Below are positions 1 to 56,290 of a stretch of DNA of 56,290 nt, in pieces. The notes under the pieces are model-generated. The model ran no database searches. It had not been told where the DNA came from and saw only the letters and a program-made list of their open reading frames with translations. The translations under genes were made by a program, and so were the position numbers. Numbering within the stretch: position 1 is the stretch's first letter; each line of letters begins with the position of its first letter. Location of the stretch: IMG/VR virus record IMGVR_UViG_3300042396_000233, positions 1 to 56,290 of that record; one strand, written 5' to 3'. Origin of the DNA: a virus.

Positions 1-2
1 GC

Positions 3-248
3 AACACTCCTCCACAATTTGACTTTAACACCGGTGTAACTACAACACCTACTGTTACTGAAACTAATGTTAGAATTGTGGAATTAGATGCTGGTTCAAA
101 AAGCAAGCAGATAACTAAAAAACAAGTATTGATAGAGACCACTGACCTCAAATATGTTAATGAGTTGGTAATCAAAGGTGTCACATGGCAAATTGGTAAT
201 ATTATTACACAAGGCCGCTTTGTCACATTAGTAGAGGTGTTTCTATGA
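3..248 (+). CDS. Head-completion/head-tail connector protein, C-terminal part (5' truncated)
   Basis: An open frame runs in from the window edge and ends in TGA at 246-248, overlapping the next ATG at 245 as ATGA. About 81 residues are visible, ending in a beta-rich stretch (VTWQIGNIITQGRF then TLVEVFL). Position immediately before a tail terminator and tail tube gene is where siphoviruses keep the head-tail stopper or adaptor. That role is inferred from position; the missing N-terminus prevents a family assignment. Confidence 0.6.
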   Translation, partial: NTPPQFDFNTGVTTTPTVTETNVRIVELDAGSKSKQITKKQVLIETTDLKYVNELVIKGVTWQIGNIITQGRFVTLVEVFL

Positions 249-631
249 AATTCTCAGACGCTGCTTCCTCGATTTATAAGTTCTTTGCTAGTTCTGCGTG
301 GGTGACAACTAATATAGTTGCAGTACCTGCTAATATACCAGTACCAAATAATACAACTGAGTATGTCAGAATTAATGTGCTTTTAGATGACGGCGCTGGG
401 ATCAAGTTGAGTAAGGGTTTACTAAAGATCGACATATTTGTACCGATTGGAAAAGGACCAGATCGCAGCTCAGCAATAGCAGACATATTAGAGTCAATAT
501 TAGCTAACAAAACAGAAGGGCATGTGCAATTACTGCAAGGCTCTTTAACGCACTTAGGTGCTGATACTGATCGTCCTTCGTTAGAGCGATCAATATATTC
601 AATTCCTTTTAATCATTTTGGAGAAATCTAA
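245..631 (+). CDS. Tail terminator / tail completion protein
   Basis: 128 residues. An N-terminal helix (SDAASSIYKFFASS) is followed by a beta-alpha-beta layout with a VPIGKG turn and a helix SSAIADILESI, as in the small tail terminator proteins (lambda gpU-like, DUF4128-like) that cap the tail tube at the head-proximal end. It overlaps the upstream gene by 4 bases and ends directly against the tail tube ATG at 632. Function is inferred from fold pattern, size and position between connector and tube genes. Confidence 0.65.
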   Translation: MKFSDAASSIYKFFASSAWVTTNIVAVPANIPVPNNTTEYVRINVLLDDGAGIKLSKGLLKIDIFVPIGKGPDRSSAIADILESILANKTEGHVQLLQGSLTHLGADTDRPSLERSIYSIPFNHFGEI

Positions 632-1213
632 ATGGCACACGTAAACTTAGGCGCTGGTATCTACTCTACCTTGGCGATTGGTATTACTGATCCAGCGTTT
701 GTTCCTGGATCTACTCACAGCAAGTCTCAATTAGAAGCTTGGTTTGCAAATCAAGTACAGCCAAACGAAGCAGTTGCTGATGTTGGTGATTTTGTGTTGG
801 TTGACAACATCCGCGAGTTCCCTACTCTAGGTATTCAGCCTAATATCGTAAACGTACCTGTATTCGGCTCAGCTACCTCTAAGCAGGTTCAAGGTCAAGC
901 TGATGCTCCTAACTTTGAGTTGCAAATCAACTATGATGGTACTCAATGGGATCCAGCCGTATTTCCTGGTAAAATGGTCGGCGATGGTATTGTTCACGTA
1001 TTTCGTGTAACTATCCAAAACGAAAAACCAACCGGCACAGGCGCAACTGCTTACGCATCATCTGCTGGTGGTATTGGTACAAAGAAAAACTCCTCTTACT
1101 ACTTCTTTGGTAAATTGGAAGCGGTATCTGTACAGCCTAATCTGGCTGATGCTAACATCGGAACGTTGACCTTGTCAATGCAGTCTGATATGTTCGGAGC
1201 TTACACAGTTTAA
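632..1213 (+). CDS. Major tail tube protein
   Basis: 193 residues, beginning MAHVNLGAGIYSTLAIG. The protein is beta-rich and has the length expected of a siphovirus tail tube subunit that polymerises around the tape measure. A GGAGAAATCTAA ribosome-binding region precedes the start. Codon choice looks more GC-rich and optimised (GGT, CCT, ACC, CTG) than in neighbouring genes, as expected of an abundant virion protein. It sits between the tail terminator and the tail chaperones, the canonical place for the tube gene. Confidence 0.8.
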   Translation: MAHVNLGAGIYSTLAIGITDPAFVPGSTHSKSQLEAWFANQVQPNEAVADVGDFVLVDNIREFPTLGIQPNIVNVPVFGSATSKQVQGQADAPNFELQINYDGTQWDPAVFPGKMVGDGIVHVFRVTIQNEKPTGTGATAYASSAGGIGTKKNSSYYFFGKLEAVSVQPNLADANIGTLTLSMQSDMFGAYTV

Positions 1214-1217
1214 TATC

Positions 1218-1442
1218 ATGACTACGCCAGATAAAGGCAATTTTACATTGCAATATGTCATGGACGTGACTGAAAAACACGTCCTGCTTGATATCAACAA
1301 GAGTGTAGAGAAGACACTATCTCGCATTCCTGATTTCGTTGATGACAGCAAGAAAAATTTAGAAATACTAAATACACTTTCATTACTTGAAAGCCTAAAG
1401 AAACAAACAATGGAGTTCTTCAATGCAATCTCTTCAAAATGA
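1218..1442 (+). CDS. Small unknown tail-operon protein
   Basis: 74 residues, mostly charged and predicted helical, with no motif I recognise. It starts 5 bases after the tail tube stop and overlaps the chaperone gene at 1423 by 20 bases, so it is probably translationally coupled. Being placed between tube and chaperone suggests a role in tail assembly, but no function can be read from the sequence. Confidence 0.6.
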   Translation: MTTPDKGNFTLQYVMDVTEKHVLLDINKSVEKTLSRIPDFVDDSKKNLEILNTLSLLESLKKQTMEFFNAISSK

Positions 1443-1848
1443 TAATAACTCAGGTATTCTGAGCTTCGTAGGCAAACGCATGAGCAAGAAAGTTAACTTT
1501 TTAGACGGCAGTCTTGTCATCTATAAATTAACTGTAGACCAGGTAGATGAAATACGTAAGCTTTTAATTACGCAGACTGAAAAAAATCTGCTATTGCAAA
1601 AGAAACGTGAAAAAGATCTGGAGCGTAAAGCCAAGGCTGAGCTTGATGGTATTACACTAGAGGATATCGAAGATGATGACAATATGGAAGATTACTCTGT
1701 TGTACATACTGTATTGAAGTATGGCGCGGATAATGGTGCTAACTTAACAATTGATGCGCTGAAGCAACTACCGCTTGAAGAACTGTCCAAACTGTCCGAA
1801 ACTATCCTTGAGTATTCAGGAGTTAAAGATAAAGAAAAGAAGTCTTAA
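1423..1848 (+). CDS. Tail assembly chaperone, short form (gpG-like)
   Basis: 141 residues. The protein is helical and charged, with a Lys/Glu-rich middle (KKREKDLERKAKAEL) and an acidic loop EDDDNMED. Size, position between tail tube and tape measure, and an open -1 frame immediately beyond its end match the G member of the lambda G/GT pair, which coats the tape measure before tube polymerisation. It terminates at TAA 1846-1848 unless ribosomes slip near 1836-1842. Confidence 0.75.
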   Translation: MQSLQNDNNSGILSFVGKRMSKKVNFLDGSLVIYKLTVDQVDEIRKLLITQTEKNLLLQKKREKDLERKAKAELDGITLEDIEDDDNMEDYSVVHTVLKYGADNGANLTIDALKQLPLEELSKLSETILEYSGVKDKEKKS

Positions 1849-2186
1849 GTGAGGATAGGTTAGCTCTGTTTGAGTTAGCCTACTTGCTCAAGGTTCCTTA
1901 CGTAGATGAACTAAGGGCCCGCCTTCCATATGAAACATTCTTGGAATGGTGGGCTTACTTCGAGCAGCGTCCTCCAGATTGGCGAGATGATGATCGTTTT
2001 TCTAAAATACTACAAGCGTTAGGTGCCAAAGGCTCTCCTGATAAATACTTTGCCACTTTAAAGCCAATCTATAATCCAGAGAAATCTGACAAAAATCTTA
2101 AGAATTCTACTTTTTGGAAGTTTGCGAAAGCCGCCATAGGAGGTGATAACCTTGCTGAAATGCAAAGCGAAAATGACCAAGATTGA
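1423..2186 (+). CDS. Tail assembly chaperone, frameshifted long form (gpGT-like)
   Basis: Fusion made by a -1 shift from the 1423 frame near position 1837 into the frame that is open from 1833 to the stop at 2184-2186. After the shift the protein reads EVLSEDRLALFELAYLLKV and continues for about 115 residues, including an aromatic stretch with EWWAYFEQRPPDW. The downstream frame has no ATG and no convincing ribosome-binding site; its first possible start is a TTG at 1884 that would cut into the conserved-looking region. In lambda and many siphoviruses the T extension recruits the tail tube protein to the chaperone-coated tape measure. The slip itself is inferred. Confidence 0.75.
1833..1848 (+). 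other. Probable -1 programmed frameshift site in the tail chaperone gene
   Basis: The upstream frame reads aaa-gaa-aag-aag-tct-taa and the -1 frame opens immediately after a TAA at 1830-1832. An AAG lysine codon at 1837-1839 is preceded by A, so its tRNA can re-pair with AAA at 1836-1838. This is not a perfect X-XXY-YYZ heptamer, since the second codon would re-pair with GAA. A TAA stop 4 bases beyond may promote pausing. Confidence 0.6.
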
Positions 2187-2439
2187 ATTCGATGCTAGTG
2201 TTCTAGAAAACAAAATTAAGAAGGAGCTAATATTAGCTCTTAAAGCTGCTACACCAGTTAATACTGGAAAGGCCAGAGATGGTTGGGCGCTTATAAATGA
2301 CAAGATAGTCAATGATGTTGAGTACATATCTCAGCTGAACAATGGAAGTTCTAAGCAAGCTCCACCATTTTTTATTGAAAAGGTTGTACTAGCGAATCCT
2401 AATGTCAAGGCACATGGTTCGATTGTACGCTTAAAATAA
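2152..2439 (+). CDS. HK97-gp10-like / minor tail completion protein, TTG start
   Basis: 95 residues from a TTG at 2152, chosen because a near-perfect AGGAGGTGAT lies at 2138-2147. An ATG at 2173 (MTKIEFDAS) is the alternative and has no good site. The sequence has the features of small HK97-gp10-like proteins: a helix, then TPVNTGKARDGW, then a strand, then a QLNNGSSKQAP segment. Such proteins normally act at the head-tail joint; here the gene lies between the chaperone and the tape measure. It overlaps the chaperone extension by 35 bases and is followed at once by a terminator. Confidence 0.6.
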   Translation: MLKCKAKMTKIEFDASVLENKIKKELILALKAATPVNTGKARDGWALINDKIVNDVEYISQLNNGSSKQAPPFFIEKVVLANPNVKAHGSIVRLK

Positions 2440-2441
2440 CT

Positions 2442-2462
2442 GGCCCCTTCGGGGGCCTTTTT
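2442..2462 (+). terminator. Rho-independent terminator before the tape measure gene
   Basis: GGCCCC, TTC loop, GGGGGCC stem followed by TTTTT at 2458-2462, directly between the gene ending at 2439 and the tape measure start at 2476. It may lower read-through and so set the ratio between tube/chaperone and tape measure products. Confidence 0.85.
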
Positions 2463-2475
2463 ACGGGAATTAAAG

Positions 2476-5400
2476 ATGTCAGGTGTTGAACTAGAGTTTC
2501 AATCCAACGCCAAATCCACGGAAAGAGATTTGGAGGCATTAAATAAGCAATTGAGATCGATATTCTCTACTGCAAATACCTCAAAAACTATTTTTCCTGA
2601 TTTAGCTCCAACATTAAGCAAAAACACGAAGGCTATTAAAAACTTCAGCAGAGAAGCTAATTCTGCAGGCAGAGATATTGATAGAACATTCGGAAGAATT
2701 ACAAATGGCATTCAAGCGTTAGGGTTATTGGGGCCTGCCCTGGATACATTATCAGCACCTCTGAAGGCCTTTAAAGGCTACGGGGATAGTGTTCTTAATT
2801 TAAATAGTAAATTACGTCTGGCGACAGACTCACTCGAAGAGTTTAATAAGTCACAGAGTGATGTGAAAGGCATCGCTAAAGACACAAAGAGCTCTTTGGG
2901 AGATATTGGCACATCATACGCAGGGCTTGCGCTCGTTCTAAAAGACAAAGGTTTCAATGGCGATGCATTGACAGAGTTGACTGCATCTATCACAAAAGCT
3001 GCCAAGCTTGGCGGTGGTCCGATAGACTCTATAAATGCTGCTTTGTTCCAACTGAGGCAGGGTTTAGGTGCAGATGCGCTACGCGGTGAGGAACTAAACT
3101 CCATCATCGAGCAGACACCATACTTGGCCAATATCTTGCGCAAAGGGCTTGGGATGACCACATCCGAGATGCGCAAGGCCGCAGCTGCAGGTGAGCTTAC
3201 CGCAGCCACAGTGGCTAATGCAATTACGTCAATGACAGACCAGATTGACAAAGATTTTAGTAAGTTGGCTGTCACATCTGAAGTAGGTGCTAAACGGTTT
3301 GAAGGTGCTCTTTCCAACATGTTAGGTGAGCTTAATGTTGCATTAGGTATTTCAGAAAATTCAGGCAAATTCTTATTGAAACTCGCTGATAAGATAGAGG
3401 CTTCCACGCCTACAATGATTGCGGCTATAACGAATCTTAAAGACAGATTACGTTCCAAATTCAACGAATTTAAGTTTGAGATACCATTATTGCTGGAAAT
3501 TTCAAAAGATTTTGTATTTGATAAACTACAAAAAGTAGCAGGAGCTCTTGATGTCAATATTGATTTTGATGTCTCAATAGATGCGCTAAAAAATTTATTC
3601 GAAGAACTGTCTATTACAGCAAAGAATGGATTGTCTCGATCACTAACCTATGTTAATGATTTCAGTGTGAAAGTCAGAAGAGCTTTTTTTGAAATATATG
3701 ATGAAGTAATAGGTCATTCATGGTGGCCTGATACCATTGATGGTGTGGTTGAGAAGACAAAAGACCTAGATGGTGTATTATCAAGTGTCAAAGACTTCGG
3801 TAAAAATATTGGTGGGCAATTCGCAGACGTATTTTCTAAAGTCGATTCAAGCAGTGTTAGTAAGCTAAGAGACTCATTAGCGTTGACGTTAGCAGATGTA
3901 GAACTGAAAGATGTTTTTGAAAAGATAGGCAACTCGTTAATTGTTGGCATCGCAGCAGCACTTGCTGTCACATCTGCAAGTCCGGTTTTTAATGCAATAG
4001 GGGGCCTGTTAACTATTGGGCTACTATCGGGGCCTATTGAGAAATCCGTTGAGTTGTTTGGCAACTCATTGGCCTTAACTCTCGGAAATGTGGCAGAGAC
4101 TATTGGTGTAGAGGTGGCTAGAGGTATCCAAACAGGCCTCAACTCTCTGTTCAAGATGATGCCTGGCTTTGTACACGGTTTCGTAGAGGAACTATCACCC
4201 TTACCAGACACGATCACAGATCTTTTCTTATCCGTAACACCTCTGACAAACTCTGCATTCTCGAGTCTCTTGGCCTTGAGTGCTGGATTAGCAGTTGTGT
4301 CAAAAGATTTTAGGAAAATGGCGAATACTGCTATATTAGGAAAGCCTGCTAAGGGGGCTCCGGGAGATAAAGGCTTTAAAGCTGCGGAGCCTGGATTGCT
4401 CTCCCTGGTAACCTCTGTAGAGCCCGGCGCATTGGCACGAAAGCTGTTTCCGACTTCTCTCCAAAAGACAACTGCATCAATAGGTGCCGCACTGTTGTCT
4501 ACTGCGTTACTTGAAAGCGTAGCGCTCTTTGACGCAGGTAGCGCCGCCCTGCCCTTCGTCGTGCATGCGTTCCTAGGCGGAGACCTAGGAGCAGAATCTT
4601 TCAGAAAGATTCAATTCTGGGTTGTTGGTACAATAAAGAAATTACTGGACTTTAACATCATTAAAATTCTGACTGAGGCGAGCGGGGGCTATGGGCCTCA
4701 ATCACCTACGCTCAAGAAAATCTCAGAGATAGTACAATCTTTGATTGGCAATCTAAAAAAATTAAAGAAGATGACTGTCAACACTTTCAAGGCTTTTGGG
4801 TCTAATTTTCGTGACTACATGGCTGGTAATATTTCGCTGAGGGATGCATTCAAATCAAGTCCCAAAGACGACGGTAAGAGTTTCGGTGACTTAGATTTTG
4901 TTGAAATCAAAGACGCACTCAAGAAGGGCTCGAAAAGAGCTTGGGATAACTTTCTAGGAGGCACGAAAGACGCATTTACCAAGGTCAAGAATTGGGCAAA
5001 GGACTTATTTTCAGGCATCTACGATAGAATCACAAAATTTGGAAAAGGTCTTGCCAGCGTATTTTCACCTACTAGTTTTGTAGGACTTGCTGCCATATTT
5101 TCAGGTGTGGCATTTGCAGGAGATGCCGCGACAAGCTCTACAAGAACCCTCACGAGTGAGCTTCTTATATTAGGCGGCACAGTGTTATTAGTAGGCAATT
5201 TGGTGGAGCGCTACGTCAAAGCCTATCGTTCTGTTGCAGGGGTACAGGCAGGGTTTTCTGCGGCTTCCGCGCTAATGGGTGCAGATCTTAAGAAGTTGGG
5301 TAGAGGTCTACGATCTGTGCTGTCGCTAGACACATGGAAGAAGTGGGGAAACTCTGCCAGATCAGTGCTGGCCACCGTATTTAAGGGTGGTTGGACTGCG

Positions 5401-8400
5401 GCTGCGGTAGCAACTGGTGGGTTGCTGGTAGGCTACTTGTTCGGGAAACGAGGGGAGATTTCTAAGCGAATTTCAGAGATTGCTGATGAGATCAGAGAAG
5501 CATTTGGGGGCACTGCCAAGTCGCAAAGGGGACGTGTCAATTCTCTTTTCAAAGACGCAGAAGGCCTTAAAATTAGTGGCTCGGATCTTGCTTTTAGGCG
5601 CCAATTAGAGAGCAAGGACTTAAGCTCGCTCGACAACGCAAGTTTTGATAGACATAAGGCCGTTTTAGATAGTTCTTACAAAACCCTCGTTCAGCTAGAA
5701 GAGCAACGCCTCGAGAATGGCTCGCTAACGTTGGATCAGGTTAAAGAGCAAGAAAAAGTGTTACTTCGGATATCGCGCATCTTGAATGCATTGCCAGATA
5801 ACAAAGATGCTCTAAAAGACACAAGAACACTTTTGCCAAGAGACCCCTCGCAGTCTCTTGGAAGCTTGATAGGTGTGTCCTACGAAATAGACGATGCCAC
5901 TAACACCATACGTAAATTCGAGGGGGTTTGGGGCAGCTTTGGTCTTAATCGTAAGATCGCGGATGCAACAAAGCAAGTAGGCAGCGTCTTCACGGAGATT
6001 AAGAAGCGGTCGATAGAGGGTCTTGACAAGTCAATTGAGTGGGTTGATGAACTATCAATCGCCATCGATACTCTATTTTCTCTGGGTTTTTCAGCAATTC
6101 GTCGAGGATTACAATTGCCTGCCCCACGTACCCCCAAGGTAGAAGCTAACGCCTTGAATACGTATAACAAGGCCCGCTCTACCTTGGACAATTTACAGGC
6201 CGAAGGTATTCTTTCACCGCAAGAGGCCATTGCCGCCGAGCAGCGTCTGGGAAGCTTGAAGACAGCGATCTTACAATTTCAGGAGACTGATGTGTCTGAT
6301 TGGAAGGGGACGCTACAGCCGAATAAACTGCAAGAGGCTCTCGACGAACTCATGGCTAAAACCACAGAGTTCAACCGTGATTTTGCAGAAGTGTTGACAA
6401 ATGGTGCTAATACAGGGCGCTTGCGTAAGACTTTTAAAGAATACTCAGATTTCAAATTGGAAGCAGAGAGTCTTGGCGTTAAATTGCCTGAAAATCTAAC
6501 TGATAAGACGGTGGCTGATCGCTTTTTGCAATATGCACCTACGTTAAAATCCCTCAAAGAAGCTCGAAGGGGATTATCAGATTCCTTGTCGACTGATGAG
6601 CTGGTGGCCGAGAACGACAAAATATCGCAAGCCACAGGAACTATCAAAGATGCATTGATAAAGCTGTCAGATGAGTATTCTGACTCTGCCAGCCTTGCTG
6701 TGCGATGGGATAAGGTCTTGAACGTAGCAGGTCTCACTGAGGCGCAGCAAGCACTGCTTTCTCGGTTCCCTGGTATTCAGACGAGTCTCACAAAAGAAGC
6801 GGAGGCGTTGCAAGGGAAGCTTTTGAAACTATCTACAGTTCAAGTGCAACGTGCTATTCTGGGTGAGATAACTGGCCAAGATAGGAGTATTGACTCTGCT
6901 GTTAAAGACTTGAAAGAACGTATTAAAAAGGGTTCTGACGAGTTGGCAAGTTTTGACAAAAGTATTTATGGTACAGGTAATAAAGATGCCTTCTTGTTTC
7001 GTAATAAAAAGGCTAAAGAAATTGGTTCGCTTAATGAGTCCTTGGCTAACTTGCCTACACTACCATCTCTAAAAATAGGTCTAGAGTTTGAAGAGAAGAC
7101 CTTGACTGCTGAGACAGAGGCTCTCAGAAAGTCTCTAAGAGAGTCTGTTTCGAAACTGCCAGTATCATTTAATACACAAAATGCAGCTTTGCAAAAGCTT
7201 AATATTGAAATGCCGCCGATTGTCCTGGCGAAAGTGGATCAAAATGAGTTGACGAAGCGATTGGAGAATGCTTTACAAAAGCAAACCGAATTAACCGATC
7301 TGCAAAGTCAACCTGGCAAAGCGGATGACGCTGCTAAATTGACACAAGACTTAGTCGATGCAATCAACAGTATTGATTTAATGAAGGTCGATGCATTACG
7401 CGCTTTGTTGAAAGAGGGTAGAGCAATTCAAGGTCTAGAGGCTTTAGGTCAAAATATAACTGACAAGGGTCCTGGAAAAGCTATTGATGATTTTGACAAG
7501 AAACTTAGAGGAAAAACTGATGCTGAGCGTATGTCTTTTTACAGTGAATCTAAAGGCTTGTCAATAGATAAAGATTTGAGAGCATTGAGTGAAGGTGATT
7601 TCAATAGTTATATAGCGATGGCTGAGAGTTTGCAAATAGTAGAGAAGTCTCTAGGTTCACTTGATGCTTCTGTTTCTAAGGCTAAGTTTGATTCTTTGTT
7701 TTCACAGAAAATGCAAATAATGTCTGATATGGCATCTCTAGAATCTGATGCTATTGTTGCGTCTATCAAAGGAGCGTTCGATACTCTATCAAGTTCTGGA
7801 TTCTCTACTGAAAATCTAGCAATGATGGATACCAGAGATATTGAATTAGCTCTCAGGTATTGGCAGGAAATGCAAAAAATATCTAATGATATGTCTAAAG
7901 GAACGTTTAATGCCGAGTCTCTCCGACAAGCCGCCAATGATCTTAGCGGTTTATCAAAAGCTAATGAAGCACTGAAAAATCGAGGTGCAACCCAAGATAT
8001 ACGTTCTGATCAGTTGGCCAATGCGTTACCTGGCGTTGAATCGAATGTCCTGAAATTCTTAGATAATAATACCTTCAAGGAATTTGCCAAATCAATAGAA
8101 GGTCTAGAAGCACGTATAAGTACTGATGGTATGACTCCTAACCTAGAAGAGGCTCTGAAAAGAGCTGCAGAAGTATTTGGATCTCCTGAATACCAAGCTG
8201 CTATACTGTCTTCACTGAGCTCTGAGATAGATAGATTAGATGTGTCAGCCATAAAGAGTCGTTTAGAAGATGTCATTGGCGGTCCATTAAATGCAGCTCA
8301 AGGCAACGTGACACCGGTGTTAGCTGAGTTGGAACGTATCAGATTAAATACTGAGAAAGGCTTCATACAGAAGGGTGAAGGGGCAGCACTGTCTAAGGAC

Positions 8401-9753
8401 ATCATCAGTAAGCGTTTTGGCACTGGTGCTGGCTTGCGGTACAGGGCTAATCAAGAGTCTCAAAATGGAGTTGGGTTATCAAATTTTACAACTCAAATAG
8501 AGAACCTCACTACTTCTTCTGAAAAGATTCGCTATGAAGGTATTCTAAAAGGTATGCAATCTGCTAGAGACAGTGCAGGAAGAGCTACCACAGATGCTGG
8601 TAGAATTGCAGCTCAGAACGACTATGATATGTTATTAGCTGCCTGGGAAGATGGAATGAGAACATCTTCAGAATCACTTGGTAGGTTGTCTATGGAAGCT
8701 GGATTCAGATTCAGAGATACTGTATTTTCCAGTTTTCGTGAAGGCTTATCAGGTTTGATGAAAGGTGACGCATCCTTCAAAGATACTTTAAGAATGCTAG
8801 CTGATAGATTTACTGGAGGCATTATTGATAGTTTCGTGGATGGTCTTGTCAGTTCCTTAGAGAAGACCGATCTCAGTGGACTATTGACTCGTCTAGGTAA
8901 AGGTCAATTTGATTTAGGCACTATCTTTGGAGGTTCTGAATTTGCTAATCAACAAACAGCTGGAGCTACTTTACAGACTGCAGGTATCTCTTTGAATACT
9001 GCCGCAATGAGCTTGCAAGCTGCTGCTGGTATGATGTCTGGTCAAAATGGATTAGGTATGTTGGGTGATGTCTCGGGTATGTTCGGGCAATCAAGTTCAT
9101 TCGATAAAGCAATTGAGACAGCCGTAACACCCAGTTTTGAAAGTGTAACCAACGGTTTTGACAATGTACTTAGCACTGCCGATATGGGTTTCAAAGGTGT
9201 TACAGACAGCGCTACTGAGACATTTGGAGCAAATGGTCCACTACCTGGTTTGTTTGAAGGTGCTTTTGGTAGTACTGGGTTTTTAGGTGATATAATTGGT
9301 GGATTAGGCAGGCTTCTATCTGATGGCGCTACAGGTATCGCAGATGGTGTAGGTGCTATAGCTGGTGTGGTTGGTAGCTTATTTATGGCCGATGGCGGTC
9401 ATGTAAGTGGTCGAGGAACTTCTAAGTCTGATAGCATACCTGCTATGTTATCTAATGGTGAGTTCGTTGTGAACGCAGCTGCTACTGCCAAGAACCGTGC
9501 ACTACTAGAGGCAATAAATAAAGGTCGTGTACCTAAGTTTGCAGATGGTGGTATCGTCAAATCATCCAGTGCTGTATCTAAAGAATTCAGCAATCGTAGT
9601 TCAAATAATAGTTCAAGTAGTGTTACTAAGATTGATTTAGGTATCACAGGTGACATCTCTAGGCAGACCAGGGCTGAAGTAATGAAAATGCTTCCAGAGC
9701 TTGCTCAAGGTGTAAATATGTTTAACAAAGAAAGAAATGTAAAGAGGCGCTAA
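2476..9753 (+). CDS. Tail tape measure protein
   Basis: 2425 residues, the longest protein in the window. The N-terminal third carries the familiar tape-measure region ELNSIIEQTPYLANILRKG followed by GMTTSEMRKAAAAGELT (about residues 205-250). The middle has long helical and coiled-coil stretches plus hydrophobic segments such as AAAVATGGLLVGYLFG. Near residue 2304 is the common C-terminal signature (MADGGHVSGRGTSKSDSIP, LSNGEFVVNA). Tape length sets tail length; at the usual 0.15 nm per residue this predicts a tail near 360 nm. Codon use appears more GC-rich between about 4.3 and 6.8 kb than at the ends, hinting at a mosaic middle. No peptidase motif was seen. Confidence 0.93.
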   Translation: MSGVELEFQSNAKSTERDLEALNKQLRSIFSTANTSKTIFPDLAPTLSKNTKAIKNFSREANSAGRDIDRTFGRITNGIQALGLLGPALDTLSAPLKAFKGYGDSVLNLNSKLRLATDSLEEFNKSQSDVKGIAKDTKSSLGDIGTSYAGLALVLKDKGFNGDALTELTASITKAAKLGGGPIDSINAALFQLRQGLGADALRGEELNSIIEQTPYLANILRKGLGMTTSEMRKAAAAGELTAATVANAITSMTDQIDKDFSKLAVTSEVGAKRFEGALSNMLGELNVALGISENSGKFLLKLADKIEASTPTMIAAITNLKDRLRSKFNEFKFEIPLLLEISKDFVFDKLQKVAGALDVNIDFDVSIDALKNLFEELSITAKNGLSRSLTYVNDFSVKVRRAFFEIYDEVIGHSWWPDTIDGVVEKTKDLDGVLSSVKDFGKNIGGQFADVFSKVDSSSVSKLRDSLALTLADVELKDVFEKIGNSLIVGIAAALAVTSASPVFNAIGGLLTIGLLSGPIEKSVELFGNSLALTLGNVAETIGVEVARGIQTGLNSLFKMMPGFVHGFVEELSPLPDTITDLFLSVTPLTNSAFSSLLALSAGLAVVSKDFRKMANTAILGKPAKGAPGDKGFKAAEPGLLSLVTSVEPGALARKLFPTSLQKTTASIGAALLSTALLESVALFDAGSAALPFVVHAFLGGDLGAESFRKIQFWVVGTIKKLLDFNIIKILTEASGGYGPQSPTLKKISEIVQSLIGNLKKLKKMTVNTFKAFGSNFRDYMAGNISLRDAFKSSPKDDGKSFGDLDFVEIKDALKKGSKRAWDNFLGGTKDAFTKVKNWAKDLFSGIYDRITKFGKGLASVFSPTSFVGLAAIFSGVAFAGDAATSSTRTLTSELLILGGTVLLVGNLVERYVKAYRSVAGVQAGFSAASALMGADLKKLGRGLRSVLSLDTWKKWGNSARSVLATVFKGGWTAAAVATGGLLVGYLFGKRGEISKRISEIADEIREAFGGTAKSQRGRVNSLFKDAEGLKISGSDLAFRRQLESKDLSSLDNASFDRHKAVLDSSYKTLVQLEEQRLENGSLTLDQVKEQEKVLLRISRILNALPDNKDALKDTRTLLPRDPSQSLGSLIGVSYEIDDATNTIRKFEGVWGSFGLNRKIADATKQVGSVFTEIKKRSIEGLDKSIEWVDELSIAIDTLFSLGFSAIRRGLQLPAPRTPKVEANALNTYNKARSTLDNLQAEGILSPQEAIAAEQRLGSLKTAILQFQETDVSDWKGTLQPNKLQEALDELMAKTTEFNRDFAEVLTNGANTGRLRKTFKEYSDFKLEAESLGVKLPENLTDKTVADRFLQYAPTLKSLKEARRGLSDSLSTDELVAENDKISQATGTIKDALIKLSDEYSDSASLAVRWDKVLNVAGLTEAQQALLSRFPGIQTSLTKEAEALQGKLLKLSTVQVQRAILGEITGQDRSIDSAVKDLKERIKKGSDELASFDKSIYGTGNKDAFLFRNKKAKEIGSLNESLANLPTLPSLKIGLEFEEKTLTAETEALRKSLRESVSKLPVSFNTQNAALQKLNIEMPPIVLAKVDQNELTKRLENALQKQTELTDLQSQPGKADDAAKLTQDLVDAINSIDLMKVDALRALLKEGRAIQGLEALGQNITDKGPGKAIDDFDKKLRGKTDAERMSFYSESKGLSIDKDLRALSEGDFNSYIAMAESLQIVEKSLGSLDASVSKAKFDSLFSQKMQIMSDMASLESDAIVASIKGAFDTLSSSGFSTENLAMMDTRDIELALRYWQEMQKISNDMSKGTFNAESLRQAANDLSGLSKANEALKNRGATQDIRSDQLANALPGVESNVLKFLDNNTFKEFAKSIEGLEARISTDGMTPNLEEALKRAAEVFGSPEYQAAILSSLSSEIDRLDVSAIKSRLEDVIGGPLNAAQGNVTPVLAELERIRLNTEKGFIQKGEGAALSKDIISKRFGTGAGLRYRANQESQNGVGLSNFTTQIENLTTSSEKIRYEGILKGMQSARDSAGRATTDAGRIAAQNDYDMLLAAWEDGMRTSSESLGRLSMEAGFRFRDTVFSSFREGLSGLMKGDASFKDTLRMLADRFTGGIIDSFVDGLVSSLEKTDLSGLLTRLGKGQFDLGTIFGGSEFANQQTAGATLQTAGISLNTAAMSLQAAAGMMSGQNGLGMLGDVSGMFGQSSSFDKAIETAVTPSFESVTNGFDNVLSTADMGFKGVTDSATETFGANGPLPGLFEGAFGSTGFLGDIIGGLGRLLSDGATGIADGVGAIAGVVGSLFMADGGHVSGRGTSKSDSIPAMLSNGEFVVNAAATAKNRALLEAINKGRVPKFADGGIVKSSSAVSKEFSNRSSNNSSSSVTKIDLGITGDISRQTRAEVMKMLPELAQGVNMFNKERNVKRR

Positions 9754-10350
9754 ATGGCTTATGGAATCTTGAAAGGTAATGTAGTAATTGCTGAGTTTTC
9801 TTCACCAACGAAGGTTCTTAGCAATGAGCCTGTCTTTTCTAATGATTCTCTTTCTCTAAAAAGGAGAGCGGTTCGCCGCTCTTCCCAGAGATGGGAGATC
9901 GAGACAGCTCTAGAACCTCTAAGAAATAATGCGGAACTACTAATGGCGCATATGGTAGTCAAAGGATCACATACCTCTTTTGAAGTAAATTTTCCACAAA
10001 ACTTTGGGATAGTGTCTAAAGGGTTTGCAGAAGCTGGAGCTACGACATCAGGCATTGCTTTTAACACTTTCGCAGCAATTAGCGGGTTTCTAGGTACGAT
10101 TTACGAAGGTACTTTTGTTAGATTCGCTAATCATTCTAAAGTATACATGGTTACAGAGAATTGTGTTGGAAACTCTAATATGAAGTTGTTTCCAGCGTTG
10201 ATGACTAATGTTCCGTACGGTACCTCAATAAAATATGGAAATGATGTCAAAGGTAATTTTTTATATTCTACAGACTCCATAAAAGGTATGCAGTATATAG
10301 ACGGTGTACTTATGGATAATGGTGTGGTTAAATTAGTGGAGGCCCTATGA
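9754..10350 (+). CDS. Minor tail protein (distal tail/hub-associated)
   Basis: 198 residues starting two bases after the tape measure stop. The protein is beta-rich, with a basic segment RRAVRRSSQRWEIETAL near the N-terminus. Position between tape measure and the next hub gene corresponds to the distal tail or gpM-type protein that starts the tail tip complex. Assignment rests on synteny; no specific domain is recognised with certainty. Confidence 0.6.
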   Translation: MAYGILKGNVVIAEFSSPTKVLSNEPVFSNDSLSLKRRAVRRSSQRWEIETALEPLRNNAELLMAHMVVKGSHTSFEVNFPQNFGIVSKGFAEAGATTSGIAFNTFAAISGFLGTIYEGTFVRFANHSKVYMVTENCVGNSNMKLFPALMTNVPYGTSIKYGNDVKGNFLYSTDSIKGMQYIDGVLMDNGVVKLVEAL

Positions 10351-10931
10351 TATTGCTTAGTCCTAATGCGATAAATGCTTTGAAAGCGGATAAAGTGGAT
10401 TATTTCTATCTACTTGCTATAAGAGATTCTAGTAATTCAGTATTATACGCTGAAACAACACTGTCACACGATATATCAATGGAAGGTGTAGACTATCAAG
10501 CGCACGATCGTGTAATTTACATTGACCCTCCAACAGTTGCCACTCTGGTCGATAGAGGTCAATTCAAGGTAGTGTTCGATGACAGTAATGATGATATGAA
10601 TTCTACTTACTTAGGAGAAACACTAGTTGGGAAACAATTAGAGGTTCATATCAGTTTCTTTAATCCAGACGGGTTGCCATATACATCTATTAGTGATGCC
10701 CTGCTGCTATATAGAGGACCAATAGATACTTTTGTAAAAGAGATAGATAATAGTGAGCTAGGCTCAAATGTATTAACAATAACAGCTGGTAGTCCGCTTA
10801 TAAATCTTGATGATAAACGATTCATATATGTGTCAAAAGATTTCATAAGAGCTAGAAACCCGAAAGATTCTTGTGCTGATTTTGTCAGAACTTCCTCTAG
10901 TAACGTTTCATTAAGATGGGGTAAATTGTAA
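10347..10931 (+). CDS. Minor tail / baseplate hub protein (gpL-like)
   Basis: 194 residues overlapping the previous gene by 4 bases and the tail-tip gene by 1 base. The DISMEGVDYQAHDRVIYI strand region, the LLLYRGPIDTFV strand region and the terminal SLRWGK resemble minor tail hub proteins placed just before J-like proteins in siphoviruses. The likely role is to link the distal tail to the tip. Family name is inferred by pattern and synteny. Confidence 0.6.
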   Translation: MILLSPNAINALKADKVDYFYLLAIRDSSNSVLYAETTLSHDISMEGVDYQAHDRVIYIDPPTVATLVDRGQFKVVFDDSNDDMNSTYLGETLVGKQLEVHISFFNPDGLPYTSISDALLLYRGPIDTFVKEIDNSELGSNVLTITAGSPLINLDDKRFIYVSKDFIRARNPKDSCADFVRTSSSNVSLRWGKL

Positions 10932-13900
10932 TGGGATTTATAGTTCCAATAATTGCGGGACTTGGGTTCTCAGGTGTAACCGCAATCATAGCAATTGGTG
11001 CTACTATCTACCAATTAGCTACTAAAGATAAAAGAAAGGCTGTAAATGGTGCAGATAATTTTAATGGAGAGCGTACTAGTCGTACTGGGATTGAGACAGT
11101 AGTAGAAGGTCAAACAGGGTATTTGGCTAAAGTGTATGGAAGGGCTAAAATTGGAGGATACCGAGTATATCACAATGTATCTTCTGATTTTTTCTTACCT
11201 GCAACTAATAGTAGTGATATTACATTTTCTGCAGGGGCAGTTGGCTCTGTTACTGGCACTTATACAGAGACAGCTCTAAATAGCGATGGCTCCTTAAGTC
11301 GTGTACAAAAAGGATACACGAGAGTTGGAACAAGTTTGCAAGAAAGCATCAATGGAAGTAAGAATGAGTTCTTATATTTTCAACAGATGTTATGTGTTGG
11401 TCCAATTTCAAGTGTGAGAGACGTAGTATTTGATGGGGATAAATTTTTAAACAATCCTTCGTTCTCTGAGTTTAAAACAGACGACTGGGAGCCAAAATCT
11501 TATGCTTCCATGCGTTTGGACTATTATATGTCTGGTGGTCACTACGGGGATTTAGTGTCGACAAGGTTTGGGGACAGACTAAATGCGACATTCAATGGTA
11601 TTGCGTTCTTTGATGCTGTAATTCGCCTTAACAAAAATGATCCTCAATTCTATGGTGTCCCTGACGTACAGACATTCATAGAAGGTGCGCCTGTTCGGGA
11701 AATAGGTGCAGGAAATACAATATCTTCTACTCTCAATTATAGTAACAATAATGCACTGTGTCTACTTGATTATCTACTAGATCCTATAGTTGGGAAAGGT
11801 GTTGATCTGTCTGAAATAGATTTTGGCAGTTTCAGCGAAGCCGCTGGTGTATGTAGTTTAATAGTACAAACTTCAGTACCTGTTGGTGGTCATATTTGGC
11901 AACCAACTGATAACAGTGTAATAGGTTACGCAACAAGAGATCTTCCGTTATATGAGTGCAATTATGTAGTAGATACATCGAAGTCTATTAGAGATAACAT
12001 AGCAGGTATCTTGGATACAATGGGTGATGCTAGATTAGTACGGTCTCAAGGTAAGTATAAATTAAAACTAAAATATGCTTACGATGCAGCATCTTTGTCA
12101 GTTATCAGTGAAGGAACCATAACCGACGATGATATTGCACTAGGATCTCAAGTACGTATCTCTTGGCCAGAAGCCAAAGATAGGCTAAATCATTGTATCG
12201 TCCGTTTTCATAATGAATTTGAAGACTTTAAAGAAGATTCTGTAAGTTGGCCTCCTAAGTTTAATTCCTCTCAATTGAAGGGCATTGGTGGTATCTTCTG
12301 GCCTTTATCTTCTCAGGACTTTGATGGTGATGGTGCAAAAGCTAAGTTATTGAACGAATACGGTGTATGGCTCGGGGCTAGTAGCGTAGTATCATTAACT
12401 ACGCACATGATTGTTGAGAAAGAGTATGCAGGTAATTGGACTGTAGCCGTGGCTGCTGGTAGTACCGCAACAATAGTCATAAAACGCTTAGACAATTCTG
12501 TAGTAAAGACTGTAAGTACAGTCAATGGTTATAGGGGTGAGGCTCAAATACTAGGATCGTCTCTGGCTGATACTGCTTATATAGTTGAAATAACTAGTAC
12601 TGCGACTGCTCAAAAAGAACACAGTGTAGCTGCCGCTTTATCAAAAGATGGTATAGTGATTTGGAGTACTAGGAGTGTTGCATACTCTGGTGTTGAAAAC
12701 ATTAATTATGACAACACTACGTATCAGCAAATGTTAGCTGAAGATAGTGGATTTATGTTGGAAGCTGACGTATTCTCTGGAGGTGTGACCGACCCATACC
12801 ATGCTTTGGCATTGGCTGAAGAGTATGTAAGGGTTAGTAGAACTGCTGCAAAAGTTGAAGTAGAGATCATTATTACTGATAGAATCTATGAGCCTGGTGA
12901 CTACGTGTATCTGGAACCGTACTCTATGTATTTTAGAGTAGATGAGTTTGAAGCTACAGAGAATTGGACGTTAAAGCTCAAGGGAGCCAGAGTTGACCAT
13001 TTACAATTTGCTTGGTCTCAAAAGCCATCTCAAGTATTGCAACCAAACCCTATTTTTCAGAATAATATTCCAGCACCTTCTTCCGTAACCTTTGTTCCAA
13101 ACGCAAACAGCTCTGATAGTCTTGGTAGATTGCAGTGGCCTGCTGTGAACTATTCCAATATAGCCGCTTATATTGTGTATATGCATGCTGCTAATGGTCC
13201 TGTAGATTCTAATGGAATTCCTCTGTTTGATGAGATCGGTCGTACTACTAACAATCAGTTTGATGTACCAAATATCGACCAGGCTTCTGCATTCTTCGGT
13301 GTAAGGACTCTTGCTCAGAATGGCAGGATGTCTACGATAACATACACCAGTCAGACAGAAGCTACTGTGACTAAAAGAAAGGTGTATTCGTTTCAAGGCG
13401 TGTCTTTTACAGGAAACAACCCTTCACCAGGTTTTGTATCTTGGCCTCCTTTTACAGCTAAGCCATCAGGTTCTGCAGTTATTTTATTTATACCTGGTGG
13501 TTCTTATCAGTGGACTGGACAGAGATTGTATTTATACTTTGATGGTACTGATAACACCGTAAAATCTACTACAAATTTTGATACAGCGCAAGCATTCACC
13601 ATACTTGCAGAATATAATGGCGGTACTAATCTTGTAGTAAAAGGTTCTTCGTTAAATCCTCCCATAAACTTGATTGATAAAAATGGTGGATTGGCTCCTA
13701 CTTTCGATATAAGTTGGACAGATGATCCTAACAATATCTTGGTAGAGGAGATTCTAAAGCGTTACGAAGTTGTATTTCTAGATCAAGCTAATAATGTATT
13801 GACCTCTTTACCAGTTGAAAAAGGCAGTAGTCTGGTGATAACCCAGAACGCTAATGAACTTATACATGGGGTATTATCTAGAACAGTAAGAATACGGGTG

Positions 13901-16018
13901 TATGCTGTGAATAGTACAGATGTGTTATCTTTGACGTTCACTGCAGCTACTTTTAATAATGTGGCGGCACCTGCTCCAGCTTTTCAATTGATTGCTGGGT
14001 TTCAACAAGTATTTGTAAATATCACTTCACAGAAAGCTGCTGATCATGCCTACTACAAGGTATATAGAGATCTTAGTTCGTTGTTTGTGCCAGGCCCTAC
14101 TAATCTAGTTTATACAGGTAACTCTGATTACATAAACTTTGACGCATCCCCAAGTACTGTTTACTACTATAAGGTATCCCAGATTGATACTTTTGGAGAG
14201 ATTGGGGAGATACCCTCAGGTGCTCAATCGGTTGCTGCACTTAATGTAGAGACTACTAGCTACTCTTATGTTGATTTACTGTTCCTACCGAATGCAACAA
14301 CGCACGTAGTTTCTTGGGATGCTTTTAAAGTAATAAGAGATACGGATGGTACAACTTGGAATGTTGATGCAGGATCGGCAACATATACCGTATCAGATTT
14401 GTATTTATATTACATACCTGGTCAGACAATATTACGCAACACAACATCATTAGTGACTGCAGTAGGCGCTGGTGGTCGAATACTTGCTGTATATAAGGGT
14501 GGTGATAGTGTTGATAATAACGCAGGAGGTGCTTTCTTCAGTGGAGATCGCGTACTTGCTGGAACTGTAGGCGCTAATGCTTTAGTTGCAAATCAAGCTA
14601 TTATTACACAAGCTGCCCAAATAGGTGATGTATTACTTTCAGACGGATTCTCTGATTCTCCTGGAAATTATCAAGGTTGGAGATTGCTGAAGAACGGTTC
14701 GGCCGTATTTAATAGTATACAGATAAAGAATGCTCAAGGAGTTACTTTATTATCTAGTGGTGGTATTGACTGGGGTGCGATAAACGACCGACCTACTTCA
14801 CTTAATGGTATAAATTCCGGTGAATATAGTCATTTGACAGGAATACAAGCTGGAGCTACAGTTGGTGCTGACAGTAGTAACTTGAGAGTTGGTGTAGGTA
14901 TTAACAGACTAATAAATACTGAATTTACAAGAAATACATCTCCTTTCGTAACTGGATATAATCCATACGCTGCTGTTTTTAATTCCGGAAGCGCTAAGAT
15001 TAAGTTTCCAGCTGGATACTGGTGGCCTAAAGGAGGTGATGCTTTCTACGTGGAACAGATAGGATCTGTGAGTCTGAACTTGAATGGTGTGATTGATCCT
15101 ACATACATATGCTGCGACATATACCCATTAGGGGGCTTCTCTGACAAAGCGGTATCTGCCACCCCTGGCAAACGTTATGAATTCCATGCAAAAATTGCTG
15201 CTCATCGCTGCAAAGTAACTATTGGTATTTATTTTCTAAATATAAGTGGCAATATTATAGGTGCTTCAGAGGTCGGTCCTATAGATGTGTTGAGTGGTGG
15301 GGGAGACAATCTAGCTAATCACAGCTTAGTTGGTACATTTGGTATAGCTCCTGCAAACACAGTCACTGTAACAGTGCTGATACGAAAGTATGATAGTAAT
15401 GATCTCAGCGTTCTATCCTCTTACCTGTGGGTAGCTCAGCCATATTTTGGCGAAGCTTTAGCAGGTCAGACCGAATTCAGCCCTTACTCTCCTGGAGGTG
15501 TAGCTAGTACAGCACAAGTAACAGACGATGCTAACTTAGGTGGTACAGCTGTGTGGTCAGGTGTAAGTGGTTCTGGCAGACCAGTAGATAATGCTACTAG
15601 AAACCATATCTTCAGAGAATCTTTTTATCCAACTGTAAGGCCTGACGGTAGTCCGATAGGGATGAATGACATCTGGTTTGATACAACGACCATCAACCCT
15701 GTTGTAAATTCTTGGAATGGTTCTTCGTGGGTGCCTCATGGTGATGTCACCGCAAATAATGAAGCTAGACGTGTGCGCGATCAAGGGTTATTTGCAACTT
15801 TATCAAAAATACATGTAGGGGAGGCAGAGACTTATATTGAGAATGGCGCCATAGGTGCAGCTCAGATAGGTAGTATTAATCTTATTGGTACTAGTAATTT
15901 CAAAGTAACGACTGCAGCTTCTGGAGCCAGGATGGATATGGATAGTAGACGTATAAAAGTTTATGATGAGAATGGCACTCTAGTAATGCAATTTGGTGAT
16001 TTGAATGCGGTTGACTAA
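10931..16018 (+). CDS. Tail tip attachment / central fibre protein (J-like)
   Basis: 1695 residues. It starts with a hydrophobic stretch (FIVPIIAGLGFSGVTAIIAI), then the gene J-type hub region with QTGYLAKVYGRAKIGG near residue 60. Fibronectin-III-like or other immunoglobulin-like domains appear near residues 713-830 and 1013-1110 (YYKVYRD, VYYYKVSQIDTFGE). The distal part from about 1150 contains segments seen in central fibres (LVANQAIITQAAQIGDVLLS). It closes the tail end and probably makes the final receptor contact with the outer membrane. Neighbours on both sides are tail genes. Confidence 0.85.
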   Translation: MGFIVPIIAGLGFSGVTAIIAIGATIYQLATKDKRKAVNGADNFNGERTSRTGIETVVEGQTGYLAKVYGRAKIGGYRVYHNVSSDFFLPATNSSDITFSAGAVGSVTGTYTETALNSDGSLSRVQKGYTRVGTSLQESINGSKNEFLYFQQMLCVGPISSVRDVVFDGDKFLNNPSFSEFKTDDWEPKSYASMRLDYYMSGGHYGDLVSTRFGDRLNATFNGIAFFDAVIRLNKNDPQFYGVPDVQTFIEGAPVREIGAGNTISSTLNYSNNNALCLLDYLLDPIVGKGVDLSEIDFGSFSEAAGVCSLIVQTSVPVGGHIWQPTDNSVIGYATRDLPLYECNYVVDTSKSIRDNIAGILDTMGDARLVRSQGKYKLKLKYAYDAASLSVISEGTITDDDIALGSQVRISWPEAKDRLNHCIVRFHNEFEDFKEDSVSWPPKFNSSQLKGIGGIFWPLSSQDFDGDGAKAKLLNEYGVWLGASSVVSLTTHMIVEKEYAGNWTVAVAAGSTATIVIKRLDNSVVKTVSTVNGYRGEAQILGSSLADTAYIVEITSTATAQKEHSVAAALSKDGIVIWSTRSVAYSGVENINYDNTTYQQMLAEDSGFMLEADVFSGGVTDPYHALALAEEYVRVSRTAAKVEVEIIITDRIYEPGDYVYLEPYSMYFRVDEFEATENWTLKLKGARVDHLQFAWSQKPSQVLQPNPIFQNNIPAPSSVTFVPNANSSDSLGRLQWPAVNYSNIAAYIVYMHAANGPVDSNGIPLFDEIGRTTNNQFDVPNIDQASAFFGVRTLAQNGRMSTITYTSQTEATVTKRKVYSFQGVSFTGNNPSPGFVSWPPFTAKPSGSAVILFIPGGSYQWTGQRLYLYFDGTDNTVKSTTNFDTAQAFTILAEYNGGTNLVVKGSSLNPPINLIDKNGGLAPTFDISWTDDPNNILVEEILKRYEVVFLDQANNVLTSLPVEKGSSLVITQNANELIHGVLSRTVRIRVYAVNSTDVLSLTFTAATFNNVAAPAPAFQLIAGFQQVFVNITSQKAADHAYYKVYRDLSSLFVPGPTNLVYTGNSDYINFDASPSTVYYYKVSQIDTFGEIGEIPSGAQSVAALNVETTSYSYVDLLFLPNATTHVVSWDAFKVIRDTDGTTWNVDAGSATYTVSDLYLYYIPGQTILRNTTSLVTAVGAGGRILAVYKGGDSVDNNAGGAFFSGDRVLAGTVGANALVANQAIITQAAQIGDVLLSDGFSDSPGNYQGWRLLKNGSAVFNSIQIKNAQGVTLLSSGGIDWGAINDRPTSLNGINSGEYSHLTGIQAGATVGADSSNLRVGVGINRLINTEFTRNTSPFVTGYNPYAAVFNSGSAKIKFPAGYWWPKGGDAFYVEQIGSVSLNLNGVIDPTYICCDIYPLGGFSDKAVSATPGKRYEFHAKIAAHRCKVTIGIYFLNISGNIIGASEVGPIDVLSGGGDNLANHSLVGTFGIAPANTVTVTVLIRKYDSNDLSVLSSYLWVAQPYFGEALAGQTEFSPYSPGGVASTAQVTDDANLGGTAVWSGVSGSGRPVDNATRNHIFRESFYPTVRPDGSPIGMNDIWFDTTTINPVVNSWNGSSWVPHGDVTANNEARRVRDQGLFATLSKIHVGEAETYIENGAIGAAQIGSINLIGTSNFKVTTAASGARMDMDSRRIKVYDENGTLVMQFGDLNAVD

Positions 16019-16030
16019 TGAGAGGGACTT

Positions 16031-16459
16031 ATGTATGGGTTAAGGTTGTGGGATAGCGCTGGAAATTTAAAACTGGATATCTTTGATAGGCTGCCTAAAT
16101 TTGTTGCCAGATATGAAGTCAATAGAAAAGCAGATAGCGCATCATCTACTGATAAGATGTATGGGCAAACTGGTGTCAATCTAGGTCGTTTTAATATCAC
16201 ACACACCTTCAATATTCCTCATCCAGGTGTGACAGATGATGGTACTTGGGTTGCTATAATAACTAAGATGCCATCATCTGAATATTCTTCTGCAATTGGT
16301 ACTAATTTAGATTATATAACCGGGTATTGTGTTATGTCAACTGATAATATTGCTGTGAAGATACTAACAGGTTCTACTTACTACAAAGATTCTTTAAAAC
16401 AGAACACTTCTGAGTATGCAAGTAAGGCGGTATTCACTATTGAGTTATATAGGCAATAA
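16031..16459 (+). CDS. Tail fibre-associated protein (DUF6453-like start)
   Basis: 142 residues beginning MYGLRLWDSAGNLKLDIFDRL, an opening seen in small proteins coded after J-like genes in several siphoviruses. It begins 12 bases after the tail tip stop, with GAGAGGGACTT upstream. The rest is beta-rich. The next protein opens with MYGISF, suggesting a related pair attached to the fibre. The precise role is unknown. Confidence 0.6.
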   Translation: MYGLRLWDSAGNLKLDIFDRLPKFVARYEVNRKADSASSTDKMYGQTGVNLGRFNITHTFNIPHPGVTDDGTWVAIITKMPSSEYSSAIGTNLDYITGYCVMSTDNIAVKILTGSTYYKDSLKQNTSEYASKAVFTIELYRQ

Positions 16460-16461
16460 AA

Positions 16462-17088
16462 ATGTATGGTATCTCTTTTAAAACAGCTGAAGGTTTCGTA
16501 CAGCTATCTCAGGCTGAGCCAACCCTTCGTGTGTTAGAACAAGGTGTCCTTGAGTCAGGAGACTCTTTGAATTTTACGAGAGCTCCTGGCGCTCTTTTTG
16601 TGAGAGCTGTAAATAATGGTAAGAAGATATACTGTAATTCTAAACGCACTAAGATAAGTTGTGAATCTGGCGGAGGAGGTATTGCTTATGTAGTTGTAGG
16701 CAATGCTTCAGATTTCGTTGATCCAGGTGGCTATGGAATAAGGATACGGTCTAGTTCCGGTATGTTGACCTTCTCTAATAAGATGTTATTTCCCAGAGTG
16801 AGGTATGGAGGTATTGTTAAGAACTTGAAAACAGCTGCTGTTACTATAAGTATGAAGGGTCCTTATCCAACTTCTAACTATTACATAGCAATTCAATCAT
16901 TAGGTCTAGATAGTTTTCAAATAGGTAAGTCTTTTATTACATATAGGAATGTAGCATTCAAAGTAGCTACTGATGAAAAGAGTATTCAAATATCTTCTTT
17001 TCAAACTCAAATCGACTCCGGTAACTACGGTGATAAGAACAATTTCACAGCAGATATCGTTAATTACGTACAAATTTTGGAGGTTTAA
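16462..17088 (+). CDS. Putative tail fibre protein, second MYG-type member
   Basis: 208 residues, beta-rich, opening MYGISFKTAEGFVQLS like the preceding gene. It contains a glycine run (ESGGGGIAYVVVG) that may be a turn between strands. It starts 2 bases after the previous stop and ends overlapping the ATG at 17088 by one base. Probable tail tip or fibre accessory protein by position. Confidence 0.55.
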   Translation: MYGISFKTAEGFVQLSQAEPTLRVLEQGVLESGDSLNFTRAPGALFVRAVNNGKKIYCNSKRTKISCESGGGGIAYVVVGNASDFVDPGGYGIRIRSSSGMLTFSNKMLFPRVRYGGIVKNLKTAAVTISMKGPYPTSNYYIAIQSLGLDSFQIGKSFITYRNVAFKVATDEKSIQISSFQTQIDSGNYGDKNNFTADIVNYVQILEV

Positions 17089-18068
17089 TGCAACTTTATC
17101 TATTCACGTCTATGCAAGGACAGATAAACCATATAGCAGAGATAGTAAATTCTGAATACATTGATGGAGAGTTAGTTGATGGCGAAATTGTTAGAATAAT
17201 TGATACTGTAGTATCTCCAAGTGTAATTCTAGAAGACTACTTCTTTGATATAAATATTAACGCTATTATGGCGTTTCCTGCAAAACCTAATCCTACCGCA
17301 ATATGGGATTGGAGTACTAGGACGTGGGTGTACACCACCCCTACTCCTGTCTTGTCTAATATAAGTTATCAGACGAGTCTGCATACATACGAAATAACCT
17401 TCGATTTGACCGATTCTGTCTATCCTCAGTCATTTTTTGGTGTAGAGCTGTGGGAATCTACTACCCCTGATAGAAATTCAGCAAGTTTGATGGGCACTCT
17501 TACTGGTACTTCAGTTAGGAGAGACTTCGGCCAGACTGTAACCCGATATGCCTGGCTGCGGCCTGTTTGGACAGGTGGCGGCGCAGGAGAGTATTCCGCC
17601 GGTATGCTGATTTCTACTAAGAAAATCTTCACAGATGATCTTGCTCACGATTCATTGTCAACTACAACACCAGAAGCCGTGAATTCGTTAGCAGCAATAC
17701 CGGATACAGATGGACTAATTTGTACATATAGTCTACAAAGTCCCACAATATCAACGGGAATGTTAAACTGCCAATTTATTAGTGAGATACGTCTACTTGA
17801 CGTTAATACAGTTACAAATCTCATAGAATTACGTGTAGATGCTTTTGTAGATAACGTTAAAATCGCATCTAGCTCTAGCGCGTATCTGACTTTGCCTGCT
17901 GTTGATATTTTGCAAACATCTACACCTGTTGCGTCACTTTATAATTTCATGTCTACATATGTACCAAAAGATGAGATAATCACATTTAAGGTGTTTGGTA
18001 ATTGTAGTGCTGCTAATAAACTCCAATTAGCTACATTTCATGTTTACCCTACATTATTGAAAAGGTGA
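17088..18068 (+). CDS. Putative tail fibre / tip protein
   Basis: 326 residues. The first 100 include WDWSTRTWVYTTPTP, a Trp-rich linker like those found in small fibre-assembly proteins, followed by beta-sandwich-like sequence. It sits last in the tail operon before the lysin. No enzymatic motif is visible. Called structural from synteny with the tail tip genes. Confidence 0.55.
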   Translation: MQLYLFTSMQGQINHIAEIVNSEYIDGELVDGEIVRIIDTVVSPSVILEDYFFDININAIMAFPAKPNPTAIWDWSTRTWVYTTPTPVLSNISYQTSLHTYEITFDLTDSVYPQSFFGVELWESTTPDRNSASLMGTLTGTSVRRDFGQTVTRYAWLRPVWTGGGAGEYSAGMLISTKKIFTDDLAHDSLSTTTPEAVNSLAAIPDTDGLICTYSLQSPTISTGMLNCQFISEIRLLDVNTVTNLIELRVDAFVDNVKIASSSSAYLTLPAVDILQTSTPVASLYNFMSTYVPKDEIITFKVFGNCSAANKLQLATFHVYPTLLKR

Positions 18069-18074
18069 TTCTAT

Positions 18075-18680
18075 ATGGTATCAAAAGACGACATTAAGAA
18101 TGTACAAAGATTGTTAGTAAGTTTAAAACATGAGATCACGGTGGACGGGGTTTGGGGACCAAATACCTCTAAAGCCTTATTAGATGCTTTAGGAAGTTCC
18201 TCCACACCTTTGATTGCCAGTTATAAAGACCTATCCAAGCTGCTAGGAGAGCCTGGTAGCGCTTTAGCATCTTCTGGCAGGTGCGTTCTACCAACCAGAT
18301 TCAAACTAGCATGGTCTGAAACAACTTATATAACCTCTTTTGCATGTCATAAATCTGTAGAAGATGTACTAACGAAGATATTCTCTGAAGCTTTTGCTTA
18401 CTATGGTGCTACTGAATTTGATCATTTGAGGCTAAATGTATTTGGTGGCTGTTATAACGACCGAAATATGACAAGTGGTAACAAGAAATCAGTGCATGCT
18501 TGGGGTGCTGCTGTTGACATCGATCCCTCAAATAACCAATATGCTTGGGGAAAGGATAAGGCTATGCTAGCGAGACCTGAGTACGATGAGTGGTGGAATA
18601 TTGTTGAAAGGAACGGTGGAGTATCTTTAGGTCGTGCAATAAACAAGGATTGGATGCATTTCCAACTTTGTGGTGTATGA
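18075..18680 (+). CDS. Endolysin: peptidoglycan-binding helix bundle plus M15 (VanY-like) peptidase
   Basis: 201 residues. Residues 5-40 form a peptidoglycan-binding type 1 region with the typical VDGVWGPNTSKAL turn. The catalytic part carries HAWGAAVDIDP (His141, Asp148) and DWMHFQ (Asp192, His195), the zinc ligands and catalytic acid of M15 D,D-/L,D-carboxypeptidase-type lysins, which cut the peptide part of the cell wall. No signal peptide is visible, so release would need a holin. The next ATG overlaps its TGA. Confidence 0.88.
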   Translation: MVSKDDIKNVQRLLVSLKHEITVDGVWGPNTSKALLDALGSSSTPLIASYKDLSKLLGEPGSALASSGRCVLPTRFKLAWSETTYITSFACHKSVEDVLTKIFSEAFAYYGATEFDHLRLNVFGGCYNDRNMTSGNKKSVHAWGAAVDIDPSNNQYAWGKDKAMLARPEYDEWWNIVERNGGVSLGRAINKDWMHFQLCGV

Positions 18681-19144
18681 TGCAGTGGCGTACAGTTCGC
18701 GGTGATGGTGATTTGAATCAGGTGTATAACCTCGTTATGAAAGAGTTACCATCACTCGCGGAGGTTCCAATAAACCCCCGTATATGCTCTAAGAGGTTAC
18801 TGCAAGTATTTAGAGAGGCGGCGTTCTTCGAAGTTTTAGAGGATGCTACGAAAGTATACGGAGTTCTTGTATTCAATCCTTGCAATTTCTTTGATTACTC
18901 AACAGTCTCTGTAGCTAGTATGTCATATTTGCTAGTAAGTGACAGTGTCCCCCTCAAACAACGAGTACTTATGATTAGTGATGCGCTTGATAAGGCTGAG
19001 AAGCAACTCAAGCGTAAAGGGTACAATGTATTAGTATCTGACTCTTCAAGAGCCAATCAAGCAGTGTTTAGAAAATTATTATTAAAACTAGGATATAAAA
19101 AGCCTCGATTAACTTCAGAAGCTTATTTACTTAAGTGGATTTAA
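18677..19144 (+). CDS. GNAT-like N-acetyltransferase-type phage protein
   Basis: 155 residues from ATG 18677, overlapping the lysin stop as ATGA. The layout is N-terminal helix, then strands VYGVLVFNP, then SYLLVSD, then a helix and a C-terminal strand. The NQAVFRKLLLKLGYKKPRLTSE segment resembles the last helix-strand of phage GNAT-like proteins. Such genes are common beside lysis or structural genes, but their substrates are unknown. The acetyl-CoA pyrophosphate loop is not clearly conserved, so activity is uncertain. Confidence 0.5.
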   Translation: MMQWRTVRGDGDLNQVYNLVMKELPSLAEVPINPRICSKRLLQVFREAAFFEVLEDATKVYGVLVFNPCNFFDYSTVSVASMSYLLVSDSVPLKQRVLMISDALDKAEKQLKRKGYNVLVSDSSRANQAVFRKLLLKLGYKKPRLTSEAYLLKWI

Positions 19145-19150
19145 CAAGTG

Positions 19151-19177
19151 CCCCATGGAAAATCATGGGGTATTTTT
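19151..19177 (+). terminator. Rho-independent terminator closing the late tail/lysis operon
   Basis: CCCCAT (19151-19156) pairs with ATGGGG (19165-19170), followed by TATTTTT. It lies 7 bases after the last gene of the tail-lysis block. Confidence 0.85.
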
Positions 19178-19304
19178 ACGCACCTTCAGAAACGCGTCTC
19201 TGCTGCCCCACTCTCACCCCCTCACTACCGTAATGCCCTACTCGCCGCCGTATCGTCTACCTATGACCAGGCTCGAAATTTCGGGGTTTCTGCCACTTCC
19301 GCCA

Positions 19305-19333
19305 GCGCAAAACTGGCCATCTTATATGAAAGA
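19305..19333 (+). promoter_or_regulatory. Candidate phage RNA polymerase promoter, copy 1
   Basis: This 29-bp sequence recurs at 21409-21437 with 26 of 29 identical bases. The core is CCATCTTATATGAAAGA. It lies just after a terminator and just before a new gene cluster. There is no -35 hexamer at the right distance, whereas TATATGAAAGA loosely resembles the initiation end of T7-class promoters (TATAGGGAGA). The window encodes a T7-like polymerase that would need such sites. Promoter function is inferred. Confidence 0.5.
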
Positions 19334-19364
19334 CAAGTAAGATAATCAATAATGAGGTGATATT

Positions 19365-19451
19365 ATGGTTTTAGAAGAAGTAATACTGTTGGTGGTTTTA
19401 CCACTGATTTTAGGATTTATTATTGGAACTATTTTAGGGATATATTCATGA
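19365..19451 (+). CDS. Tiny membrane peptide (28 aa)
   Basis: ATG at 19365 with GAGGTGA 7-13 bases upstream. Nearly the whole peptide is one hydrophobic segment (ILLVVLPLILGFIIGTILGI). Its TGA overlaps the next ATG. It is the first gene after the putative promoter at 19305. Function is unknown; a lysis or membrane-modulating role is possible. Confidence 0.55.
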   Translation: MVLEEVILLVVLPLILGFIIGTILGIYS

Positions 19452-19528
19452 GTATTTCAAATGTTTGGTTTTTGATTGTATTAGTAGGTGTATTAATTAA
19501 CGGCTTATTACTAATGGTGATGCTATGA
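19448..19528 (+). CDS. Tiny membrane peptide (26 aa)
   Basis: It starts at the ATGA overlap with the preceding peptide and ends at an ATGA overlap with the gene at 19525, so translation is probably coupled through all three. The sequence VWFLIVLVGVLINGLLLMVML is a single predicted transmembrane helix. No family is recognised. Confidence 0.5.
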   Translation: MSISNVWFLIVLVGVLINGLLLMVML

Positions 19529-19929
19529 CTACGGTTGAGCAATTGCGACGTGTTTGTAAATTATTAAAGACACTTGAAAACGAGTTCAAAATATCTAACA
19601 ATAATGTAGTAGTGATTACTGTAGAAAAATCTACTGTAGACTCTGCAAATGTTATGTTACAAGTATTAGGAGTTTCCGTTGATCAACTAGATATAGGTGT
19701 TTACGAGTTTTCCAAGAAATCGGAAGTAGAACTTCAGCCGACAATAGTGCAGCAAGAGGATTTGAATGATTATCTTGAGCGATTTGACAAAGTAATTCAG
19801 ATAAACTACTGCACTGTTGGTAAGCTAGAAAATAGACTTAGCGAAAAATGTGTAGTATTCAGTACTGTAATTAATGATGAATACTACCGAACTCAGGCAA
19901 TTCCATTAAACTTCTTTAACAATCTTTAG
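19525..19929 (+). CDS. Unknown protein
   Basis: 134 residues, acidic, with a mixed alpha/beta pattern and no recognised motif. It is coupled to the tiny membrane peptides upstream through an ATGA overlap and followed 16 bases later by the next start. Probably an early host-interaction protein by context only. Confidence 0.6.
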   Translation: MTTVEQLRRVCKLLKTLENEFKISNNNVVVITVEKSTVDSANVMLQVLGVSVDQLDIGVYEFSKKSEVELQPTIVQQEDLNDYLERFDKVIQINYCTVGKLENRLSEKCVVFSTVINDEYYRTQAIPLNFFNNL

Positions 19930-19945
19930 TATCGTGGAGAGTATT

Positions 19946-20296
19946 ATGAATATGGTAAATACATTGAAAGCAGTAAATGCACTCGGCATGCTGGAAGATA
20001 TAAATTACGGTGGTTGTGGCCTCGCTGCTTTAATCATCGCCAAGGCTGTAAAAGCTGATGGATTAACTCCGGTATTCTGGATGAATTCTGATTGTTGGGA
20101 ACATATGGATCATGTGGTTGTGGAAATAGCTGAGACAAAAAGATTGCTCGAAGCTGGATCTACAGAAGCAAGCTCTTATTGGGCACAATACCAAATTACG
20201 GAAGCGGAGCTTAGAAAGGCTATCAGAAACCGTCGAATATGGAATCGTCAATTTGACAGACGAACACTGCGCATGGTAAAATCCTATGTTCTATAA
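19946..20296 (+). CDS. Small protein with a possible papain-fold Cys/His pair
   Basis: 116 residues from ATG 19946, preceded by GGAGAG at 19936-19941; a GTG at 19934 is an alternative start. The motif YGGCGLAALIIAKAV puts a Cys at the start of a helix, and HMDHVVVEIAE puts a His at the start of a strand about 35 residues later. This arrangement is typical of NlpC/P60- and transglutaminase-like thiol enzymes. The second half is basic and helical. Enzyme activity is inferred from these two motifs only. Confidence 0.5.
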   Translation: MNMVNTLKAVNALGMLEDINYGGCGLAALIIAKAVKADGLTPVFWMNSDCWEHMDHVVVEIAETKRLLEAGSTEASSYWAQYQITEAELRKAIRNRRIWNRQFDRRTLRMVKSYVL

Positions 20297-20732
20297 ACTA
20301 CATGATTTGGAGTTAGAAAACGGTGTTTTGAGACCTGTGTTGATTACAAGGGAACTTGAGCAAGTGGTATCTTATCTAAAAGCAGTACATAATGAGCCTA
20401 CGCCTGCAGAGTTTATTAAAGTTAATTCCACTGTTGGATTCAAAGTAGGTACTAACTGCTACGCATTATATGTTGAGAATGCTAATTATGTATCTATACC
20501 AATAACCAATCTATTATGGGAAGCCATTAAACCTGCTATATATGCCCAAGGTTTTAGACCAATAAATGATTTTAAGTCTGAGTCGGACACTTGGTTGTTA
20601 AAATTAAATTTTGATGGTACATTCGAGAGGAGAGAATATGAAAGCTTTATTCACAATAATGTTGGTGTTCACTCTAGTGGTGCAACCGCAACAATACAAG
20701 CAACAGAACAACAAGATTTACCAGACAACTAG
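20286..20732 (+). CDS. Unknown protein
   Basis: 148 residues overlapping the upstream gene by 11 bases, with a mixed alpha/beta sequence and no recognised domain. Its last 95 bases also encode the start of a different protein in another frame (from 20638). The C-terminal tail from about residue 118 (Ser, Thr, Gln-rich) looks unstructured, as expected where a second frame constrains it. Confidence 0.6.
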   Translation: MFYKLHDLELENGVLRPVLITRELEQVVSYLKAVHNEPTPAEFIKVNSTVGFKVGTNCYALYVENANYVSIPITNLLWEAIKPAIYAQGFRPINDFKSESDTWLLKLNFDGTFERREYESFIHNNVGVHSSGATATIQATEQQDLPDN

Positions 20733-20853
20733 CAATGGGAGGGTATTGACTGAAAAGGGTTATTATGACTTAAAAACTAATAACTTTGTGGATGGAAAAG
20801 GTCGCAAAAATCCTGCGCCTAAATGGACGATACAAAAAGGAGGCTTAAAATGA
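20638..20853 (+). CDS. Small exported protein, overlapping the preceding gene
   Basis: 71 residues from ATG 20638, with a strong AGGAGAGA just upstream. The opening MKALFTIMLVFTLVVQ looks like a signal peptide; the rest is polar and basic (YKQQNNKIYQTTSNG, then GKGRKNPAPKW). The first 95 bases overlap the preceding gene in another frame. The stop overlaps the next ATG as ATGA. No family is recognised; secretion to the periplasm is inferred. Confidence 0.6.
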   Translation: MKALFTIMLVFTLVVQPQQYKQQNNKIYQTTSNGRVLTEKGYYDLKTNNFVDGKGRKNPAPKWTIQKGGLK

Positions 20854-21311
20854 CATCTAGTATTGTAAGAAAAGTACACGATTATTCTGGGCTACGTCTG
20901 CACGTAAATGACTTTTCCGAAAAGGATCTACGCAGTTGTAAGTTCAGATTTGCTAAATTAGCTTTTGCTAAGTTTAGATATTCTAAGCTAAACCACGCAG
21001 ATTTTACAGGTAGTAATTTACAACATGTAGATTTTACTGGAGCTACACTGAAGGATTGCAAACTGCAAGATGCTGCTATTAATTATGTAATTGGCAATAT
21101 GTGTGAAATTCGGTCTATGCAGTTAGATAGTTGGCATATAACGTTCACTGAACACGTATTGGCGATAGGTTGTAGACAGTACTCTTGGGAAGAATGGAAT
21201 CAGTTTTCCGATGGAGAACTAGAGTTAATGGATGAGTATGCCCCTAGTTGGTGGGGTAAATGGAAGGAGTATTTATTCATTACACGTGAGTTGTGTTTTT
21301 CTGATGTGTAA
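20850..21311 (+). CDS. Pentapeptide-repeat protein
   Basis: 153 residues from ATG 20850 with AAGGAGG upstream. Residues about 25-70 show A(D/N)LXX-type repeats (LRSCKFRFAKLAFAKF, LNHADFTGSNL, VDFTGATLKDC), the right-handed quadrilateral helix of pentapeptide proteins, some of which mimic DNA and inhibit gyrase. The C-terminal half has SWEEWNQFSDGELE and SWWGKWKEYLF, a tail seen in similar small proteins. The target in the host is unknown. Confidence 0.75.
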   Translation: MTSSIVRKVHDYSGLRLHVNDFSEKDLRSCKFRFAKLAFAKFRYSKLNHADFTGSNLQHVDFTGATLKDCKLQDAAINYVIGNMCEIRSMQLDSWHITFTEHVLAIGCRQYSWEEWNQFSDGELELMDEYAPSWWGKWKEYLFITRELCFSDV

Positions 21312-21408
21312 AGCAATATATTGTATGGATTGTATTTGGTATTGGAAATACTGCAGCTCTGCCACAATGCATGCGTATTGTACGTCATTAAATCGTTCAA
21401 AAGAGGTT

Positions 21409-21437
21409 GCGCAAAAGTCACCATCTTATATGAAAGA
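21409..21437 (+). promoter_or_regulatory. Candidate phage RNA polymerase promoter, copy 2
   Basis: Second copy of the 29-bp repeat at 19305-19333, differing at three adjacent-region positions (AACTGG versus AAGTCA). It lies in the 153-base gap between the pentapeptide gene and the gene at 21465. Conservation at the nucleotide level in two gaps with otherwise unrelated flanks points to a DNA signal rather than a peptide. Confidence 0.5.
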
Positions 21438-21464
21438 ACAAAATAAATTAACTGGAGAAGAGAA

Positions 21465-21782
21465 ATGTTTAAATTTATTACGAAAACGAAATTAAATGCG
21501 CAGTATTTATTACTGTGTAAGGAGCTTCATCAACTAGGTGAGGTTAGTTTAGAAAGTGCCCTGCAGATAAATAATGCAGTGCAAGATACTGTATTTGTTG
21601 GTGATGAGCCTGAAGCATTAAGTACCTTGAAAGAAATCAGGAAACTGATAAGATTGTTAATAACCTTTGAAAAGTATCTAAAGGAGTGTAAATGTACTAC
21701 TAAGATAATTACACATCTGCTACATGATTGTAAAACCGTTTTTGATAAAGTCGAAAGAATTGAAAAATATTTAAATGCATAG
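21465..21782 (+). CDS. Unknown helical protein
   Basis: 105 residues, almost wholly helical, with Leu heptads around residues 50-75 and a Cys-Lys-Cys near residue 73. GGAGAAGAG precedes the ATG. It is the first gene after the second copy of the candidate promoter. No family is recognised. Confidence 0.6.
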   Translation: MFKFITKTKLNAQYLLLCKELHQLGEVSLESALQINNAVQDTVFVGDEPEALSTLKEIRKLIRLLITFEKYLKECKCTTKIITHLLHDCKTVFDKVERIEKYLNA

Positions 21783-21792
21783 GAGATTAGAG

Positions 21793-22164
21793 ATGAGCAC
21801 ATTAGCAGAAGTAGAAGTTTGGGGTAAAGATCTGCTGGACGAGTTAGAGCGTGATCTAAGTACAGTCCGCGTAGGTGATATGGTATTAGTGGTATCATCA
21901 CAATCCACAGTATCCCGCCGTTTTGGAGGGTTTATAAATGGAATACCTCACTATGTAGCAAAAGATAGTAACAAGTTGATTCCAGAAAGCTCCAGAGAGT
22001 CGTTAAGGAAGATACCTCCCTTTGAGTGGAATACGAATGATGTTCCAATACCGCGTATCGTTTCCAGAGTGGCTGTTATGTCAAAATCAGGATTCATCTG
22101 TGTTCTACGAAGAGAAAACGTAGTTGATAAGGGTGAAATTTTCTCTTGGATGCCGTTGGACTAA
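21793..22164 (+). CDS. Unknown protein
   Basis: 123 residues from ATG 21793, preceded by AGGAGATTAGAG. An N-terminal helix (LAEVEVWGKDLLDELERDL) is followed by beta strands beginning RVGDMVLVVSS, resembling a small SH3-like or barrel domain. There is no recognised family. Confidence 0.6.
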   Translation: MSTLAEVEVWGKDLLDELERDLSTVRVGDMVLVVSSQSTVSRRFGGFINGIPHYVAKDSNKLIPESSRESLRKIPPFEWNTNDVPIPRIVSRVAVMSKSGFICVLRRENVVDKGEIFSWMPLD

Positions 22165-22167
22165 GAC

Positions 22168-22293
22168 ATGAAAGAGTATATAATATTGTTAAAAATATTT
22201 CAGCATCTATTATCAATGCCTCAGCGCTGTGATAGTAAATCTGAAAGAATACGTCGTTTGAACACAGTACTGTCTGTAATCAAACGTTTCTAA
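22168..22293 (+). CDS. Small basic protein (41 aa)
   Basis: ATG at 22168, 4 bases after the previous stop, with no strong ribosome-binding site. The N-terminus is hydrophobic (YIILLKIFQHLL) and the C-terminus basic and helical (SERIRRLNTVLSVIKRF). Accepted because it fills the gap between two coupled genes; its reality is uncertain. Confidence 0.4.
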   Translation: MKEYIILLKIFQHLLSMPQRCDSKSERIRRLNTVLSVIKRF

Positions 22294-22309
22294 TTATCAG
22301 GAGAAAGAG

Positions 22310-22441
22310 ATGAGACTTACTACATCGATATTAGTAGGCGTGGCTATTTGGTATTCAATCAATGCCATTGGCATGGCGTTGGCTGCGATGGTAGCTTTGG
22401 CAATTTTTATTTACTTCCCAGGAGATTCTAATGTTAAATAA
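22310..22441 (+). CDS. Small membrane protein (43 aa)
   Basis: ATG 22310 with AGGAGAAAGAG upstream. Two hydrophobic stretches, SILVGVAIWYSI and AALAIFIYF-type, may form one or two membrane segments. It overlaps the next gene by 11 bases. Function unknown. Confidence 0.55.
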   Translation: MRLTTSILVGVAIWYSINAIGMALAAMVALAIFIYFPGDSNVK

Positions 22442-22754
22442 TATCTTATTAGCTGCAAACGTTGTAGTGGCTACTGTCGAAGTGTCTAAGATAGCCTATG
22501 AAGGATACCTAAAATACAAAGGTGCCAAAGAAGGTAAGGCTGTGCTTCAGAATAAAGACGGAGAAAACTTTGAAGTCGAAACTTTGCAAGTTAAAAGCGG
22601 TCCGACCTTTATTCAAACCACAGATGGTTTAGTTGAAGTGAAAGCCCGAGTGAAGTCCTTCAAGGATAGAAGTGACTTAGTTAAAGGATTGATTGGTGGC
22701 GCTCGTTTAGCAACGGCCCTTAGTAATATTAAGCAACAAATAAACAATCAATAA
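22431..22754 (+). CDS. Unknown membrane-anchored small protein
   Basis: 107 residues. A hydrophobic N-terminal helix (NILLAANVVVATVEVSK) is followed by a small beta domain and a C-terminal helix ending QQINNQ. It overlaps the upstream membrane peptide and precedes the TerB-like gene by 12 bases, so the three may work together at the membrane. No named family. Confidence 0.55.
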   Translation: MLNNILLAANVVVATVEVSKIAYEGYLKYKGAKEGKAVLQNKDGENFEVETLQVKSGPTFIQTTDGLVEVKARVKSFKDRSDLVKGLIGGARLATALSNIKQQINNQ

Positions 22755-22766
22755 TCGGAGAAATAT

Positions 22767-23186
22767 ATGTTCGGTAAGTTTTTAAAAGGTGCTAAAAAAG
22801 TTTCAAATCAAAATTTAATGGAAGCAATTGTTGCAGGCACAATGCTCGTTGCGTCAGCTGACGGTACTGTAGAAAAATCTGAGCTTGATAAGTTGGATAA
22901 GTTATTAACCAGTAATGACAATTTATCAGCTTTCAAGCCTGCAGAAATTCGAAAAGTCATCTCTCGCTACCAAAACATCCTCGAAGCGGACTTCGGTGTT
23001 GGTCAGGCTAAAATGATGAAGGAACTCGCTGATATCAGCGATAACTCTGATCATTGCGAAGAAGTGTTTCTGAATATGCTGGCTATTGCTAAAGCTGACG
23101 GCGAAATTGAACCTGAAGAAAAAACTGTGCTGACAAAAGTTGCGCGTTCGCTTGGTGTAAGTCTGGATGAATACGGTCTAGCGTAG
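22767..23186 (+). CDS. TerB-like (tellurite-resistance/DjlA-type) helical protein
   Basis: 139 residues with two acidic turn motifs of the TerB fold, SADGTVEKSELDKLDK near residue 33 and KADGEIEPEEKTVL near residue 112. Each is a DGxxxxxE element flanked by helices. TerB-like domains in bacteria bind metal and act in membrane-linked stress or anti-phage assemblies; a phage copy may interfere with or exploit such a complex. GC content and codons look slightly richer than neighbours. Family call is good, role unknown. Confidence 0.75.
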   Translation: MFGKFLKGAKKVSNQNLMEAIVAGTMLVASADGTVEKSELDKLDKLLTSNDNLSAFKPAEIRKVISRYQNILEADFGVGQAKMMKELADISDNSDHCEEVFLNMLAIAKADGEIEPEEKTVLTKVARSLGVSLDEYGLA

Positions 23187-23290
23187 TGTATCTGGTCCTT
23201 TCTGGTGGTGTTCTGTTAGCATTGCTGATAATCTTTGGAAGCATACTTGCAATTTTATACAAGCTTTTAAAATCACATAACAAACAATAG
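23186..23290 (+). CDS. Tiny membrane peptide (34 aa), GTG start
   Basis: GTG at 23186 shares its G with the TAG of the TerB-like gene, indicating coupled translation. A hydrophobic segment (LVLSGGVLLALLIIFGSILAIL) is followed by a basic tail (YKLLKSHNKQ), so it would be a single-pass peptide with the basic end in the cytoplasm. No separate ribosome-binding site is seen. Confidence 0.45.
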   Translation: MYLVLSGGVLLALLIIFGSILAILYKLLKSHNKQ

Positions 23291-23387
23291 GCCAAATCAT
23301 GTTCTGGTATATTTATAAAGATCCTTAGTTCAGATATTGATATTATATTAAAAATTAATAACATAATACACAACTTAACATAACTTA

Positions 23388-23428
23388 GCGACTCCTTCGG
23401 GAGTCGCGCCATTTCTTTTATTTTTTTC
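23388..23428 (+). terminator. Rho-independent terminator upstream of the RNA polymerase unit
   Basis: GCGACTCC (23388-23395) pairs with GGAGTCGC (23400-23407) around a TTCG loop, followed by a T-rich run to about 23428. It separates the early small-gene cluster from the RNA polymerase operon. Confidence 0.85.
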
Positions 23429-23452
23429 TTTTAAAACTCAAAGTAAGGAGAG

Positions 23453-23557
23453 ATGTTTAAGCGTCTTTTAACTCTAACAATTGTGGTATTAGCGCTTAAG
23501 CTCTCTATCACCGGGACAATATTAGTCTCTTTATACATTATTTCAAGTGAATTATGA
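23453..23557 (+). CDS. Tiny membrane peptide (34 aa) coupled to RNA polymerase
   Basis: ATG 23453 after AAGGAGAG. The sequence LLTLTIVVLALKLSITGTILVSLYII is hydrophobic throughout. The TGA overlaps the RNA polymerase ATG at 23554, so polymerase translation is likely coupled to this peptide. No family is recognised. Confidence 0.55.
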   Translation: MFKRLLTLTIVVLALKLSITGTILVSLYIISSEL

Positions 23558-24966
23558 GTCATAGAGCCAAAGAAATGCTTCTAAAAGCATTGGCCCCATT
23601 TGGAACTGAAAACTTCATAAAAATAGTAAAAGCAGTATATTTGTATGGTCAGCCTAAGCCAAAAGGGTGTCCGTACTTTTCTGAGTTTATAACCGCTGTT
23701 GGTTCAGCAGCAATGAAGGGTCCACGCGACTCTGCAAAGGCTGCTCAATTAGGTGCAGATATTGCTTCTGTCCTAGAGGATCATAAAGTTATCTCAGTAT
23801 TTCTAGGTGCAGGTTACTCCGGTCACCAGGCGTATCTAGTTAAGATTGAAGATAAACCTTTCTTGAATTACCTCTGGAAGCAAGTCCCCGTACACTCTGT
23901 TGGTAAAATACCTTCAAAATTGCCATTCAGAGATTGGGAGGAAGCGATAATGGGTCATGAAAAGCTAATACACTCCGAATATATGGGGTATTTCATGTCC
24001 AATACTACACACCCAATGGTGTTCAATTCTGTCAATCGTGCACAAAGAACAGGATGGAAAATAAACACAGCTATTATGAGGATAGGCAAGTGGGCCCTCA
24101 CAAGAAAGAAAGCTGCCTTTGATGATGTCTGGGAACGAAAAGGACAGGCAAAGGAGTCAAAGCAAAGAGAAGTTGAGTTACTATTAGCAATGAGTGAACA
24201 GTTTGGTAGTGATACCTTCTATCATGAGTATTATTATGATTTTAGAGGTAGACGTTATCCAGCTTCAGCTTACTTACATGAGCAGGGGACTGATTTCGCT
24301 AAAGCACTTCTACTAAGAAGCGAGGGAACACCGATAGGTTTCGGTGGCTATAGATGGTTATTACATATGCTAGCCACAACCTACGCTGGTAATTATGATG
24401 GTGAAACAAAGACAGATAAGTTACCTCGTGAATTGAGATGGGCGTGGGCAGAGGATAATGAAACAGCATTCCTATCATTTGCAGAAGATCCTAGAAAGAA
24501 TCAAGGCTGGATGGCGGCTGACGAGCCGTGGCAATTCCTAGCTTATTGTATCGATCTGTTTAATCTGAGAGTATATCAAGCTAAGCTTCAGGACTTTTCT
24601 GACTACGGTTATGTGAGTCATATGGTTGGATGGATGGATGGTTCTACTAATGGGTGTCAACATCTTACAGCCATGACTCGTGATAGATTGATGGCTCCTT
24701 ATGTGAATTTGACTCCTAGTGCATTACCTGGCGATCTATATGCTTATGTGGCTGAACATGTGTGGGAAGAGCTCTCTCACACTTGCAAGTATCCACTAGA
24801 AGATATAGAGAAACTTATTGATGATTTATTGGAGGTTAAGAAACTGGATGACTTAGATGTATTAAAAGCGTTCAGGAAGAAACATGCAAATCTTTTGAGC
24901 ATTGCTGCCCCGTATTTCTGGAATCGCGTAACCAGTCATAAGGAACGTAGAAAGATAATAAAGCGT
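23554..24966 (+). CDS. T7-like single-subunit RNA polymerase, exon 1
   Basis: Residues 1-471 of a 691-residue spliced polymerase (23554-24966 joined to 25218-25880). Recognisable T7 elements in order: YDFRGRRYPASAY near 228-240, matching the T7 DWRGRVY motif; motif A with catalytic Asp362 in WMDGSTNGCQH; and the start of motif B with Arg466 and Lys470. The unspliced frame stops at TAA 24967-24969, directly at the intron. Compared with T7 RNA polymerase (883 residues) about 175 residues are missing ahead of motif A, in the N-terminal promoter-recognition domain, while the spacing of the catalytic motifs is normal. Translation overlaps a tiny membrane peptide upstream. Confidence 0.92.
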
Positions 24967-25217
24967 TAACATGGCGCTTTTAAAACAGGGTGAATTCAGG
25001 AAATATCTCTATGAGACAATCCTGAGCCAAGCTTTTGTAGAAATACATTAGAAGGTGCAACGACTATTCCGAAAGGAAGTAGGATGCAAGTGTGTCCGAA
25101 GCGCCCTGCCTACTGATAATATGTAGTGATGATATAGTCTGATCTATGCAGTGATGCATAGCAATTTAGTTTTGTATACTAAATTGATGCTGCCTAACGA
25201 GCAGTATTAACAATTTG
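24967..25217 (+). ncRNA. Group I intron in the RNA polymerase gene (no ORF)
   Basis: 251 nt. The 5' exon end AAAGCGT (24960-24966) pairs with GCGCTTT (24974-24980), giving P1 with the required U.G at the splice site. TAACAT at 24967-24972 can form P10 with ATGTTA at 25219-25224. The conserved core elements are visible: TGAATTCAGG (24991), AATCCTGAGCCAAGC (25018-25032), GTGCAACGACTA (25055-25066) and GATATAGTCTG (25131), where GACTAT and ATAGTC form P7. A perfect AATTTAGT/ACTAAATT hairpin follows. The intron ends in G at 25217. Removing it restores motif B in frame. Confidence 0.93.
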
Positions 25218-25880
25218 AATGTTATGACAATTCCCTACGGTGCCACAGCATATGGAATGGGGAATCAAATGATTGAAGATGCCAAGAAATCAGGGATACC
25301 TCTTCTGATGGATTTGGAGCATAGTTGGGGTGCATATCTAGGTAGACTCAATTATGAAACAGCTAGAAACTGTATAAAGAACCCAATGAGAATGTTGGAA
25401 ATCTTTGAAATAGCTGGAAAGCGTGCTGATAAACAGAATAAGTATCTTCAATGGGAAATGCCGATAAGCAGATTTCCTGTAATACAATACTATGTAGAAG
25501 GTACTGTTAAAAAGACAAACATAAGATATCGTGGGCGTACACTACAACTAAATTTATGTTATACTGAAGATTTATCGTTTGCTAAGGGTAGACAAAGCTG
25601 TGGAGTAGCTCCTAATGTAGTACATTCTTTTGATGCGCTTCATGTATGCCTGGTAACCAATTATGCACCATTTGAAGTAACAACCGTTCATGATAGTTTT
25701 GGTTCCTTGCTAGGAGATATGGATGCTCTATATAAATTAGTTAGGAAGACTTTCGTTGAAATCTATGAAACCACTGATATGAATGAATTTATGCAACAGA
25801 TTGGTGTGAATGACTTAGAAGTTCCCAAGGGTACGCTAGACTTAAATAGCATACATAAATCGGAGTACGCATTCTTATGA
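25218..25880 (+). CDS. T7-like single-subunit RNA polymerase, exon 2
   Basis: Residues 472-691. Joined to exon 1, the motif B helix reads RRKIIKR then NVMTIPYG, placing Arg466, Lys470 and Tyr478 exactly as Arg627, Lys631 and Tyr639 of T7. Motif C is VHDSFG with His629 and catalytic Asp630. GVAPNVVHSFDALH matches the T7 region preceding motif C. The protein ends HKSEYAFL, like the T7 carboxy-terminal FAFA foot that contacts the active site. The TGA overlaps the next ATG. Confidence 0.92.
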   Translation, partial: NVMTIPYGATAYGMGNQMIEDAKKSGIPLLMDLEHSWGAYLGRLNYETARNCIKNPMRMLEIFEIAGKRADKQNKYLQWEMPISRFPVIQYYVEGTVKKTNIRYRGRTLQLNLCYTEDLSFAKGRQSCGVAPNVVHSFDALHVCLVTNYAPFEVTTVHDSFGSLLGDMDALYKLVRKTFVEIYETTDMNEFMQQIGVNDLEVPKGTLDLNSIHKSEYAFL

Positions 25881-26236
25881 AGATATTCAATACACCTGAA
25901 GAGTTGGTTGATTGTGGTTACGATTCTGTAATCCAAGATGTACTGAAGATGGACAATGATGACGTAAAGATCAAAAATTACACACAAGATGTAGGAGGCC
26001 CGATATGCCTAATTGAGACCGAAGAAGATCTTAAACAAATAACCGTGTATGATTCAGACTTTGATGATAGCAAGTCTTTGTTTGAAAGCACAGGTGATTT
26101 CGATGTTTGCGAATTGATTGCAGAAGATATGCTATTAATTGTAAACATAACGAACAATGCAGGTGGTAGCTCATATTATGTGCCTAAGTCCTGTTGGAAT
26201 AAACAAATACTTGACAAACTCGCCAATATAGGATAA
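25877..26236 (+). CDS. Unknown acidic protein
   Basis: 119 residues overlapping the polymerase stop by 4 bases. The protein is strongly acidic (DVLKMDNDDVKIKN, YDSDFDDSKSLFES). No recognised family. Coupling to the polymerase and acidity make a regulatory or DNA-mimic role conceivable, but nothing in the sequence proves it. Confidence 0.6.
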   Translation: MKIFNTPEELVDCGYDSVIQDVLKMDNDDVKIKNYTQDVGGPICLIETEEDLKQITVYDSDFDDSKSLFESTGDFDVCELIAEDMLLIVNITNNAGGSSYYVPKSCWNKQILDKLANIG

Positions 26237-26239
26237 ATT

Positions 26240-26746
26240 ATGATTTTAAAAATGGTAACCGTTAATTTTGTAAAAGCTGACCCAGTCAGACTGCCTAAGC
26301 CGTATAAAGAGGGTGAGCCTCGTAAATGGTCAATACAGTTAGTAACTACTGACAAAGCTGTAAGAGACTACTGGAAGTCACTGAGCCTTAAGATTACAGC
26401 AGTTGTTCCAGATGATGGTGATCCTTACTTCAAAACCAACATATACAAAAATTGCACTAAGCGTGAAGGTGGACCAGCTGACCCCGTAGAAGTGGTTGAT
26501 GGTAATGGCACACCTATCGATCCAAACAGGGTAGGTAACGGCTCTATCTGCAATGTTCGTATTTATCAATGGGAAAATTCCGCTGGCAATGTCTCTACGC
26601 AGCTTCAAGCAATTCAAGTAGTAACCTGGATTGTGAAAGAAGCTTCACAACGTGAAGAATTCGATCAAGTTGAGACAAAGGTTGTTAATCCAGCGGCAGA
26701 GCCTACCACTGAATCAACAACATCTACTGTAGAGGTACCATACTAA
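26240..26746 (+). CDS. Single-stranded DNA-binding protein (T7 gp2.5-like OB fold)
   Basis: 168 residues. The N-terminal strand region (VTVNFVKADPVRLPKPY), the YFKTNIYKN strand and VGNGSICNVRIYQWEN followed by LQAIQVV fit phage single-strand-binding OB folds. The last 30 residues form a Thr/Glu-rich, flexible tail ending in the aromatic residue Tyr, like the tail of gp2.5 that contacts polymerase and helicase. It sits between the polymerase and replication genes, which agrees with a replication role. Its ATG is followed by a second, in-frame ATG six codons... later (MVTVNF), an alternative start. Confidence 0.7.
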   Translation: MILKMVTVNFVKADPVRLPKPYKEGEPRKWSIQLVTTDKAVRDYWKSLSLKITAVVPDDGDPYFKTNIYKNCTKREGGPADPVEVVDGNGTPIDPNRVGNGSICNVRIYQWENSAGNVSTQLQAIQVVTWIVKEASQREEFDQVETKVVNPAAEPTTESTTSTVEVPY

Positions 26747-27417
26747 TGATATATCTGTTTGAAATTTACGGATACAGACCTGGTGATGATAATCTAAGCG
26801 TTATTGATCGAGTAGATAAGATACAAGAAATTGAATGGTGGCCTTGGTGTAAGTTGATTGCCGTCTATAGCGCAAAAACGAATATGGCCAGCATAGAGCA
26901 TGTGTTTACTTCGAAGGCTCAGCTAGATGAATTCTTAGCAGCGGTCAATCATGACATAAATAGACCAGCTCCATGGACTGTCAATTATCAAAAGGCTGTA
27001 GAACTTACACCAAATACTTCTGATAAGACATTAACTGGAGACGTAGCGGATGGATTCACAGCTGGCTGTACACCTCCAAACTCAGCTGTAATGTCTAAAG
27101 AAGACTTTCTGTGTGCATTGGCAAAAGGTGTGACATCTTCTAATGACTTACCACGTTACGATGAAGACGCAAAAGCAGCACATTATCAGGGCTATTTTGT
27201 TGATAAGGAGCTCGGTATTGAGTTACAGTGGATTGATGCTATTTCAAGAACTGGTAGATTCAAAGACCCTGAGACATTCGAAGCTTGCCTGGAACTTCTG
27301 GTAAGGAACTACCTTGATAGGCTAGGCCGTAAAGATGACAAACTCCAAGAATTAAAGAAATCCCGCTGGTATCTAGATTACTGGATTTCTTATGTTGAAA
27401 ACAATTTGAAAAAGTAA
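26746..27417 (+). CDS. DUF3310 protein (T7 gp1.7 nucleotide-kinase-like C-terminus)
   Basis: 223 residues. Residues 146-215 carry the DUF3310 pattern: HYQGY, then IELQWIDAI, then FEACLELLVRNYLDRLGRK, then ELKKSRWYL. The family includes T7 gp1.7, a nucleotide kinase acting on dTMP/dGMP, and partners nucleotide metabolism genes in many phages. The N-terminal 130 residues are unlike gp1.7 and unassigned. It shares its first base with the last base of the SSB gene. Confidence 0.75.
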   Translation: MIYLFEIYGYRPGDDNLSVIDRVDKIQEIEWWPWCKLIAVYSAKTNMASIEHVFTSKAQLDEFLAAVNHDINRPAPWTVNYQKAVELTPNTSDKTLTGDVADGFTAGCTPPNSAVMSKEDFLCALAKGVTSSNDLPRYDEDAKAAHYQGYFVDKELGIELQWIDAISRTGRFKDPETFEACLELLVRNYLDRLGRKDDKLQELKKSRWYLDYWISYVENNLKK

Positions 27418-27433
27418 TAGCGAGGTGCCACGG

Positions 27434-29323
27434 ATGGCGCATTCTATGGATCTAATAATAGATACTGAATCAGACAATCTTGCATTAAAGGCAAGTAAGA
27501 TGTGGATATTAGTTGCAAAAGATAGACATGCTAATAATCTGCGAGTATTTGATAATAATGATGATAGTTGGAAGCCCCATCTCAGAGCTGCGAGCAGCAT
27601 ATCTTGTCACAATTTAATGGGACATGATTTACCACTATTATATAAGCTATTCAAATTCAGACCAAGCAAAACAACTGCGTTAAAGGACACTTTGTTATTT
27701 TCACAGATCTTGAACTATAGACGATTTGGTGACAAAGGACACTCAATCGAAGCTTGGGGTGATCATTTAGGGATGCCTAAACAAGAGCATGAAGATTGGA
27801 GTAAATACACTCCTGAGATGCGTAGTCGCTGTATAACTGATACTGAAATAAACGCTAAAGTTGATAAGATACTCATGGAAGAGTATGCCGTACTGTACCA
27901 TAAAAATCCCCTGATACGTACTCATTTAAAGGCCGAGCATGCAGTAGCAGAGTGGTGTGCCAAAGCGCGTATGCATGGTTGGCTATTCGATCGTGTAGCA
28001 GGAGAGGCTCTTTTATTAAAACTTAGCGCTGAATCGAAGGCGATCAAAGAGGAATTAGAACCTGTATTAGGTGTTCGATTCAAGAATAAAGATCCTAAAG
28101 ACGATTCCAAAAAGCCAAAATGGTTAAAAACAGGTGAGTACGACTCTCATACAGCTAAGTGGTTTAGAGTTGATCCCTGGTCTGGTGCGATAGGAGAAGA
28201 ACGTTTAGTAGAAGGCCCATACTGTCGTGTTGAGTTAGTAGAATTGAAATTGAGCTCCCCCGCAGATGTAAAAATATTCCTATTTCGTAATGGTTGGGTT
28301 CCCACTGAATGGAATACAAAGAGAGAAGCTAATGGTAAATCTGTAAATACATCTCCTAAAATAACCGATGAAAGTTTAGAGATGCTAGGTGGCCATGGTC
28401 AGTTGTACAGAAGATACTCAACTACTAATTCACGACTTGCTATTCTTACTGGTTGGTTAGAGGCGTTAGATGAAAAAGATTATCTACATGGCGAAGTGTT
28501 CACGATTGGCACTCCTAGTTTCCGTGTTAGACATAAATTGATAGCTAATATCCCCTCTGGAGAAATCACTGGTGACGGTGAATCTGTTTCTTTGTGGGGT
28601 CCTGAAATAAGACGCTTGTTCACTTGTCCTGAAGGTTGGAAGATAATCGGTGCCGACTCAGCTGGAAACCAAGCCAGAGGTCTAGCATTCTACCTAAAGA
28701 ATGATGAATTCACACATGAATTACTGAATGGGGATATTCATACATTCAATGCTAAGGCTCTTACAAATGCTTTGTTAAAGATGGGTATTGATCATCAAGT
28801 ACCACGTTCTGTTGCTAAAAGGGTTTTGTATGCTTTCTTATTTGGTGCTTCTGGTAAAAAACTTTGGTCTTACATATTTGGATCGTTTAATGCAAAACAA
28901 GGTAATGTACTTAAAGTTGAATTTACAAAAGCTGTTCCAGGGTTTGAAACGTTAGTCAATAAATTAATGTCCACCTATAATTACACTAAACAATTTGGGG
29001 AGCCATATGTACCATCAATAAGTGGTGCTCCGGTTTACGTAGATAGTCCTCATAAACTACTAGTATACTTGTTACAATCTTTGGAGAAAATAACTTGTAG
29101 TCTAGCCTTGATGCTATTAATGGAGTACTTAGATACAGCAAAGATAGAATATGTACCTTTGATAATGTATCACGATGAGGTTCAATTTATGGTGAAAGAA
29201 GCTGATGCAGAAGAAGCTGCTAGGTTAGCTAAACTTGCATTCAAAGAAGGCCCTAAATTAGTAGGTGTGGATATCATGGATGGTGATTCTAAAATTGGTA
29301 ATAATTGGCAGGAGACTCACTAA
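27434..29323 (+). CDS. DNA polymerase, family A (T7 gp5-like)
   Basis: 629 residues from ATG 27434, chosen because GAGGTG lies 7-12 bases upstream. The 3'-5' exonuclease starts with DTES (Asp10, Glu12) and includes SCHNLMGHDLPLL and the T7-like SIEAWGDHLGMPKQEHEDW. The polymerase part has motif A with Asp408 (GADSAGNQARGLAFYL), motif B from about residue 458 (RSVAKRVLYAFLFGASG) and motif C HDE at 580-582. It is about 75 residues shorter than T7 gp5. It replicates the genome with the SSB and primase-helicase encoded nearby. Its TAA overlaps the next ATG. Confidence 0.95.
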   Translation: MAHSMDLIIDTESDNLALKASKMWILVAKDRHANNLRVFDNNDDSWKPHLRAASSISCHNLMGHDLPLLYKLFKFRPSKTTALKDTLLFSQILNYRRFGDKGHSIEAWGDHLGMPKQEHEDWSKYTPEMRSRCITDTEINAKVDKILMEEYAVLYHKNPLIRTHLKAEHAVAEWCAKARMHGWLFDRVAGEALLLKLSAESKAIKEELEPVLGVRFKNKDPKDDSKKPKWLKTGEYDSHTAKWFRVDPWSGAIGEERLVEGPYCRVELVELKLSSPADVKIFLFRNGWVPTEWNTKREANGKSVNTSPKITDESLEMLGGHGQLYRRYSTTNSRLAILTGWLEALDEKDYLHGEVFTIGTPSFRVRHKLIANIPSGEITGDGESVSLWGPEIRRLFTCPEGWKIIGADSAGNQARGLAFYLKNDEFTHELLNGDIHTFNAKALTNALLKMGIDHQVPRSVAKRVLYAFLFGASGKKLWSYIFGSFNAKQGNVLKVEFTKAVPGFETLVNKLMSTYNYTKQFGEPYVPSISGAPVYVDSPHKLLVYLLQSLEKITCSLALMLLMEYLDTAKIEYVPLIMYHDEVQFMVKEADAEEAARLAKLAFKEGPKLVGVDIMDGDSKIGNNWQETH

Positions 29324-29724
29324 TGAGTGAATATCAATGGCATAAAGGCTCAATTGTATTTGAAAATGATAAATCGTATAAGATACTATTGCCAGATGGT
29401 AATTTTATCTGGATGGTAAAGTATCTTGTACCAGAGCACACTGAAGATAGCGTACTCATAAAGGAGTCTACGTATCAAAGAGCCTTGGATGAGCTACCAC
29501 CATCCGATGAAATTACGGCAATACTCCAAAATAAAAATGCGTTCTTGGTTAATTTTGCACCAAACTTCATTAGACATCTGATAGTAGAGGTGATATCCCA
29601 AAAAGGTTACGTATTTGTGAAATTGAAATCCAAATACTCAGTGTTCATTAAAGTCCCACTTATTGATGTACAAGAGTGGGTTAAGCTGTTTAAGAAGACA
29701 GCTAAAAATGGTTCTAAATATTGA
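29323..29724 (+). CDS. Unknown protein
   Basis: 133 residues from ATG 29323 in a TAATG overlap with the DNA polymerase stop. The N-terminal half is beta-rich, and no motif is recognised. Tight coupling between polymerase and MazG-like genes suggests an accessory role in replication. Confidence 0.6.
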   Translation: MSEYQWHKGSIVFENDKSYKILLPDGNFIWMVKYLVPEHTEDSVLIKESTYQRALDELPPSDEITAILQNKNAFLVNFAPNFIRHLIVEVISQKGYVFVKLKSKYSVFIKVPLIDVQEWVKLFKKTAKNGSKY

Positions 29725-29731
29725 GGAAATT

Positions 29732-30043
29732 ATGACAGAAGAGCAATACGTGCTAACAAAGACAGCTGAAGAGCTCGGGGAGCTTGCAGAGGCTTGTCTC
29801 AGAGCCCAAAAAACTTTATTAAAAACTGTATATTTTGGTTGGAGTGAAATATCTCCAAAGACCTTGAAAACTAATTATGAAGCAGTATCTGAAGAATTAT
29901 CAGATGTATATTTATGGGTTGGTAATATTGAGAGTTCTATAGGAATTGACCTGTTACCAAAGGCTGAATATGTTAGGGGTAAACTTCAGACATATTCAAA
30001 ATATCTAGAAATCGCAATCGAGAATGGTCGTGTCAATCGCTGA
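29732..30043 (+). CDS. MazG-like all-alpha NTP pyrophosphatase
   Basis: 103 residues from ATG 29732, with TGAGGAAA upstream. The metal-binding pattern is visible: LTKTAEELGELAEA (ExxE) followed about 35 residues later by SEELSDVYLWV (ExxD). MazG-type enzymes hydrolyse dNTPs or alarmones; phage copies are thought to adjust the nucleotide pool or stress signalling. It lies among nucleotide and replication genes and overlaps the exonuclease start by 20 bases. Confidence 0.75.
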   Translation: MTEEQYVLTKTAEELGELAEACLRAQKTLLKTVYFGWSEISPKTLKTNYEAVSEELSDVYLWVGNIESSIGIDLLPKAEYVRGKLQTYSKYLEIAIENGRVNR

Positions 30044-30881
30044 TACTGTAGTAATATTTGATGGTGACATGGTATTGCATGAGGGCTCTCGTAGAATTCT
30101 AAAACCGATATATGAAGTTAAGAAGAAAGAGTTGGCAGAAGCAACAGGAGTAGATGTTTCAGAGATAGCACTCGAAGATATATCTTTTGACTATGATGAG
30201 GTGCATTCTTTCATAAGAAAATCTGCAAAATCTGTAATGGATTTGGTTACAGAGATATGTGAGACATACTTTACAGATGAGTATTTATTTGCCGTAAAGT
30301 CTTCCACTAACTTTAGATCAGAAATCTTTCCTGATTATAAACTCGCTAGACAAGATAGAAGCCCTGATCGCTATCAATGGGTCGCAATGCTAACTGAATA
30401 CATGGAACAAGAGTTTCCTGAATTCATGGTAAAGGCAGATTGGATGGAAGCAGATGATCTAGTACGAATATGGGCAGAGCAGTGTCGTGCTATTGGAAAG
30501 CCTTTTGTTGTATGTTCAGGCGATAAAGATCTCAACTGCATAGAAGGTCGACATCATAATCCTATAAAAGGCACTAGATATACTATTAGTCGTGAAGAGG
30601 CTTTGGATCTGTATTATGGTCAAATGCTACAGGGTGACTTAGTGGATCACATTCCCGGATTGCCCGGTATCGGCCCAAAGACAGCTGATAAGCTAATAAA
30701 GAGTGTACCTCTTGGAAATGAAGCTGCCATGCAAGAGTTAGTTGTTAGCATGTATATCGATAAGTATAAGAATTTGTGGGCGGAGTACTTGCTATCAAAT
30801 GCGAAATTGCTACACATACTACGACACCCTTCTGATTTCTTTTCTTTTGATGAGTGGCCTGTAGCAAAGGAGATGCGATGA
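30024..30881 (+). CDS. 5'-3' exonuclease (T7 gp6 / FEN-like)
   Basis: 285 residues. Flap-endonuclease acidic ligands are visible: Asp13 and Asp15 (IFDGDM), EADD at 142-145, SGDKDL (Asp167, Asp169), and GDLVDHIPGLPGIGPKTAD (Asp205, Asp208) with the helix-hairpin-helix. A positively charged FPDYKLARQDRS matches the substrate helix. T7 gp6 removes RNA primers and degrades host DNA, and this would be its counterpart. The gene overlaps its upstream neighbour and its TGA overlaps the next ATG. Confidence 0.92.
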   Translation: MVVSIADTVVIFDGDMVLHEGSRRILKPIYEVKKKELAEATGVDVSEIALEDISFDYDEVHSFIRKSAKSVMDLVTEICETYFTDEYLFAVKSSTNFRSEIFPDYKLARQDRSPDRYQWVAMLTEYMEQEFPEFMVKADWMEADDLVRIWAEQCRAIGKPFVVCSGDKDLNCIEGRHHNPIKGTRYTISREEALDLYYGQMLQGDLVDHIPGLPGIGPKTADKLIKSVPLGNEAAMQELVVSMYIDKYKNLWAEYLLSNAKLLHILRHPSDFFSFDEWPVAKEMR

Positions 30882-31330
30882 ATAATGGTGTATGGAAATA
30901 CGACCGCCAAATGGGACAAAAACCTTATCTAGGCTTTGTATACATAGTGCATGATAAGTGGGCTAAACGGTACTACATTGGTAAGAAGTCCTATAAAGTT
31001 AAAAGAGGCTTGAAGAAGGGAGAAGAATCTGATTGGAGGACTTATAAGACTTCTTGTAAAGAGTTGAAGGATCATCTGGCAATCAGACCTGCTTCTGAAT
31101 TTGACTTCATTGTCTTAGGCGAATGTACTACATTGGGCGGGCTAGCATGGGCTGAGACTTTTCTTCAAACACTCTCTTGTGTACCGTTATCAAATGAATT
31201 TTATAACACAAGGATTGAGAGTATAACTTTCAAAGTAAATGAGGAGATTAATAAGGTTATTGTGAAAAATTGGAATAGCTTTTGGAAAGCGATTGGCAAA
31301 CATGAGCACTTATTGATATGGGAACGATAG
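30878..31330 (+). CDS. GIY-YIG-like nuclease
   Basis: 150 residues from ATG 30878. The core reads GFVYIVHDKWAKRYYIGKKS, a diverged GIY-YIG pair, followed by a SDWRTYKTSCKEL element like the W-x-x-Y segment after YIG in phage GIY-YIG proteins. A late Glu (WAETFLQTL) could be the metal ligand. The gene lies between exonuclease and primase-helicase where T7-like phages usually keep a junction resolvase, so it may serve as resolvase or be a free-standing homing endonuclease. It overlaps the primase gene by 13 bases. Confidence 0.65.
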   Translation: MNNGVWKYDRQMGQKPYLGFVYIVHDKWAKRYYIGKKSYKVKRGLKKGEESDWRTYKTSCKELKDHLAIRPASEFDFIVLGECTTLGGLAWAETFLQTLSCVPLSNEFYNTRIESITFKVNEEINKVIVKNWNSFWKAIGKHEHLLIWER

Positions 31331-33945
31331 TTGTAGCTGATCAACCTTGTCCCAAGTGTGATAGTAAGCAAGGCTGGAAGATATACGATGACGGCTCTGC
31401 TTATTGTTACGCTGCGGATTGTGGTCATTATGAGAGACCTGGTCACTTTGATTTAGATGGAAATGTTAGAGATAAAACTGGAGATGCTCCCAGAGCCCCT
31501 GTAAGTCCTAAGGAGTTACGGCCACCGTTCAATCCCGATGCATTCAAATCGCATGCCATTAGAGATCGGAAGATATCAAAAGAAGTTGCCGCATTTTATA
31601 AGGTGACTTTGGCATTTAATGAAGATGGCGATATTACTCATCATCATTATCCGTATGCGTTAGATACATGCTTTAAGGTGAGACGTGTAGCTGATAAGAA
31701 TTTTTATTGGGCAAATGGTAAATCATCTAATTTATTTGGAATTGATCGATTTCAACCTGGTGGAAAACGTCTAGTAATCACAGAAGGTGAAATAGATTGT
31801 CTTAGTGTAGCTCAAGCATCTTTCGAGCATTACAATAAATTCTATCCTGTAGTTGCCCTATCATCCTCCTCGATTGCTCACAAATCTTCAATGGCTCATC
31901 GAGAATTCATACGATCATTCGATGAAGTTGTAATAATGATGGATGAAGATGAGGCTGGTGCAGAGGCTGTTTCAGAACTGCTGAAGGTTATTGGGTATGA
32001 CAAAGCAAGAAAAGTAAAGTTACCGCTTAATGATGCGTCAGATGTATTGCGAAATTTGGGTGCCAAAGCTCTTATGCAGTCTGTATTTGATGCTGCTAGA
32101 ATAACTCCTGCTGGCATTTTAACAGGTGATCAGGTATGGAAGCAGCTAGTCGAATACAACTCCCGAAAATCTATACCGTATCCACCATGTATCGGAGGTG
32201 TTAACGCTAAGACCAAAGGGAAGCGTGGTGGTGAGATTGCGCTGTTTATATCAGGAACCAGTACAGGTAAGAGTACGGTATTGAGAGAAGACTTAATACA
32301 TACTTTGGAAATCACTGATGATATGGTCGGTGTAGTTTCTCTGGAAGAAGCTCCAGCTGAGACTGGTAGGAAATTGGCTGGCATGGCCATCAATCGAAAT
32401 CCTGCTTATGAGGAAATACCGATCGAAGATCTTAAACAAGGTTTTGATGAACTTTGGAAAGATGACCGGATTGTCTTATTGGATCATCAAGGCTCTATTG
32501 ATGATGAAGGTATTGTAGACAAACTAGAGTATATGATATTGTTAGGTTGTAAACATATATACTTGGATCATATTACGATACTTGTATCTGAAGGTGCAGG
32601 CGATCTTACCGGTAATGAAGCCATTGATAAAGTAATGAATGACTTATTACGTCTCGTGAAGAAATATCCAGAAGTTTGGATAGGACTTATATCGCATTTA
32701 CGCAAAGCCTCATTTGGTGGTAAATCATTTGAAGAGGGTCGGATGCCTTCCTTAGATGACATAAAAGGTTGTTTAGCGCTTAATACCAAGGTATTGTTAT
32801 ACAATGGAAGCAAGATTCCTGTACAGGATGTAGATGTTGGAATGCAACTAATGGGTGACGATGGTACTCCTAGAAATGTATTAAGACTCGCTAGAGGGGA
32901 GCAGCAGATGTATAGGATTAGTATGAAGACTTCTAAAGATTCTTTTATATGTAATGAAGATCATGTGCTGACGCTTTCACACAACAACCGTATCTTTGAT
33001 ATTTCTGTAAAGGAGTTCTTAGAAAAATCTGCCAACTACCAAGAACGTTGTAAGATGCATTATTCCTCTGGATATGAGTTACCTAAAAGAGAATTGTTAA
33101 TTCCACCATATGCATTCGGAGCATGGCTTGGTGATGGCTCAAAATCCGCATTTAGGATCATGGATGCAAGTGAGCTGGGCATTGCACAAAGGGTTGCTGA
33201 TGAAATTGAGGCTAAGATTTCCTGGCCTAATAACCGTAAAAGAGAGTATGTCAACTTCATAACGAATGAAAAAGGAGAGATGTTGGAGAAGTTAAGAAGT
33301 CTTAACGTGTTGAATAACAAACATATTCCTGTGCAGTATCGTTATAGCTCTATCGAAGATCGCTTACAACTGTTAGCTGGACTACTAGACACTGACGGTT
33401 CTTACTCTAATAGAGACGAGAATTTTTACTTTTACCAAAAAGATTACAAACTTGCAAGTGATGTTCGTGATATCGCTAGGTCCTTAGGTTTGTATAGCAA
33501 CTTACGTGCTCAGACTATAAAGGGTGCTTATAGTTCAAATGGCACTATTATCTATCAAGTTATGATATCTGGTAATATTTCAAAAATACCTTGTCAAAAG
33601 TCTAATAAGGTTCTGAGAGCATGTGATGCGTTGAAACGAGGCATAATTGTAGAGAAGCTAGATAAACAGCCTTACTATGGTTTTGTACTCGATGGTAATT
33701 CCCGTTTTCTACTAGGTAATCATATAATAACTCACAACTCAGGCTCAATCAAGCAAATCTCATTTGATGTTATCGGATTTGCTAGAAACTTAATGGCTGA
33801 GACTGTTGAAGAAAAGAACACAATGCAATTTTCAGTATTAAAATGTAGATATACTGGCTTAACTGGAATGGCTGGAGCTGCAACTTATAAAATAGCTACT
33901 GGTCGATTATACCCAGTGGATACCCAAGTAACTTCATTTGATTAG
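31318..33945 (+). CDS. Primase-helicase (T7 gp4-like) containing an intein
   Basis: 875-residue precursor; 552 residues remain after removal of the intein at residues 485-807. A zinc-binding motif (Cys11, Cys14, Cys30, Cys35) opens the primase, followed by a TOPRIM domain with Glu156 (VITEGEIDCLS) and an acidic loop MMDEDEAG. The helicase half has Walker A GTSTGKST (313-320), Walker B YLDHITILV and motif IGLISHLRK. After splicing, DDIKG joins SGSIKQISFD, equal to DLRGSGALRQLSD in T7 gp4. It unwinds DNA and makes primers for the T7-like polymerase. Confidence 0.95.
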   Translation: MGTIVVADQPCPKCDSKQGWKIYDDGSAYCYAADCGHYERPGHFDLDGNVRDKTGDAPRAPVSPKELRPPFNPDAFKSHAIRDRKISKEVAAFYKVTLAFNEDGDITHHHYPYALDTCFKVRRVADKNFYWANGKSSNLFGIDRFQPGGKRLVITEGEIDCLSVAQASFEHYNKFYPVVALSSSSIAHKSSMAHREFIRSFDEVVIMMDEDEAGAEAVSELLKVIGYDKARKVKLPLNDASDVLRNLGAKALMQSVFDAARITPAGILTGDQVWKQLVEYNSRKSIPYPPCIGGVNAKTKGKRGGEIALFISGTSTGKSTVLREDLIHTLEITDDMVGVVSLEEAPAETGRKLAGMAINRNPAYEEIPIEDLKQGFDELWKDDRIVLLDHQGSIDDEGIVDKLEYMILLGCKHIYLDHITILVSEGAGDLTGNEAIDKVMNDLLRLVKKYPEVWIGLISHLRKASFGGKSFEEGRMPSLDDIKGCLALNTKVLLYNGSKIPVQDVDVGMQLMGDDGTPRNVLRLARGEQQMYRISMKTSKDSFICNEDHVLTLSHNNRIFDISVKEFLEKSANYQERCKMHYSSGYELPKRELLIPPYAFGAWLGDGSKSAFRIMDASELGIAQRVADEIEAKISWPNNRKREYVNFITNEKGEMLEKLRSLNVLNNKHIPVQYRYSSIEDRLQLLAGLLDTDGSYSNRDENFYFYQKDYKLASDVRDIARSLGLYSNLRAQTIKGAYSSNGTIIYQVMISGNISKIPCQKSNKVLRACDALKRGIIVEKLDKQPYYGFVLDGNSRFLLGNHIITHNSGSIKQISFDVIGFARNLMAETVEEKNTMQFSVLKCRYTGLTGMAGAATYKIATGRLYPVDTQVTSFD
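32770..33738 (+). mobile_element. LAGLIDADG intein inside the helicase domain
   Basis: 323 residues. It starts with Cys1 (CLALNTKVLLYNGS), has a block-B-like NEDHVLTLS, and ends VLDGNSRFLLGNHIITHN followed by Ser as the +1 extein residue. Two dodecapeptide motifs, YAFGAWLGDGS and LLAGLLDTDGS, indicate a complete LAGLIDADG endonuclease able to drive homing. Boundaries are fixed by restoring the continuous T7-like helicase motif. Confidence 0.95.
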
Positions 33946-33953
33946 GAGGATTC

Positions 33954-34196
33954 ATGTCTACCAATAAATACTATGTACTAGCTGAAAGAGAAGGTATAAT
34001 CTTTGACTCTGCTAATACTTTTGCAGATGCCCTCGATATAGCAAAGGAAGCCGCCGCTACAGAACAGATGAGAGGCAAATGTGTTCAAATAGCGAAGGTT
34101 GTAGAAAGTATTGTGTGTGAAAATAGCTTCAAGCGTATTCCAGCAAGCTTGTCAGATACGCCTGATAGCTTACATTCACTGACTGATACGGATTAA
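33954..34196 (+). CDS. Unknown small protein
   Basis: 80 residues with TTAGGAGGATTC upstream, a strong ribosome-binding site. The layout is two strands, then a helix, then a flexible Ser/Asp-rich tail. No recognised domain. It follows the primase-helicase by 8 bases in the same operon. Confidence 0.6.
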   Translation: MSTNKYYVLAEREGIIFDSANTFADALDIAKEAAATEQMRGKCVQIAKVVESIVCENSFKRIPASLSDTPDSLHSLTDTD

Positions 34197-34200
34197 TCTA

Positions 34201-34371
34201 GTGGATGTACTCATTTCGGGCACATTGTTCTTTCTAGTATACATCAACTTCGGAAGAGGTATTGGCGAAGATTTCTTCAAGATCTCTAAACGCTATGGAA
34301 AATTTGCAAGACTTATATGGATATTGTTTTGGCCCTTAGTGTTGTTGGCACTAGCGGTGTGTTACCTGTGA
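34201..34371 (+). CDS. Small membrane protein (56 aa), GTG start
   Basis: GTG at 34201, only 4 bases after the previous stop. Two hydrophobic segments, LISGTLFFLVYIN and LIWILFWPLVLLALAVCYL, flank a basic loop (ISKRYGKFAR). No clear ribosome-binding site, so translation would rely on coupling. It fills an otherwise empty 197-base gap. Confidence 0.45.
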   Translation: MDVLISGTLFFLVYINFGRGIGEDFFKISKRYGKFARLIWILFWPLVLLALAVCYL

Positions 34372-34393
34372 AATATATAATTCAAGATTAGAA

Positions 34394-34687
34394 ATGGAAA
34401 TAAGAAAATTAACTGTAGAGTTTGAAATCCTTATGTTGACAGTTGATAATTTTGACCAAATGGTCAGTTTCGTTAACGGATCGATAAAAGGTACTAGGTT
34501 GCCTCCTATAAAACGTGAGATAGAGTATCGTGGGTTGAATGATGAAGAATGTCGCATATGTGTAGGTGATGTTGCTTTTAAATCACGACTCGGCATATTT
34601 CACACTTCCACACATGCCTTGCTGTATACTCTAGGCATGCCAGAATTTAACGATCTTATATATGCTAATAAATCTACAAGGATTTAA
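34394..34687 (+). CDS. Unknown protein, first of a tandem related pair
   Basis: 97 residues. The C-terminal half (GDVAFKSRLGIFHTSTHALL) resembles GDWLLKTELGVFHMTDDSIM of the next gene. No named domain. The 26-base overlap with the next gene argues for coordinated expression. Confidence 0.55.
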   Translation: MEIRKLTVEFEILMLTVDNFDQMVSFVNGSIKGTRLPPIKREIEYRGLNDEECRICVGDVAFKSRLGIFHTSTHALLYTLGMPEFNDLIYANKSTRI

Positions 34688-34964
34688 GCTGACAAATGAA
34701 AGTCGACACGAAGCTGCTGCTTTTAGTAATGGTATTTGTAGCTGGTACAAAGGTAATGCAGCAATAATATATGGCAAGTCAGATTCAGAAATTGCATATA
34801 TAGGTGATTGGTTATTGAAAACAGAATTAGGTGTATTCCATATGACAGATGATAGTATAATGAATGCCCTGGGTTTGCAGTGGGATTTGCAATCCGGTCC
34901 AACAACCATGGATGAAATACAATTGCTAATGAAAGAAAAGGTATTGAATGCAACTAACTATTAA
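34662..34964 (+). CDS. Unknown protein, second of a tandem related pair
   Basis: 100 residues, from ATG 34662 within the end of the previous gene. The central GDWLLKTELGVFHMTDDSIM matches the preceding protein in spacing (GD, K, LG-F-H), suggesting duplication. The last 17 bases overlap the ribonucleotide reductase start. Confidence 0.55.
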   Translation: MLINLQGFKLTNESRHEAAAFSNGICSWYKGNAAIIYGKSDSEIAYIGDWLLKTELGVFHMTDDSIMNALGLQWDLQSGPTTMDEIQLLMKEKVLNATNY

Positions 34965-35986
34965 CGATTTGCCAAAAATTGAGACTCCGTGGTCTACTGT
35001 CGGTTACCTTACCTACAAGCGAACATATAGTCGCAAAATGGAAAACGGTCAGCAAGAAGAATGGCCGGATACGATATTACGGATAATAAACGCCTCTGAA
35101 ACCCAGCTAGGCGGTGTCTTCTCGAAAGATGAAGCAATAAGGTTAGCAGAATATATGCTACAGCTAAAAGCATTTCCTGCTGGCAGATTCTTGTGGCAAT
35201 TAGGAACTCCTACAGTTGATCGTTTAGGATTATCTTCTTTGCAAAACTGCGCGTTTAAGGTGATAGACAGCCCTGTCAGACCTTTCTGTTGGGCCATGGA
35301 TATGCTAGGATTAGGCTGCGGTGTAGGTTTTAGCATTCAACGACAATATGTTGAAAAGCTACCTCCTGTTAAATCTTGGTTTAAACCCCCTACACGAGTT
35401 GATCACGGTGGTGCTGATTTCATCATACCAGACTCGCGTGAGGGTTGGGTAAGGTTCTTAGGTAAGACCCTGAAAGCAGCTTTCTTGAGTGATTCTGCTG
35501 AGAAGGGAACCTTTACGTACTCAACACAAGCTATACGTGGTAAAGGTACACCAATCAAAGGATTTGGCGGGGTGGCTTCTGGGCCTGAAGATTTATGCAG
35601 AGGTCTTCAGCAAATTTCAGAAGTCTTGATGAAACGTCGCGGTCGTAGTGTAAGGCCTATCGATTGTTTGGATGTCATGAATATCATTGCTGCAATAATA
35701 GTTGCAGGCAACGTTAGGCGATCTGCTTTGTTGTGCATTGGTGATCCTGATGATATTGAATATTTGTTGGCCAAACGTTGGGACTTAGGCAATATTCCAC
35801 CTTGGCGCGCTATGAGTAATAACAGTGTTGCTTGTAGCGATCTAGAGGATTTGCACGAATACTTCTGGGAAGGCTATAAAGGCAATGGAGAGTGTTATGG
35901 TCTGATAAACCCAGAACTCTCTAGAAAAGTTGGTAGATTAGGTGATACTAGATATCCTGATCCAAAAGTAGTTGGATATAATCCGT
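34948..35986 (+). CDS. Class II (adenosylcobalamin-dependent) ribonucleotide reductase, exon 1
   Basis: 346 residues plus the first base of codon 347. The spliced protein (34948-35986 joined to 36706-37595) has 642 residues. Features of the monomeric B12-dependent class are LGTPTVDRLGLSSLQNC with Cys101, LGLGCGVGFSIQR and AGNVRRSALLCIGD. It reduces ribonucleotides to deoxyribonucleotides for phage DNA synthesis. Only this single subunit is present, agreeing with the cobalamin-dependent class, so the host must supply adenosylcobalamin. The unspliced frame would end in YNPFH and a stop inside the intron. Confidence 0.9.
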
Positions 35987-36109
35987 TTCACTAGCAGGCG
36001 GATTTAAAATGACGTGAATTCGGGGAACACCTCACGTAGGCAATCCCGAGCTAAGCTAGACCCGCCAAGTTGTATATTAACTGACATGACTACTAGAGGA
36101 GTGTCATAA

Positions 36110-36397
36110 ATGCGTCAAGTGATTTTTAAACAAACACCTATAAATACTCAACCAGCTGTAGGCTCTCTTATGAGGAGTCGGCTTACAGGTGACTTTATAA
36201 ACATAGTTCTAAACATCTCTGATACATTATTTGATGATGATGGTTTTAAATTCAGATTCATTCAGAGTGTTCGTTATGCCAAAGTGTCTAAATCACTTTC
36301 GGATAACGATACAGCAAATGTGACATATTTAGATGGAACACGCTCACGAGCTAATAACAAAAGATTTAAGTTAAAACAGAAACCTTGGCGGGTTTAG
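36110..36397 (+). CDS. Intron-encoded unknown protein 1
   Basis: 95 residues, with GAGGAG 10-15 bases upstream of the ATG. It lies in the intron ahead of P7. The protein is basic at the end (RSRANNKRFKLKQKPWRV) and has none of the LAGLIDADG, GIY-YIG, HNH or His-Cys motifs expected of homing endonucleases. It may be a diverged maturase or nuclease, or an unrelated passenger. Confidence 0.55.
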   Translation: MRQVIFKQTPINTQPAVGSLMRSRLTGDFINIVLNISDTLFDDDGFKFRFIQSVRYAKVSKSLSDNDTANVTYLDGTRSRANNKRFKLKQKPWRV

Positions 36398-36436
36398 AAA
36401 GTGTAGAGACTATCGAAATTCTATAGGAGAGTGTTA

Positions 36437-36649
36437 ATGAGAAGTATATGCCCAAACTGTAGTGGTACGGGAAAAGATCCCAAAGTAAAACAGCCTAAAC
36501 CAGGAGACGGTGTAATCTACTGTACCCATTGTAATGGTGACGGCAATGACACCTGGGCAGACTTTTTAGAGAACTCAAATCGTAGAAGAGTAGAGTACAC
36601 CCAAGCGGGTGGAAGCGCGTCACAAGATGATATAGTCCGATCTGCATAG
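36437..36649 (+). CDS. Intron-encoded zinc-ribbon protein 2
   Basis: 70 residues from ATG 36437, preceded by AGGAGAG. Two CxxCxGxG-type motifs, CPNCSGTG and CTHCNGDG, about 24 residues apart, form a DnaJ-like zinc ribbon. The rest is acidic then basic. It occupies the intron between the two P7 strands and its last codons overlap the 3' P7 strand. A similar CPDCKGTG/CQSCLGSG protein is coded at 38331. Not a recognised homing endonuclease. Confidence 0.55.
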   Translation: MRSICPNCSGTGKDPKVKQPKPGDGVIYCTHCNGDGNDTWADFLENSNRRRVEYTQAGGSASQDDIVRSA

Positions 36650-36705
36650 TGATATGTAGCAGTCGAAAGACGGGCACGAATTAGCGAATCGTGTTGAACA
36701 AAATG

Positions 36706-37595
36706 GTGCAGAACAAAGTTTGGAAGATTTTGAAACATGCTGCCTAGCAGATATTAATCTTCCAGCTATTACTAGTTTGGGTGAGTTCCTTGATATATCC
36801 CAGCTGGTTTATCGATTAAATAAACACAGTCTGATGTTAAGCAGCCATCAGAAAGAAACAGAAGAAGTTGTACATCGTAATTTGAGGATGGGTATTGGAT
36901 TAACTGGTATTTGTCAAGCTTCTGACTTACAGATGGGTTGGTTGAATGAAGCTTACGAGTTCCTACGTACAACTGATGAAGAATACTCAGCATTACGTGG
37001 TTGGCCTACTAGTATCAAACTGACAACTGTAAAACCTAGTGGTACCTTATCATTACTGCCCGGTGTTACCCCCGGTATCCATCCTGGATTTGCTCAGTTT
37101 ATGCTAAGAAGGATACGGATAGCTGCTGAACATCCGTTAGTAACAACTTGTACTGATCATGGTTATCCGGTCGAGTTCGCTAAGAATTTCGACGGTAGTT
37201 TGAATTATGGTACTTGTGTTGTTACATTTCCTTTCAGATATCCGGATGGTACGGTTCTGGCAAGAGATGTCACAGCTATTAAACAGTTGGAAATGATCAG
37301 TCGCTTACAAGCCAATTGGTCTGATAATTCAGTGTCTTGTACTGTGTATTATAAGCCGGAAGAATTACCAGCCATACGCTCGTATCTGGAAAAGAATTAC
37401 ACTAATGGTATAAAAACTGTTAGTTTTATGCTGCATTCTGATCATGGTTTCCTTCAAGCTCCTTATGAAGAAATATCAGAAGAGGCATATAATAAGCTTG
37501 TAGCAAGTACACGCGTGATTAACTCAGTACCAACTTGTGTTGAAGAAGAGTTGGCTGCGGAAGATTGCGAAAAAGGCGCTTGTCCTATTCGTTAA
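36706..37595 (+). CDS. Class II ribonucleotide reductase, exon 2
   Basis: Residues 347-642. The spliced junction gives NPCAEQ with Cys347 and Glu349, equivalent to the radical Cys408 and Glu410 of the Lactobacillus enzyme, and Cys358 eleven residues later, equivalent to Cys419. TTVKPSGTLSLLPGVTPGIHPG is the conserved substrate-phosphate region. The protein ends DCEKGACPIR, whose C-x4-C pair (634, 639) is the swinging thiol pair that re-reduces the active site. A terminator follows. Confidence 0.9.
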
Positions 37596-37606
37596 TTAGT
37601 TGATCT

Positions 37607-37631
37607 AGCCCTCATTAATTTGGGGGCTTTT
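37607..37631 (+). terminator. Rho-independent terminator after ribonucleotide reductase
   Basis: GCCCTC (37608-37613) pairs with TGGGGGC-type bases (37621-37627) with one G.T, followed by TTTT. It lies 12 bases after the reductase stop. Confidence 0.7.
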
Positions 37632-37645
37632 AACTTGGAGTTAGA

Positions 37646-37891
37646 ATGAATAATTTCTTAGTGATTGAAAAGCATTGGTTTAAGTCGGAAGGGCTGCATA
37701 GTTTGGTACGGTTTCTCCATTTTGTCATAATAGTAGACCATGCTAACTACACCTTTAGCTACTTTAAGAATCGTTATAATGGAATCACAGATGTGCAGTT
37801 TTCGATAACAGATCTAGATAAGCATCTACAAGCAATCACGAGGAATAGTCAGCTTGAAATTAAGAAGCTTTTCTTTAATGCAGGTGTCTAA
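37646..37891 (+). CDS. Unknown small protein
   Basis: 81 residues with TTGGAGTTAGA upstream. Mixed strand and helix pattern (LHFVIIVDHANYTFSYF, then TDLDKHLQAI). It ends in TAATG overlapping the next start. No family recognised. Confidence 0.55.
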   Translation: MNNFLVIEKHWFKSEGLHSLVRFLHFVIIVDHANYTFSYFKNRYNGITDVQFSITDLDKHLQAITRNSQLEIKKLFFNAGV

Positions 37892-38046
37892 TGGGAAGAT
37901 GTGATAGATTTTACTATATATTTGAACGACATATTGGTTTTGGGGTGAGATGGTGTAATTTTTATTATCAACTCGAGATTTCTATTTCTATTCCCTTCAT
38001 AACATTCGTAATAGGCTTGGGAAAGAAAAACGAAGATTGGTGGTAA
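37891..38046 (+). CDS. Small protein with a hydrophobic C-terminal half (51 aa)
   Basis: ATG at 37891 overlaps the previous TAA. Aromatic-rich N-terminus (DRFYYIFERHIGFGVRW), then a hydrophobic segment ISIPFITFVIGLG and a charged tail. Coupled translation is likely; there is no family match. Confidence 0.45.
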   Translation: MGRCDRFYYIFERHIGFGVRWCNFYYQLEISISIPFITFVIGLGKKNEDWW

Positions 38047-38071
38047 ATCTTTTACTAATTGGAGTGAATAA

Positions 38072-38320
38072 ATGTTTATTGTTGATGTAACTACTGAAGA
38101 TACACGATTAATGGCCAAATCTGAGGTTGGTGACCTATATTCGTGTACAATTCTCGACCATCTTACAGGAGAAACAGCATACTTTGATATAAATGCTGGT
38201 ACATTAGGTACAGTTGTCTCTATGATGATTGCTGATGAAGAAGAGCAAACTCCTAAGAATACTGTATACGAATTTCTGGAAGAACTTGAATTACCTGTTA
38301 ACTTGCGTCCAATACCTTAG
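38072..38320 (+). CDS. Unknown small acidic protein
   Basis: 82 residues, with TTGGAGTG upstream. An N-terminal strand FIVDVTTEDTRLMA is followed by YSCTILDHLTGE and an acidic segment (ADEEEQT). No recognised motif. Confidence 0.55.
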   Translation: MFIVDVTTEDTRLMAKSEVGDLYSCTILDHLTGETAYFDINAGTLGTVVSMMIADEEEQTPKNTVYEFLEELELPVNLRPIP

Positions 38321-38330
38321 GAGGTAACTA

Positions 38331-38564
38331 ATGAATGCTGCTAATGTAGCTAGTACACATGATGATAATTTACAAGCGTATCTGTGTCCAGATTGTAAAG
38401 GTACTGGAAATAGTCAAACAGAGTGTGAATCCTTTTGTCAGTCTTGCCTTGGCTCTGGTGTAAATCCTGCTGTGTTTGATAAAGAGGATAACAAAGACCT
38501 AGATATATTTTTAGAGAATGATTTCCATGATGACTATGATGATTACGAGGATTTGTATGAGTAA
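38331..38564 (+). CDS. DnaJ-like zinc-ribbon small protein
   Basis: 77 residues with AGGAGGTAAC upstream. Two CxxCxGxG motifs, CPDCKGTG and CQSCLGSG, about 20 residues apart form a zinc ribbon like the DnaJ central domain, followed by an acidic tail rich in Asp, Glu and Tyr. The motif pair resembles the intron-encoded protein at 36437. The role is unknown; such proteins often bind nucleic acid or partner proteins. Confidence 0.65.
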   Translation: MNAANVASTHDDNLQAYLCPDCKGTGNSQTECESFCQSCLGSGVNPAVFDKEDNKDLDIFLENDFHDDYDDYEDLYE

Positions 38565-38862
38565 AAATACAATTGGCTGGTTGTTAGTAATAATTGGGTG
38601 TTTAATTGTTTGTAGTTCTCTGATTATAATGGCTAATACTTCGAATACTATCTCATTCTCACGGACAGATAAAATAATAGTGTCTGCTGCTGTAATACGA
38701 GGTTTGAACTTACCACCCGAAGTATCTAAATTGAATATAGTATGTCCCCAGGCAAAGTGCACTCCTTCTGAGATAGTGCTTGTATCTAATGTGCTTTCAG
38801 GTTCTGTTGAAGAATCTAGTCTAATAATTAGTAAATTTAAAGAGGTGACTGGTGAACAGTGA
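38557..38862 (+). CDS. Membrane-anchored small protein
   Basis: 101 residues from ATG 38557, overlapping the previous gene by 8 bases. A single N-terminal membrane anchor (IGWLLVIIGCLIVCSSLIIM) is followed by an extracytoplasmic domain holding two Cys in IVCPQAKC, a likely disulphide. It overlaps the ligase gene by 11 bases. No family recognised. Confidence 0.55.
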   Translation: MSKNTIGWLLVIIGCLIVCSSLIIMANTSNTISFSRTDKIIVSAAVIRGLNLPPEVSKLNIVCPQAKCTPSEIVLVSNVLSGSVEESSLIISKFKEVTGEQ

Positions 38863-40072
38863 TTCAGTATTTATTGCTATTGAAGAGATTGCAGCTCATA
38901 AATCAAGATTAAAAAAGCAGCAATTATTGTCTCAGTATAAAGAAGATTCTTTCTTCAGTGAAGTGTTGAAGGCTACGTACGATCCTCATAGAGTCTTTGG
39001 CAAATTATTCATCTCTGATGTTCCTGGTAACGGTAATGAAATGTTATCGGTGAAAGATTTGAATCGACCATACTCAATGGATTTGCATTATTCTCTGACA
39101 AAAGCTTCTGGTATCCTTTACTCTAGGATTGTCAATAAAGATCTGAAAATGGGAGCAGCAATTAAGACAATCAACTCGGTGTTTGGAAATCTGATTGAAG
39201 AAATGCCATATATGCGTTGCTCCACTCCAGAAGAAGTTCCACTTGAAACTCTGAATTATAGTAAAGGCGATTGGGTGGCGCAACCAAAGAAAGATGGTCT
39301 ATATGCTGAAAAGCGAAACACCGCCTATCTTTCTAGACAAGGTAAGGTGTTGTTTTATGAGGATACTCTAAAAATACCAGAGTTGCATAATAATTTTATT
39401 TGGCAAGGTGAATTGACGATCAAAGATCCTAACGGTGTTACAATTGATCGTGCGATTAGTAATGGAATGATCAACTCTATTGCCCAAGGTGGTGTACTAC
39501 CGAGTGGTTTTGAGCTTGTGTATTCCGCATGGGATGCAATTAAAGATCACCGTACGGACTCTGCTCCATATGGTGATAGGCTGGCCCGTATTCCAAAACG
39601 ACTATGTATCACAACATATCCAGTATCAAGTAACGAAGGTAGATTAGCACTACGTAAACATGTGGTAGATAGTAAGGAGGGTGAGGGTCTAGTTCTGAAG
39701 CACCTATATGCACCTTGGTTTTCAGGTACGTCGCGCTTGATGGTAAAAGATAAGGAAGTCCATGAGGTTTGTCTATGTGTAATCGGATTAATGGCTGGTA
39801 AAGGACGCCTGTCTGATACCTTTGGTTCACTAATTTGCGTGTCTGAGGAAGGCGACTTACGAGTCAATGTATCTGGCCTTACAGATGCTGAACGCAAAAA
39901 GATTGTTGATAATTGGAAAAAGTTTGAATACAGTGCAGTATCTGTCAAATTCAAGAATGTAATCAAAAACTCAAAAGGTGAGTATTCGTTGTTTGAGCCA
40001 CGGTATGGTGGTGAGCGTTTTGATAAATCACCAGACTCACTGGAAGACATATTGAAAAGGTATCCATTATGA
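38852..40072 (+). CDS. ATP-dependent DNA ligase, GTG start
   Basis: 406 residues from GTG 38852, with AGAGGTGA upstream. Ligase motif I is QPKKDGLYAEKR, nucleophile Lys146 in K-x-D-G. Motif III-like FIWQGELTI, motif IV GEGLVLKH and motif V SRLMVKDK follow, then an OB-fold end. The N-terminal 130 residues form the helical DNA-binding part. It seals nicks between processed Okazaki fragments, acting after the exonuclease and polymerase. Confidence 0.9.
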   Translation: MNSDSVFIAIEEIAAHKSRLKKQQLLSQYKEDSFFSEVLKATYDPHRVFGKLFISDVPGNGNEMLSVKDLNRPYSMDLHYSLTKASGILYSRIVNKDLKMGAAIKTINSVFGNLIEEMPYMRCSTPEEVPLETLNYSKGDWVAQPKKDGLYAEKRNTAYLSRQGKVLFYEDTLKIPELHNNFIWQGELTIKDPNGVTIDRAISNGMINSIAQGGVLPSGFELVYSAWDAIKDHRTDSAPYGDRLARIPKRLCITTYPVSSNEGRLALRKHVVDSKEGEGLVLKHLYAPWFSGTSRLMVKDKEVHEVCLCVIGLMAGKGRLSDTFGSLICVSEEGDLRVNVSGLTDAERKKIVDNWKKFEYSAVSVKFKNVIKNSKGEYSLFEPRYGGERFDKSPDSLEDILKRYPL

Positions 40073-40893
40073 AATTGCAGTTTATTGCAGGTAACATAAA
40101 TGCTGTTGTAGAAGCATTGTGTGTTGAACATCCCGATATACAAGATATTCTTCGTAATCATACCATATGTGCTGGAGGTGCTATCACAAGTATGCTGATG
40201 GGTACAAAGGTGAATGACTATGACTTCTACTTTGACAGCTTCGAGGCAGTAAGGTCTGTGTTAAGTTATTTTACCAAGAAAGAAAATGGTGTAGTTGGTT
40301 GGTATTCAGCGCCTTTCACTAATATAAAAGGTGAATCTGAAAGCCGAGTGTTTCTGCAAGCTGCTGACGGTATGGTTGCAACTGCTGAGAAATCAAAATA
40401 TTCTGCTAGGTTCTTTTCGGATAATGCTATTTCTTTGAATGGCAAGGTGCAACTCATACTCAGATTCTATGGAACACCTGAACAAATATTCAAGAACTAT
40501 GATTTCATTCATTGCACATGCTATTGGTCATCTTCAACAGGGATAGTAGCCCCAAAGAAAGCTCTCGAATCTATTTTGACGAAAGAACTCTATTATCAAG
40601 GTTCTTTATACCCGATATGTTCCATCCTTCGTATACGTAAATTTATAAAACGTGGTTGGAAGATCTCAGCTGGTCAGGTATTAAAGATGATACTGCAGGT
40701 ATCAGAAGTAGATTTAACACACAGGGCTACTCTGCGTGATCAATTAGTAGGTGTAGATATGTTGTATCTAAAGGGGTTCCTGGATGCTGCATTGAACTCT
40801 GAAGATGAGAGCGTGGATTTGAACTTTATAACAGGACTCCTCGACGAGGCCTTTGGAGAAGAAGACTTTGAAGACATTAGTATTCAATCATAA
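40069..40893 (+). CDS. Nucleotidyltransferase-superfamily protein
   Basis: 274 residues overlapping the ligase stop by 4 bases. CAGGAITSMLMGTKVNDYDFYF is abbreviated here as AGGAITSMLMG plus NDYDFYF: the GG pair (36-37) and the Asp pair 50 and 52 match the catalytic start of the poly(A)/CCA-adding nucleotidyltransferase fold. The C-terminal half is helical. Phages often carry such a protein; substrate is unknown (tRNA repair or modification is possible). Confidence 0.7.
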   Translation: MKLQFIAGNINAVVEALCVEHPDIQDILRNHTICAGGAITSMLMGTKVNDYDFYFDSFEAVRSVLSYFTKKENGVVGWYSAPFTNIKGESESRVFLQAADGMVATAEKSKYSARFFSDNAISLNGKVQLILRFYGTPEQIFKNYDFIHCTCYWSSSTGIVAPKKALESILTKELYYQGSLYPICSILRIRKFIKRGWKISAGQVLKMILQVSEVDLTHRATLRDQLVGVDMLYLKGFLDAALNSEDESVDLNFITGLLDEAFGEEDFEDISIQS

Positions 40894-41071
40894 AGTAGGC
40901 GATGTCCTTAAAAGTGAGATGGGCGCAGAACTCGCATTACTAAGGTTCAATCCTAGATCTCAAAGGATGATGCTTAAAGATCAAACAGGTTGTCTGTATT
41001 TCTATACGATGTGTGGTAAATCTATAGGGCGTATAGGATTCCCTGGAAACATTCCTATGAACGCCTCTTAA
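40853..41071 (+). CDS. Small unknown beta-rich protein, non-ATG start likely
   Basis: 72 residues if TTG 40853 is used, 67 from TTG 40868, or 50 from ATG 40919. The sequence FNHKVGDVLKSEMGAELALL followed by RMMLKDQTGCLYFYTM looks like a complete small barrel only with an upstream start. It overlaps the nucleotidyltransferase gene. No ATG has a ribosome-binding site, so start and reality remain uncertain. Confidence 0.45.
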   Translation: MEKKTLKTLVFNHKVGDVLKSEMGAELALLRFNPRSQRMMLKDQTGCLYFYTMCGKSIGRIGFPGNIPMNAS

Positions 41072-41078
41072 AAAACGC

Positions 41079-41121
41079 GCAGGTGCTCGCCCGAAAAAGA
41101 GGGTCACAGCACCCCGCCTGC
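41079..41121 (+). other. GC-rich stem-loop in the intergenic leader
   Basis: GGTGCT (41082-41087) pairs with AGCACC (41108-41113), with an inner CCC/GGG helix (41090-41092 with 41101-41103) and an outer GCA/TGC. No T run follows, so it is unlike a terminator. It sits 115 bases before the gene at 41236 in unusually GC-rich DNA. The rest of 41072-41235 holds only the candidate promoter at about 41195. Confidence 0.5.
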
Positions 41122-41194
41122 CTCGCGGCTTTCACTGACTGATAAGTGTCGCTGCAAATTTTGTGCAATATTGGGCAATTGTCACGCAATTAAT

Positions 41195-41202
41195 GCTATA
41201 AC
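41195..41202 (+). promoter_or_regulatory. Possible extended -10 host promoter for the 41236 gene
   Basis: TGCTATAAC fits an extended -10 element (TGnTATAAT). Upstream hexamers (TTGGGC at 41171, 20 bases away) are weak. A second small AT-rich region follows before the ATG. This would let host RNA polymerase transcribe the isolated gene at 41236. Confidence 0.4.
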
Positions 41203-41235
41203 CCCTCAATAATCTAAATATAAAAGGTAATAACT

Positions 41236-42015
41236 ATGTCTCAACCACAAATTTTCAATGCTGTTTGCGTACGTGATCCTAACACTGGTGCTCTGGTTGC
41301 TTTCGATACAAGAGCTGAAGCTGATATGTTCTTACGTAAACCGTTGATCACAAGTGCTTTGTTGGCGCTCGGTGCCGCACAAGACTTGGTAGATTGGCTG
41401 ATTGACAACACTGATACTGTGTTGAATGCCTTTGGTACGGATACGATTCGTCGTGTAACCAAAAATGAAAAAGCTTCTCTGAAAACAGCGCTGGATGTAA
41501 TCGCTACATTGAAAGATAAGCGTTTTGACTTCCTGACCACTAATGCGGAAGCAATCGTCACCTCATTCAAATGGCCTGCAACCAAAAAGATGTCTCCTGA
41601 AGAATCTGCGCTGGCAACTAAAAACACTTTGATGGCTGCCCTGGACAACAACGTTGATGTAGTCAGTTGGATCATCGCCAATAAAGATGCTGTCCTAAAA
41701 GCCTTCGAAGCCGGTGTCATTAAACGTGAAGTTGATCCAAAAGCTAAAGCTGGTCTTAAAATCTATCAATTGGCAAACGCCTTAGAGAAGATATTGGCTG
41801 GTAATACTTTCGAAACCGAAGAAGCTTTGGAAAATGCTGTTGCTGCAGCAATTGCTGACAAAACTATTGAACGCTTATATGATCTGGAGACAGGCGAAGC
41901 GAAACATGAATTCGATACTTACTTATCGGATGCTATGGTCAAGTTGAAAGATACCTTCTTGCCAGACGAATTTGAAGAAGAAGAAACCGCAGAAGAAGAC
42001 GATTCTGCAGAATAA
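41236..42015 (+). CDS. Acidic-tailed protein of three helical repeats, in its own transcription unit
   Basis: 259 residues. Three tandem segments of about 45 residues share a pattern: WLIDNTDTVLNAF (54-66), FLTTNAEAIVTSF (99-111) and WIIANKDAVLKAF (145-157). Each is followed by a basic stretch, about ten residues further by KAS/SAL/KAG, then a second helix. The last 20 residues are almost all Glu and Asp. AAGGTAATAACT precedes the ATG. Codons are GC-richer than in neighbours. It has its own promoter candidate and terminator, which suggests a single, abundantly made product. Function unknown. Confidence 0.7.
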   Translation: MSQPQIFNAVCVRDPNTGALVAFDTRAEADMFLRKPLITSALLALGAAQDLVDWLIDNTDTVLNAFGTDTIRRVTKNEKASLKTALDVIATLKDKRFDFLTTNAEAIVTSFKWPATKKMSPEESALATKNTLMAALDNNVDVVSWIIANKDAVLKAFEAGVIKREVDPKAKAGLKIYQLANALEKILAGNTFETEEALENAVAAAIADKTIERLYDLETGEAKHEFDTYLSDAMVKLKDTFLPDEFEEEETAEEDDSAE

Positions 42016-42033
42016 GACGTAATACCTTTCAAG

Positions 42034-42058
42034 CCCCCTCCCTGCGAGGGGGTTTTTT
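42034..42058 (+). terminator. Rho-independent terminator after the repeat protein
   Basis: CCCCCTC (42034-42040) pairs with GAGGGGG (42046-42052), followed by TTTTTT at 42053-42058. It isolates the gene at 41236 from the nuclease genes downstream. Confidence 0.92.
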
Positions 42059-42077
42059 ATTGACTTTGGAGTTATAA

Positions 42078-42578
42078 ATGATAACAAAATTTCTTGCAAT
42101 TGATCTCGAAACAACAGGTCTAAAACCAGCTGAAGGTGTAATTCTGGAAGCGTGTGCGATCCCTCTTTCAGAAGATTTACAAGAAACTGGTCCGCGTTTC
42201 AATGAAGTATTTGGGTACAAAGGTGTAAAAGCAGAGTTAAGTGAGTTCATCCTTAAAATGCATGGCCCCGAAGGTACTGGGTTGCTTGATGCCAGACCTA
42301 CAAGCACTTTAGGTGAGTTTGAAGCTTGGCTAAAATTACATACGAGTACTGAGATACACCTATTAGGCAGTTCTGTTAACTTTGATAAAAACTGGTTAGA
42401 GCACCATTTTCCGAATGTTAAGTTTAGCCATCAAGTGCTGGATACCACGTCTCTGAAATTATTATATCCAATTCAAGTTGCGGAAGATAATACAGAGCAT
42501 CGCGCAGAAGCCGATATTGAGTATAGTATTAGACTCGCAAAGGCTTACCGTCGTATGATGAAATTGGCGTTAGGCTAA
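42078..42578 (+). CDS. DnaQ-like 3'-5' exonuclease (oligoribonuclease-type)
   Basis: 166 residues. Exo I AIDLETTGL (Asp9, Glu11), Exo II GSSVNFDKNWLEHHF and Exo III HRAEADIEYS, as in DnaQ/oligoribonuclease enzymes. The length and the order suggest an oligoribonuclease-like enzyme rather than a proofreading subunit, since the polymerase has its own exonuclease. It could clear short RNA or DNA oligomers or recycle nucleotides. TTGGAGTT precedes the ATG. It overlaps the RNase H gene start. Confidence 0.88.
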   Translation: MITKFLAIDLETTGLKPAEGVILEACAIPLSEDLQETGPRFNEVFGYKGVKAELSEFILKMHGPEGTGLLDARPTSTLGEFEAWLKLHTSTEIHLLGSSVNFDKNWLEHHFPNVKFSHQVLDTTSLKLLYPIQVAEDNTEHRAEADIEYSIRLAKAYRRMMKLALG

Positions 42579-43036
42579 TGCTATTATATACAGATGGTTC
42601 TTGTAATCTAGTCAAAGGAGTTGGTGGCTGGGCCGTAGTGGATGGTAATGAGATGATTGTGCTTAAAAGTGGCTCAGCTATAGGTACCACCGTTACAAAT
42701 AATAGAATGGAATTACAGGCAATAATTGAAGCGGTTAAGCTGGTCAATGAACCTAGTAATATCATATACACTGATTCCCAGTATGCTTGTAATGGTATAA
42801 CTAAATGGTTTGCCAAGTGGGTCAAAAACAACTTCAAAACGGCATCAGGGTCGCCTGTAAAGAATCAAGATTTATGGATTGAGCTTAAGACAGCTTTAGT
42901 TTCAAAAACGCAAGAGGGTATCCATATAGATTTTGAGTGGGTACGTGCTCATAATGGGGATCTTGCCAACTCAATTGCAGACACTGCTTGCTATAATCAA
43001 ATGTTGGCAGCTGCTGAATTAATCAAATCGAGGTAA
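42578..43036 (+). CDS. rnhA: Ribonuclease HI
   Basis: 152 residues. The catalytic set is visible: Asp6 (YTDGSC), Glu45 (NNRMEL), Asp66 (YTDSQYA) and WVRAHNGDLANSIAD with the His loop and last Asp. It degrades RNA in RNA-DNA hybrids such as primers, complementing the T7 gp6-like exonuclease. It starts in a TAATG overlap with the DnaQ-like gene. Size matches bacterial RNase HI. Confidence 0.92.
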   Translation: MLLYTDGSCNLVKGVGGWAVVDGNEMIVLKSGSAIGTTVTNNRMELQAIIEAVKLVNEPSNIIYTDSQYACNGITKWFAKWVKNNFKTASGSPVKNQDLWIELKTALVSKTQEGIHIDFEWVRAHNGDLANSIADTACYNQMLAAAELIKSR

Positions 43037-43040
43037 TAAT

Positions 43041-43283
43041 ATGCTTTCTAAATCACAAATCACAAGAGCGCTAGTTCCACTGCTGATGATATCTATGCCT
43101 GGTCCGGATATCAATGCTGAAATTTTGCGGTTGCGTAATACACCTTTTCATGATCGTACGAAACGCGGCGGACAAAGCAAAGGTAGTAAGAGGTATAAAG
43201 CATCTACTAATAAATTTATCCCACATCAAGGTATAAGAGAGTGTGCAAGACGCTTGGCTCAACGTGCAAAAGCGCAGTCATAG
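43041..43283 (+). CDS. Small basic protein
   Basis: 80 residues, AGGTAATAAT upstream. The C-terminal half is highly basic (TKRGGQSKGSKRYKAS, RECARRLAQRAKAQS), suggesting nucleic acid binding. No named domain. It overlaps the next gene by 20 bases. Confidence 0.55.
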   Translation: MLSKSQITRALVPLLMISMPGPDINAEILRLRNTPFHDRTKRGGQSKGSKRYKASTNKFIPHQGIRECARRLAQRAKAQS

Positions 43284-43482
43284 TGCTTTGGAGAGTATTT
43301 GTAACTTAGTTACAGGATTTGCGCTTGGAGTAGCAATCCAGGCGTATATCTACCCTTTATTTGGGATAGAGGTGCCTTTGTCACAAAACTGTATACTTGT
43401 TGCAATATTCTCTGCTGTGTCTTTGTTACGCTCCTATATAATAAGGCGTATTTTTAACAGGTTAGCTGTGAGGAGAATATGA
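43264..43482 (+). CDS. DUF7220-like two-span membrane protein, GTG start
   Basis: 72 residues from GTG 43264, chosen because the family-like opening QKRSHSALESICNLVTGF follows at once. Two membrane segments: CNLVTGFALGVAIQAYIY and QNCILVAIFSAVSLL, then RSYIIRRIFNRL. This pattern is common in small phage membrane proteins of unknown role. The TGA overlaps the next ATG. Confidence 0.65.
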   Translation: MQKRSHSALESICNLVTGFALGVAIQAYIYPLFGIEVPLSQNCILVAIFSAVSLLRSYIIRRIFNRLAVRRI

Positions 43483-43745
43483 AAATATTTAATGTATTAG
43501 TCAGAATGAAAGAGTTCTTGGAAGAGGGGTTGGAACAATATCTTCTGTGTGGTGATGATGGTATTGTCGAGGAGTTACTTCAAGAAATAGATTCTATTCC
43601 TGTGATGCAAACTATCGGATGGACAGCTGTGGATTCGCTAGGTAAACGGATGTTTACACTAACCCCACCTTCCGAGCAGATGATACGAATATGTAAGCTG
43701 GAAAAGATTCAAGAGGTTTACATGGAGTTGTCTGATGAGTCATGA
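43479..43745 (+). CDS. Unknown small protein
   Basis: 88 residues overlapping the membrane protein by 4 bases. Helix-rich N-terminus (FNVLVRMKEFLEEGLEQYL), then acidic and beta. It overlaps the next gene by 11 bases. No family. Confidence 0.55.
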   Translation: MKIFNVLVRMKEFLEEGLEQYLLCGDDGIVEELLQEIDSIPVMQTIGWTAVDSLGKRMFTLTPPSEQMIRICKLEKIQEVYMELSDES

Positions 43746-44073
43746 GCTATTGAGAAGGGCACTCGAATGTCTTGAAGAACTTGGTCAATTTAATAGCGAA
43801 ATTTGTCAAATTTGTAAAGATATCGAAGTAGAGTTGGCGAGGCCTGTTGATAAGCGGCTGTTATCACAATACAGAGAACAAATTGAGTCGCTTAAACTCA
43901 CGATAATCGCTAAAGAGATTGATCTACGAGAGCGTGAGGCTGCTGTTAAATCATGGGCTGAAGCATTAGCCAAAGAACGTCTCAGTCATTCTGAAACGAT
44001 GCAACAACTAATAAATCTTCAGAGATTATCTGGCTGCCAAAAGAACACAGGAAGATACAATGCTGAAATATAG
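43735..44073 (+). CDS. Coiled-coil protein
   Basis: 112 residues, almost entirely helical with heptad-like leucines between about residues 45 and 100 (QYREQIESLKLTIIAKEIDL, RERLSHSETMQQLIN-like). A Cys pair (CQICKDIE) lies near residue 26. Probable structural or scaffold-like small protein; no function assigned. It overlaps the next gene by 14 bases. Confidence 0.55.
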   Translation: MSHELLRRALECLEELGQFNSEICQICKDIEVELARPVDKRLLSQYREQIESLKLTIIAKEIDLREREAAVKSWAEALAKERLSHSETMQQLINLQRLSGCQKNTGRYNAEI

Positions 44074-44248
44074 AAATAAAAAGTCTGGTGAAATTTATAT
44101 TAAACTGGCAGAAGGGACTGACTGTACAAACTCACGAGATGGGACTCCTGTTGTTATCTATTCTAAGGCAATACATGGTGAGCCTGTACGCGTTCGTGAG
44201 GCCGTAGAATTCCATGAAAAATTCATACCAATACTAGGAGGTCTTTAG
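44060..44248 (+). CDS. DUF1653-like small protein
   Basis: 62 residues opening YRNKKSGEIYIKL and containing TPVVIYSK and VRVREAVEFHEKF, like the small DUF1653 barrel (YRH...VYSK...R..EFHEKF). These proteins are frequent in phages without known function. It ends 1 base before the next ATG. Confidence 0.6.
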   Translation: MLKYRNKKSGEIYIKLAEGTDCTNSRDGTPVVIYSKAIHGEPVRVREAVEFHEKFIPILGGL

Positions 44249-44249
44249 T

Positions 44250-44654
44250 ATGAATGAGACTCCTACGTTTATGGCTAATTTCTTTCCATGTGTTAGGAAG
44301 GGTTGGAAACTTCGTGGAATTGTCAATTACACAGCAAGGCAGCTTGGCGTGGAGCCTTATACAATTGTTGATCGTCCAAAAACGCCTACCAAAACTGACT
44401 ACCAGAATATTCGTGATCCAATACGTTGGTTAGCATCTTATTTTCCTCTAGTATTCCATGCTTATGTAGAAGGTCTATCAGATAAACAACTGCTACATAT
44501 ATGGCGGTCTGTAGATGCAAAAGTAGGTGCTGATGTGAGAATGACCAGAGAAGAACGTAACGCTCGACAAAACGAAAAACGTCGCTCTACTAGTACCAGG
44601 TATGTGGCTGCTCGTGAGCTGAGTCCAGAATCTAATTGGAAAATCGTAAAATGA
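44250..44654 (+). CDS. Unknown protein
   Basis: 134 residues with GGAGGTCT upstream. Basic, with helical C-terminal half rich in Arg and Lys (TREERNARQNEKRRS). A nucleic-acid-binding role is possible. It overlaps the next gene by 4 bases. Confidence 0.55.
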   Translation: MNETPTFMANFFPCVRKGWKLRGIVNYTARQLGVEPYTIVDRPKTPTKTDYQNIRDPIRWLASYFPLVFHAYVEGLSDKQLLHIWRSVDAKVGADVRMTREERNARQNEKRRSTSTRYVAARELSPESNWKIVK

Positions 44655-44875
44655 ATCTACATGAATCAAATCCATCCATTTCAAAAGAGCATGCTCAAAG
44701 ACTTGCCGATGCTTGGTGTAAGGGTGAAGATATAATGGGTGCTAAGATATACACTCCTGAATACTTCACTGTGATGAGAGATCGTACGGGTAAATTCTAT
44801 GCGACAAATCGTTTTGATCCACGTATTGTTGAGTATTGTAAACAATATAATATAACTCCTAGGAGAGTCTGCTAA
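44651..44875 (+). CDS. Unknown small protein
   Basis: 74 residues from ATG 44651, overlapping the preceding stop by 4 bases. Central YTPEYFTVMRDRTGKFYATN looks like a strand pair. It overlaps the next ATG by one base. No family. Confidence 0.55.
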   Translation: MNLHESNPSISKEHAQRLADAWCKGEDIMGAKIYTPEYFTVMRDRTGKFYATNRFDPRIVEYCKQYNITPRRVC

Positions 44876-45078
44876 TGTACTATGAATGTCATGTAACAAT
44901 TGAACCTGTATTTGGTGAAACGTACTACTTCCTTAATCTTACAAGTGACTCTCTCATTACCACAGCTAACTGGGGTGATAGCCGAAAAGAATATCTACTT
45001 CTAGAAAGAGGTTTGGTGCATAGATCCAACCTTGCAGCAATGGGACACGCTAAGGCGTTAATAGGGCTAATGCAATAA
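44875..45078 (+). CDS. Unknown small protein with an ECHVTIEP start
   Basis: 67 residues opening YYECHVTIEPVFGETYYF, a beginning I associate with small conserved phage proteins of unknown role. Last gene before the strong terminator at 45087. No function can be assigned. Confidence 0.55.
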   Translation: MYYECHVTIEPVFGETYYFLNLTSDSLITTANWGDSRKEYLLLERGLVHRSNLAAMGHAKALIGLMQ

Positions 45079-45086
45079 CCTAAAAA

Positions 45087-45152
45087 AACTCACTCTGGAG
45101 GCCTTCGGGCTTCTGGGGTGGGTTCTTTCACTATTTTTTTTTTTTTTTTTTT
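45087..45152 (+). terminator. Very strong rho-independent terminator with a 19-T tract
   Basis: A 17-base-pair stem (45087-45103 with 45108-45124, several G.U pairs) closed by TTCG, followed after 9 bases by 19 T (45134-45152). An A tract at 45082-45088 makes the stem usable in both directions. It ends the middle gene block. Confidence 0.92.
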
Positions 45153-45560
45153 CTTTCGAAGGGCAGTATTTTGAAGACCTTCTGGAAGTTCGATAAGTTG
45201 ATTTTTGGAAAGCTTCTAATACACGATAGAAGGAGCAGCAGGTAAATTAATGGAGCGAGGAGCGAGAAGAGTTTTTTTTTTTTTTGCTTCTTCTTAGCTA
45301 AAGAAGATGAGTTATTCTAGAAAATAACTAAAGAAGTACCAATATGGATATTAATATAATACTTAAAGAAGGTAACTTAAACGAAATTAGCTAGTTACTT
45401 CTTAGTTATTATTCAGTTATTAATATGTTATTTTTAAGTTATTAATATAGTGTTAATATGTTATTATTCAGTTATTAATATATTATTTTTAAGTTATTAA
45501 TTGTTTATTCTTAAGTTATTTATTTAGTTATCTAAATAATATATCTTAGTCGAGGTCAAT
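45153..45560 (+). other. Non-coding region ahead of terminase: candidate origin or packaging site
   Basis: 408 bases with no credible gene. It contains a second T tract of 14 (45272-45285), a purine-rich GAGCGAGGAGCGAGAAGAG just before it, and extremely AT-rich repeats. Position directly before the terminase genes and sequence anatomy suggest a replication origin or the packaging start. The gene at 45561 has GAGGTC upstream, so a promoter may also lie here. Confidence 0.5.
45406..45501 (+). repeat. AT-rich direct repeats, 55-base period
   Basis: Positions 45406-45446 and 45461-45501 match at 40 of 41 bases. The unit is built from TTATTATTCAGTTATTAAT and TTATTTTTAAGTTATTAAT, and degenerate AAGTTATT copies continue to about 45535. 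Easily melted iterated DNA such as this is usual at replication origins. Confidence 0.85.
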
Positions 45561-45992
45561 ATGTTTGATTTTAAAGACCCTGAAGAGGTCTTCAGTCAAC
45601 ACAACCCTGAGCCTCCTGGAAGACCAGCAACTTACGATGAGAATGGTGCTGTGTTAACAAGAAAACGAAGATTGGAGCGTGATTCTCGAAGACGCTTAGA
45701 ACAGCTAGATTTTGATCCTTGTGAAGCACTAGTACGTAAGTTTATGGAATTGCAGAATGAAAGACAATATCTAGAACAACGAAGATCTGGTGCTGTTTTG
45801 GAACTCAACAATAAAACTGGAAAGCCAATCTATGTTAAGAATGAGGATGTGTTGGCAGTGGATAATGCACAAGTGAATGTTGCCAAAGAGCTTATGCGCT
45901 TTGCTTATGGCAGAGTTACAGAAGTTGTTACTAGTGACGATGATGAAGATGTACCAATGTTGCCAATAATATTTACAGATGAAGCTAATTAG
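45561..45992 (+). CDS. Probable terminase small subunit
   Basis: 143 residues. A charged N-terminus (RKRRLERDSRRRLEQL) is followed by helices (CEALVRKFMELQNERQYLE, NVAKELMRFAYGRV) like small terminase DNA-binding and oligomerisation parts, and an acidic tail. It is the first gene after the candidate packaging region and precedes the large terminase by two small genes. The call depends on position; no helix-turn-helix is certain. Confidence 0.55.
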   Translation: MFDFKDPEEVFSQHNPEPPGRPATYDENGAVLTRKRRLERDSRRRLEQLDFDPCEALVRKFMELQNERQYLEQRRSGAVLELNNKTGKPIYVKNEDVLAVDNAQVNVAKELMRFAYGRVTEVVTSDDDEDVPMLPIIFTDEAN

Positions 45993-46116
45993 AGCAATTT
46001 TAGTCAGCCTTATATGGTTGTGTTGGATATTTATGTGTTTGTGTACTAATGTGTGCTCAAACATTCGTGATTGTTTTAGTGCATTACTTGATACAGTGAT
46101 GAGAGACTTGGAGTGA
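45979..46116 (+). CDS. Small signal-anchored Cys-rich protein (45 aa)
   Basis: ATG 45979 overlaps the previous gene by 14 bases. The hydrophobic opening (AILVSLIWLCWIFMCLCTNVC) holds four Cys, followed by a short helix. It may be a membrane or lipoprotein-like peptide. It ends 3 bases before the next ATG. No family. Confidence 0.45.
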   Translation: MKLIRAILVSLIWLCWIFMCLCTNVCSNIRDCFSALLDTVMRDLE

Positions 46117-46119
46117 ATT

Positions 46120-46356
46120 ATGAGTGGAAGACGTATGGATGATGCCTGGAAGAAAGCGATCTCTGAAGGATTAAAACGTGCTAGGAGAGGTGCTGGTAAG
46201 GGCATCGAGAATTCTGGAAAAGTTATTGGATCTCGAGCTAGTCAAAAAGCAGCAAGTATCGCCACTGGTACTGCAAGAGGGTTCATTGCTGGTTCTGCGA
46301 TTGTACGAGGTGTTGGCTCCTCTATGCAAAGAGCGGGAAAACGGTTACAAAAATGA
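46120..46356 (+). CDS. Small basic amphipathic protein, paralogue of the 55864 gene
   Basis: 78 residues. N-terminal RRMDDAWKKAISEGLKRARR and C-terminal RAGKRLQK match the protein starting at 55864 (RKMDAAWKKAISEGLKRRNR, GKRMQK). The middle is Ala/Gly-rich and hydrophobic (KAASIATGTARGFIAGSAIV), able to insert in a membrane. Its TGA overlaps the terminase ATG. No named family. Confidence 0.6.
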   Translation: MSGRRMDDAWKKAISEGLKRARRGAGKGIENSGKVIGSRASQKAASIATGTARGFIAGSAIVRGVGSSMQRAGKRLQK

Positions 46357-47774
46357 AGTTGCATCCTGGTCAATCTCGTGTTGTCAGACAATTGCTCTTC
46401 ACAGATACCAGGTTTTCGACTGACTGTTGTTCAAGGGGTTGGGGTAAGACCTATGCAGGTGCTTCGGCGGTTAGAATAGCTATTCAACAACTGATGGAGT
46501 TACCTGCTTGGGTGCCTAACAAGCGTGTATATGTGATTGGACCAACATTTGACCAGGCAGTTGACATCTACTGGCCTGTGTTATTTGATGAGTTACAATT
46601 GTCAAGAATAGCTAAAAGCTCTTCCGAAAGTGATGGTAGAGCATTATTTCCAAATAACACAAAATTACGTTTGATTTCATATGAGAGTGTTGAAAGGATG
46701 CGTGGTAAAGGTGCATTCTTTGTGTTATGGGACGAAGTCTCAAGCTGCAAGAAAGGTATGAAACCTAAGCAAGCTTGGGAGAAGATTATAAGACCTTGCA
46801 TCAATACTCGTTGGTCTGTGATGAAGACATCAGCGATTAAAGAGCGTATCTTGAATGATAAGAGGTCTACTGATAGACATGTAGAAGCAGCACTTAAGCT
46901 TACATCAGGTAAGGGTATGATGATATCTACTCCTGAAGGATTCAATTTCTTCTATGATCTGTGTCAGATGCACACTGTGTCTAATGAGTGGGTGTTCAAT
47001 AAGTTTGATTATACGACATCTCCTGAGCTTGATCCTGCTGAGATTGAAGCACTCAAGTCAGAGATGGATCCAGTATCTTGGTCATCTGAGTATGGTGCTG
47101 ATTTTAAAGAGTCAGGTAAGAGCGTATTTTACTGCTTCGATAGAGCGATTCATGTGCTTGATGAAGATTTGGAAAGATTTCCTGATGAGGATGTACATTG
47201 CGCTATCGACTTTAACGTTGATATCCAAGCCACTAGTATGTATGTCATACGTGATGACGTGATACTTGGCATTGATGAGTGTTTTGGGCATCCTGACACA
47301 GAGACACTAGGCATTGCCATTTTAAATCGCTTTATTCCAAATCTAGATACTTCCTCACCGGAAGCTATTAAACGAAGAGTTAATGGCTTGCCTTTTAAAG
47401 TATATGCTTATCCAGACCCTACTGGCAAATCTCGCAAGACATCTACACCTGTTGGCAGGACTGATTTATCAATCTTGCAATCAATGGGATTTACGGTGTT
47501 GGCTCATAAGAAGTCACCTCCTATTGTGGATAGTGCTAATGCGGTTAATCGTAAACTATTGACAGCTAGTGGCGAGACTTCTATGTATTTCTCTCCCAAA
47601 CAAGTTAAAACAATTCGTTCTATGGAGCGTACTGTCTGGGCAGATAAAGATGGTGCAATCATTGATAAGACAGAAGGTGAAGAACATTTCTCTGATGGTG
47701 TGCGATACTTCTGTGAATACAAATATCCTATCTTGCTCGGTAGAGCAGGGTCTCATAAAAGTAAGAATTATTAG
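46353..47774 (+). CDS. Terminase large subunit
   Basis: 473 residues. An adenosine-binding-like HPGQSRVVRQLL opens the ATPase. Walker A is the variant SRGWGKT (Lys32), Walker B FFVLWDE (Asp127, Glu128) and the coupling motif ISTPEG (191-196). The nuclease begins AIDFNVD (Asp286, Asp290) and includes YPDPTGKSRKTS. It cuts and translocates phage DNA into the prohead. It overlaps the small basic protein gene. A second structural block follows instead of portal and capsid genes. Confidence 0.93.
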   Translation: MKLHPGQSRVVRQLLFTDTRFSTDCCSRGWGKTYAGASAVRIAIQQLMELPAWVPNKRVYVIGPTFDQAVDIYWPVLFDELQLSRIAKSSSESDGRALFPNNTKLRLISYESVERMRGKGAFFVLWDEVSSCKKGMKPKQAWEKIIRPCINTRWSVMKTSAIKERILNDKRSTDRHVEAALKLTSGKGMMISTPEGFNFFYDLCQMHTVSNEWVFNKFDYTTSPELDPAEIEALKSEMDPVSWSSEYGADFKESGKSVFYCFDRAIHVLDEDLERFPDEDVHCAIDFNVDIQATSMYVIRDDVILGIDECFGHPDTETLGIAILNRFIPNLDTSSPEAIKRRVNGLPFKVYAYPDPTGKSRKTSTPVGRTDLSILQSMGFTVLAHKKSPPIVDSANAVNRKLLTASGETSMYFSPKQVKTIRSMERTVWADKDGAIIDKTEGEEHFSDGVRYFCEYKYPILLGRAGSHKSKNY

Positions 47775-47789
47775 GTCACAAGAGGTTTT

Positions 47790-48176
47790 ATGGCTAAATG
47801 GGCACATCAAGATGTTTTAGACAATGGTCTGAACTATATAAAGAATAATTGTAACAAAGTTGTCGCAGTGATAGCTTATACGAGTGGTGATAGCTATGCC
47901 ACAGTTATGACAGCTGGAAATATTGTAGCAGAGGCTACACTAACATCCGGAGATTTCGTACTAAGTACTAGTGGTAATGATCGTGTATTGACTTTCTCAG
48001 CTGGTAAGCAGGATACCGCTGCTAATAATACAGGTGATCCTACACACTTCGCTTTTGTAGATACTGCAAACTCTAAAGTCCTATGGGTGACAACTGAAAG
48101 CTCAGGACAGACAGTTACTGTTGGGAATATTACTACATTTCCCTCACTGACATACACAAATAAACAACCCGTGTAA
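47790..48176 (+). CDS. Small beta-rich structural protein
   Basis: 128 residues, AAGAGG upstream of the ATG. Start AKWAHQDVLDNGLNYIKNNC, then strands ATVMTAGNIVAEATLTSGDF, TFPSLTYTNKQPV. Length and all-beta nature fit a virion decoration or fibre-base protein often seen next to a long protein such as that at 48607. Role inferred from position. Confidence 0.6.
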   Translation: MAKWAHQDVLDNGLNYIKNNCNKVVAVIAYTSGDSYATVMTAGNIVAEATLTSGDFVLSTSGNDRVLTFSAGKQDTAANNTGDPTHFAFVDTANSKVLWVTTESSGQTVTVGNITTFPSLTYTNKQPV

Positions 48177-48181
48177 CTCAA

Positions 48182-48610
48182 ATGAGACTGACTAAGCAAC
48201 AGTTCATTAATAGATTCACAACTGAAGAAGTTACTGCTATACTAGCTGCAGAAAAGACTGTGTCGGCTATTGAGGTGTGGTTATTTAAATTTAACAATTT
48301 AACGCCAGACAGCGATGGGACTGCAATTGACACTAGTGAGCCTTCTGTTATTGCTGGAGTACATGCTTTTGAAGCAGCGGGATTATTATCTCCAGGCAGA
48401 GCAGATGAAATACTGGGATCAATAGTTGAAGGTGATTTAGCAATTCCAACTATTGTGCTTAGTAGCGGAAAGCCTTGTTTTCATGATGCTTCTTGGGTTG
48501 TAAAAACAACAGGCACGTACGCATCAACAGCTTTAGTAGAAGTCCAAAATGCAGACGGTGTTTCTTGTGCATTTCAGGCACAATTCATTGAAACAGGAGA
48601 GTTTGCATGA
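48182..48610 (+). CDS. Small structural-block protein
   Basis: 142 residues. An N-terminal helical part (RLTKQQFINRFTTEEVTAIL) is followed by strands. It lies between the small structural protein and the 717-residue protein and overlaps the latter by 4 bases. Probably a baseplate or fibre accessory; no specific family. Confidence 0.55.
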   Translation: MRLTKQQFINRFTTEEVTAILAAEKTVSAIEVWLFKFNNLTPDSDGTAIDTSEPSVIAGVHAFEAAGLLSPGRADEILGSIVEGDLAIPTIVLSSGKPCFHDASWVVKTTGTYASTALVEVQNADGVSCAFQAQFIETGEFA

Positions 48611-50760
48611 GCTATGCAGCGGAAAAAATAGATTTTGGTAACTTACTGAGTTATCGGTTAGGCATGGAGACTTACGACCCTGACAAATTAGGCTTAGGTC
48701 CATTAATGACGCAAATGAGTGGGGTTACTCCAGAAGATAACTGGACAGGCCCCTTACCATTACAGCTAGGTAGGCCTCTAGAAGCCAGTACTGCAATACC
48801 TTTACGCGCACCTACAGCGATGCGTTGGAGCAACACACCCACCAGTATGAAAGATTGGGTGTTCTTTGCCGACAATGCAACTGCTGGCGCGACACGTAGG
48901 ATTGTTCTTTATGAAGAAGACAGATTAACGGCTACTCTTACTTGGAAAGGATTTATTACAGTAACTTTTCCTGTAGCTACGAATGCTTCTATCGTTTCCT
49001 TATGCAATACCTACGACCTACACACTGCTGGAACAATTTCCGCAAGTGGTACTGCTGTAACAGGTGTAGGAACCTCTTGGCAAACAGACAGAGCTTGTGT
49101 TGGAAATAGAATAGGCTTCGGATCAACTGATCCATCTGAAATTACGACATGGTATGAGATAAGTGCTATTGGTTCCAATACAGGAATCACACTGACAGCT
49201 TCAGCAGGGACCATTGCCGCTGGTACGCCGTATGTGATTGAAGACCTGCGGTTGATTCTCGGAAACACGAATGCAACTACTACTAATGGTGGATTGTTTG
49301 TAGTTAAAGGCTTAAGAGTTGAGAACTTCTTGTCTGGTGGTCTCGCAATACCCGCTGCTACAACTGTAGATAATATAAGAGCTTGCTATTGGTTAAAGTC
49401 TGCTGCAACTATCACCGAAACCGTTAATACCGGTATTGGGTTGCAGACGAAAACTAGTTTTCAATCGCAAATGGCTTGGTTTGCAAATGGTACTTCTACA
49501 TGTCAGCTATTCAAGTTTAATATAAGAGCAGCACTTACGTTGACTTCTGGAGCTGATACTACAGCATTTCAATATTCTACTGCTGTTTCTGCTACTTTAA
49601 CAGGCACCGTTGCACAAACATCTAATGCAAAGGTTGTTAGTGCAGGACATGGCCCTGGAATGGGAGTAGAGTGCCTATATTTCATAACCACCACTCGATT
49701 ATATAGAACAAAAGCATTAAGCCTGATAGGTACAGGAGATACTACTTTTATATCGGCTGGAGATATGATGGTAGAAATTGCTACTGGAGGGAGCGCAACA
49801 CAGGCTTCATCGGGTGCATTGTCGGCGTTTGATTACGCTTCATCAATAGATAAGTTCTTAATCACAACGACCACACCTTCCGGTGTTATATGGGGCAGTT
49901 TTCTTACTGAGTATAAGACAGACTCTTCTCCTTTCGATCGCATGGTCTACAATACATCAAGATTACAAAATGGCACTAACGCGTCACCCGACGCTCCCAT
50001 TAGCATACACACCTCAGCAGCTTTACAACCTTGGGTCGAGGGCGGTATGGCGTACCTAGCGAATAATAGCACAACATTCGGTTGGCTATATGGCTCCCCG
50101 ATTGGGGCAGATTGGGAATATGCTGCATCAACAGGTTGTAGGATTATAAGCCCAAGAATTGCGGTGCCAGGTGTTAATAAGTTTTCAAAAGCATTTACAG
50201 CCAGTGATCGTATAATTGGAGCAGCTTCTGGGAGTAACTTAGGTATACCGCCTGAACCTTATAAACTCTATTATAGAACTGCGGGTATTGCTGATAACTC
50301 TGGAGCATGGACATTAGTGGACAATGACGGAGATTTATCTGGTGTAGATGGGAGCGCATATATACAATTCATGTTTGAATTTAGAACAATGGGTGCTAGT
50401 GCTATTCCAGCAAGAATACACTCGCTAGGTGTGTTGTATGATGCAGACGATTCACTACCACCAGAACTTCGCTGGAATTTGAGTGATTCAAACAATGCTG
50501 ATGGCACACTCGGAGTTGTTCAATCTGTTGTATTCACAACTTTGACGAGTCTTTCAATTACCTATTATCGGGCTGATACTAACGCAGCAGTGCTCGTACA
50601 AGATAGTAATAGCACTGCTAATGGAAATTGGCAGTATCACAACGGTACTACATGGGTAAATGGGCTTGGTGGAAATACTTCTGGTCTCAGAAGACGCTTC
50701 ATACCATCAGCTGGTTTGCCAAATGGTGTTGAGATATACGCGAAAGTGAGCGCAACCTAA
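48607..50760 (+). CDS. Large structural protein, probably fibre or baseplate
   Basis: 717 residues, Ser/Thr/Gly-rich and beta throughout, opening SYAAEKIDFGNLLSYRLGME. It contains no enzyme motif I recognise. A laminin-G/discoidin-like region is possible around residues 550-640 (YKLYYRTAGIADNSGAW). Location among RBP-type genes after terminase and beta-rich composition make a virion fibre or spike base likely. Confidence 0.6.
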   Translation: MSYAAEKIDFGNLLSYRLGMETYDPDKLGLGPLMTQMSGVTPEDNWTGPLPLQLGRPLEASTAIPLRAPTAMRWSNTPTSMKDWVFFADNATAGATRRIVLYEEDRLTATLTWKGFITVTFPVATNASIVSLCNTYDLHTAGTISASGTAVTGVGTSWQTDRACVGNRIGFGSTDPSEITTWYEISAIGSNTGITLTASAGTIAAGTPYVIEDLRLILGNTNATTTNGGLFVVKGLRVENFLSGGLAIPAATTVDNIRACYWLKSAATITETVNTGIGLQTKTSFQSQMAWFANGTSTCQLFKFNIRAALTLTSGADTTAFQYSTAVSATLTGTVAQTSNAKVVSAGHGPGMGVECLYFITTTRLYRTKALSLIGTGDTTFISAGDMMVEIATGGSATQASSGALSAFDYASSIDKFLITTTTPSGVIWGSFLTEYKTDSSPFDRMVYNTSRLQNGTNASPDAPISIHTSAALQPWVEGGMAYLANNSTTFGWLYGSPIGADWEYAASTGCRIISPRIAVPGVNKFSKAFTASDRIIGAASGSNLGIPPEPYKLYYRTAGIADNSGAWTLVDNDGDLSGVDGSAYIQFMFEFRTMGASAIPARIHSLGVLYDADDSLPPELRWNLSDSNNADGTLGVVQSVVFTTLTSLSITYYRADTNAAVLVQDSNSTANGNWQYHNGTTWVNGLGGNTSGLRRRFIPSAGLPNGVEIYAKVSAT

Positions 50761-50761
50761 A

Positions 50762-51631
50762 ATGCAAATAAGTAGTGATGTAGTATTTAAACTGTCTCCA
50801 GCAGCAATCACTCCTACATCACTAGTGTTGGAAAAAGCTTCTGCACAGATACTAAATACAACAACGTATCCCTCAAAAATCTCACTACTGCTTGGTGGTG
50901 AGGTTGCGTTTATATACAATGCAATTACTTCAGTAGACTTAACTGGTGCTAATTCCTTACAGAACAATGAAGCTTCTGTTGGCAGTATATCACAGATAAT
51001 AGACCTTACCGGTCTCGATGCTATACAAGTTGCAGAATCAGGTGTAGGGGCTATTGGTGAAATATTCGACTTAGCTGGACAATCAGCTAGTCAAGATAGT
51101 TCTGCGAGTTCAGCGGCTATAGAACAGATCAATATATTGTCTGGATTGAATTCAGCTCAAGATAGTAGTGCAACCGATGGTCAAATTTCTATCACTAGTA
51201 TAGTCTCTTTGACTGGGGACAGCGTTGAGCAATCTGCTGAATCCTCAGTAGACACACTTTCTCAACTTCACGGTCTAGCCGGTGACAGTGGCATCCAAGA
51301 TTCTCAGACATCAGTGGGTGATATTGCTCAATCACACGTGCTGACAGGCGCAGATGCTTCTCAAAATAACGAAGTTACCTCTGGTGAAGTAGGTGTTTCA
51401 CAAGTAGCCCCAGCAGATATACAAAGATTCAGCCTGGTAGTTAATCGTTCCTCGAGAATTGGATCAACAATTGGTCGCAGTAAAAGGTCTACTAGCGTGA
51501 TCTCCAGATCTTTAAGCCAAGAGCTGCTAATTAAGAAGACATTACGAATTAGTAATATCACGATGCTGAGCACTGGAACTAAATTATTACTAGCTGTTAA
51601 TAAGCGTTTAACATTACATTTGGAGTCATAA
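50762..51631 (+). CDS. Structural protein with seven 22-residue repeats
   Basis: 289 residues. Residues 58-215 hold seven tandem copies of a 22-residue unit (24 in the fourth and the last), pattern x-x-L-(T/A/S)-G-x-x-x-x-Q-x-x-x-x-(S/G)-x-x-x-I-x-(Q/E). An example is DLTGANSLQNNEASVGSISQ. Regular spacing of Gly and Gln suggests a beta-solenoid rod. The last 70 residues are basic. It begins 1 base after the previous stop. Likely a fibre shaft or adaptor. Confidence 0.6.
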   Translation: MQISSDVVFKLSPAAITPTSLVLEKASAQILNTTTYPSKISLLLGGEVAFIYNAITSVDLTGANSLQNNEASVGSISQIIDLTGLDAIQVAESGVGAIGEIFDLAGQSASQDSSASSAAIEQINILSGLNSAQDSSATDGQISITSIVSLTGDSVEQSAESSVDTLSQLHGLAGDSGIQDSQTSVGDIAQSHVLTGADASQNNEVTSGEVGVSQVAPADIQRFSLVVNRSSRIGSTIGRSKRSTSVISRSLSQELLIKKTLRISNITMLSTGTKLLLAVNKRLTLHLES

Positions 51632-51633
51632 TA

Positions 51634-51945
51634 ATGCCAGCAGATTTTCATGTAGGCGATACTGGGACAGTTATTGAGGTTGAGCTACTTGAAAATGGGC
51701 AACCTCTTTCTGGCCTATCTACTGCTACCATTAAACAATTAATCTTTCAAAAACCTGATAGATCTGTTGTTGTGAAGACCGCACAATTTTCCACTAACGG
51801 TTCTGATGGGCTGATTAGGTACGTTACTGAAGCTGGATTTCTAGACCAAGATCGTACTTGGAAAGTCCAGGGTAAGGTTACGTTACCTAGCGGCAGCTGG
51901 AGTAGCGAGATAGGTGAATTTGTCGTGGAAAAGAACTTACAATAA
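51634..51945 (+). CDS. BppU-like N-terminal-domain protein
   Basis: 103 residues. DFHVGDTGTVIEVELLENGQ and IKQLIFQKPD followed by WKVQGKVTLPSGSWSSEIG fit the small beta-sandwich found at the start of phage upper baseplate proteins (BppU/DUF2479-like). It is placed between the repeat protein and the tailspike genes and may anchor them to the tail. Family call is by pattern. Confidence 0.65.
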   Translation: MPADFHVGDTGTVIEVELLENGQPLSGLSTATIKQLIFQKPDRSVVVKTAQFSTNGSDGLIRYVTEAGFLDQDRTWKVQGKVTLPSGSWSSEIGEFVVEKNLQ

Positions 51946-51960
51946 TTTAGAGGAGACTTA

Positions 51961-52581
51961 ATGTTAAAAAATTCAAATTGGTTATTGACCAGCAATGATG
52001 GAACTAACGTCACTGCAGTTAATGGCTCTAGAAACTGGTCAGGCACATTACTTGCCTTTGAAGCCTTAAAACGACTAGGCGACCCTGAGATCGTAAATGG
52101 AGCTCCCGTCTTCAAGAATGCTGCTCATCAGGACTTTCTAAGTGAATACCTAGAACAACAGTTTAAGGCTAATGTTCAACAGGTATCTACATTATCTGCT
52201 CCTGCAGAGTTTGGCGTTGGCATTGCACAAATAGGCGATAAATTCGTAAAATGTGACGGGACTTACTATGCTAATAGTGGAGGATTCATTCCTACTGTGT
52301 TTAACACAACTTACTCAGTTCTACAGGCAGTCGTCCTAGATACTATTGCAGAATGGGTGTCAAAGTTGAAAGTCGTAAATTCTGGAGCAAATCCTATATA
52401 CATTGCGTTTAACGAATTTCCAAATGTTGTAGGAGATAGCCTATCTGACTTGACAAAAGCTGGTGCTATTAAGGTAGACGCAGGAGACTCCAATGTATTT
52501 GAGATAGGCACAGGCTGTAGAATGTTTGGACTAGTTTCAATTACTGGTACAAATTCAGTAAAAGTGACTGGAGGTGTTTAA
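51961..52581 (+). CDS. Receptor-binding complex protein, N-terminal anchor shared with the 54225 spike
   Basis: 206 residues with GAGGAGAC upstream. Residues 1-70 (LKNSNWLLTSNDGTNVTA, NWSGTLLAFEALKRLGDPEI) closely match the start of the deacetylase spike at 54225, so both probably bind the same socket. The rest is a beta domain (VFEIGTGCRMFGLVSITGTN) that may be a small adhesion domain. It overlaps nothing and is followed directly by the beta-helix spike. Confidence 0.65.
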   Translation: MLKNSNWLLTSNDGTNVTAVNGSRNWSGTLLAFEALKRLGDPEIVNGAPVFKNAAHQDFLSEYLEQQFKANVQQVSTLSAPAEFGVGIAQIGDKFVKCDGTYYANSGGFIPTVFNTTYSVLQAVVLDTIAEWVSKLKVVNSGANPIYIAFNEFPNVVGDSLSDLTKAGAIKVDAGDSNVFEIGTGCRMFGLVSITGTNSVKVTGGV

Positions 52582-54174
52582 ATGGCTTACGTATCAAATA
52601 AGACATATTATATAGATCCATCAGCGCCTACTATGGGAAATGGCTTGACACCTGAGACTCCTTTCAATCGAGTATCTCCTTATGCTGTTAGTGGAGGGTG
52701 GTGGCCTGGTTTTGGTGGAGGTAATATATATCTGAATTGTAAATTTCTAATCAAGACAGGTTCTGTTATCAATACGCGAAATCCTTATGGAACAGGCAAC
52801 GACTTTTCTGCGATTCGATGGGAACTCAGCTCAGACGATGCAACAAAACCAGTATTGATTAGCTATTATGGGGATGGTATATTGCCGACTATTAACGCGG
52901 ATCCTAATATGCCGCGTTTTGTAGGTAATTCGGACACAACAGCCACCGGCGTTGCATCAACTGCAGTCACGAGCGCTATCTTTGTAAATGCGACAAATGT
53001 AATAGTTGACCACATGGATTGCTCTAATATGCGTGGTAAGATGATTATTAACTCTTCCGCCACTCCTAATGTACATTCCGGTGTTGTTGTACAAAATTGT
53101 AATCTACATGATTCGTTATTTAACGAAGGTACTCACGAGTCAGGCATCTACTTATATGGTTCAAATATAAGGGCGATCAATAATAAACTGAATAATATTG
53201 GTGTAGACGCTATTTGGATGAATGGTGCAAACGCTGAAGCGGGCTATAACTATATGACAAATGTAGGTATGTTCTTACAAGCGTCAGATGGAATTGGTCA
53301 AGGTGATGGTATCCAGTTGTCGGGATACTCAAGCAACTTCTATATTCACGACAATTATGTTGATCACTCTACATCCGACACTAAGCATTGCATAATTGTG
53401 ACTACATTAAATGCTGGAGTGACCGGTGGATTAGCTGTTAGAAATACAGTCAAAGCCTTTAGGATGGCAACAGTCAATGTTGGTATGTACTTTGCTGCAA
53501 ACGATGTGACAGCTGTTGGTAATAATGTACAAGGTGGATACCATTCTTTAGTGTTGAATACTGAAACTAATACAGCACTTACATTCAACTTCTTTGGTGC
53601 AGGTAACCTATTCACTGATGCAAGATATAACAACATAGAATTGAGAAATGATGGGGCAAAAACCGCTGTTACGGGAATTGCATTCTATCACAACACCTTA
53701 CAAAGATCTAACTCTGAGAATGGGTATAATTATAAAAAGGCTTTTGGGTCTGATGCAATTGATACAGCAAGTCCTGTGATCTTTGATAAGAATATTTGCA
53801 TTAATACTGGTAGTGTTGGAAGCCAGTACAATCTAATTTCAGAGCGCGATACTATAGGTGATAATGTTTATTATGGCACTGCAAGTAGGATTTATAGTTA
53901 TCGGGCAGCTGCCGCTATTGCGCCATCTGCTAACTCGATTACTAGTGATCCTAAATTGGATTCGAACTTCAGGTTGACCAAGGAGTCTCCTACGGCGCTT
54001 ATAGGTTCAGCTTCAAAATTTTGGGCATCAAGGTTTCCTATTGCGGGTCTGAGTCAGTGTCAAAAACCTTGTGATGGGCATCAAAATCCATTTCCTGAAG
54101 AATATATAGATTGGGGTGGGGTGCAGAGCACATTACACTCTAAGCATCCGAAGAACGTATTCTACGCGAACTAA
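52582..54174 (+). CDS. Tailspike with right-handed parallel beta-helix (pectate-lyase-like fold)
   Basis: 530 residues. Residues about 115-420 show the coils of a beta-helix: NATNVIVDHMDCSNMRGKMI, HSGVVVQNCNLHDSLFNEG, SGIYLYGSNIRAINNKLNNI, FYIHDNYVDHST. The N-terminus YIDPSAPTMGNGLTPETPFN is the common start of phage and bacterial pectate-lyase-like proteins. Such proteins bind and cleave capsular or O-antigen polysaccharide. Catalytic residues and substrate cannot be read off. Confidence 0.8.
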   Translation: MAYVSNKTYYIDPSAPTMGNGLTPETPFNRVSPYAVSGGWWPGFGGGNIYLNCKFLIKTGSVINTRNPYGTGNDFSAIRWELSSDDATKPVLISYYGDGILPTINADPNMPRFVGNSDTTATGVASTAVTSAIFVNATNVIVDHMDCSNMRGKMIINSSATPNVHSGVVVQNCNLHDSLFNEGTHESGIYLYGSNIRAINNKLNNIGVDAIWMNGANAEAGYNYMTNVGMFLQASDGIGQGDGIQLSGYSSNFYIHDNYVDHSTSDTKHCIIVTTLNAGVTGGLAVRNTVKAFRMATVNVGMYFAANDVTAVGNNVQGGYHSLVLNTETNTALTFNFFGAGNLFTDARYNNIELRNDGAKTAVTGIAFYHNTLQRSNSENGYNYKKAFGSDAIDTASPVIFDKNICINTGSVGSQYNLISERDTIGDNVYYGTASRIYSYRAAAAIAPSANSITSDPKLDSNFRLTKESPTALIGSASKFWASRFPIAGLSQCQKPCDGHQNPFPEEYIDWGGVQSTLHSKHPKNVFYAN

Positions 54175-54224
54175 TTTAAACATGAGGAGTGTCTTGGTTG
54201 AGAGGCCTCCTCAATTAAGGAGAA

Positions 54225-55820
54225 ATGATGTTAAAAAATTCAGACTGGTCTTTGATCAGTAACGACGGTACAAACGTAACAGCAATTAACGGATCGAAAA
54301 CTTGGTCAGGCAAACTAGCGGATTTTGAATCACTAAGGCTATTAGGTGATCCTGAAATTATAGATGACGCCCCCGTGTTTAAAAGCCTAGTGCATCAAGA
54401 GTTTCTTAGCGAATCTTTGGAAGAATCCTCAAAGTTGAATGTGAGGCAGGCAACTCAGATAAAACCTGGAGTAGGCCTTACACAGATTGGCAGTGATTTG
54501 TACAGCTCTGATGGTGATAGCACGACATCATTCAGGAAAAATTACAGTCCTAAGCGGGCATTGTTTGGAATGCAACTAGATGGACATAATCTTGATGTCG
54601 CTGGCTCTAAATTCATCGACATAGCAGGCTGGACTCCGTCGCAGAACGGTAGTAATAGCCCGATTTTTGAACAATCTACCTTGTTTACAAAATTTAATAC
54701 TGCAACTATTAAGCAAGGAAACATTGCAGGCGTATCTACAGTTCATGGGAAATACAAGGATTTACAGAACACTTATGATTTAAGCGGTGTCGATGGTTTT
54801 TCCTTATGGGTTTATTGTGATGGCCCTTTAGCTAATTCGGGAAGTTCTGTGGGTTCCTCCGTTTTGCTGGCTCTCGGTGATGCTACGATGGCGAATGCCA
54901 GTGGTTGTAATATCTGCGGTGTGGGCGGTGGAAGTTTTCGTCGCGGCTGGAATAACATTAGGGTAACAAAGACAGACTTCACGATACAAATAGGAGGCAC
55001 TGCTCACGTAAATTGGTCAACAGTAAAAAGAGCACAAATTAGGTTCACACCTGACGCCTCTTATACAGGTAATCCATTCTATATTGATTCGTTGTTTGTT
55101 GGTGGTTTTGCAGAAAACAAGAAAGCACCTGTGGTTGTGACATTCGATGATAGTAATGAGGAATCTATACTATTAACGCGTATCATGAATTCATATGGAA
55201 TTCCAACGACATCCTTTGTGATAAAAGATTTCATAGATAGCCATCAGACGCAGCCTGGTTATCAAACTCTTGAGCAGCTTAAGGAGATTTACGACAGAGG
55301 TAACGCGATTTGTGTCCATGGTAACGTTACTAATGAGTTTGTTGTTTCTCCTGAAAAAATGCGGGAGAATAGACAGTGGTTGATCGATAATGGATTTGTG
55401 CGAGAACAAGGTTATAACTATTTGTCATATCCGAATGGCACTTTCAACGATACTACGATTGATAGTGCGATAAAATATGGATTTTTAGGCTGCAGGTCTA
55501 TCTCTGGTTTAAACCGTAACGATGCTAGTAATACACATGAATCGATATCAAATAATGATTTGGAAAATATCGTTAATGGTGGTATCGCTAATGCTTACAA
55601 AATAAACTCCAGTCGTCCAGCGAATGCTGCTGCCGCGCTAGCAACAGTAGATAAGGCAATTGCCAGACAATCAGCTGCTATTTTTTACTGGCATACATTG
55701 GCTGAACTTTCTCAGGCAGAAGCTGCTATTTTTGCAGCAGGTATTAAAACGCGGATCGATGCCGGAACAGTAGATGCAATGACCTTTCCATCTTTCGTTC
55801 AGAAATATAGAGCATTTTAA
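54225..55820 (+). CDS. Tailspike with a polysaccharide deacetylase (NodB-like) domain
   Basis: 531 residues (or 530 from ATG 54228), with AAGGAGA upstream. Residues 1-72 form the anchor shared with the 51961 protein. Residues about 110-297 look like a jelly-roll carbohydrate-binding domain. The rest is a NodB-type deacetylase: VVVTFDDS (Asp308/309 pair), HGNVTN with His365, YPNGTF (402-407) and IFYWHT with a possible catalytic His490. The canonical H-x3-H metal motif has Thr369 in place of the second His. It probably removes acetyl groups from a host surface polysaccharide. Confidence 0.8.
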   Translation: MMLKNSDWSLISNDGTNVTAINGSKTWSGKLADFESLRLLGDPEIIDDAPVFKSLVHQEFLSESLEESSKLNVRQATQIKPGVGLTQIGSDLYSSDGDSTTSFRKNYSPKRALFGMQLDGHNLDVAGSKFIDIAGWTPSQNGSNSPIFEQSTLFTKFNTATIKQGNIAGVSTVHGKYKDLQNTYDLSGVDGFSLWVYCDGPLANSGSSVGSSVLLALGDATMANASGCNICGVGGGSFRRGWNNIRVTKTDFTIQIGGTAHVNWSTVKRAQIRFTPDASYTGNPFYIDSLFVGGFAENKKAPVVVTFDDSNEESILLTRIMNSYGIPTTSFVIKDFIDSHQTQPGYQTLEQLKEIYDRGNAICVHGNVTNEFVVSPEKMRENRQWLIDNGFVREQGYNYLSYPNGTFNDTTIDSAIKYGFLGCRSISGLNRNDASNTHESISNNDLENIVNGGIANAYKINSSRPANAAAALATVDKAIARQSAAIFYWHTLAELSQAEAAIFAAGIKTRIDAGTVDAMTFPSFVQKYRAF

Positions 55821-55863
55821 TTTTGTATATTGTAAACAATAAATTATTGTAGAAGGTGGTTAT

Positions 55864-56290
55864 ATGAGTGTAGGAAGGAAAATGGATGCAGCCTGGAAAA
55901 AGGCTATATCAGAAGGTTTGAAAAGACGAAATCGTGCTGGCAGCCGCTTGGAAAACACAGGTAAGAAGGTGGAAAACATGAGGTTCGCTGGCAAGGTTGG
56001 CCGGAGTCTTATAGCAGCCTCTACAGGCGCAGGATTTGGAGCAACATTGGCCAATGCTAAGAAAATCGACTACTATGCCAGAGGCACCGGAGCTACGCTA
56101 GCATATGTGGCTACAAGAAGTCCGACTGCCGCTAAGATTGGTGGCAATGTAGGTTCATTCTTAGGAGGTGCGATACCAGTAGTAGCTGCCTCTTCAGTCG
56201 GTCAAAAACTTTTTGCCAGGAAGAGCAAGATTACGCAACGAATCGGTAAGCGTATGCAAAAGATTGGAAAACGTATGCAGGGTAAGAAAT
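55864..56290 (+). CDS. Basic amphipathic protein, longer paralogue of 46120 (3' truncated)
   Basis: At least 142 residues, running off the window. The start VGRKMDAAWKKAISEGLKRR matches the start of the 46120 protein, and GKRMQKIGKRMQGKK near the end matches its GKRLQK end. Between are Ala/Gly-rich hydrophobic segments (SLIAASTGAGFGATLA, GGAIPVVAASSVG), possibly membrane-active. AGAAGGTGG precedes the ATG. The end is outside the window. Confidence 0.6.
   Translation, partial: MSVGRKMDAAWKKAISEGLKRRNRAGSRLENTGKKVENMRFAGKVGRSLIAASTGAGFGATLANAKKIDYYARGTGATLAYVATRSPTAAKIGGNVGSFLGGAIPVVAASSVGQKLFARKSKITQRIGKRMQKIGKRMQGKK

Follow-up and report, generated by a model that had tools for sequence, protein, structure and literature searches.

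A virus record from an uncultured phage, analysed here over its full length of 56,290 bases (the window), carries nrdJ, the gene for a class II ribonucleotide reductase (RNR), split by an insert of 719 nt within the codon for Cys347. The insert is very probably a group IA self-splicing intron situated at a recurrent homing-target codon, with its original endonuclease either lost or supplied in trans. It would represent a clean case of a homing site placed on a catalytic radical residue, and makes testable whether the bias of such elements for active-site codons is caused by endonuclease targeting or by mere retention.

The interrupted reductase gene

Exon 1 of nrdJ (34948–35986; plus strand, as are all features of the gene and its intron) ends with the first base of the Cys347 codon, and exon 2 (36706–37595) opens with its last two bases. 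The codon is broken in phase 1 by the insert at 35987–36705, the 5' exon ending AAT CCG T before intron TTCACTAGCAGGCGGATT... and the intron ending ...GTTGAACAAAATG before exon GT GCA GAA CAA. When joined, the exons form a single frame of 642 residues with no internal stops and with NPCAEQ at residues 345–350, in agreement with the coordinates, length and junction proposed in an earlier note on this DNA. That note also held that the enzyme cannot work without splicing. The unspliced open reading frame (34948–35994) reads NPFH and meets a stop at 35992–35994, directly past exon 1, and Cys347 can be made only if the RNA is spliced.

The spliced protein belongs to PHROG 367 (E 5.4e-129) and matches the Pfam domains Ribonuc_red_lgC, RNR_Alpha and RNR-II_ins_dom, all above cut-off. 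Its best annotated phage match is from Podoviridae sp. MW202701 (61.7% identity), and its best solved relative is the Lactobacillus reductase RTPR (1L1L; E 1e-68). Cys347 aligns with C408 of this structure, and Glu349 and Cys358 fall on E410 and C419, so the spacing of these residues put forward in the earlier note is borne out. Cys408 of RTPR is the residue that carries the thiyl radical. Judged by this active-site pattern and its class II domains, the nrdJ product is a class II RNR of the RTPR type, for which adenosylcobalamin-dependent activity is predicted.

Identification and anatomy of the intron

By its frame, anatomy, likeness to phage introns and P3 pairing, the insert is a group I intron, as the earlier note had proposed; its self-splicing is deduced from these features. 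The identification is based on the match to known phage introns and on P3 pairing rather than on the Rfam score. The Rfam group I model (RF00028) did not report the insert at the gathering score, and a lenient search gave 21.3 of 50 bits, with a match that begins only past the first internal reading frame and misplaces the 5' half. The 3' 116 nt of the intron match 173 phage records, 19 of them with a single place that spans at least 80% of the query; the 60 matched records listed include td, DNA polymerase, terminase and primase/helicase genes. Twelve matching phage introns were retrieved, and comparison with them gave the anatomy P3, P4, P5, P6, P7, P7.2, P9, P9.1 and P9.2. Assignment to subgroup IA is our reading by likeness to td-type introns; the accessible text on the Pf-WMP3 DNA polymerase intron calls that one IA2 (PMC3428280). 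The phage IA introns of JN377894 and MH460461 (td) and of KF192075 and MT354570 (DNA polymerase) share with the nrdJ intron the 3' domain P7.2-P3-P7-P9-P9.2 and the 3' end. The td, DNA polymerase and terminase introns tested also have P3 GUG/CGC with four covarying pairs. Unlike the nrdJ intron, these phage introns occupy other genes and sites and retain P8 by eye, and several encode annotated HNH or GIY-YIG endonucleases. An identical intron is found in two further contigs, those of loci L036 and L037, the former from a near-identical virus (99.4% and 98.1% identity over two stretches of about 15 kb).

The 5' junction is placed by P1 (35980–36004), in which exon AAUCCGU (35980–35986) pairs with the guide GCGGAUU (35998–36004) and the splice site is marked by U35986.G35998. 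The 3' junction is placed by the terminal G36705 together with the reading frame. Likeness to relatives locates P4 (36020–36024 with 36045–36049, 5 bp) and P5 (36030–36040), the 5' strand GACUAUC of P7 (36408–36414), the P7.2 hairpin CACCCAAGCGGGUG (36598–36611), the 3' strand of P7, GAUAUAGUC (36629–36637), and the terminal helices P9 (36642–36659), P9.1 (36661–36672) and P9.2 (36675–36693). The longest helix, P6/P6a, joins 36056–36069 to 36384–36397 over 14 bp. Helices of at least 14 bp were reached in 19 of 200 shuffles, and P6/P6a is therefore supported by its position and not by its length. A P4–P6 domain, placed by position, is present, as is the P3–P7 pseudoknot core, with GACUA/UAGUC in P7 and P3 strands UGACGUG (36010–36016) and CGCGUCA (36616–36622) that form seven of seven pairs.

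P3 was evaluated across the family with strands taken at fixed places beside sequence motifs. From 118 candidates, 95 were dropped as lacking the P4 text motif within 1400 nt upstream and one as a duplicate, which left 22 distinct introns with both motifs. All seven pairs form in 21 of these 22, as against 5.2% of mismatched partners, and four of the seven positions show three or four pair types; the limits of P3 had been set by eye beforehand on some of the introns later tested, and some of the 22 are closely related. The exception, L128- at 3304, has four of seven pairs and was kept in the count, though we suspect that the 5' half assigned to it belongs to an adjacent intron.

The nrdJ intron departs from its relatives in helix P8. 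Only 11 nt lie between GGAAGCG and GATATAGTC, and since P3 uses seven bases, the 6 nt CAAGAU remain between P3 and GAUAUAGUC where relatives have P8; a mini-P8 with two pairs (CA/UG) may form there. Scanning IMG/VR with a pattern yielded at least 123 places, the window included, of which at least 106 pass filters for the P7.2 and P9 stems and at least 98 also carry the GTAC/ATAC block. Among the matches listed, 96 of 98 have 19 nt or more in the P8 region, the two with 11 nt being the window and L165. A directed scan for the short form returned 19 contigs. By eye 15 of these look real, and L281, L283, L287 and L291 were set aside as chance matches. Ten distinct short-P8 introns result, the window's and nine others (L165, L280, L282, L284, L285, L288, L290, L292 and L293), with 6–7 nt between P3 and GATATAGTC by eye. 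An automatic flag marks the 5' strand of P3 in three of the ten, along with two spurious places in L282, and inspection by eye finds a 7/7 strand with a P4-like stretch after it in nine of the ten (not L280). Such a search often meets 7-nt matches by chance, which makes it weaker than the 22-intron test, where the P8-less form is represented by the window and L285 only.

Because nine other distinct introns share the short form, the loss of P8 is read as a variant and not as exclusion from group I. As P8 normally belongs to the core, splicing could nevertheless be weak or need help. Natural P8-less group I introns might form a working phage sub-class that includes the window's, with the full seven P3 pairs and 6–7 nt to GAUAUAGUC (P7 and its approach), a possibility that we entertain tentatively. 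If it holds, the ribozyme has done without a helix usually drawn as part of its core, and the list of helices that a splicing group I ribozyme needs would change. No paper on P8-less group I introns was found in a literature search that was thin in subscription journals.

Recurrent insertion at the Cys347 codon

Among 55 nrdJ loci, collected partly through the motif PFCWAMDM, the tblastn match is broken at the Cys347 codon in five (L036, L037, L043, L044 and L052) and further on, at about residue 360, in L055. Intron-free relatives, the comparison suggested by the earlier note, are provided by 37 of the 55, which at 50% identity or more read through uninterrupted over residues 40–600; the remainder are partial or more distant. 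A separate collection of 80 loci was picked partly by NPCAEQ and is unusable as evidence of absence. Locus L042, which ends at the intron site, was considered as an intron polymorphism and dropped, its last bases continuing into the Cys and Ala codons.

A different intron occupies the codon in L043, L044 and L052, where it encodes a LAGLIDADG_2-like protein (Pfam E 3.5e-18 for L043; the proteins of L044 and L052 are 77% and 70% identical to it). A scan with these LAGLIDADG proteins, which reaches close relatives only, placed all eight loci recovered (L066–L073) in nrdJ directly after Pro346; three of them are the contigs of L043, L044 and L052, and L073 ends before its 3' exon. The splice falls one base into the Cys codon in L066, L068, L070, L071 and L073 (the last judged from its 5' side), and lies one base earlier, before the codon, in L067, L069 and L072, whose proline codon is CCT. 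Where both are visible, the offset tracks a proline codon ending in T (L067, L069 and L072) or G (L066, L068, L070 and L071). These introns share with the window's their gene, their codon and about 30 nt of P7–P9, which are 76–90% alike in five of the seven complete introns compared. In contrast to it, all seven complete ones lack the GGAAGCG/P7.2 block, carry an endonuclease gene and keep P8 by eye. Owing to the absent block and the retained P8, they are read as a separate lineage.

More distant relatives of the LAGLIDADG protein occur in eight cultured-phage records, which count against strict site loyalty of this protein; the two inspected (L074 and L075) have no match to the window's reductase. 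At 2558–3633 of L075 (FBPa8), such a relative adjoins a gene of about 100 codons annotated as an RNR beta subunit, possibly a split R2.

The equivalent cysteine is also hit in a class Ib enzyme. The NrdE of Goe13 (MT601274, SPbeta-like) contains an intein with a recognizable N-terminal signature, inserted directly before this residue (SNL/C...N/CSEV); it differs from the intron in the window in being a protein splicing element in a class Ib RNR. Through Twort, the cysteine at the intein site aligns with C388 of Salmonella NrdE (1PEM), the residue with the thiyl role in that enzyme. The nrdE of Twort itself (NC_007021) resembles the window's nrdJ as a phage RNR gene with group I introns, and differs in being of class Ib and in that, by eye, its equivalent stretch SNLCCEV is uninterrupted and the breaks lie elsewhere. 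In the accessible part of one account these introns are said to sit near functionally important residues (PMC3653736). Given that other phages have another intron in this codon and that an intein occupies the equivalent cysteine, the insertion in the window reflects a recurring target and is no isolated event, and the Cys347 codon appears to be a spot that mobile elements have repeatedly targeted in related viruses.

The earlier note described this as the most constrained codon in the gene, which overstates the case: conservation of the insertion site is high, not highest. Across the 37 uninterrupted relatives the site ranks 122 of 1859 in variability at ±8 nt, 41 of 1851 at ±10, 125 of 1843 at ±12, 379 of 1831 at ±15 and 603 of 1812 at ±20. 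This ranking is the less biased one, as its loci were not picked through NPCAEQ; they were chosen partly through PFCWAMDM, whose codons rank best there. A rank of 3 of 1833 at ±10 nt in a set of 113 loci is biased, many of these having been chosen through NPCAEQ.

A preference of group I introns and inteins in phages for conserved sites is described in the portions available of two studies (PMC2814812, PMC3653736), the second of which names RNR as the nucleotide-metabolism gene most frequently interrupted by group I introns in phages and includes two split nrdJ cases. Excerpts of other work note that functionally critical residues are often encoded at homing sites (PMC3984707) and that, in R2, inteins and introns cluster at the metal ligands and the radical tyrosine (PMC8772380). 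Within the partial texts that a literature search could reach, no paper was found that names an intron in the thiyl-cysteine codon. Since the SPbeta-like intein shows that cultured phages too are hit at this site, the nrdJ intron is regarded as a new instance of a known phenomenon, with a structural variant. What is new is that two unlike group I introns have struck this codon in class II nrdJ and an intein the equivalent cysteine of the class Ib homologue, that the window's intron carries two small reading frames but no recognizable endonuclease, and that P8 is missing from its core.

Splicing, homing and other splicing elements

Two small reading frames are now carried by the nrdJ intron. 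ORF1 (36110–36397, 95 residues) lies in the P6a loop, ends in the 3' strand of P6a and belongs to no known family. ORF2 (36437–36649; 70 residues from ATG, or 72 from GTG at 36431) lies between the 5' strand of P7 and P7.2 and runs over the 3' core. Neither matches a Pfam family at E ≤ 0.001, and no endonuclease family, whether LAGLIDADG, HNH, GIY-YIG or another, appears among their matches to Pfam or PHROG up to E 10. ORF2 has a zinc-ribbon-like CxxCxG and a weak likeness, below cut-off, to the DnaJ CXXCXGXG repeat (E 0.0012). Homologues were absent from phages at E ≤ 0.1 and, in IMG/VR, were confined to the contigs of L036 and L037 in a search that covered contigs with short exact peptides in common. 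We make no claim that ORF2 is a paralogue of the window gene at 38331, since a nine-residue CPxCxGTG motif is all that links the two.

Excision would proceed by two guanosine-initiated transesterifications that remove the 719 nt and restore TGT as the codon of the thiyl-radical cysteine. As homing endonucleases are directed at sequences encoding invariant residues, the Cys347 codon would be a target of repeated homing in this group of phages, and the endonuclease that brought the intron may since have been lost or be supplied in trans. Both splicing in vivo and this homing history are what we infer from the features described; the link to homing is indirect, because no endonuclease is recognizable in the nrdJ intron and the LAGLIDADG protein has distant relatives elsewhere.

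Split RNR genes that dispense with splicing are reported in the accessible text of one survey (PMC3653736), and the halves of nrdJ could likewise be made as separate, assembling chains, as is reported to happen with nrdA of Aeromonas phage Aeh1. Exon 1 does meet its own stop, and exon 2 offers a TTG start codon at 36720. Both halves would be without Cys347, however, and chance would have to explain the group I anatomy and the exact in-frame junction, which makes such a gene in pieces extremely improbable. Degeneration of the intron, in which the loss of P8 leaves splicing inefficient and nrdJ a pseudogene or nearly so, is also improbable, if less drastically. It would account for CAAGAU in place of P8, in a family where nearly all places listed have a longer region, but the exons are open and align along 1L1L, P3, P7 and P9 are intact, other phage introns have the short form, and the intron is identical in three contigs.

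A slightly better, still small, chance is given to regulation, with splicing tuned by translation of ORF1 and ORF2 or by the state of the host and the intron serving as a switch on dNTP supply. GGAG-like stretches precede both reading frames, which extend into P6 and the 3' core, where ribosomes could influence folding, and ORF2 in particular, as it crosses the 3' core, could interfere with it when translated. Against a special role, overlap of this kind is already known from other introns, as stated in the accessible part of one report (PMC3984707). Regulation would be compatible with the preferred explanation, that of a self-splicing intron at a recurrent homing site.

Several invariant motifs of phage nrdJ carry splicing elements. 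Inteins with a C-terminal signature precede Ser259 in L071 (2481–3648) and Thr460 in L069 (5021–6160). In L055 (2403–5108), an N-terminal intein signature falls at the cysteine pair matching C419 of RTPR, and a C-terminal one immediately precedes the counterpart of Cys101.

In the window, a second group I intron (24967–25217, 251 nt) splits a T7-like single-subunit RNA polymerase between KR and NVMT, which corresponds to R632/S633 of T7 RNA polymerase. Its Rfam match (74.5 bits; 24907–25161) begins 60 nt before the 24967 junction, and one of these 5' ends must be off; P1 pairing and frame favour 24967. At 31318–33945, a primase-helicase gene has an intein-like Hint and LAGLIDADG insert by Pfam, whereas NCBIfam shows none. 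With the intron in nrdJ, three replication or transcription genes of the window are thus split. The contig G001 (69,540 bases, L298) of the near-identical virus contains three further group I intron matches at 34041–36685, in a stretch that has no counterpart in the window.
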